From NCBI GenBank assembly GCA_029859505.1, contig JAOUCZ010000010.1, positions 1 to 38,450 of the forward strand: DNA of 38,450 bases. Direction: 5' to 3'. Below are positions 1 through 38,450 of the stretch, in pieces (position 1 is the first letter of the stretch; every line of letters starts with the position of its first letter). Below the pieces are notes generated by a model that had not been told where the DNA came from, did no database searches, and worked only from the letters and a program-made list of their open reading frames with translations. Source of the stretch: Lysobacterales bacterium. Its GTDB lineage: Bacteria > Pseudomonadota > Gammaproteobacteria > Xanthomonadales > SZUA-36. A program made the translations under genes and the position numbers.

Positions 1-138
1 GAAAAAGACCGGATTCATATTTCAGGCACGCAGCAGCGCGCTATGTTGGCCGAAGATGCACCGGTACCGCCCGAGTTCGGACGTCCTGAAGTGATCGAGA
101 TTCTGCGGAAATACTATGCCGGCCTGGACAATACCTGA
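1..138 (+). CDS. sat: ATP sulfurylase (sulfate adenylyltransferase), C-terminal fragment, 5' end outside window
   Basis: Frame 1 reads [51 protein letters not shown]......PPEF.RPEV..IL..YY is typical of the ATP sulfurylase C-terminus. Confidence 0.8.
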
Positions 139-204
139 AACTGACGATTATCCGTCCACACCCGGTTGATTACGGCCTGTTCGATATTGATAGACCGGCC
201 GGAC

Positions 205-1044
205 TTACAAACCATCCACCACCAGTTGGCTGAGCGACAGCAATTCCCGGGCTTTGCTATCACGTTTCACCAGGCAACTGAACAGGACATCGACAACATG
301 TTGTTGTGAGGCTGTGGAAATGATCTGCGGAAACTCGAAATCACCTTTCCTGTTGACAGAAAAAAGAGATACATCTGCCAACGATCTGATGGGGTTTGCG
401 TTGTAGTTTGTCAGGGAAATGATGCTCACCCCCGCCTTTTTCGCCTGCCGGGCGATCTGAACCATTTTTGTTGATTGACCGGAGAATGAGATAACAAATA
501 CAACATCTCCCTTGCCGAGGGTCATGACACTCGATAGTTGAATATAAGTATCCACCTCCGCGATAACCGACTTGCCAATCTGAATCAGCATGCTGGCAAA
601 GTTCCTTGCTACGAGTGAACCCGCGCCAAGCGCAACGATTTGGATTCTTTTACTTTTTTCTAATAATTCGACGCCGGATAAAATACTTTGTTCAGCATTC
701 AGCTCCATCGTTGTCAGCAAGGCTTCACTCTTGACGTTGTGAAGTTGTTCCGGAACGGACTCCATTTTGCCTTTGGCAAATCCATTCTTCTCCTCAAACT
801 CTGCACTTTTATCGTTCTTTACGACGGATTCGTGTATGGCCAGCTTCAGATCGGTGAAACCACGGTAATTTAATTTTTGGCTGAATTTGATGATACTGGA
901 TTGGCTTACACCAACGGCTGCTGCAAGATTTTGCGAAGAGTAATCCCTGATCAATGCCGAATTCTCAAGAATGAAGTCAGCAATCATTTTTTCATTGGCT
1001 GACAAGTCCTCCCGGACTGCCTGCATTTTCCCTAGACAAGACAT
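205..1044 (-). CDS. MurR/RpiR family transcriptional regulator (HTH + SIS domain)
   Basis: 279 aa; N-terminal HTH (LSANEKMIADFILEN...VGVSQSSIIKFSQKLNYRGFTDLKLAI) and SIS-like segment (RIQIVALGAGSLVARNFASML...VVFVISFSGQSTKMVQIARQAKKAGVSIISLT). Confidence 0.9.
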   Translation of the reverse strand: MSCLGKMQAVREDLSANEKMIADFILENSALIRDYSSQNLAAAVGVSQSSIIKFSQKLNYRGFTDLKLAIHESVVKNDKSAEFEEKNGFAKGKMESVPEQLHNVKSEALLTTMELNAEQSILSGVELLEKSKRIQIVALGAGSLVARNFASMLIQIGKSVIAEVDTYIQLSSVMTLGKGDVVFVISFSGQSTKMVQIARQAKKAGVSIISLTNYNANPIRSLADVSLFSVNRKGDFEFPQIISTASQQHVVDVLFSCLVKRDSKARELLSLSQLVVDGL

Positions 1045-1120
1045 AAAGTACTTTCCAGTATCTGAACTGTTTTCTTTGAACTAACATAGCAGATTGGCGG
1101 CAAAGCGGAAATAATAGCCG

Positions 1121-3517
1121 TTAATGCGCTGTCAGTGTCAACGGGTCTGCGTAAATACGTCTTTCGAAATCGATCACCTGGCCATCTGTCTGTAAAACCG
1201 GGAAGATATACACGGGGTCAATCCTGGCTTGCCAGCTTCCGTCGGAATTCTGCTCAACATTCACTTCAAGGTGTCCATAGTGTTTGCCACCATTACGCAG
1301 CACACCATCGGGGCCATAAACCTCTGGTGCGTCGGTATGAGCCAGAAAAACACGGTATGGGTTCTCAACACCTTTAACCGGTCCGCGCAGGCCATCACCA
1401 CCGATGCCGATATCATAAAAATGTATGCTGTGGTCGCGTTCAAGACCGTCGGGAGACACCTCGGTACCAGGCAGAACCGAATGTTCATACATTTCATCAT
1501 GACCTCCGAAAACCGCATCTACGCCGTGTCGTATGAACAACGGAGTGAGCGACTGCAGGGGCTGTGCGGACAATATATCCCCTCGCGGTTTTTCACCGGG
1601 CAAGCGACCATGCAAACCGGATGTATAAGGTGAATGGTGAAACATGACAAATGTAAAATGACTATTTTCCTGTGCCATTTGGAGCTCTGCCTGCAACCAG
1701 CGATATTGCTCTGAACCAGGTTGCCAGTCCGGTGCAAAACCACCCTCTCCTTCACCTAACAGTCTCCAGTTGGTGTCCATATCACTACGGTCCGGAAGCC
1801 CGTTGATGACATCGAGAACAATGATCGTCACAGCCCCATGTTTCAGGGAATAATATCGTTCCGAATGGTTGATATCGTCTGCGCCATTGGAAGGAAGATC
1901 AAAATAGGTCTGATACTTGTGTACGGCACGCTCGGAATCAGGCGTTGTATATTTACCGAATTCACCAGGACCACCGAAGTAGTCATGGTTGCCAAGCGAT
2001 GGAAGTAAAACCGTTGATGCTGCCAAATCGGCGTTATGTATCCAGAACTCATCCCAGTCGCGCTGTTCACCACCGGATTGAACAAGGTCACCTGCGATGG
2101 CAACGAACGCAGGTTGTCTTTGCTGAATAACTTTCAAATTCCGGGCATATCCTGTGGTTTGATCCAGGGGGTATCTACGTGGCCGTGCCGGGGTTTCAAC
2201 GCTTGGCCAGTGTGTATGCTTACCGGTGGATTCAGGTTCCGTTTCACTGTCACCGTAAACGATAAATCGCAACGATTTATCACCCTTATCCAGGGTTGAG
2301 AAATGGCCATCCCTGTGATCAGTGTTTTGCGTTACCTGGTACTGGTACAGGGTGTCGGGCTCAAGGTCTTTCAAGCGAATCTGGTGAAGATATGGCAATG
2401 GAGATTCAACGCAATCGAAGTCCCCACAAATTTCAGCTTCGTGATAGGCCAGTGCCTCGGCCCTGACTGGAGTGGATTCAAACATTACACCCTGCCCCAG
2501 GCTACCCGCATCACGTTCCCACACAGTCAAACGCCCTGCCCGGTCTTCTTTACTAAACCAGATAATTGTGATTGCATCCTCTGCCGGATTTTGCACATAA
2601 GGGGTCACATGAAAACCGCAATGGCCCAGTCGGGTTTTGCCTGCATCTGATTCAAGATAGCCATCAAGACGCTTCATCCAACCGGGAAGCCAACGCGCTT
2701 CATTTCTTTCCGGCGGTGACAGATCGACACGCAGATGCAACCGGCTGGCGGCAGCGTCTTTGAACTGCGCGACAATATCAGCGCATTCATCCTCAACTGA
2801 CCGCAAGCCTGTCAGCTCATCAAGTACCTGCACCAGACCCCAACCCTGTTCCTTGTAGGACTCGCGCGGGTTATTTCCAAGGCCTTTGAAGTTGTAGTAA
2901 TCAATGACCGCAAAAAGACCTTCCGGTGTTTCGAACAATAACTGCAGCAAACCGGTTAACTTCTGCTTTTTCTCAACAGGAAGATCCAGTTCACGCCAGC
3001 GCTGCTCAAAGGCCGAAACAATGAACCGGGCCTGGTATAACTTCGTTGCTTCCAACCATGTCCTCAGGCTATTCACTTGAGAGGACGTAGCGGCACTTTC
3101 AAATTCGACCTTGCTCTTCCAGGGTGCAGCAAACGGCTCCAGTTCGCCCAACCAGTCCGGCATTTTCAACTCTCCTGGAACCTGCTCACGCAGATAGGAA
3201 ACCAGGGCTGGAAACTGCTCATCGAAGGGAGCATCGACACCTTCCGGAAACCAAATAAAGTGGCCGATACCCAGGGAGGGGAAATCCTCTCCCTCGTTCC
3301 AATGAACCAGGAACTCAGCTTTACCGAGGGCTTCGTTCTGATAAATACGTGAACCTATCCAGTCGAAATCAGTATCACTCAATTCCGGCAGTACAAATGT
3401 TTCGGCGGCTGGTATTTTTTGCTTATGCCCCACTTCAATTGAGTAATATATCGCGCGCGCCAGGATAAAACCCGCCAACAGAACAAACGCTGCTATTGCG
3501 ACCGTTTTACGATTCAT
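1121..3517 (-). CDS. Membrane-anchored/secreted protein: lysozyme-like N-terminal module fused to a purple-acid-phosphatase-like metallophosphoesterase
   Basis: 798 aa; N-terminal TM/signal; metallophosphoesterase motifs VYGDSE, AGDLVQSGG, LGNHD, FHHSPYTSG, GGHDEMYEH in the C-terminal half; N-terminal half FDWIGSRIYQNE...FPSLGIGHFIWFPEG...YYNFKG. Confidence 0.75.
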   Translation of the reverse strand: MNRKTVAIAAFVLLAGFILARAIYYSIEVGHKQKIPAAETFVLPELSDTDFDWIGSRIYQNEALGKAEFLVHWNEGEDFPSLGIGHFIWFPEGVDAPFDEQFPALVSYLREQVPGELKMPDWLGELEPFAAPWKSKVEFESAATSSQVNSLRTWLEATKLYQARFIVSAFEQRWRELDLPVEKKQKLTGLLQLLFETPEGLFAVIDYYNFKGLGNNPRESYKEQGWGLVQVLDELTGLRSVEDECADIVAQFKDAAASRLHLRVDLSPPERNEARWLPGWMKRLDGYLESDAGKTRLGHCGFHVTPYVQNPAEDAITIIWFSKEDRAGRLTVWERDAGSLGQGVMFESTPVRAEALAYHEAEICGDFDCVESPLPYLHQIRLKDLEPDTLYQYQVTQNTDHRDGHFSTLDKGDKSLRFIVYGDSETEPESTGKHTHWPSVETPARPRRYPLDQTTGYARNLKVIQQRQPAFVAIAGDLVQSGGEQRDWDEFWIHNADLAASTVLLPSLGNHDYFGGPGEFGKYTTPDSERAVHKYQTYFDLPSNGADDINHSERYYSLKHGAVTIIVLDVINGLPDRSDMDTNWRLLGEGEGGFAPDWQPGSEQYRWLQAELQMAQENSHFTFVMFHHSPYTSGLHGRLPGEKPRGDILSAQPLQSLTPLFIRHGVDAVFGGHDEMYEHSVLPGTEVSPDGLERDHSIHFYDIGIGGDGLRGPVKGVENPYRVFLAHTDAPEVYGPDGVLRNGGKHYGHLEVNVEQNSDGSWQARIDPVYIFPVLQTDGQVIDFERRIYADPLTLTAH

Positions 3518-3605
3518 TGACAGGCTTCATTCAACAGGGGTCCCTTCACTTTTCCAAACCGACAAGCCACCCTGAACATATCGCCCAAAATGGCACGGGT
3601 AGTTT

Positions 3606-4580
3606 TCAGACTGTTTGATAATACAGATTCTGAGGATGGTTTGCCTGTGCAAAGAAAAACCAGCGCTCCATTAGCAAACCGATATATTGCATCAGGAACG
3701 CTGCAACAAGCAGTTCCATTACATGCGAACCCAAACCAAAAGACAACAATAGTAGTGGCAGGGGGAAGGCCAGCACCAGGAAAGCCCACTTGACAGATTT
3801 GTATTTACGTTTTGAGGCACCATGAAAATACTCACGGGTATTAAATGAACCACCCATGGCACCCTGGGCTGTTTGTTGTATATCGGTATGGCGAATACCA
3901 ATGGCAGTCTGAAGTGATGACTTATGCTTCAGCCGTGCGTTGCGATACAGACTGGCGGCACGGGTCAGAAATGCGAGCAAGGTCAAAACAACCGACCAGC
4001 CACCAAAAAAACCTGACATTCCAGAGTTTTGCCATGCCGCAAATACGGTCGCGAGAATGAAACCGGATGATCCGCCCAGCAATGTGTAATTGATAACCGT
4101 CAAAGGGCTCGCCCACTCCTGTAGCATCTTGAGGCAGGCATAGATCATGCCGGTACAAAGAAACAGGGTAAAACAAAGCAGGGTCGCGACGGCACCCACC
4201 AGCAGGGACACATCGACACTAATGTTCTTACTGACTGAAAATAGCACGGGGTTCCAACCAAGGTAGTGAATTAAACCCCAGGCAACAACGCTACCCATAA
4301 AGGCCGGAAGCACAATAACTTCACGCGACATCCAAGAGGTCCGCCAGCGGACCGCCGAGCGCCAGGCGCGTTCCGGGCGCCCCAGGTGGAAAAATGAACT
4401 CATGAGACCTGCCACCAACAGCACCATAACCAACATACTGCCGATCACATAAAATGACGGACTCTCATCCGGAAGAAGGTTGAGAACCGAGTACAACTGT
4501 CCACTATACAGCGCAAGGAACAAACCCTGGCCAGCACCGATAAGGGTGGTGAGAAAGATGATTGAAAATGCGGGATGCAT
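3606..4580 (-). CDS. soeC: DmsC/NrfD-type membrane anchor subunit, SoeC-like
   Basis: 324 aa polytopic protein; third gene of a MoCo oxidoreductase / 4Fe-4S / anchor operon; MHPAFSIIFLTTLIGAGQGLFLALY...FFHLGRPERAWRS is DmsC-like. Confidence 0.8.
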   Translation of the reverse strand: MHPAFSIIFLTTLIGAGQGLFLALYSGQLYSVLNLLPDESPSFYVIGSMLVMVLLVAGLMSSFFHLGRPERAWRSAVRWRTSWMSREVIVLPAFMGSVVAWGLIHYLGWNPVLFSVSKNISVDVSLLVGAVATLLCFTLFLCTGMIYACLKMLQEWASPLTVINYTLLGGSSGFILATVFAAWQNSGMSGFFGGWSVVLTLLAFLTRAASLYRNARLKHKSSLQTAIGIRHTDIQQTAQGAMGGSFNTREYFHGASKRKYKSVKWAFLVLAFPLPLLLLSFGLGSHVMELLVAAFLMQYIGLLMERWFFFAQANHPQNLYYQTV

Positions 4581-4592
4581 GATGATTATCCT

Positions 4593-5324
4593 CTACCAGC
4601 TTGTGATTTCATCGAAGGTCGGATCATCGTCATCGGGCATCGGCAATTGATGTTCCTTTTTAAGCGGATTATCCGAACGTACCAGTTCATCCTCATGGAT
4701 GGTGATACTGGCCTTACGGCGTGGTAAGTAGTGATTCGCAGGTTTGGTACCCCACTCGGGCATCAATTGATAACCACCGCTTTCACGTATGGCCGACGAG
4801 ACTTCTGAATCCGGGTCGCTGATGTCACCGAATATGCGCGCTTCTGCCGGGCAAGCCATTACACAGGCCGGTTTACGCTCGTTTTCGGGTAGCGATTCAT
4901 CGTAGATCCGATCAACGCACAAGGTACACTTTTTCATGATCTTCTGGTGTTCGTCCAACTCCCGTGCACCATACGGACAAGCCCATGAGCAGTAGTTACA
5001 GCCAATACACTTTTCACTGTCGACCAAAACAATGCCATCTGATTCCCGCTTGTAACTTGCACCGGTCGGGCACACGGGCACACAGGGCGGATCTTCGCAA
5101 TGCAGACAGCTTTTCGGAAAGTGAACAGTCTCAGTCGCAGGGAATTGACCTACTTCAAACGTCTGTACACGGTTGAAAAAAGTACCGGTCGGGTCTTTGG
5201 CATATGGGTTCATATCGGCCATATAACCCGCAGTGCCTGAAGTATTCCATTCCTTGCAACTGGTTACGCAGGCATGGCAACCCACACAGACATTCAGGTC
5301 GATTACGAGTGCCAGTTGTTTCAT
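4593..5324 (-). CDS. soeB: 4Fe-4S ferredoxin electron-transfer subunit, SoeB-like
   Basis: 243 aa; multiple cysteine clusters (CVGCHACVTSCKEWN, CLHCEDPPCVPVCPTGA, CIGCNYCSWACPYGAR, CTLCVDR). Confidence 0.85.
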   Translation of the reverse strand: MKQLALVIDLNVCVGCHACVTSCKEWNTSGTAGYMADMNPYAKDPTGTFFNRVQTFEVGQFPATETVHFPKSCLHCEDPPCVPVCPTGASYKRESDGIVLVDSEKCIGCNYCSWACPYGARELDEHQKIMKKCTLCVDRIYDESLPENERKPACVMACPAEARIFGDISDPDSEVSSAIRESGGYQLMPEWGTKPANHYLPRRKASITIHEDELVRSDNPLKKEHQLPMPDDDDPTFDEITSW

Positions 5325-8236
5325 GACGCGCCCCTCCTGCCAGCAAAATAGGTCAGCCAGCGACTGGGTTTCCTTTCAATCATCTGTCCCGGAACCGGTC
5401 CGATGGTGTCGAATTGCGGCGAACTGACCTGCTCTTCCCCTTCCGCGACCGGGTATATACGCACCTGCACATCAAACCAGCCCGCCTGCCCTGTTACCGG
5501 GTCTGAGTTTGACAGATGATCGCCATCAGCAGATGGTGGTAACTCTTCGCTGATCAGGTGGTTGAGCAAAAAGCCCTGTTTTGCCTCGTTGGCATCACCG
5601 TCCAGCGCCCAGGCACCTGATGCCTTGCCGATGGCATTCCAGGTCCACACCGTACCGGGCTCAACAGCCTCGGAGTGACGGCACAGGCAACGAACCTTGC
5701 CATGCATGGATTCCACCCACATCCAGGCACCATCTTCGATTCCTGCTTCCTTTGCGGTTTTTGTGTTGACGTTCAAGAAATTATAGGTGTGAATCTGCCG
5801 TAACCAGGCATTTTGCGAATCCCAGGAGTGATACATGGCCATGGGCCGCTGGGTAATGGCATTAAGCGGGTACTTTTCCAAATCAGATTGCAGTGCTTCC
5901 AATGGCTTTTCATAAAATGGCAATGGGTCGAAGTGCTTTTCCACTCGTTTACGCAGGTGGTCAGGTGGCTGTCTACCATCCGTTTTACCTTGCGCCGCCA
6001 GGCGGAACTGCTGCAGAACCTCGGAATAGATGTGTATATTAATAGGATCGGTATAACGCAATAAGGCATGGCGCTTGGCCCACTCAAGATAACCCTGGTT
6101 CCAGTTGCGCATGTATTGGTAGGATTTTGGCAACTCATAGTGGAAAACACAGTTGTTCTTCTCGTACATTTGCCATTGGTTCGGGTTGGGTTCACCCTTG
6201 ATGTACTCGTCACCATCCGGCCCCCTCCATCCGGCCAAAAAGCCAATACCGGAACCGGGTGAAGTTTCGTATTTGACTACAAAATCCTTGTAGTTCTGAA
6301 ATTTGGCACTGCCGTCAGCGTTGGTGAAAGCCGGCAGGTTTAATCGTGAACCCAATTCGACGATAACATCCTGAAATGGACGGCAATCACCGGTTGGTGG
6401 TACCACGGGGATACGGACTGAATCCGCCGGACCACTATATTCTGAAATTGGCCGGTCCAGCAGAGACATCGCGTCATGTCGCTCAAGGTAAGTGGTGTCC
6501 GGCAATACCAGGTCGGCAAACGCAACGGTTTCAGACTGAAAAGCATCGGCAACAATAATGAAGGGAATCTTGTACTCACCGTTCTCGTCACGATCATTGA
6601 GCATCTCACGCACACCGGAGGTATTCATGCTCGAATTCCAGGCTACATTGGCCATGAACAACATCAGGGTGTCGATCTTGTAGGGGTCACCCCTCCAGGC
6701 GTTGGTAACAGCGTTTTGCATCATGCCGTGAACCGACAGGGGAAACTCCCATGAAAATGCCTTGTCGATGCGAACCGGACTACCGTCATCATTGACAAAA
6801 AGGTCATCGGGGTCAGCAGGCCAGCCAAGCGGCATACCATCGAGTGGAGTATTGGGCTGGACCGCACGCGAATCGTTGGGCGGCTTGGCACAGGGCGGTA
6901 TGGGGCGTGGGAATGGCGCCTTGTGACGGAAGCCACCGGGCCGGTCTATGGTACCGAGCAGGCTCATCAATATGGACATGGCACGGATGGCATGAAACCC
7001 GTTGGAATGTGCTGCCAGGCCACGCATGGCATGGAAAGCCACCGGATTCCCGGTTACCACCTCGTGCTCAACACCCCAGCAATCGGTCCAGGGAATGGGT
7101 AACTCGATCTTCTCATCACGAGCCGTGATACCCATTTCGTGGGCCAGCCGAACAATGGTTTCTGCAGGTATTCCGGTTATCCCGGAGGCCCACTCGGCAG
7201 TGTACTTCTTGACCCGGTCTACCAATAATTGAAACGAAGGTTTAACCGGTGTGCCGTCTTCAAGCTGGTACTCACCAAGGAAATACGGATCAGCACCCTT
7301 TGTATAGTTGGGAACAGCCTTATTTTGTTCACGGTCCCACCACAATTTGTTTTGAGGATCAAAACAGCCTTCGTCATGGGGTATTTCAAAGCGCACAAAC
7401 ATACCGTGCTCTGATGATGATTCATCCATATTGACCAGTTCAGGCGCGTTCGAGTACTGCCTCAGAAACTCACGATCAAACAAACCCTGGCGGATGATTT
7501 CATTGGTCAGTGCCAGGAACAATGCGCCATCGGTTCCAGGCTTGATTGGGATCCACTCGTCGGCAATGGCAGAATAACCTGTACGCACCGGGTTGATGGA
7601 AATGAACTTACCGCCCTGTCGCTTGAATTTGGAAATTTCCATTTTTAATGGGTTGGAATGGTGATCTTCAGCCGTTCCGATCATCACGAACAGTTTGGCG
7701 CGCTCCAGATCAGGTCCCCCAAACTCCCAGAATGAACCGCCGATGGTATAGATCATACCGGCAGCCATATTAACCGAGCAGAAACCACCATGTGCTGCGT
7801 AATTCGGTGTACCGTATTGCTTGGCAAATAGGCCGGTCAGCGCCTGCATCTGGTCTCGTCCGGTGAATAGTGCGAGTTTTTTAGGGTCGGTACCGCGCAG
7901 GTGAGACATTCGGTCTGTCATGATTTCAAAGGCCTTGTCCCATGAAATCTCCTCGAAGTCATTGGCACCACGATCACTACCGGGCTTACGCAAAAGTGGC
8001 CTGGTCAGCCGTGCCGGTGAATACTGTTTCATGATGCCGCTGGAGCCCTTGGCACAGATTACCCCCTTGTTAAGTGGGTGGTCCGGATTCCCCTGGATAT
8101 ATCGGACTTCACCGTCGCGCAATGTAACCCGAATGCCACAGCGGCAGGCACACATATAACAGGTCGTATTTTTGACTTCTATTTGGCTATTTTCGTCGAA
8201 TTGCTTGGATAGGGGGTCATGTTTCGGCTTTGACAT
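5321..8236 (-). CDS. soeA: Molybdopterin oxidoreductase catalytic subunit, sulfite dehydrogenase SoeA-like
   Basis: 971 aa; N-terminal CYMCACRCGIRV...GVICAKGSSG [4Fe-4S] motif, no Tat signal, 4-bp overlap with soeB; size and operon layout fit SoeABC; sat nearby. Confidence 0.82.
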   Translation of the reverse strand: MSKPKHDPLSKQFDENSQIEVKNTTCYMCACRCGIRVTLRDGEVRYIQGNPDHPLNKGVICAKGSSGIMKQYSPARLTRPLLRKPGSDRGANDFEEISWDKAFEIMTDRMSHLRGTDPKKLALFTGRDQMQALTGLFAKQYGTPNYAAHGGFCSVNMAAGMIYTIGGSFWEFGGPDLERAKLFVMIGTAEDHHSNPLKMEISKFKRQGGKFISINPVRTGYSAIADEWIPIKPGTDGALFLALTNEIIRQGLFDREFLRQYSNAPELVNMDESSSEHGMFVRFEIPHDEGCFDPQNKLWWDREQNKAVPNYTKGADPYFLGEYQLEDGTPVKPSFQLLVDRVKKYTAEWASGITGIPAETIVRLAHEMGITARDEKIELPIPWTDCWGVEHEVVTGNPVAFHAMRGLAAHSNGFHAIRAMSILMSLLGTIDRPGGFRHKAPFPRPIPPCAKPPNDSRAVQPNTPLDGMPLGWPADPDDLFVNDDGSPVRIDKAFSWEFPLSVHGMMQNAVTNAWRGDPYKIDTLMLFMANVAWNSSMNTSGVREMLNDRDENGEYKIPFIIVADAFQSETVAFADLVLPDTTYLERHDAMSLLDRPISEYSGPADSVRIPVVPPTGDCRPFQDVIVELGSRLNLPAFTNADGSAKFQNYKDFVVKYETSPGSGIGFLAGWRGPDGDEYIKGEPNPNQWQMYEKNNCVFHYELPKSYQYMRNWNQGYLEWAKRHALLRYTDPINIHIYSEVLQQFRLAAQGKTDGRQPPDHLRKRVEKHFDPLPFYEKPLEALQSDLEKYPLNAITQRPMAMYHSWDSQNAWLRQIHTYNFLNVNTKTAKEAGIEDGAWMWVESMHGKVRCLCRHSEAVEPGTVWTWNAIGKASGAWALDGDANEAKQGFLLNHLISEELPPSADGDHLSNSDPVTGQAGWFDVQVRIYPVAEGEEQVSSPQFDTIGPVPGQMIERKPSRWLTYFAGRRGAS

Positions 8237-8313
8237 AGCGGCTTACCTGCTGTGCTTGGTCATAGAACATTAAAGTCTACTAATATACACCATTGACCCA
8301 CCCTTTGGAGAAA

Positions 8314-9795
8314 TCAGTGAGCCTTTGTAGCACGGTTGTGAGACCAGATTCGCAATGCGTTGAGTTGCTCAGACATGGTCTTGGACAAGGGCACAATCCG
8401 GTAGATGTTATGTATCAGGTCATCATAGTTAAACTCTCTCCCGTCGGTAAAGGCATCTATCTTTGCGGCTTTTACCATTTGCTCCATTTCGGCTGCTGTC
8501 CAACCTGCAACGATCTTTGCCAGGTGATCCATGTCGAACTCTCCGGGATCTCCACCCTGGTTGCGAATATGGATGGAAAGAATGTCAGCACGCGCTTTGG
8601 CTTCGGGCAAATCAACAAAGAACAACTGGTCAAAGCGGCCTTTACGGATCATTTCCGGCGGTAATATTTCAATTCTGTTTGCAGTAGCCGCCACAAACAC
8701 ATTGGGCGGTTTCTCCTGCATCCAGGTTAAAAAAGACGAAAAGATCGTCATATTCCCACTGGTCGCGGTGTCGTGTAAGAAACCAAAACTGTTTTCTATT
8801 TCATCGATCCACAAAACCACCGGCGCGGCGTTCTCAGCAGCGCGTATGGCGCGCTCCCAGGCGACTTCAGGTGCACCCCAGCCACCCGACATGATCTTGT
8901 TCATGTCCAGGCGAATCAGTGGCAGGCCCCATACAGAGGGTATGGTTTTGGCAGCAAGTGACTTTCCGCAACCACTGACACCCATCATCAGGATACCGGC
9001 AGGCATCTGTACATTGGCCTCCTGCGCTTCTTTGGTAAACAGTTTCTTACGGGAAACCACCCAGCTTTTGAGCTTGTCAAGACCGCCTATATTGTCGATA
9101 TCATAGGTTTTGGTGATGACTTCAAGGCAGTTTTCCTTCATCAGCAACTGTGCCTTGGTCCGGTTAATCTCACTCAATGCATCCTCTACATCAAGCACCT
9201 CTTCACTTATCAGCTGACGGAATAAATCCCTCGTCTCGTTTGAAGAGAGTCCCTGTGTGGCATATGAAACACGCTCGAGCCACTCCTCGGAAACCCGGGC
9301 TTGTACCGGGTACTCGTTGTTCAATCCCCTGATGAGTTCGTGTAATTCCTGTACATCCGGAAGAGGCAGATCAAGCAGCTGGACCTCTTTGTTTAGCCCC
9401 GGCGGAATAATAACTGAGGGATGTGACAACACCACGGCGCCGGGTCTTGATGACAGGGTGTCGTAAGCGTCCCGTAGTGCCCGGATCAATGAGGGATTAG
9501 TTTCGAACAATCCCGGTAGATCCTTCATCAGGCAGATCGCATCGGTATCTGAATGGATGACAAAAGCCAGGGCCTCTACCGGATCAAGCAGACCTCTTTC
9601 CTGACCCGGACCACTGGTAAATCCGAGTGCTGCTGTCCATTGCCAGACCGGACGATCATCTCCGAACAAGGACTGTGAGGCCGCGTACAGCATACGCTCC
9701 AGACGCTCTTCCTCCCAGGTTGCTACGTAAAGCAAGGGTGTATCTGAGGTAATAATCCGGGTGATCGTGTCTGAAGGATTCACAGGTTTTTGCAT
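8314..9795 (-). CDS. AAA+ ATPase, Ycf46-like
   Basis: 493 aa; Walker A GVSGCGKSLAAKT, Walker B VVLWIDEIENSF, AAA second region; N-terminal region typical of the Ycf46 group (PLLYVATWEEERLE...). Confidence 0.85.
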   Translation of the reverse strand: MQKPVNPSDTITRIITSDTPLLYVATWEEERLERMLYAASQSLFGDDRPVWQWTAALGFTSGPGQERGLLDPVEALAFVIHSDTDAICLMKDLPGLFETNPSLIRALRDAYDTLSSRPGAVVLSHPSVIIPPGLNKEVQLLDLPLPDVQELHELIRGLNNEYPVQARVSEEWLERVSYATQGLSSNETRDLFRQLISEEVLDVEDALSEINRTKAQLLMKENCLEVITKTYDIDNIGGLDKLKSWVVSRKKLFTKEAQEANVQMPAGILMMGVSGCGKSLAAKTIPSVWGLPLIRLDMNKIMSGGWGAPEVAWERAIRAAENAAPVVLWIDEIENSFGFLHDTATSGNMTIFSSFLTWMQEKPPNVFVAATANRIEILPPEMIRKGRFDQLFFVDLPEAKARADILSIHIRNQGGDPGEFDMDHLAKIVAGWTAAEMEQMVKAAKIDAFTDGREFNYDDLIHNIYRIVPLSKTMSEQLNALRIWSHNRATKAH

Positions 9796-9976
9796 TCTAA
9801 GGTTCTCTTCACGCAGGCGTATATGACAGGGTTAAAAATCAATAATAAACAAACGGCTCGACCAACTCATGATCTGCGTCATCAGACAGCTGAAATAATG
9901 ACATTTATTTACGTCATTCGAGTCATGATCATACGCTTTGCCATGCATCATACCCCATCAGTCCGCCATGCAATGA

Positions 9977-12900
9977 TTGCGTCTTATAAGGGAGCTATTG
10001 ACCCAGATCATTGTTGCATTCAGGCACCGTGCATATAGTGACGCGCAATTGAAGAGTATGGGCGTCATGAAATTCGCCGCATCACTGATCAGGCATTCAA
10101 AAATGGTTTTCGCCGGTACTCCATCCGGTCCATTGTGCGTGAGCACAGAAAGACAAAAATCAAATCTGCAAGAAGGTTGGGTGATAGCCAACCATATCCT
10201 TGTTTCCTTCCACGTGGCATTTATATCCTCGGTTCTGGCGATCCCTGAAACTGCAGCGAGTAAGGCTGAGGTATTACGTTTTATATTTATTAGTCCGGAA
10301 ACCATTATTTCCGCCATTTTTACCTACCTGGTCTTCCACTCAGCTATCTCGCTCCATGAATTGGGTCATTTCCTGGAAGCAGCACGTTTGCGGGCGCTCA
10401 GTGACTCAATCCAGGACTCCGTAGAAGCCCGGCTCGCCGCACCCAAAAAGGCGCGCTGGCTCTATCTGCTTAAGCTGTTTATCCGCATACCCTTTGGGCT
10501 AGCGGTGGGAATCAAACGTGAAGGACTGAATTACTACCCCGATGCACCTTATAACCTGGCCGTCGCCGCCGCCGGCCCGCGTGCCAGCTTCAAGGTTGCC
10601 AGGGTGGCTTTGCCGGTGGCTCTGATCCTGCTGGCGACCGGTCTTCTGCAAGATCAGTCTCTCGCGCTCAACCTCGGTCGCTTATTACTGGGACTGGGTA
10701 TAGTGACCGGTCTCGATTTTCTGTTGGCAGACCCCGGTAAATACCGTGAATTCCGCCGGCGCGAGCAACGTGCTAGCCAGGCCTCTGCCAGCCTCCCGGA
10801 AGCCACCGGCTGGGCCGCTAAAGCCGCTTCTGTGAAAAATCGAATCGTTGAACGCAGCATGCAGGAAGCCACCCATCCACGCCTGGGTACCGTCAGGGCA
10901 CCCTGGCAATTTCGTAACTGCGGTATGGGTGGACGGCATACTGAGAAGGAATATCCGGAATCGAACATCAGTATGCAGGAAGCCATGTTCCTGATCCTGG
11001 GTGCAGTGGATTCACAGGAAGCACAGGAGATGACCGTGCGCCTGCAGAATCGACTCAAGGAAATCCTGGAAAAAGCAGAAGGTTGCCGGGTCATGGGTAT
11101 TGGGCTTGAAGGCGGGCTTGCTCCTTATGTAGATCGCGGTGACTACGAATTACCCGAACTGCGACTTTGGGCCATGATGAAACAAACCATCAAAGAGTGT
11201 GGTTTCCGGCCTGGCATCGATGTAGCTATCGCACTCGACCCTGCCCTGTCCGAATTGGAAATTGCCTACCGGGAAGAATTCGACGTGCCAGACAGTATCG
11301 GCATGTACCTGTTCTGGCGTGATCACTCCAAGAAGGTTCTGGACCGTGATGCAGTACTGGCCATCTATGAAAAAGCGATTTTTGACTATGACATTCCAAT
11401 TTTGTCGATCGAAGACGGTTTTTCCGAAGACGATACGGAAGGCTGGTACAAGTTACTCAATAAACTGGGCGACCGTGTACTTGTTGTGGGTGATGACCTG
11501 GTCACGACCAACGACCGAACCATTGAAATAGCTGCCTCAAAGGGGCTGATAAACTCCGTACTGGTGAAGGCAAATCAGATCGGATCCTTATACGAAACAC
11601 TGCTGGCAGTTCTGGTGACCCTCGGCAAAGACCTTAACCTGATCATATCGCATCGTTCAAAAAGTCCGAATGATGATATGGAGGCGCACATTGCACTGGC
11701 AACCAATGCACTGGGTCTCAAAGCAGGTGGTGGCGCCAATACCGAGCGCCTGGTCAAATACCAGGCGGTTACCACCCAGATGGAACGAATCCTGGAGCAG
11801 AATGTTCGGGAACCTGATTTACCCGGGTTTGCCATGGTCGAGCGTCTGCGGGCGCGGGAAGAACCGACTAACGCGGGCATTCCCACGGTGGGTGTTGACG
11901 TTCAATTGGCCCTGCCAGGTGCAGAACCCGAGAGTCGCGTACGTTTGTCCTTTCACGGAGCCACACCGCTTGGCACCTCATCAGGCACGGGTGAGGCGGT
12001 GCACCTGGTTGATGCTGTTTTTGAGCGTGCCGAATACCTGGAAGTAGTTGAAGAAAACCTGAAGTTCCTGCAGGAAGTGGAACCAGGTGTGTTTACTTTC
12101 AAACCCGACGTAATACGCTCACAGATCGAATCAACCGGTGACAAGGCCCTGCTGCAATTATTTAAGCGAAGCGGGCGTTATTATGGCAAAGGCTGTCTGA
12201 ATGCCGTCGATCACGTGCATGAATTTGTCGCACCCTTATTCGAACAAAAAAACGTTGCCGACTGGAGCCTCTTCGATATTGACCGTGCACTCTTAAATCT
12301 CGAGTTATCGACTGCAATACGTCGCGGAAAGCACGACAATGATACGGATACCGAAACTGAAATACGCGTAATGCAACGCAAACAAAACCTGGGCATGAAC
12401 GGAATTCTTTCTGTTTCCCTTGCTATGGCCCGCGGTATCGCTCATGTGCGTGGACAGGAACTCTATGAGTTTTTACGCGAGGAAATGTTGGTTATCATTG
12501 AACATTTGGCCGGTGCACATCATGTTGCCATCCGGGGCAGTCGCTATGAAGACTACGTGGCAGCACTGCAGGAAGTCAACACGCTGCTTGAAGCACAAAA
12601 TTTACCGCTTTATGGAGCCTTGCGAAAATTGACCGGAATTTATAACTGCCAGAATGAGGCCAGCCCCTTGCCTGCACCTTTCATCACAAACCTGACCATT
12701 GTCCCTGGCGAAGCAGCTTCATTTGATTCAAAGGAACAAGCGTCTATCAGCAGTCTGAACACCGCCCTGGTGAATGCCTATCTCACTCCTGCAAGCGAAC
12801 AGGATCACAAGCTTGATCTCAAGATTGCCTTACGCCGCTACCTGGAAACGATGACCCTGCTTGGTCGTCGTTACCGGATGTTCGAGATTGCCAATCACCG

Positions 12901-15900
12901 GTTCTTTAAGGTAGACAACACCCTGATCATACCCTTCGACGCGCACGGCAGCTTATCAATCTACGCTGTGCGCAGGGATTCGGAAGAGGTCATCAGGCAG
13001 GTTCTCCTGCCCCACGGTACATTGATTACCGATGCCCTGATCGCAGAGCTGTCCGGTTTCAAGGGTTCGGTCATCGATCTTGAGCGCGAAATTTATCATT
13101 TGCATGTCGATGACATGCCCACCATTCAGGTTGCCCGACTGCGTGACCTGGCTGGTCTGTTAAGACGTCTGAATAATTGTGGCAGTCGACATGAAGCAGT
13201 GTATGTTTTGCGATTTCTTGTGGCACGTCTTTGCAGCAGTTCATACCGCGGCATGCCCGGGGCCAAGAACCTTAAGTCCGAAATCATCCGTGTACGCCAG
13301 GAGTTGGCTGAGTTTATGAACGGCCCCTTTGCCGAACGTTTACGTCTGCCAACCAGTATCCTGGTACGCAGTATTTCGGGACTCGTGTCTCAGCCGAAAC
13401 TGATCGATGAAGTCTGGCAGGACACCATCGATCTTTCCGAAGTACACGTGCGCGGCAGTGCGATCACCAATGAGATTCGCAGGAGCACCCACCATGCCAT
13501 GGGCAAACACACCCTCAAACTGGCACGCGCATACCTTCAATGGCTTGAGACGGGTGAGGCAGAGTTCCCGGAACCTGAACGTGAAATTGCTGGACCCGCA
13601 GATGAGGCCGCGCGTTCAAACCCGGTCGTATCGGATCTTGTGAAACGTATCATTTCAAACCTCGAGCAACTCCTGGGAAGTGCACAGTTAGCCAGGCGAA
13701 TCGACGAATGGCGTGAAACTTATGCAAATGAGCTTCAGCGTTGTGAATCAACCAATACACTGGAAGAAGAGCTTGAGTCACTGGTAAGTAAAGGCATACA
13801 TGCCAATAACCAGTGGGTGTACCAACATCGCCTGCGCAGCCTGGTAAGCAAGCTACGCGATGGTGAGTGGGGCACCCAGGCCGGTGAGCCGTTTGAGGCG
13901 GCATTACAGCGATTACAGGAAGCACGGCCGTCTGATGAATCTTTCGAGCCTGACAAAGCAGAGGAAGAAGCACGCGATGCGGTTAATACCTTCTGCTCAA
14001 GTATTCGACATGATTACCAGGACTCCCTTTTCCTGGCCCTTGATGAATTGCTCGGGTTTTATCACGGTGGTAATCAGTTTGATGCCTTTGCACGCAGTTG
14101 CAGTCTTCGCCGGGAGCTTGAATCACTGGCCGGCAACGGCGTATTCCCCACCCAGCGTTACCTTTTACACCAGCTTGACTGCATTTTGGAGGAACTGGGG
14201 TTCTTCGCACTGAGACACGTTGCCTCGGACTACATGGAAAATGGCATCAGGCTGGCAGAGTGTCTGTCCATCGTCCACCTGTGTGCCGGCAACCTCGATC
14301 GCGATGGTCTGTTCTCACGGGAACTATGGGATTTATCTGCCATGTTGGTTAATCCGTCGCGCAGTTCATCCGAGTTACTGGATGTGCTCGAACAAATTCA
14401 ACGCAACTACCATCGACTTGTTCACCGGGTCAGCAATGCATACGAAGTGATGGCAGAACACCTGGGTTATGGAACTGAGGAAATGCGTGCAGTTTTAGCC
14501 AATTTCCAGCGCACCATGCATGACCTGAACAGCCTGGTGCATTTCTCCGACCTGGCACGTACGTTCCTGTCGGAAAGTGACCGGGACAACAGTCAACCGG
14601 AAGCGGGCGGCACAGGTGTGGATCCCTGGGATTTCGTCCACTTGTCACACACCTATGACATAAGGCGTCGTGTCGAAAACAGGCAAGCCGCAAGTTTGCA
14701 GGCTCGCTACGGCGGTAAGGGTAGTGGCTTGATTTACATCGCATATTTAGGCATTCCTACACGCGACGGTTTTATTATCCCAACCGTCCTGCCACGTCTG
14801 GATCTGCACAAGCACGAGCAACAGAAACTCGAACAGGAAGTATTGCAGCATCTTCGAATACTTGAAAAAGATATAGAAACCAACGAGGGCCAAAACCTTG
14901 GTCTCGGTAACCCCGATGCGCCCTTGCTGCTCGCGGTTCGAGGCGGCTCGGTATTTTCAATGCCGGGTATGCTGGCAACGATGGTCTTTGTTGGCATGAC
15001 CGATGCCATCGCTGAGTCCCTGGCACGAGAGGACGATTGGTATGCCTGGGATGCGTACCGGCGCTTCCTTGTGTCTTTTTCCGCAGCGGTCTGGGACCTT
15101 GACATAGAGGCGCTTGACCTGGTTGAAAAAGCCAAGCGGCGTCATGGCGTCACGCTCAAGACCGATTTGAGCGGCGGTGAGATGCGTGAGGTGGTTGAAG
15201 CCACCAAAGATGCCATTCGACAAGCGGGTCATGCCGAACAACTCGACTCGATACTCAACGATGCTGAGCTTCAGCTACAGACTGCCGTGCGTGCAGTGCA
15301 TGCATCCTGGGACCGGAACCGAGCAAGGCAATATCGTGCCATTAAACACCTGAGCGAAGGCTGGCATACTGCTGTTATCGTGCAACAAATGGCTTCGGGC
15401 AATCGTATCAACCAACAGGAACTTAAACCGGGCATCGACGAGATGGGTATTTCTCTGACCGGTGTTATTCCCAATACGCGCATGAAAACCACCGGCTTCC
15501 GGGAGTTCACCGGCGATATCAAGTTCAGTGCATGCGGTGATGACCTGGTGGGTGGCATCACGGCGGCAAAGTCCTTTGAGCCGGTGCAACGATTGCACAT
15601 CCTGGCGCCCATGCTGGAACGCAAACTCAATCATGCAGGTGCCCGCCTGCGGCGTTACCTGGGTTCGGACGCAGAGATTGAATTCACAGTTGACCGGGGC
15701 GTATTGAGTGTCCTGCAAGCACGCAGTGCCCAGATGAATCACCGCTTCAGTCCCAAAACCTTCGATAAACCTGGAACTCCCTCAGGGCGTGGTATCGGTA
15801 TTAGCGGCACGGCTTTTCGTGGCCGCGTTGCTTTCAATGAAGCTGATGTGGAACGCCTGAGAAACTTGCCGGACGAAGACAACGACGATTCGGATGGTAT

Positions 15901-16216
15901 TTTACTGGTACTGGAGAACCCGGTTCCTGATGAAATTCCCCTGATACTTTCGGTTAATGGCCTATTGGCCGCTCGTGGCGGCTCAACCTCCCATGCGGCG
16001 GTCTGCGTACACGGCATTGAAGACCAGCCGTACACTGCGGTATTAGGTGTATCGGAACTTCGGGTGAGTGAAAACGGAGCCACGCTGATGGGGGCTGATG
16101 ATCAAATTGAACATACCATCTGCACAGGAGATATACTATCCATCCACGGACAGACCGGTGACGTATTCGCAGGTTCACGACGTCTACTCAGCATAAAGCA
16201 AAAAAAAGCGACTTAA
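9977..16216 (+). CDS. Giant multidomain protein: M50-like membrane peptidase segment + circularly permuted enolase + orphan middle region + PPDK/PEP synthase ATP-grasp domain + phospho-His swivel domain
   Basis: Uninterrupted 2079-codon ORF; listed start is TTG at 9977, in-frame ATGs at 10058 and 10067 are alternatives. HELGH; MQEAM/GLEGGLAP/SIEDGF/GDDL/VKANQIGS/SHRS/LKAGG (enolase barrel); GIPTVGVDV...PLGTSSGTGEA...YGKG...NGILSVSLAMA (enolase capping domain); GGKG, VRGGSVFSMPGM, EFTVDRGVLSVLQAR (PPDK ATP-grasp); ARGGSTSHAAV (His domain). Confidence 0.9.
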   Translation: MRLIRELLTQIIVAFRHRAYSDAQLKSMGVMKFAASLIRHSKMVFAGTPSGPLCVSTERQKSNLQEGWVIANHILVSFHVAFISSVLAIPETAASKAEVLRFIFISPETIISAIFTYLVFHSAISLHELGHFLEAARLRALSDSIQDSVEARLAAPKKARWLYLLKLFIRIPFGLAVGIKREGLNYYPDAPYNLAVAAAGPRASFKVARVALPVALILLATGLLQDQSLALNLGRLLLGLGIVTGLDFLLADPGKYREFRRREQRASQASASLPEATGWAAKAASVKNRIVERSMQEATHPRLGTVRAPWQFRNCGMGGRHTEKEYPESNISMQEAMFLILGAVDSQEAQEMTVRLQNRLKEILEKAEGCRVMGIGLEGGLAPYVDRGDYELPELRLWAMMKQTIKECGFRPGIDVAIALDPALSELEIAYREEFDVPDSIGMYLFWRDHSKKVLDRDAVLAIYEKAIFDYDIPILSIEDGFSEDDTEGWYKLLNKLGDRVLVVGDDLVTTNDRTIEIAASKGLINSVLVKANQIGSLYETLLAVLVTLGKDLNLIISHRSKSPNDDMEAHIALATNALGLKAGGGANTERLVKYQAVTTQMERILEQNVREPDLPGFAMVERLRAREEPTNAGIPTVGVDVQLALPGAEPESRVRLSFHGATPLGTSSGTGEAVHLVDAVFERAEYLEVVEENLKFLQEVEPGVFTFKPDVIRSQIESTGDKALLQLFKRSGRYYGKGCLNAVDHVHEFVAPLFEQKNVADWSLFDIDRALLNLELSTAIRRGKHDNDTDTETEIRVMQRKQNLGMNGILSVSLAMARGIAHVRGQELYEFLREEMLVIIEHLAGAHHVAIRGSRYEDYVAALQEVNTLLEAQNLPLYGALRKLTGIYNCQNEASPLPAPFITNLTIVPGEAASFDSKEQASISSLNTALVNAYLTPASEQDHKLDLKIALRRYLETMTLLGRRYRMFEIANHRFFKVDNTLIIPFDAHGSLSIYAVRRDSEEVIRQVLLPHGTLITDALIAELSGFKGSVIDLEREIYHLHVDDMPTIQVARLRDLAGLLRRLNNCGSRHEAVYVLRFLVARLCSSSYRGMPGAKNLKSEIIRVRQELAEFMNGPFAERLRLPTSILVRSISGLVSQPKLIDEVWQDTIDLSEVHVRGSAITNEIRRSTHHAMGKHTLKLARAYLQWLETGEAEFPEPEREIAGPADEAARSNPVVSDLVKRIISNLEQLLGSAQLARRIDEWRETYANELQRCESTNTLEEELESLVSKGIHANNQWVYQHRLRSLVSKLRDGEWGTQAGEPFEAALQRLQEARPSDESFEPDKAEEEARDAVNTFCSSIRHDYQDSLFLALDELLGFYHGGNQFDAFARSCSLRRELESLAGNGVFPTQRYLLHQLDCILEELGFFALRHVASDYMENGIRLAECLSIVHLCAGNLDRDGLFSRELWDLSAMLVNPSRSSSELLDVLEQIQRNYHRLVHRVSNAYEVMAEHLGYGTEEMRAVLANFQRTMHDLNSLVHFSDLARTFLSESDRDNSQPEAGGTGVDPWDFVHLSHTYDIRRRVENRQAASLQARYGGKGSGLIYIAYLGIPTRDGFIIPTVLPRLDLHKHEQQKLEQEVLQHLRILEKDIETNEGQNLGLGNPDAPLLLAVRGGSVFSMPGMLATMVFVGMTDAIAESLAREDDWYAWDAYRRFLVSFSAAVWDLDIEALDLVEKAKRRHGVTLKTDLSGGEMREVVEATKDAIRQAGHAEQLDSILNDAELQLQTAVRAVHASWDRNRARQYRAIKHLSEGWHTAVIVQQMASGNRINQQELKPGIDEMGISLTGVIPNTRMKTTGFREFTGDIKFSACGDDLVGGITAAKSFEPVQRLHILAPMLERKLNHAGARLRRYLGSDAEIEFTVDRGVLSVLQARSAQMNHRFSPKTFDKPGTPSGRGIGISGTAFRGRVAFNEADVERLRNLPDEDNDDSDGILLVLENPVPDEIPLILSVNGLLAARGGSTSHAAVCVHGIEDQPYTAVLGVSELRVSENGATLMGADDQIEHTICTGDILSIHGQTGDVFAGSRRLLSIKQKKAT
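10300..10790 (+). other. Domain: M50/site-2-protease-like membrane segment
   Basis: Hydrophobic helices around HELGH (10355-10369), followed by AAAGPRAS and GLDFLLADPGKYREF, resembling HExxH / AGP / LDG-type M50 motif order. Confidence 0.55.
10873..11800 (+). other. Domain: enolase catalytic (TIM barrel) domain, located N-terminal to its capping domain
   Basis: GGRH, MQEAM (10973-10987), GLEGGLAP (11102-11125), ALDPALSE, SIEDGF (11405-11422), GDDL (11489-11500), VKANQIGS (K at 11567-11569), SHRS (11648-11659), LKAGG (K at 11720-11722). Confidence 0.88.
11876..12486 (+). other. Domain: enolase N-terminal capping domain, located after the barrel (circular permutation)
   Basis: GIPTVGVDVQL ~ GNPTVEVEV; PLGTSSGTGEAVHLVD ~ PSGASTGVHEALEMRD; YYGKGCLNAVDHVHEFVAPLF ~ GKGV.KAV..VN..IAP.L; KQNLGMNGILSVSLAMARGIAHVRGQELYEFL ~ GANAILAVSLA.A.A.A...PLY..I. 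Confidence 0.85.
14690..15747 (+). other. Domain: PPDK / PEP synthase-type ATP-grasp nucleotide-binding domain
   Basis: ARYGGKGSGLIYIAYLGIPTRDGFIIP; PLLLAVRGGSVFSMPGMLATMVFVGMTD; WYAWDAYRRFLVSFSAAV; IEFTVDRGVLSVLQARSAQ. Confidence 0.88.
15775..16110 (+). other. Domain: PEP-utilising enzyme mobile (phospho-histidine swivel) domain
   Basis: GRGIGISGTAFRGRVAFNEADVE...GILLVLENPVPDEIPLILSVNGLLAARGGSTSHAAVCVHG; predicted catalytic His at 15992-15994. Confidence 0.87.
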
Positions 16217-16236
16217 GCGATCAAACAAACGATTGC

Positions 16237-17429
16237 ATGAATCCGGGCAATATCACACTACAAACCCGGCGTCTGGCACATAATGTCAAATGGCTGTCTC
16301 TGCAGGAGTTACTGATACGACTCCTGGGTCTCGCGACCGCCATCTATCTCGCCAGGGTTTTAACTCCCACTGCTTTTGAAGAATTAGGCCTGGCTGTTGC
16401 CATGATTGGCATCCTGACAACGCTGGTACAGGCAGGCACCGGATCCCGTGGCACCCGCCTGTCTGCCCTCGACCCCGCATCGATCCCTCAGACCCGCGCA
16501 AGCATCACGGGCTTGAGGGTAACCATCACCCTTATTGTGATGGCCGGACTTATCTCATGTGCACCAACACTTTCACAAACATTCTCATTTTCGGCCAACC
16601 TGCTCATCCTGTGTTCATTTCTATTGCTTCGCCCTGCCCTGGCCGCGCTGCTCGGTTCTGTCTATATACACGGCGCGCTCTTATTATTGGGCTGGTTGAG
16701 CACACCCGCATCGGCCGCTGACTTCCTTGTGGCGCAAAATCTGATGCTGACGATGATCATTTTGTTGCATGTGATCAATAATTCGGCTTTTCCTTCCGCC
16801 AGCAGGCTATTGCCCTGGACTCCGCGATGGCATTGAACCTGGTTGCTGACCTGCTACGCTACTACCTGGTGTTGATTATTCCGGGCATCCTGGTTCTCGC
16901 CCTTTTTGCAGACCAGATTCTTAACCTGCTGTTTGGAGTTGAATATTCAGATTCCGGACCAGTGCTGATGTTACTGCTCACCGCATTACCATTCCTGGCA
17001 GTCAGTGATAGTCTGCAACTGGTGCTCAAGGCAATACCAAAACCAAAAGCTGTGCTGACTGCCCGGATTGTCAGCACCCTGGTACTGCTTGTTATTGCGA
17101 TCTTATCTGTACCCCGTTATGGTGCCCTTGGTGGAGCAGCAGCGGTGGTTGCCGGTGAGGCAGCAGCAATGGTTTTACTTTTCTGGTTGGTTAAACGCAC
17201 TCTTGGGGCCATGCCCTGGAATGCCAGGTGTTATGAAGCAATACTCGCAGGTGTTATAACGGCGCTTGTTCTTGTGCTAACCCAAAGCTGGCCGTTATTG
17301 TTCAGGCTGCCCTTTGCTGCGATAGTCTATATTCTCTCAGCAGGGTTAATGAAGGCGGTTTCAGCCCATGAACTCGGGTCTGTTCCGCATCTAATTTCAG
17401 CGGCGCTTCAAAATGATAAACTGGAATAA
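16237..17429 (+). pseudogene. Oligosaccharide flippase / polysaccharide biosynthesis membrane protein, frameshifted and apparently internally deleted
   Basis: Two adjacent ORFs in different frames (16237-16836 and 16827-17429) read as N- and C-terminal parts of one Wzx-like flippase; frame change near 16798-16806 (FPSASR | QAIALDSAMALNLVADLLRYYLV); N-terminal part lacks the expected central helices. Confidence 0.75.
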
Positions 17430-17546
17430 GTCAGCTAACAGGTTTCTTTCAGAACCGGGCAAATGGGTTCCATCAAAGTTTGGCTTTCGGCAACCTGATG
17501 GGTTCCGGCTTTTGCCGGTCATTTCAAATCAACATGGATTACACGC

Positions 17547-18740
17547 TTGAACGCTCAAACCAACCAGGCACAACCTCGTGTGTCTGTCATCATTGCCGTT
17601 TATAACGGTGGTACAGATCTGGAAAAATGCCTGGCTGCGGTCAGGGCGTCTACCTACCCTCTGTTTGAATGCATCCTGGTCGATGATGCGTCCACTGACG
17701 GAATGGTCATTGCTGCTGCAGAACGGCATAACGCAAGGGTTATCCGCCTCGAGGCGCAAGGTGGTCCCGCCAGGGCCCGCAACATCGGTGTGAAAGAAGC
17801 CGGCGGAGATATTATTTTATTTACTGACGCAGACGTTTTGCTCCAGCACGACACCATCGCAGTGGCAGTCAACACCTTGCAGACTGACGAGAAGATTGCC
17901 GCCGTGATTGGCAGTTATGACGACCAGCCCACACATGCCGCATTTATCTCTCAATACCGAAACCTGTTTCATCACTGGGTTCACCAGACCGGTGCTGACG
18001 AGGCATCTACATTCTGGACCGGTTGTGGCGCTATTCGCCGTAGTGTCTTTCTCGAGATGGGCGGTTTCAGCCAGGAATACAGGCAACCCAGTATCGAGGA
18101 TATCGAATTGGGAATGCGAATGCGCCGCGCAGGATATAGAATCCGTCTGCTCAAGAAAATGTTTGGCAAGCATATGAAACAATGGGGTTTCTGGAACACA
18201 GTCCGCACCGATATCCTGATGCGCGGTGTGCCATGGATGCAGTTGGTATTAAGCGACGGAAAAATGACAAATGATCTCAACCTCAATTACAGGTCACGGA
18301 TCGCCACTGTTTTGGCCGCACTGTTGGCCATGCTTGTACCAGTTCTCTTATTGACAGGGCATGGCGCAGCCCTGCTACCGGTAACGGGTTTTCTATTGAC
18401 GGCGGCAATCAGTGCCCGACTTTTTGTCCGTCCGGCTATGCAGCATGGCAAAAGCCTGGTCACAATTATACTGGCATTGCTGATACCGTTACTTGCTTAC
18501 TGGCTTAAGCCGGACATCTTGTCTATGGTTCCAGTGGCACTGCTACTTGCCCTGGTTGCAACACACCAGGGATTCTATCGTTTTGTCGCGAACAAACGCA
18601 GTATGGCCTTTGCCATTGCAGTGGTGCCAATGCAGTTCGTGTTTTTCCTGGGTTGTGCAGTTTCAATTCCACTGGCCTTGCTCCGGCATCACCTGGGTGG
18701 CAAGCCGGCAACAGCAGATGAGTTTTCAAAGGAAAGTTGA
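17547..18740 (+). CDS. Family 2 glycosyltransferase with C-terminal TM helices
   Basis: 397 aa, TTG start; RVSVIIAVYNGGTDLEKCLAAV..., VDDASTDG, GGDIILFTDADV, C-terminal hydrophobic helices. Confidence 0.88.
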   Translation: MNAQTNQAQPRVSVIIAVYNGGTDLEKCLAAVRASTYPLFECILVDDASTDGMVIAAAERHNARVIRLEAQGGPARARNIGVKEAGGDIILFTDADVLLQHDTIAVAVNTLQTDEKIAAVIGSYDDQPTHAAFISQYRNLFHHWVHQTGADEASTFWTGCGAIRRSVFLEMGGFSQEYRQPSIEDIELGMRMRRAGYRIRLLKKMFGKHMKQWGFWNTVRTDILMRGVPWMQLVLSDGKMTNDLNLNYRSRIATVLAALLAMLVPVLLLTGHGAALLPVTGFLLTAAISARLFVRPAMQHGKSLVTIILALLIPLLAYWLKPDILSMVPVALLLALVATHQGFYRFVANKRSMAFAIAVVPMQFVFFLGCAVSIPLALLRHHLGGKPATADEFSKES

Positions 18741-18786
18741 TCATGTCACAATACATTAAAAATGCAGCACACAGGAATCCGTCAAG

Positions 18787-20166
18787 ATGAATGGAATTGG
18801 TCAAAGCTTCAAAAACCCGCTAAGCCTGATACTGGCGGCGCTCACAACGCTTGCCTTGCTGGGTGCATGGCAGTTTTCAAAGGAGTCACCTGGTGTTGAC
18901 TACTATGTGGCATGGGTTGCTGCAGACGCGGTTAATAACGACACGCCGCATAAAATTTACGATTCATCATCACGATACATACTGGCCGTTTTATACCGCA
19001 ATAAAGCAGACGCACAGAAAGACGCACCACGCCAGAAACAGATGGCTGCATACCGCACAGAGTTGCACATGACTGCAACGCCTTTCCTTTATTGGATTAC
19101 GGGACTACTCACCACCGGTGACTATGAAAGGGATTTGACACTATGGCATTTGCTCTCGCTGGTTTTTGTAACGATTTCCATCCTTGTTATGTGCCGCTTG
19201 CTGAAATATTCCCCGGCAACAAGCCTGGCTATCCTGCTTCCGATACTGGTCTGGTTCGCACCTTTGCAATCCGACTTACGTGTGGGAAATGTCAATAGTT
19301 TCCAGTTGGGATTAATCGGTCTGATTTTTTGGTTGCAAAGCCGGCAAGCAAACCGTGGATACCTGTTTGCAACTGGACTGGCTATCGGTTTACTGGTGAT
19401 GTTCAAACCAAATCTTGGGCCAGTGGCCTTGATGTTCGCCGGTGGCTGGCTGGTACGTGGGCAATTTATGCAGTTGGGTGTTTCACTTGCGGGGATGGTC
19501 ACAGGCGCTCTCACAGCCGTGCTGACTTCGTCCATATGGGTAGGCAGTGCAACGGTGTGGCCCGACTGGTTAAAGTTCATTCAACTGGTCGTGGGGCACT
19601 CCTTTGGGCAAAAAAGCGGCAACTACGCATCGGTATCTCAAATTTCCAGTAGTATTAGTCCGCTAGTTTCCAGTAGTATTAGTCCGCTAGGCCAGCTATC
19701 TACTGCAATCATTTTGAGTCTTTTATGTCTTGCTTGTTTCTGGTGGGGGCGCAGAAGAGTCAACGCCTCAGCTTCTGAACTGGATGATAAAAACCGGCTG
19801 TTCGTGGAGAACTCACTTCTCATCGCAACCGGCTGTATCATCACCATGCTGGCGTCAACACTGGTCTGGCTTCACTATTACCTCCTGATAATTCCCATGC
19901 TAATCGTTGCGTTACGTCCATGGCAGGAAGCAGGTCCGATGAAATTCGTGCCTTTAATGATGCTGCGCGTATTACCCGTGGTGGCGATGGTTATTCTGAT
20001 GGAAACGGCACTGCCGGTGATTTTCGGTAGTGACGCCAAGAGTTTCCGCAGTGTGGCTACCACGGTAAGCGTGGTAACACTGTTGGTTGTTGGACTTTGG
20101 CAGTTTGCCTACGGAATCACGGGTCAGGTTGATCCGGAACTTGACGAGGCACCTGCCGCTCACTGA
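18787..20166 (+). CDS. GT87-like (DUF2029) polytopic glycosyltransferase
   Basis: 459 aa polytopic protein; DYYVAWVAADAVNNDTPHKIYD and WFAPLQSDLRVGNVNSFQLGLIG are typical of the DUF2029/GT87 family. Confidence 0.75.
   Translation: MNGIGQSFKNPLSLILAALTTLALLGAWQFSKESPGVDYYVAWVAADAVNNDTPHKIYDSSSRYILAVLYRNKADAQKDAPRQKQMAAYRTELHMTATPFLYWITGLLTTGDYERDLTLWHLLSLVFVTISILVMCRLLKYSPATSLAILLPILVWFAPLQSDLRVGNVNSFQLGLIGLIFWLQSRQANRGYLFATGLAIGLLVMFKPNLGPVALMFAGGWLVRGQFMQLGVSLAGMVTGALTAVLTSSIWVGSATVWPDWLKFIQLVVGHSFGQKSGNYASVSQISSSISPLVSSSISPLGQLSTAIILSLLCLACFWWGRRRVNASASELDDKNRLFVENSLLIATGCIITMLASTLVWLHYYLLIIPMLIVALRPWQEAGPMKFVPLMMLRVLPVVAMVILMETALPVIFGSDAKSFRSVATTVSVVTLLVVGLWQFAYGITGQVDPELDEAPAAH
19643..19690 (+). 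repeat. Perfect 24-bp tandem duplication (2 copies) inside the GT87-like gene
   Basis: tttccagtagtattagtccgctag at 19643-19666 repeated at 19667-19690; in-frame, giving SSSISPLV SSSISPLG. Confidence 0.95.
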
Positions 20167-21628
20167 AAGCCAGCGTCCGGTCCTCACCTATCTCGTGGTA
20201 TTCGGCGTCCTCATTAACACGCCAGATATCCCATAGCTGTTCACCGGCGATGATGTTCTCAGCAGCGAGCAAAGCTGTCATCATGGCGTGATCCTGATTG
20301 TTGTACTTGTGCATACCATTGCGACCCACCAGGTGGAGTCCCGGTCTGTTTTTGTCCAGCCAACTTCTAAATAACGCCACCCGCTCTTCGTAGTTCTCGT
20401 CGTAAACGGGGTAAGCACGCGGTTGCCTGATTACCGTGCCGTCAATCACGTGACCCGGTGTCACCAGGCCTAGCTGTATCAGTTCCTCATCCGCCAGACG
20501 GATAAGATCTTCATCTTTTGAATCCCATAAGCCATCACCTTTGAAACAGAAATACTCCAGACCGAGGCAGTTCAGATCCGGATCGGGAACCAGATGCGGA
20601 GACCAGGATTTAAAGTTCTGAATTCGACCCACTTTGACTTCCGGGTCATGGATATAAATCCAGTTGTCATCGAAGCAATCAACGTCTTTCACAATGATTG
20701 CTACGGTCACGAAATCACGGTAACGGAGCATTCGTCCCGCTGTCATAATAGCTTCAGGAGGCTTGGGCTCAATGCATTCAACCAGCTCTGAAATCGCAGC
20801 AGATGATATGACATCGTCAGCGACGAAATCGTGCCGGGCTCCCTCCGGATCAACCGCAGACACTGTCCATTCGCCGGTTTCAATGTCCCTGGAAAGACTA
20901 TCGACCGACATACCCATAATCACTTTGCCACCCCGTTGCTCCACTTTTTCGGCAGCTGCCTCCCACATCTGGCCCGGACCCAATCGTGGATACCTGAAAC
21001 TTTCGATAAGGGATTTTGGTGACCCGCCTTTCTTACGGAGCCCGGATGGAGCCAGGGCCTGCCAGACTGCCGTACCGAGGGACAGGCCCTTGATCCTCTG
21101 TGCGGCCCAGTCAGCCGAAATTTCCTTGCACTTGAGACCCCAGACCTTCTCTGTGTAACTCTCGAAGAAAATACTGAATAAACGATGCCCAAACTGGTTT
21201 GTCACCCAGTCTTCAAAAGTCTGGGGGTCACGGTTGGGAAACACCTTGGCCTTGAAGTAGGACAACATACACCTGACAGATTCAAAAATTCCAAGCCCTG
21301 CCAGCGCGTTTAATGGCCTCAACGGATAATCAAACAACTTGTGATGATAGAAAATACGTGACTTTCGTTGCCGCGTAAGCAGTTGATCACCCAGAATTTC
21401 TTCCCATAGATTCTCGATTTCCTTGGAGCGGGAAAAGAAACGATGGCCACCGACATCGAAACGAAACCCCTTGTAGGTCTCTGTACGCGAAATACCGCCT
21501 ATAAGCTCCGGATCACGTTCCAGAACAGTAACATCTGCCCCTTCAGCCGAAAGACGATACGCGGCAGTGAGACCTGCAGGGCCCGCACCAATACAGATAA
21601 CGCGGGGTAGTTTCTTGGATTGTGTCAT
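20117..21628 (-). CDS. FAD-dependent amine oxidase / UDP-galactopyranose-mutase-like oxidoreductase
   Basis: 503 aa; VICIGAGPAGLTAAYRLSAEGADVTVLERDPELIGGISRT Rossmann motif, FDVGGHRFFSRSKEIENLW. Confidence 0.87.
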   Translation of the reverse strand: MTQSKKLPRVICIGAGPAGLTAAYRLSAEGADVTVLERDPELIGGISRTETYKGFRFDVGGHRFFSRSKEIENLWEEILGDQLLTRQRKSRIFYHHKLFDYPLRPLNALAGLGIFESVRCMLSYFKAKVFPNRDPQTFEDWVTNQFGHRLFSIFFESYTEKVWGLKCKEISADWAAQRIKGLSLGTAVWQALAPSGLRKKGGSPKSLIESFRYPRLGPGQMWEAAAEKVEQRGGKVIMGMSVDSLSRDIETGEWTVSAVDPEGARHDFVADDVISSAAISELVECIEPKPPEAIMTAGRMLRYRDFVTVAIIVKDVDCFDDNWIYIHDPEVKVGRIQNFKSWSPHLVPDPDLNCLGLEYFCFKGDGLWDSKDEDLIRLADEELIQLGLVTPGHVIDGTVIRQPRAYPVYDENYEERVALFRSWLDKNRPGLHLVGRNGMHKYNNQDHAMMTALLAAENIIAGEQLWDIWRVNEDAEYHEIGEDRTLAFSERQVPRQVPDQPDP

Positions 21629-21860
21629 TAATCGCTCTCAGTAATCAGCATCAGGTAATGATGTTTAAAACGGTTAGTTCTTTTTTCGCCATTTTCAGCA
21701 TGAATACATGCGCATTCACATTTTAGGTAGGGGGCTTATGCTACGGCAAAACAGATCATTTCGACAGTGTTTATCAATGCTCACGTCCTTAACAAGAACT
21801 AGCACAAGCTTCGCAGATGGCAAGTAGTGCTTATCCGCTTGCAAGGTCCGCCAAGGCTTT

Positions 21861-21951
21861 GCAGTACCTGTTTGCAGGACCCGCTGTGAATACATCCATG
21901 TACGCTCTTCCTCGACGTCCTGTCTCGTAAGGTCCTGCAAACAGGTACTGC
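21861..21951. repeat. Intergenic element with perfect 21-bp inverted repeats
   Basis: gcagtacctgtttgcaggacc (21861-21881) and its exact reverse complement ggtcctgcaaacaggtactgc (21931-21951); internal palindrome tacatccatgta (21891-21902). Confidence 0.9.
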
Positions 21952-22116
21952 ACATCCTCGGCTAAGCGGGCATTCAAACACTAATGGTTTCAGTTAGACG
22001 AGCACGGCGCTCTGTAGAAGCTGGGGCGGGTAATTTTAGAAAGGAGAATCAGCAGTTGAACCATCCTGCTCCGACGGTTCAGGTAGAATATCTGCAGACA
22101 AAACCGGAGTAATGCC

Positions 22117-22761
22117 GTGAATGACTTAACACCCATCCAGGTTCGGGTACTGGGCTGCCTTATGGAAAAGAAGGAAACCACCCCCGATCAATACCCGCTG
22201 ACCCTGAATGCGCTTCGAAATGCCTGCAATCAGAAGACCTCACGCTACCCGGTGGTTAGTTACAGTGAGGGCGAGGTGGGTCATACACTGCGTGAGCTTG
22301 AGGCTCTGGACCTGGTGCGCGAAGAATGGGGTGCACGGGTTCCGAAATACCAGCACCTTGCCAATAAGGCCTTGAACCTGCACAGCCAGGGAATTGCCCT
22401 GCTGGCGACCTTGATGTTACGTGGCCCGCAAACATTGAATGAATTAAAGATCAATTCACATCGCTTATTTGATTTTGATGATCTCGATGATGTTCAGTTT
22501 GCCCTTGGTCACCTGATCGAACGCGAACCGTCAATGGTTGCCTCCCTGCCCCGTCAGCCCGGTCAGAAAGAAGGCCGTTTCGCGCATCTGCTGAGTGGTG
22601 AACCCGACATTCCTGTACCCGTCAGATCAAGCTCATCGGCAGTTGTATCACCGGGACTGGAAGCCAGGGTAACGGAACTGGAAGCACAGCTTGAGCACCT
22701 GCAAACCCGCCTGAAAGCTATCGAAGACGGCATGACTGGGGAAGAAGAAAGTTTCGCCTAG
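22117..22761 (+). CDS. YceH family (DUF480) protein
   Basis: 214 aa; RVLGCLMEKKETTPDQYPLTLNALRNACNQKTSRYPVVSYSEGEV...LLATLMLRGPQTLNEL. Confidence 0.93.
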   Translation: MNDLTPIQVRVLGCLMEKKETTPDQYPLTLNALRNACNQKTSRYPVVSYSEGEVGHTLRELEALDLVREEWGARVPKYQHLANKALNLHSQGIALLATLMLRGPQTLNELKINSHRLFDFDDLDDVQFALGHLIEREPSMVASLPRQPGQKEGRFAHLLSGEPDIPVPVRSSSSAVVSPGLEARVTELEAQLEHLQTRLKAIEDGMTGEEESFA

Positions 22762-23525
22762 AGCAAATATGGAATCAGGGCACGGCGCTCTGCAGGGTAG
22801 TCTTTAAAAGTCTCCCGGTACCAGCGGTGATGTGCGATTGCCCGTGGCACCAGGTTTGCCATGGTCCAGACGGCAAACACCCAGCCTGCGAGTGACCATG
22901 TTGCAATAGCCCAACCAGTCCATTGAATTATTTCACCCAGGTAATTCGGACAGGACACCCAACGATAGGCCGCACCGTAGGGAACCTGGTAAGTACCGGT
23001 TTCACTCTTGGCACTACTCAAACGCGCCAACTGACGGTCCGAAACCTTGTTCAGGGCCATACCGGCAAAGAACACCAGCACACCGGTCAGAAATTGCGGA
23101 CTGCTCAGCCATACATCGCTGTACTTATCACCCTGGCTGGCAATCGACCAGGCATTGAGATATGCGTTTGTCGTATTGAATACCAATGCCATTACCAGTA
23201 TCAGCCAGGGCATTTTTTTGTCTTTTTTCAGGGTCCAGGGATAAATAAATACGCGGTGACAGTAATGCAGCTGCCACATTAGAAGTAATAGTACTGCGGT
23301 GGTATCCCACTTAGCGTAAAAAATCATGATCGCGCCAAATACCAATACGGCCGGGGACTCCATAACAAACCAGCCAATCCGGTTATCCAGTAACGGACCC
23401 CAACCCTGGCGGATGTGTCTCCCGTATGGTGCCTTTATAAATAGAAGCAACAGAAAGACCGGCACGGCAATAGCCAGTGTCCCGAAGGCAACCATTTCAA
23501 ACGACTTATTCAGAATTTGTTCCAT
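22758..23525 (-). CDS. DUF1295 / steroid 5-alpha-reductase-like membrane protein
   Basis: 255 aa polytopic; YQVPYGAAYRWVSCPNYLGEIIQWTGWAIATWS and HHRWYRETFKDYPAERRALIPYLL C-terminus. Confidence 0.85.
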   Translation of the reverse strand: MEQILNKSFEMVAFGTLAIAVPVFLLLLFIKAPYGRHIRQGWGPLLDNRIGWFVMESPAVLVFGAIMIFYAKWDTTAVLLLLMWQLHYCHRVFIYPWTLKKDKKMPWLILVMALVFNTTNAYLNAWSIASQGDKYSDVWLSSPQFLTGVLVFFAGMALNKVSDRQLARLSSAKSETGTYQVPYGAAYRWVSCPNYLGEIIQWTGWAIATWSLAGWVFAVWTMANLVPRAIAHHRWYRETFKDYPAERRALIPYLL

Positions 23526-23563
23526 ATTTAAATCAATATTTTACTTTAATTAAATATTATATA

Positions 23564-24550
23564 TCATTGTTTTATATTGTTATAAAACTCCAGAACGTCT
23601 CGCATAGACGCACGAAAAGTTCGTGGTTGATAAGCTAACTCTCTACTTGCCCTGGCATGACTCATGACCTTGTTTGTCGTCAGTGCCGCCAGGGAATCAC
23701 GGGTATAAAGCGGAGCCTGGCCGGACAGGCGTGCCCAGCCCGCCATCAACGGCGCAAACAAAGCTGCCACCCGGTTGGGAATGGATAGCCTGGGCGCAGC
23801 GATCCCGGTCAGCTCTGCGATAAGCCTAGCAACCTCAGACACGCTGAGGTAATGCCCCGAGAGGATATAACGATCACTGTCTGCGCCTTTCTCCGCCGCC
23901 TCAACCGCACCCCAGGCTACATCACGTGCATCAACCCAGTTAAAACCGCCGGATACCATGGCCGGTAAACGGCCATGAGCCATTTTGATGATTGCCTGAC
24001 CGAACAGAGAACCGTGGTAATCATTCGGGCCCAGCACCGCGGTTGGATAAATAATTCTGGTTCCCAGGGCTTTACAGCTATTTTCCCTTACCAACCTCTC
24101 TGCAGCGGCCTTTGAAAAGTCATAATCGCCTCCATGACCGTTCCGTTCACCCAACAAGGGGTTCTCCTCGGTAACAGGACGATCCATTGGCTCCAGTTCG
24201 AGTGCATGGATGCTCGAAAAATAGACAAGGGTTGAAACACCCTCTGACCGGCAGGCCTCGAGGACATTTCGGGTGCCCTCGATATTAACCTGTTCAAGCT
24301 TTTCATTGTCGCCGGATTGAATCGATATATAGGCGGCCAGATGGTAAACCTGCTCAACACCCCTGAATGCCTTGCAAAGACTTTGTTGATCCAGGACATT
24401 TCCGTCGACTCTGACCACATCAAGCCCTTCGAGAGCCAAGCTGGTTTGTCTTATCAGGGTTACTACTTCATAACCCCGCCCAATTAGCTCTCTGACCAGG
24501 TTTGCACCAATATGACCGGAAGCACCGGTTACCGCCACTTTTTTCATCAA
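23564..24550 (-). CDS. NAD-dependent epimerase/dehydratase (dihydroflavonol reductase-like SDR)
   Basis: 328 aa; VAVTGASGHIGANLVRELIGRGYEVVTLIR, YDFSKAAAERLV. Confidence 0.9.
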   Translation of the reverse strand: MMKKVAVTGASGHIGANLVRELIGRGYEVVTLIRQTSLALEGLDVVRVDGNVLDQQSLCKAFRGVEQVYHLAAYISIQSGDNEKLEQVNIEGTRNVLEACRSEGVSTLVYFSSIHALELEPMDRPVTEENPLLGERNGHGGDYDFSKAAAERLVRENSCKALGTRIIYPTAVLGPNDYHGSLFGQAIIKMAHGRLPAMVSGGFNWVDARDVAWGAVEAAEKGADSDRYILSGHYLSVSEVARLIAELTGIAAPRLSIPNRVAALFAPLMAGWARLSGQAPLYTRDSLAALTTNKVMSHARASRELAYQPRTFRASMRDVLEFYNNIKQ

Positions 24551-24614
24551 ACACCAATGCTTGAAATGTTTTCACGCCCATGTCGTGGACGAAACAAATA
24601 CAGACCGCTTTTTC

Positions 24615-26777
24615 CTACGCTGAAATGGACTCCAACCCAAGCTTCTGCCGTTCGCGGTTCAGATGCTCGATCATACGTGACTGCATCGCCTCGTATTCCG
24701 GATTCCCATCCAGTTCCTGAAAAAAAGGCAACTCCCTGCTGATCTTTGTTGATGTGATCAATCCGCGATCAATTGCCTCGGACAGGAGACTTAGAGCCTG
24801 ATCGTGTTCACCTTTCATCGCATGGTAGGAGGCCAGCGTCACCAGGAATTGTTGACCACGCACACCCTGGGCCTGCGATTGCTTCATGGCCGTTCCGAGC
24901 ATTGCCATGGCCGCTTCAAAACGGTCCTGGTTACCAATTCTGCTATAGGCCAATGCAATATGAGCCATTTCACGGTAGCCAAGAATCCCAGGCGGTACTT
25001 CCTGCTGGAAAGCAGAAAGATCGGGCCAGCGACCTTCGAGATATTCAACCAGCAAATCCGATTGGTCACTGGCATTCAAGAAGAAGAATAGCTCCCCTAC
25101 GTTCCCGTTCGCAGCCTTTTGCTGTGCCACCATCATGGCTTCTTCATTGCGGCCAAGGTTTAAAAGGGCTGCGACTATAAAACCGGACCAGTGATCATCA
25201 AATATCTGCTCATACTGATGGGTGAGATAGTTTCCCCAGTTAACACCCACTTTATAAATCCTGTCGTTTGGTTGCTTATCCAACCCCAGCTGCATACGTT
25301 GCAGGCCGTCTGCTGCGAAACCCTCCTCAAAGTCTATCCATGCCCGGTTTCCCTCAAGTTGCACTGTGCCTTCAAAGAAAGGCTCGAGCCTGTCCAGGAA
25401 AGCACGAGCTTCGTCAGTCCTGTCCATTTGCGTCATCTGGTAAACGCGATTGCCTATGGCTGGTTTATACAGCGGATCGCGTTCGGCGATAGAATCCAAC
25501 AGTGCCATGCTTTCAGTGGCTCGGTTCACCTCCCAGTAATTGAGTACAAGCCAGTTAGCTGCGTTTACCATGCTGGGGTTGATGGACAGCGCTTTCTCCA
25601 GGACTTCTACGCCTTTGGCCGGGCGTGAGGGTGGACCGTTATAATACAAACCCATACCGGCCCACGCTTCGGCCAGGTCCTCATCCAGTGACAATGCCTT
25701 ATCCAGGTAGAGTTTTGATTGTACCTGCGCCTGCTCGTTAGGAATTTTCCCATAACTGGTATCAGATAAAAGTAACGTCACAATGCCACGCTGTGCGTAG
25801 GCGGGCGCATACTCAGGATCAATGGCAATGGCCTTATCCAGTAATTCAGCCGCCGAATCCAGCGTTAGCTCCTGTCGTTCATACATACGCTGCTTGGCCA
25901 GCAGATAAAGATCATAGACCTCCGAGTCGGTTCGAATGCTGCTGACAACCTGGACCTTTCCATCAAGCAAAGCCGCTTTCAGTTCTTGCAGAATGGATGT
26001 GGCAATCTCGTCCTGAATAGCGAAAACATCAATCAGCTCCCGATCATAGGTATCCGACCAAAGATGAAAACCGTCGTCCACCTTGACCAGTTGCGCGGTA
26101 ATACGAACCTTGCCACCGGCCTTGCGCACTGAACCCTCCAGAATATGGCTAACACCCAGGGTCTCACCAATTTGTCTCAGATCCTGGTTTTGCCCTTTGA
26201 AAGCAAAGGACGAGGTACGTCCGGCGACCTTCAGTTCCTTCACTTTGGCCAGTGCGTTAAGAATTTCCTCTGAAATTCCATCGGAGAAATACTCGTTGCC
26301 GGCATCATCGCTCATGTTGACAAAAGGTAATACGGCGATGGATTTGTCATCTTCGACTGGCAGTATTTCGCTGGCAGCCTGCTCGGAGACTGCCAGAGTT
26401 GTTGCCTCAACCAATGCCGTGTCGCGATCGGCTGAAAGTACAAACTTGTCGTAGGCAAAATAAGCGAGTGCCATTGCCATGACAGCGGTAATCACCACGT
26501 TGAGTTTCTTTCCGGTATCCGGGGTAATCGATTGTGAGCGGTCCACTTCGTGTTCGCGTTTGATTCCCTCGGGTGTCATTTCGAAGGCCCAGGCAAAAAA
26601 CAGTGCGAAGGGCAATCCGATAGCCAACAGGACCAACACGGATTTTATAGCCCATGCTGGTGTGCCAAAACTTTCAAATACCAACTGCAATACCTGGGCA
26701 ACCAACCAGGCAACCACGATGTAGGCAATACCTACCCTGAAGACATTTCGACGTTTTAGTTCGTTGAATAATGACAA
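24615..26777 (-). CDS. TM-anchored FlgO-like/TPR protein
   Basis: 720 aa; N-terminal TM segments, SIAVLPFVNMSDDAGNEYFSDGISEEILNALAKVKELKVAGRTSSFAFKG (FlgO-like), C-terminal TPRs. Confidence 0.85.
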   Translation of the reverse strand: MSLFNELKRRNVFRVGIAYIVVAWLVAQVLQLVFESFGTPAWAIKSVLVLLAIGLPFALFFAWAFEMTPEGIKREHEVDRSQSITPDTGKKLNVVITAVMAMALAYFAYDKFVLSADRDTALVEATTLAVSEQAASEILPVEDDKSIAVLPFVNMSDDAGNEYFSDGISEEILNALAKVKELKVAGRTSSFAFKGQNQDLRQIGETLGVSHILEGSVRKAGGKVRITAQLVKVDDGFHLWSDTYDRELIDVFAIQDEIATSILQELKAALLDGKVQVVSSIRTDSEVYDLYLLAKQRMYERQELTLDSAAELLDKAIAIDPEYAPAYAQRGIVTLLLSDTSYGKIPNEQAQVQSKLYLDKALSLDEDLAEAWAGMGLYYNGPPSRPAKGVEVLEKALSINPSMVNAANWLVLNYWEVNRATESMALLDSIAERDPLYKPAIGNRVYQMTQMDRTDEARAFLDRLEPFFEGTVQLEGNRAWIDFEEGFAADGLQRMQLGLDKQPNDRIYKVGVNWGNYLTHQYEQIFDDHWSGFIVAALLNLGRNEEAMMVAQQKAANGNVGELFFFLNASDQSDLLVEYLEGRWPDLSAFQQEVPPGILGYREMAHIALAYSRIGNQDRFEAAMAMLGTAMKQSQAQGVRGQQFLVTLASYHAMKGEHDQALSLLSEAIDRGLITSTKISRELPFFQELDGNPEYEAMQSRMIEHLNRERQKLGLESISA

Positions 26778-26975
26778 GTGTTGGCTTCTTTTTGTCCGCT
26801 ATTGCTTTTAAGCATAGTTGCTATGCCGGCAAATGCCAAAAGGAATCATTGAATCAACCCGGTGATGACAAAAACTACCTGTTAGTTTGACCTTACTAAG
26901 ACCCATTAGAAATCGCATATCACGAAACATGTATAGTAAGATTTAGTCAGTCGGCTAAATGGAACCAACACAGCC

Positions 26976-27653
26976 ATGAAGAAAAAACTTTTATGCTCAT
27001 TCCTGCTATCACTGGCCCTGTCTCTGCTGACCAGCCCCGTGCTTTCCAAAGAACCCGACCCGGAAGAATCAATGGATGGCCTGGAGCTCGTTACCAAGAA
27101 ATGGCGTACCAGGTTCTATATGGATACCAGCACGGACTGGAGTACTTTTACGAAGATTCAACTTGAAAAAGCCACGGTGGAGTTTAGAAAACACTGGGTC
27201 CGCGACCAGAAATTTCGCAGCAACAACCGTCCCACGGAAAAAGAACTGAATCGCATCAAGACGGATCTGTCAGAACTTCTTGACGAGGTATTTAAACAGG
27301 AACTTTTCGCGAGCAATACCTTTGTGATGAGTGAAACCGGCGGTGAGAATGTTATGCGCATCACACCCAGAATCGTCGATCTCGACATCATTGCACCAGA
27401 CCGTATGCGTGACCATATTGGCTATTCCATAACCGACTCAAAGGGGCGTATGACGCTCGAACTTGACATCCATGACTCAGCTAGCGGTAAGCTGCTCGCC
27501 CGGATGATTGACACCAGGGAAGACCCGCAACGTGACTACTGGGAGAGAACTACCAGTATTGACAATAAACGGGCAGCACGCTTTATCCTGATTCGCTGGT
27601 CAAGTGACTTGCGTGAATGGTTAGTTGAGGCCCGGCAAACTAGCCCGAAGTAA
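26976..27653 (+). CDS. Secreted/periplasmic DUF3313-like protein
   Basis: 225 aa with signal peptide MKKKLLCSFLLSLALSLLTSPVLS; MRITPRIVDLDIIAPD...GRMTLELDIHDSASGKLLARMIDTRED. Confidence 0.65.
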   Translation: MKKKLLCSFLLSLALSLLTSPVLSKEPDPEESMDGLELVTKKWRTRFYMDTSTDWSTFTKIQLEKATVEFRKHWVRDQKFRSNNRPTEKELNRIKTDLSELLDEVFKQELFASNTFVMSETGGENVMRITPRIVDLDIIAPDRMRDHIGYSITDSKGRMTLELDIHDSASGKLLARMIDTREDPQRDYWERTTSIDNKRAARFILIRWSSDLREWLVEARQTSPK

Positions 27654-27662
27654 TCTCCGGCC

Positions 27663-29462
27663 TCAGGCTTCGTCACAGGCAATCGCTTCCAGGAATATGC
27701 TGCCATGACGCTCCAGTTTGACCTGACCCACGCCGTTGATCTCGAGAAACTCCTCTTCAGTTGAAGGCCGTTCGCTGCTCATCTCCACCAGTGCAACATC
27801 ACCAAAGATCACATAGGGTGGCACACCCTGTTCCTCGGCCAGTTGTTTGCGAATCTCCCGCAGCGTTTCAAATAAGCGCAGATCGTCTTCGCTGAGCTCT
27901 GCGATTGGACCGGTTTTCCTTTTCTTCTTTTTAAGCTTCTCCTGAACCCTGGGCCGTGCCAACTCCAGCGTCTCTTGCGCACGCAGCAAACTCGATGCCT
28001 TCGATGTGAGTTTGAGCACCGAAAAACTTGCAATATCCTGGATCAGGTAACCGCGGTGGATCAACTGGCGTATGATCGATGACCATTCGGTTGCGCTGTA
28101 CTCGCCACCGATATCATAGGTCGAGAGTCGCTCGTGATTGAATTTGCGTATACGTTCGTTATCCGCCCCGCGCAGCACATCCACAACATGCTTAACGCCA
28201 AAACTCTGACCCACACGATAAACACAGGACAAGACCTTGCGGGCCGCCTCGGTAGCATCGTACCTTTCCGGTGGGTCCAAACAGATGTCACAGTTACCGC
28301 AATCCACTTCCATCTGCTCGCCGAGGTAACCTAACAACACACGTCGACGACAGGTCAGGCTCTCTGCGAAACCCACCATTGAATTTAGTTTGTGTGACTC
28401 TATGCGACGCTGGTTTTCGTTAGCGTTCTGATCCAGGTGATAACGCGCCATGGCCACATCCTGGGTACCGAATAACAGTAGCGCTTCCGCTGCTAGGCCA
28501 TCACGACCGGCGCGTCCCGTCTCCTGGTAGTAACCCTCCATATGCCGTGGCAGATCGTAGTGCACGACAAAACGTACATTCGGTTTATCTATACCCATTC
28601 CGAAGGCCACGGTTGCAACTACAATCGATACATCATCACGAATAAACTGTTCCTGTACATCCCTCCGTACCTGAGGGGAAAGTCCTGCGTGGTAGGCGGC
28701 GGCCGAATAACCCCGGTCGCTAAGGGCACCGGCGATCTCTTCTACCCGCTTGCGCGAGAGCGCGTAGACAATTCCCGAGCTATCAGGGTGCCTGCTGAGA
28801 AAACGGTTCAACTGCCCCTGGGGTCGGTGCTTTTCGAGAACGGAGTAGCGGATATTTGGACGATCGAAACTGGTAGTAAACAAACGCGCCTGGTGCAAAC
28901 CCAGCACATTGACGATGTCGTCGCGGGTCTGGGGATCAGCGGTTGCCGTCAACGCAATAAAGGGCACTTCGGGAAAATGCTGCCGCAGCTCGCCCAGTGC
29001 TGCGTATTCCGGGCGGAAGTCGTGTCCCCACTGTGAAACACAATGGGCTTCATCTATGGCAATCAGCGCCAACGGAACATGCTCCAGACTACTGATAAAG
29101 CCGGCGCGCATCATTCGTTCAGGCGCCACGTAAAGCAGATCAAGTTCACCATTATGAAGCCTGGAAAGCACCAACCTCGCCTCTTCGGCATCCAGGTTGG
29201 AATTATACATTGCAGCCCTGATACCATTGGCCTGCAAAGCATCTACCTGGTCTTTCATCAAGGAGATCAGAGGTGAAACTACGATACCGAGACCAGTCCG
29301 GTGCAGCGCTGGCAACTGGTAGCAAAGTGATTTACCGCCACCCGTCGGCATCAATACAAAAGCATCATCGCCGGCCAGCACCTGCTCAATAATATCCTGC
29401 TGAAAAGGCCGGAAATCGTGCAGTCCGAAAACCTGCTGAAGGGTATCGTGGATGGAGTTCAT
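27663..29462 (-). CDS. recQ: ATP-dependent DNA helicase RecQ
   Basis: MNSIHDTLQQVFGLHDFRPFQQDIIEQVLAGDDAFVLMPTGGGKSLCYQLPAL; IDEAHCVSQWGHDFRPEY; zinc-binding cysteines and C-terminal HRDC; ORF is open to 29546 but Met at 29462 fits the family start. Confidence 0.95.
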   Translation of the reverse strand: MNSIHDTLQQVFGLHDFRPFQQDIIEQVLAGDDAFVLMPTGGGKSLCYQLPALHRTGLGIVVSPLISLMKDQVDALQANGIRAAMYNSNLDAEEARLVLSRLHNGELDLLYVAPERMMRAGFISSLEHVPLALIAIDEAHCVSQWGHDFRPEYAALGELRQHFPEVPFIALTATADPQTRDDIVNVLGLHQARLFTTSFDRPNIRYSVLEKHRPQGQLNRFLSRHPDSSGIVYALSRKRVEEIAGALSDRGYSAAAYHAGLSPQVRRDVQEQFIRDDVSIVVATVAFGMGIDKPNVRFVVHYDLPRHMEGYYQETGRAGRDGLAAEALLLFGTQDVAMARYHLDQNANENQRRIESHKLNSMVGFAESLTCRRRVLLGYLGEQMEVDCGNCDICLDPPERYDATEAARKVLSCVYRVGQSFGVKHVVDVLRGADNERIRKFNHERLSTYDIGGEYSATEWSSIIRQLIHRGYLIQDIASFSVLKLTSKASSLLRAQETLELARPRVQEKLKKKKRKTGPIAELSEDDLRLFETLREIRKQLAEEQGVPPYVIFGDVALVEMSSERPSTEEEFLEINGVGQVKLERHGSIFLEAIACDEA

Positions 29463-29732
29463 TGGGTTATCTTTTATCTCGAATACGGATAGCTGTTGCT
29501 GAACAGCGGCCATCATACATGTCCACGGGTCATTCGGCCCAGGCAATTTTCATCTATTTCCATTGACTCAGGCTAAACAGCCTGGCCAGTAAATAATATC
29601 AGCATCAAGCCATCCAGCGCGTAGGAAAAACACTCTTTGAAGCGCTATTGATCCTCGTCATTTAGCCTTTCCAAAATCCCCTGTAAGGTGGCGGTGGATG
29701 TAGATTTACCACCTCTGTCAATGGGATAAAGC

Positions 29733-31184
29733 ATGAATATTGAGCACGAGTACACAAAAAAAATACTGAACGCCTTCGAACAGATCAGCCAGGTCCCCCG
29801 GCCTTCTAAGAAAGAAGAAAAGATCGTTGCATGGTTGTTGAACTGGGCCGCTGAGAATGGACTGGAAACACGCACGGATGAAGCACTTAATGTCCTGATA
29901 AAAGTACCCGCATCAGCCGGCTTTGAAAACTCCCAGACCCTGGTTTTGCAGGGTCACATGGATATGGTCTGCGAAAAGGCCAAGGGTTTCAGCCACGATT
30001 TTGACAATGACCCAATCGAACTCATCTATACCGATGACGGCTGGCTTACAGCCAACCAGACGACACTGGGCGCCGACAACGGAATAGCCATAGCCATGGC
30101 GATGGTGGCTGCCACAGACAGCAGAGTGGACCACCCTGCCCTTGAATTGTTATTCACTACCGATGAGGAGACTGGCCTTACCGGTGCAACATCGTTGAAA
30201 CCCGGATTCATCCAGGGTAAGCAACTGCTCAACATCGACTCCGAGGATGAAGGGGTCTTTACCGTTGGCTGCGCCGGTGGAGAGGATGCCTGCATACGCC
30301 TACCCTTTATCACCGATAAACGCCCGGAGGGCTACACTGGCTTCAAGCTCGTAGGTGGAGGAATGTCCGGTGGCCATTCCGGAATCGATATCATTGAGGA
30401 ACGGGCCAATGCAATCAAGCTCCTGTTCAGGTGCATTCACCAGATTTCAGTAAAAACCGATGTACGCATCTCCTCGGTCAGCGGTGGTACCGCGCGCAAT
30501 GCCATCCCCCGGGATGCAGAAGCTGTTTTACTGATCCCGGCAAGCGATGCAGAAACGGCAATGGCTTGTATCGAACAACTGGACAAGAAATTGAAGTCGG
30601 AGTACCGCAAGACAGATCCAAACCTCAGTTATAGTATGACTCCTGTCAGTGGGGAGTTTAGTGCTGCAAGTGCCAACACGACCCGACGTACCATTGACAC
30701 GATCTTTAGCTATCCCGACGGCGTCACAGCCATGTCCAAGGACATTGAAGGGCTGGTTGAAACCTCAAACAACCTGGCCACTGTCAAGCTGGAAGATGAC
30801 AAACTGGTGATTCTCTCCAATCAGCGTAGTTCCAATATGGACAGCCTGGCACTGCTCTGTGACCGTATATTGTCCGTTGCCCGCCTGGCAGGCGCAGAGG
30901 GCGAGACCAATGGCGGTTATCCTTCCTGGCAGCCCAATATGGAATCCCGACTACTTGCACGTTGTCTGGACGTTTTCGAAGCGCGTTTTGGCAAAAAACC
31001 GGTAGTCGAGGCGATCCACGCCGGACTCGAATGCGGCATAATCGGATCAAAGTATGATGGTATGGACATGATCTCCTTCGGCCCCACCATCAAGAACCCC
31101 CACTCACCCGATGAAAAAATTGACATTGAATCCATTGGCAAGACCTGGGATTTCATGGTGGCCCTGTTCGAGTCATACAAATAG
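29733..31184 (+). CDS. pepD: Aminoacyl-histidine dipeptidase (beta-Ala-His / Xaa-His dipeptidase)
   Basis: 483 aa; LQGHMDMVCEKA, LGADNGIAIAMAMV, FTTDEETGLTGA, GGMSGGHSGIDI. Confidence 0.93.
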   Translation: MNIEHEYTKKILNAFEQISQVPRPSKKEEKIVAWLLNWAAENGLETRTDEALNVLIKVPASAGFENSQTLVLQGHMDMVCEKAKGFSHDFDNDPIELIYTDDGWLTANQTTLGADNGIAIAMAMVAATDSRVDHPALELLFTTDEETGLTGATSLKPGFIQGKQLLNIDSEDEGVFTVGCAGGEDACIRLPFITDKRPEGYTGFKLVGGGMSGGHSGIDIIEERANAIKLLFRCIHQISVKTDVRISSVSGGTARNAIPRDAEAVLLIPASDAETAMACIEQLDKKLKSEYRKTDPNLSYSMTPVSGEFSAASANTTRRTIDTIFSYPDGVTAMSKDIEGLVETSNNLATVKLEDDKLVILSNQRSSNMDSLALLCDRILSVARLAGAEGETNGGYPSWQPNMESRLLARCLDVFEARFGKKPVVEAIHAGLECGIIGSKYDGMDMISFGPTIKNPHSPDEKIDIESIGKTWDFMVALFESYK

Positions 31185-31197
31185 AAGAATTTCAGAC

Positions 31198-31225
31198 AAC
31201 CGATCCGGTACAAACCGGGTCGGTT
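31198..31225 (+). terminator. Hairpin downstream of pepD (possible terminator, weak T-tract)
   Basis: aaccgatccggt-acaa-accgggtcggtt, 12-bp arms with one G.U wobble, 14 nt after the pepD stop. Confidence 0.45.
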
Positions 31226-31288
31226 CCTTGTCACTGTTTCCCCGGTAAAAGTCCGTGCCCTGCATAAGGGCCCTGGCAAACGGACAGC

Positions 31289-31540
31289 CTAACTTTTATC
31301 CTCAAATGAACTGGAGAATAGCAAGTCCCGGATTAGTATCCGGTAGACTTTGCCATCATTACGATCAGCGATATACAGGTTTCCCTGCTCGTCTTCACCA
31401 AAACTGGTCAGTCTTTCCGGGTCACTGAGCCGTGTCGGGTAGACCGCACCGTTATCAGGCACATAACCACCGAAGTCGATGGTTTCAATGAGAGACATTG
31501 CGGCCACGTGCCTGGCTGCCAGCGATATCCAGCTCACCAC
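31289..31540 (-). pseudogene. C-terminal remnant of a PQQ-dependent sugar dehydrogenase-like (GSDH) secreted protein
   Basis: 83-aa ORF: TRLSDPERLTSFGEDEQGNLYIADRNDGKVYRI looks like the end of a GSDH-type beta-propeller; no N-terminal domain or signal. Confidence 0.6.
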
Positions 31541-31863
31541 AAATCGTGACTTTTACTTTCAGCGCATCTTTGATTGCTTTCGTTCAAGGCTGGCTGGATG
31601 ACCCCGCCTCCAACCATGGTTGGATACTACTTGGTGATGAAGTATTCATGCAGAATGCAAGCAGAATTCTGAGTCGGGAGCATACCGGGCCCGGGAACCC
31701 GCTTTTAATCCTGGAGTTTACCCCGCCACCGCCAACTGCTGTTCCTGTAATGACCACTACCGGTTTATTGGTATTGTTAATTTTCTTGCTATATTTGAGC
31801 GGTCTTTACTTACGCAAGCACCCCAAAAAAATAAGAAAACTTTACGGCACGTACATACCTTAA
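31498..31863 (+). pseudogene. C-terminal remnant of a DNRLRE-like secreted protein with an IPTL-CTERM-like tail
   Basis: LIAFVQGWLDDPASNHGWILLGDEVF...ASRILSREHTGPGNPLLILEFTPPPPTAVPVMTTTGLLVLLIFLLYLSGLYLRK; N-terminus missing. Confidence 0.6.
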
Positions 31864-32152
31864 AGGTTAATGATTCACTGGTTTGATCGACGACAGTCCG
31901 CCGGAATCACATCAAGGTAATTTTCAGACCACCCGATCCTAGCTGTAGCGCCACAAAGTACTTTGAAAATATTTTGCAGGTTTTCATATTAATCAAAACT
32001 CCATTCTCATTATGGGAGGTCGTTAACTTTTACCGGTTACTTCAAACTTTTTACATTGAGCTAAATCCAGCAATCCAATTTGATTGAACACTGCTTAATT
32101 GAAACGACGGGCATGAAAAGCGGACCTTGTACCTGTGGACGTACCATGCGCT

Positions 32153-33553
32153 TTAAGGCCGTGCGAGTTCCGCCAACAGTTGCTGGTATTCCGGATCTTC
32201 CCGCAACAGATCCCGCGCACTTTTGATCAACGCCTCAACCTGCTCGTCCGTCAGGTTGAAGGACGTAGGAATCTTGTTCAAAAACAGCTTCAATTGCGGT
32301 TGTGCAACCTGCTTGAAACTGACTTCAATAAAGTAAGATTTCACCTCATGCTCGGGAGTAGAAATGTTTGCAGTCCATTCTTCGAGACTGTCTCTGACCT
32401 CGTCTACGGTGGCCGCGTTATAGCGATGAAGTTGGACATCCGTCATTGCGTTCATAGAAGCAAGCATTGAAGGTTGCTTGGCGCTGGCATCCATTTCTGA
32501 TCGCTTTTCAGTGGATGCATTAACCGAAAGGACCACCACATGACGTGGTATTTTTCTCTGCGTTTTATGGATTAACTGGCCGGGACCGCCTGTAACGTTG
32601 ACGACGTCGGTCATGGCGCGCAAACCCATGTTATCGGTAATTCCACCGTCAACAAAGTGAATGAATTTGCGGCTTTCCTTATCAGAGTAAGACTCCAGAC
32701 CTTCCAGGGTTTCATACAGCACATCGCTGTGCTTTGCCATCTCAAGCGTTTGGGCTGACGGCTTAAACTTAGGACAGCCTGAATAGTTTTCGATAACAAC
32801 CGGATTGAAAACCACAGGTACTGCCGATGATGCCGTTACAGCAGAGGCCACCGGAAAATCACGAATATCAGAACACAACAGATTGAAGTAATCCTGGATA
32901 AATGAAAACCGAATACCATAAGCCAGATCAGAGGCGTTGATGATAATCATGGGACGGCCTGGCTGCATCATGTCTTTGAAGGTTGCGTCGTGAAACAGAA
33001 TCTTATTGTAATATTCAGCAGACCGCTCGGTACGCCCTTTGCGGGTGAACCAGTGAACCGGATTTAGTGCACTCTTTGTGAGATGCCCTTCAACATCCCT
33101 ACGCAGGAACTCATCCTCAAAATCATTAAAGATCCTGTCACCATAAAGCCCGTAATAGGCTGAAGTGAAACTACCCCCGGATACCGAACTGATGTGAGTA
33201 ACCTCATCAAGCAACCGTGACTCTCGACCCTCGATAACAATATTTGTATCGCGCAACTCTTCAAGTACACCATAGGCCATGGCCGCCGCACGCGTCCCAC
33301 CACCGGAGAAGGCCACGATAAAGACAAAATCGGCCGCTTCTTCGGACTGCGCCCAGGTTGTCAGGGAATAAGGTTGTCCCGCGTTAACATCAACACCTGG
33401 TTCATTGTGAATAACACCATAGGAAGAGCAACCGACGATCAGCAATAAAAGGAAACTGCTACAAAGTACGCGTATCCAGCAAATATGTAACAGAGCTTTG
33501 CCCCTCGGTTCACTAATGGATCGTTTTAGTCGAAATTCTTTCAAAGCAACCAT
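32153..33553 (-). CDS. Patatin-like phospholipase, predicted lipoprotein
   Basis: 466 aa; VAFSGGGTRAAAMAYGVLEEL, HISSVSGGSFTSAYYG (GxSxG), DGGITDNMGLRAM (DGG dyad); lipobox-like LLIVGCSS. Confidence 0.88.
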   Translation of the reverse strand: MVALKEFRLKRSISEPRGKALLHICWIRVLCSSFLLLLIVGCSSYGVIHNEPGVDVNAGQPYSLTTWAQSEEAADFVFIVAFSGGGTRAAAMAYGVLEELRDTNIVIEGRESRLLDEVTHISSVSGGSFTSAYYGLYGDRIFNDFEDEFLRRDVEGHLTKSALNPVHWFTRKGRTERSAEYYNKILFHDATFKDMMQPGRPMIIINASDLAYGIRFSFIQDYFNLLCSDIRDFPVASAVTASSAVPVVFNPVVIENYSGCPKFKPSAQTLEMAKHSDVLYETLEGLESYSDKESRKFIHFVDGGITDNMGLRAMTDVVNVTGGPGQLIHKTQRKIPRHVVVLSVNASTEKRSEMDASAKQPSMLASMNAMTDVQLHRYNAATVDEVRDSLEEWTANISTPEHEVKSYFIEVSFKQVAQPQLKLFLNKIPTSFNLTDEQVEALIKSARDLLREDPEYQQLLAELARP

Positions 33554-33947
33554 GATATTTTAGCCCCATAGGTTTTATTAACCCGTGAACATGCAATTCA
33601 GCTGACAGACATTAAACCACAACGCTTTCAAATCTTTACAAGCTTCTTTGCCACTTTAGGTAAAGCCACATCTGTCCGTTCTTTTTCCGAGCCAACACCA
33701 GTGCCATACCGACGTTGACTGATTGTAAATTTTATCTGAAAGCGGCATGTATTACCGGACTTTCCGAAAAGAGTAAGGATTGATAATTGTCGGAGTTACA
33801 ATCGATAAACATACAAACTAAAATGTTCCAATATGTAACGTAAGTTCACTATTTGAACTCTGATCAGAAAAAAAATGAAATAAAACATCCAAATCACCAT
33901 GAAGTGGATCATTAATAGTAGTACACACTGATTCACAGGAGAGAGTA

Positions 33948-34376
33948 ATGCAAAGTTTTAGTCTGGGTGCAGGTCTGGCATCACTGGCATTTTGGGGTTT
34001 CATTGCTTCAGTCGTCGTTGCGGGAATCTGGTTTGACATACGTAAACGAGAAGCCCAACACGAGACCGTACGCCGCATCATTGAAAGCGGTAAGCCGATT
34101 GACGAGGAGTTGATGGACAAATTGCTGTCAATGGGTAGCGGCAAAAGCGACCGGCTTGACCGGAACTTCAAGATCACTGGACTGATCATGCTTCCCACTG
34201 CCGTTGGTCTTGCAATCTTTGGTCTGATCATGGGAACTCAATTTCCGCAATCACAACTTCCACTTTTGGGCGCGGCCGCGCTGGTGGGGTGTATCGGTCT
34301 TGGTTTCCTGGTAACCGCAAATATTGCCAAACGGTGGTATGCCAGCGACCATGAAGCTACGAACAATTTAATCTAG
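33948..34376 (+). CDS. Small membrane protein, DUF6249-like
   Basis: 142 aa; two to three TM helices, RKREAQHETVRRIIESGKPIDEELMDKLL. Confidence 0.65.
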   Translation: MQSFSLGAGLASLAFWGFIASVVVAGIWFDIRKREAQHETVRRIIESGKPIDEELMDKLLSMGSGKSDRLDRNFKITGLIMLPTAVGLAIFGLIMGTQFPQSQLPLLGAAALVGCIGLGFLVTANIAKRWYASDHEATNNLI

Positions 34377-34388
34377 GGAATCGTTTTT

Positions 34389-34955
34389 GTGCAAAAAGCA
34401 CAAGATTACTACCCGGATTGTCCCGAGGCGTTTCTGATCAGCCTGGCACGAACGGGTGACCGCAAGGCATTTGCTGAACTCGTGCAACGCCGGCAATCCC
34501 AGGTGCGTAACCTGATGAGACGCTGCTGTAATGATTACACCCTGGCGGACGATCTGACCCAACAGGTATTTCTGAAAGTTTGGCTGAGCATACGGAAACT
34601 GAGAAAAGCCAGTGCATTTGGCGGGTGGTTGAAACGCGTTGCGGTCACCGTTTGGCTCCAGCACATCCGTAAAAAAGATGCACTTGGAGAAGCCGGTGAA
34701 ATGTCCGGGTCAGAACTGGCGAAAAGCGATACGACCGGCATGATCCTCGACCTGGATCGTGCTCTCGTGAAGCTGCCAAACCCGGTTAGATTGTGTGTGG
34801 TGCTTTCATACAACGAAGGCATGAGTCACAGGGAAGTTGCGGAACTTACCGGTTTGCCGCTGGGGACCGTCAAAACCCACATTAGAAATGGAGCCCACCA
34901 GCTACAGGAACTCCTGTCAGCTTACGGTGACCCCTCTGAGGCAGAAAGCTCATGA
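34389..34955 (+). CDS. ECF-type sigma-70 family RNA polymerase sigma factor
   Basis: 188 aa; region 2 ADDLTQQVFLKVWLSIRKLR, region 4 LSYNEGMSHREVAELTGLPLGTVKTHIRNGAHQLQ. Confidence 0.93.
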   Translation: MQKAQDYYPDCPEAFLISLARTGDRKAFAELVQRRQSQVRNLMRRCCNDYTLADDLTQQVFLKVWLSIRKLRKASAFGGWLKRVAVTVWLQHIRKKDALGEAGEMSGSELAKSDTTGMILDLDRALVKLPNPVRLCVVLSYNEGMSHREVAELTGLPLGTVKTHIRNGAHQLQELLSAYGDPSEAESS

Positions 34956-35320
34956 TCACCAACAATCAGGATCAAATATTGCAATCCGCATTCGCCGAGG
35001 CCCGGCAGGACCTGGATGACAAGGCACTCACGGCCAGCATCATTGCAAAAACGCGCAAACTTTTTTACCTGCTTGCTGGTGGTGCTGTTGCAGTTGCGAT
35101 TCTCCTGCTTACAGGTACCTGGTTGATATTCGGTTTGCCACTGCTTGAGTTTGCCGTTCTGATCTCTCAATTCATGACCATGGCATTATTTGATCTGGGC
35201 GAAGGCTGGCTGGCACTGGCACTGATGCCGATTAACAATATCGCGAGCCTGGTGGTGATATCTGCAAAAGCCATACACCTGGGATGGAAAAAGCTCATCG
35301 GTGGCTCTTTTACACATTAG
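34952..35320 (+). CDS. Small membrane protein coupled to the ECF sigma factor (candidate anti-sigma partner)
   Basis: 122 aa; ATGA overlap with the sigma gene; short cytoplasmic helix then TM helices. Confidence 0.6.
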   Translation: MITNNQDQILQSAFAEARQDLDDKALTASIIAKTRKLFYLLAGGAVAVAILLLTGTWLIFGLPLLEFAVLISQFMTMALFDLGEGWLALALMPINNIASLVVISAKAIHLGWKKLIGGSFTH

Positions 35321-35326
35321 CTCCGT

Positions 35327-36985
35327 TTACTTTTCAAACTTGGTGATAAACAGATCGTCACCTCCCAATGATCTAACTTGATCCAAGTTGTCAGAAAACT
35401 TCAAGTTGCCGGAAAAGTGCCCACCCATCAAATAATTATTGTAGTTATCTAACAGCACTGAACTTACCAACTCAGTAATAGAATTATTGTAGGAGTTTGA
35501 TTCCAGGACATAACCACTTAAATCTGTTTCAATAATTAATATATCAAAATAACTATCAAGTGAGCTATGCAGCTCCCCAGCTATATATAGGTCTCCATAA
35601 AAATAGCCGCCCAGAACCGCTCTGCCGCTGGGGGATATAGAAATGGAATTCACACTACTGTAATCATCACTACCAAAACTTTTTGCAAATATTGCATTAC
35701 CATTTCTTCCTCTGAGTTTGAAGAGGAAACCATCCGAACTACCATTACTGCTTATGTTGATCCCACCAATATTCATTGTATTGAACAGGCTTCCCACAAC
35801 ATATACATCATCGGAAGAATCCACGGCAATGTCCGAAATGGCGCTCAAAGGGTTAGTTGATCCTATATTGAATGTTTTAAACCAAAGCACTTCACCCGAG
35901 GAGCTGAACTTAATCACATACGCAGCCACAGAAGTAGGATTGGGGTTGTTAAATACTTGTCCGGAAATTTTTACTTGATTCGTTCCCCAGTACTTTCCCT
36001 GCACAATGAAGCTGTCATCGGGAGTGCTCACTATGATTTCGTTCAGACCACCAACAATTGGAAACAGCCACTGAGGCGCTCCCGAATCTGAGATTTTTAC
36101 GACAAAAGCATCGCCGTTGCCACCCTCAATTGGATAACGAAACTCCTCACCAAAAGGAAACACTTTAACAGGATCAGCCTCTTGTGTGATTGTTCCTATG
36201 GCCAAAACATTATTTGCCGAATCCACAGCAACACCTGCAATTCTGTCATCCCTACTCCCGCTCACGCTAAACGACCAGTCATGATTGCCGTAGGCATCAA
36301 GCTTTCCGATAAAACCATTGGCTCTTGCACTACTTGCCAAAATTTCGCCGCCTAAATGGAAACCACTTGAGGAGAAAATGCCACCGATAACAACTCCACC
36401 ATCACGCGTCGCCACAAGCGTAGATCCCGTGCTGCTTCCGGTAGTGCCAAAAGCCCGGCTCCACGCAGTTGTTCCATCAGAAGTGTGTTTTGTCACCAAA
36501 ACACTATTCATGGATCCAATATTAGGGTGTGCATAACTTGCAACAGGTCCTGCACCCAAATCCATTGTTCCTCATATATATCCAATACCAAAAATCTCTT
36601 CCTGGCCATTGGTAGATACCTCCAGGAATCGACCGTCAGCCTGATCCTCTGAAATCAAGATCCAGTCTTCAGTATCGATAATGACGTCGTCTGTTGTCGC
36701 GCAAACCGGCGAACTCGGCGAGCTTACGTGACCCAAATTATCGGTGGCTTTAATCGTGTAACAATACTGCGTACTCTGCGTGAGGTTACTGTCCTGAAAA
36801 GATAAAGCGCTGGTGGAATACAGAAAACTGCCATCGCGATACACTGAGTAAAAATCAACACCGGAACCTGTGTCAATCGCTGCACTCCATGAAAGACTGA
36901 TAATTGAAGCGCTACTGGCCGCATAGGCCAGCAATTCCTCTGTGCTTCCAATGGTGCGTACGGGGCTGCTAACACTGTCGGTCAT
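35327..36985 (-). pseudogene. FN3-like + SBBP-type beta-propeller protein split by an in-frame TGA
   Basis: ORFs 36985-36572 (FN3-like) and 36565-35327 (propeller repeats) share one frame; reading ...EEIFGIGYI[TGA]GTMDLGAGPVASY..., TGA at 36574-36572. Confidence 0.7.
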
Positions 36986-37842
36986 AAACGAAACTCCTCC
37001 TCAAACTCGTCCAGGTCTGTGACACTGCTTTCCAGTTTTGGCTGATACACAGACCGGTCACCCACATACAGAATTCCTGTGTAAAGCCCATGATCTCTTA
37101 ACAGGCGTCGTGCTGCCTTGGCAGGGTCAGACGTCGGCTCCCTGGGTGACGGAACCAGCATATGTTTCCACTCACTTTGTTCAGGGCGAAAGGTCACACA
37201 GGGGCTGAGAATTTGTACCATCGAAAACCCGGGGTGCCTGATGGCTTCCATCAGTATCCTCGCGGTTCCATTGGAATCTGAACTGGAACATCTTGCGATA
37301 AAATTGGCGCCCGACGCCAGCGCAATAACCAGCGGTTGGAATGGGTTGATGCCGGTGCCAGCGGGTGTGAGTTTGCCTTTTTCCCAACTTGGCTCGGTGG
37401 TGGGTGATGCCTGACCCTTGGTCATACCGTACACCTGGTTATCCATGACGATATAGGTCATGTCAGGATTACGCCGGCAGGTGTGCAGAAAATGATTGCC
37501 ACCGATGGAGAAGCCGTCTCCATCACCACCGGTAGCAATAACCGTCAGGTCAGGACGAGCCGTCTTGAGACCCGTCGCCACCGACAAAGCACGGCCATGC
37601 ACTCCATGGAATCCGTAAGTGCTCAGGTAGGTTGGCATCCTTGAGGAACAACCGATACCCGAAATGATGGCCGCATCCTCAGGTTGAATTTGCAACCCGG
37701 CAAGCGCTTTGGTAAGAGAACCAAGTACTCCAAAATCACCACATCCAGGACACCAGACCGGCTTGATAGCAGATTTATACTCCTTTGGTTGAAGCTGTAC
37801 AGGCAGTGTTTCGCTGTTCACGTTCCTGTCCCTCCTTGCCAT
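36982..37842 (-). CDS. korB: 2-oxoacid:ferredoxin oxidoreductase beta subunit (TPP-binding)
   Basis: 286 aa; PVWCPGCGDFGVLGSL, GIGCSSRMPTYLSTYGFHGVHGRALSVATGLK, GGDGDGFSIGGNH, NQVYGMTKGQASPT. Confidence 0.9.
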   Translation of the reverse strand: MARRDRNVNSETLPVQLQPKEYKSAIKPVWCPGCGDFGVLGSLTKALAGLQIQPEDAAIISGIGCSSRMPTYLSTYGFHGVHGRALSVATGLKTARPDLTVIATGGDGDGFSIGGNHFLHTCRRNPDMTYIVMDNQVYGMTKGQASPTTEPSWEKGKLTPAGTGINPFQPLVIALASGANFIARCSSSDSNGTARILMEAIRHPGFSMVQILSPCVTFRPEQSEWKHMLVPSPREPTSDPAKAARRLLRDHGLYTGILYVGDRSVYQPKLESSVTDLDEFEEEFRL

Positions 37843-38450
37843 TGGGTTAATTGCTCCATGATTTCACCGGGACGAAACGGCAGAGGTCCCGGGCGGTTAA
37901 ACACCCTGACCTCTGCATTCAGATCATAGCCAGCACGAAGATAACGGTGAAACTGCCGCGAGTGACTCTGCTCCACAACCAGAATCCGCTCAATCCCCAT
38001 GAGCGCAGCAGCCATTTCCAGTGGTTTCTCCGGTGCCAGCAAACGCAGGCTGATCAGACGAATGTCCTCACCCTGCTCTCTCAAACGCGCCAGTGCTTCC
38101 CTGACCGGACCGGTGGATGAGCCCCAGGTAATAACTGCTGTGGCACCGGAACCTTCCTGTACTGCCCAGTGCTCCCCATAGTCAAAGTCAGTGATCTTTC
38201 GATGACGCTTTTCAAGCTGAGTATAGTGATCTTCAGGAAGGCTCGAGGGTGCACCCGCCTGGTTATGTTCAAGGCCATCAGCCGTATACTGCCCCCCTGC
38301 CTGACCTGGAATTGACATCGGGGAGACTCCCGAACCACCAACCGCATAACGATAATAGGTTTCGTCATATTGTTCCGGCACTCTGCGCCTGGCAATAAAG
38401 CCGATATTCGGCGGACACTTCACGATGGCCCGTGTCTGACCGAGTGACTG
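37818..38450 (-). CDS. korA: 2-oxoacid:ferredoxin oxidoreductase alpha subunit, C-terminal part, 5' end outside window
   Basis: Frame stays open to the window edge; GDDL-free C-terminal region with AVITWGSSTGPVREALARLREQGEDIRLISLRLLAP...VVEQSHSRQFHRYLRA; 25-bp overlap with korB. Confidence 0.85.
   Translation of the reverse strand, partial: QSLGQTRAIVKCPPNIGFIARRRVPEQYDETYYRYAVGGSGVSPMSIPGQAGGQYTADGLEHNQAGAPSSLPEDHYTQLEKRHRKITDFDYGEHWAVQEGSGATAVITWGSSTGPVREALARLREQGEDIRLISLRLLAPEKPLEMAAALMGIERILVVEQSHSRQFHRYLRAGYDLNAEVRVFNRPGPLPFRPGEIMEQLTQWQGGTGT

Follow-up and report, generated by a model that had tools for sequence, protein, structure and literature searches.

The window analysed here, a 38,450-nucleotide stretch of a Lysobacterales bacterium genome, contains a forward-strand reading frame (9977–16216) that is open throughout and encodes a protein, P0001, of 2079 residues counted from a TTG; all features of P0001 described below lie on this strand. 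The start codon is uncertain: TTG at 9977 gives the longest frame, ATG at 10061 or 10070 are also possible, and conservation among relatives starts near 10154. From the N-terminus onward, P0001 comprises a membrane region with an HELGH motif, the TIM barrel and then the capping domain of enolase, a helical region, and ATP-grasp and phosphohistidine domains of the pyruvate phosphate dikinase (PPDK) type. Elsewhere in the window, at 16237–17429, lie two overlapping ORFs, one resembling the beginning of a polysaccharide flippase and the other the end of MurJ; this points to a single flippase gene broken by a frameshift.

Domain order and active site of the enolase

Few enzymes of central metabolism are as conserved as enolase. 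In the canonical order the capping domain is N-terminal and the TIM barrel C-terminal, and we know of no natural circular permutation of this enzyme. The original prediction placed the barrel before the cap in the present reading frame, and this order is confirmed. The barrel, corresponding to the canonical C-terminal domain, occupies 10889–11776 (residues 305–600) and is recognized by Pfam, PDB and Foldseek searches; the cap, corresponding to the canonical N-terminal domain, follows at 11858–12514 (residues 628–846) and carries insertions relative to its canonical counterpart. Pfam reports Enolase_C at residues 317–600 (E 1.4e-46) and then Enolase_N at residues 800–833 (E 1.6e-11), and in sequence searches PDB enolases match the barrel with E values down to 2.3e-41. 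A profile built from 25 canonical capping domains matches residues 621–833 (E 8.5e-15, profile positions 4–134 covered), and a profile-profile comparison of the cap gives 97.9% probability (E 3.9e-13), so that the resemblance of this region to the enolase N-terminal domain is significant by both measures. The family members among the matches listed were also matched by the cap profile at the equivalent place behind the barrel. Neither in P0001 nor in the family members among the matches listed did the profile match before the barrel, where the membrane domain stands instead of a cap. The predicted module limits, 10873–12486, are a little too narrow, with the cap reaching to ~12514. The cut point is the canonical cap/barrel hinge, and the old C-terminal helix is joined to the old first strand.

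The membrane domain and enolase were modelled with AlphaFold2 from 45 sequences of the window and the loci, which gave a confident structure (pLDDT 85.3, pTM 0.83) whose best Foldseek matches in the PDB are enolases. Foldseek aligns in chain order; alignments of ~300 columns gave an rmsd of ~3 Å and many two-domain alignments gave ~17–25 Å, the split expected of a swapped domain order. P0001 scores 209.4 bits against the NCBIfam enolase equivalog TIGR01060, below the cut-off of 300; a single continuous alignment is impossible for a permuted protein.

The residues equivalent to yeast S39, H159, E168, E211, D246, E295, D320, K345, H373, R374, S375 and K396, which the original prediction listed as retained, are all kept. 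In E. coli numbering, which counts Met1, the correspondence is as follows. H321, Q334 and E335 (within 10937–10981) equal H159, Q167 and E168, with an intervening loop five residues longer; the catalytic Glu E378 (11108–11110) equals E209, that is, yeast E211. The Mg ligands D421 (11237–11239), E479 (11411–11413) and D506 (11492–11494), spanning 11237–11494, equal D246, E290 and D317. The span with the base and phosphate site, 11567–11722, holds the base K531 (11567–11569; K342), the phosphate site H559-R560-S561 (11651–11659; H370, R371, S372) and K582 (11720–11722; K393). In the cap, S668 (11978–11980) equals S42, yeast S39. All catalytic, phosphate and Mg residues are invariant across 48 relatives, down to ~48% identity. 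The permuted family thus shares with canonical enolase (TIGR01060; PF03952 + PF00113) both domains, the fold of TIM barrel and cap, and the complete set of active-site and Mg residues; it differs in the reversed order, ~33% identity, the longer H159–Q167 loop, the cap insertions and the membrane domain in front.

A comparison of permuted and canonical enolases identified 64 positions at which both groups have the same fixed residue and 21 at which each group has a different fixed residue, several of these 21 lying beside the active site. The fixed differences include S39→L, A41→T, D165→S, G373-E374-T375→K-S-P and R399→N; the loop after the catalytic SHRS changes from SGETED in canonical to SKSPNDD in permuted proteins, and the S39 loop is also affected. 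Since differences lie beside the active site, the substrate could differ. The residue pattern fits a working enolase-type enzyme with room for altered specificity.

The membrane domain and the PPDK-derived module

The membrane domain (10154–10771, residues 60–265) shows weak Peptidase_M50 matches and long hydrophobic helices in the model. Peptidase_M50 matches 23 of 27 members, all weakly (best E 2.9e-5; 1.6e-4 for the window), and its score of 21.6 bits is below the Pfam cut-off of 27.2; a PDB sequence search with the domain returned no match, solved site-2 proteases (S2P) included. The HELGH metal motif (10355–10369, residues 127–131) sits in a membrane helix by alignment and model; this HExxH has two invariant His residues, and a single sequence carries another residue in place of the Glu. 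Downstream, within the motif LDFLLADPG (10712–10738), D247 and D252 are invariant and offer a candidate third metal ligand. In the first membrane helix, N72, H73 and H79 (10190–10213) are conserved in 43/43 relatives with letters there. The M50/site-2 protease family (PF02163; SpoIVFB, mjS2P) shares with this domain the membrane helices, HExxH, an AGP-type motif and a downstream Asp in the expected order, and also a soluble C-terminal domain, here enolase instead of CBS; the sub-cut-off score and the lack of a sequence match to solved S2P set the two apart. We treat the domain as M50-like and not as a tested family member; it may itself be an active metalloprotease. Charged residues that follow the last helix hint at a cytoplasmic location of the enolase.

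The family occurs in two forms. A short form of ~800–960 residues stops at the cap and occurs in WOR-3/Stahlbacteria, Asgard archaea and Cloacimonadota, and in Omnitrophota inside a giant ORF. The long form, to which the window belongs, has ~2000–2400 residues and consists of the short-form parts followed by a helical region and a PPDK-derived module; at locus L051 its halves are separate adjacent genes, and in the L054 genome they lie on separate contigs. The mainly helical region, specific to the long form, covers 12554–14656 (residues 860–1560) and has no convincing fold match in the PDB. The ATP-grasp nucleotide-binding domain (14669–15751, residues 1565–1925) is identified by Pfam PPDK_N (E 2.3e-12), TIGR01828 (E 8.7e-69), alignment and Foldseek, and keeps in alignment the Lys, Arg, Glu and Gln of the PPDK ATP site (K1581, R1655, E1902, Q1914). 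The phosphohistidine (PEP-utilizers mobile) domain (15779–16171, residues 1935–2065; PF00391, E 2.6e-5) keeps the invariant catalytic His, H2006 (15992–15994).

These two domains with their catalytic residues are what the long form shares with PPDK (TIGR01828; 1kbl); it differs in lacking the C-terminal PEP/pyruvate barrel, in a shortened linker, and in the placement behind enolase and a long helical region. For the barrel, PF02896 found no match in P0001, whose ORF stops after the phosphohistidine domain, and the TIGR01828 score of 232 is below the cut-off of 843. A model of the helical and PPDK half (pLDDT 78.4) matches PPDK 1kbl in Foldseek (E 8.5e-20); beyond PPDK and the related rifampin phosphotransferase, nothing in the PDB was convincing. 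The PPDK-derived part can probably form phosphohistidine from ATP. In genomes of WOR-3, Asgard and Omnitrophota type that carry the short form, the PPDK-derived module is missing; an ancestral PPDK-like module is unsupported, because these genomes show an ordinary PPDK at most, or no match. A conserved partner operon for the long form was sought and not found, the neighbours being common to the closest relatives only. At two gammaproteobacterial loci, the gene immediately downstream of the long form encodes a tandem PPK2 polyphosphate kinase (L028:9106-10623, L029:6881-8428).

Distribution of the family and loss of the canonical enolase

A scan of genome contigs yielded 53 loci with a permuted enolase, in Gammaproteobacteria, Acidobacteriota, Aminicenantes, Myxococcota, Thermodesulfobacteriota, Planctomycetota, Krumholzibacteriota, Gemmatimonadota, Chloroflexota, WOR-3/Stahlbacteria, Cloacimonadota, Omnitrophota and two Asgard archaea. 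Wherever a locus is long enough to reveal the order, membrane domain, barrel and cap come in succession. In a maximum-likelihood tree with 25 canonical enolases, the permuted proteins form one group with 100/100 support, and the branch that joins them to the canonical enolases measures about five changes per site. The permuted proteins share on average 62% identity with one another and the canonical enolases compared share 57%, while identity across the two sets averages 33%. The single fully supported group, the long branch and the low identity between the sets are most simply explained by a permutation that arose once, long ago.

The gene is patchy. Among 399 sampled Pseudomonadota it occurs in the window's own genome only, and its absence from the other 398/398 excludes a gene widespread in that phylum; it is present in 19 of 61 genomes of the window's own family and order, in 2 of 148 in an Asgard sample and in 9 of 100 in a WOR-3-type sample. 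The relatives whose origin is named by their record are metagenome-assembled genomes, which makes the absence of a gene weaker evidence than its presence. Searches of viral contigs found no relatives and plasmids gave just partial PPDK-type matches among the matches listed, leaving a phage or plasmid origin without support; a defence system was also considered and rejected, PADLOC giving no match.

The window's genome also holds an ordinary enolase, as do nearly all long-form genomes. Among 52 further host genomes, a canonical enolase match is absent in eight, mostly with the short form; these eight retain PGK (8/8), a phosphoglycerate-mutase-type metalloenzyme (7/8) and PEP-using enzymes (8/8). 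In the WOR-3-type sample of 100 genomes, with enolase matches sorted by score and frame length, the canonical gene is absent in 6/9 genomes with the permuted gene vs 4/91 without it (Fisher p 1.3e-5, kinship not corrected). The permuted gene adjoins a canonical enolase gene in WOR-3-type loci and two Asgard loci. On the Stahlbacteria contig L062, the permuted enolase gene is followed by the canonical one and then by a gene for a 205-residue protein; L063 is collinear with L062 and lacks the canonical gene with no room left for it, and no other copy was found in the L063 genome. At L060 the canonical enolase is likewise missing from the conserved operon slot. Genomes without the canonical gene are scattered in several places of the family tree beside genomes that keep it, which makes several losses likely.

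The disappearance of the canonical enolase from several genomes that carry the short form indicates that the short form very probably supplies enolase activity and seems to have taken the place of the ordinary enzyme in several lineages. Together with the strict conservation of the active site, this loss supports the catalytic competence that had been proposed for the module; that the long form supplies enolase activity is an extrapolation from an active site identical to that of the short form.

Several further features accompany these genes. A conserved short gene of ~185–205 residues lies behind the enolase genes at the WOR-3/Stahlbacteria loci L060, L062, L063, L064, L065 and L068, with no Pfam match where tested. 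Many canonical enolase matches in the Asgard sample show one in-frame stop, which may be C-terminal read-through only. The Omnitrophota locus carries two polyprotein-like ORFs of 3214 and 1564 residues (L070:751-10392 and L070:10415-15106) with signal-peptide-like starts and strings of metabolic enzymes: the first holds a Glu/Leu-dehydrogenase, whose two domains also appear swapped, the permuted enolase and UDPGP, and the second a phosphoglucomutase; both end in a common 116-residue segment with 80% identity. At L075:9782-11623, just downstream of the permuted enolase, an amino-acid permease is fused to a PTS EIIA domain.

Function of the permuted enolase

On the observed domain order, active-site conservation, monophyly, architecture and co-occurrence with canonical enolase loss, we build the reading that the protein contains a circularly permuted enolase of ancient and single origin, integrated into a membrane protein and most likely active on 2-phosphoglycerate (2-PG) and phosphoenolpyruvate (PEP), at a probability of about 0.72. 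The ancestral chain would have been cut at the natural cap/barrel hinge and its old C-terminus joined to the old N-terminus. With its full active site kept, the permuted enzyme most likely interconverts 2-PG and PEP, and it would do so at the cytoplasmic side of the membrane, to which a site-2-protease-like domain, perhaps itself an active metalloprotease, would anchor it. To the long form, an ATP-driven phosphohistidine module from PPDK, without a PEP barrel of its own, would have been added, and this module probably couples ATP or PEP status to the membrane enolase.

It is unlikely, in our estimate, that the protein is instead a metabolite sensor, in which the permuted enolase binds 2-PG or PEP and mainly controls the site-2-type protease, with turnover secondary or absent. 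The constant fusion to an M50-like domain with a conserved metal motif would suit such a role, as would the canonical enolase held by most host genomes; S2P proteases with soluble C-terminal domains possibly responsive to small molecules are known, SpoIVFB among them, and such domains, for example CBS, may respond to ATP (PMC11486902). However, the acid-base residues needed for catalysis, beyond binding, are invariant, and the canonical enolase has been lost in several genomes with the short form. We hold it to be very unlikely that the family comprises enolase-type lyases acting on another 2-phospho-carboxylate: every residue defining 2-PG chemistry is kept and genomes without canonical enolase still hold the steps on either side of it, against which stand the 21 fixed differences, with the altered phosphate-side and S39 loops, and the very long separating branch. 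A long shot of similar rank concerns the long form, where the enolase barrel could replace the lost PEP barrel of PPDK and the ATP-charged phosphohistidine arm could phosphorylate a substrate (e.g., glycerate or enolate) in the enolase site; one membrane protein would then use ATP to make PEP, and the protease-like domain would control this cycle or be controlled by it. An artefact of chimeric assembly, frameshift or chance similarity, with no true permutation, deserves practically no credence: two draft-contig relatives are frameshifted (L017, L049), yet we found no evidence supporting an artefact, the cap matches are significant in the family members among the matches listed, and the same order recurs in one open frame on dozens of contigs and in more than ten phyla, so the permutation is not the product of one assembly.

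Searches of 5.39 million open full-text papers turned up no description of a permuted enolase (subscription journals and preprints lie mostly outside this coverage), and the permuted enzyme is likely new to the literature. An old permuted enolase that spans many phyla, is tied to the membrane and appears capable of replacing the canonical enzyme would mean that a core fold of glycolysis can survive being re-wired. Genomes scored by standard annotation as lacking enolase may hold a permuted one, and the architecture of the family might directly connect the PEP level, intramembrane proteolysis and phosphohistidine transfer.
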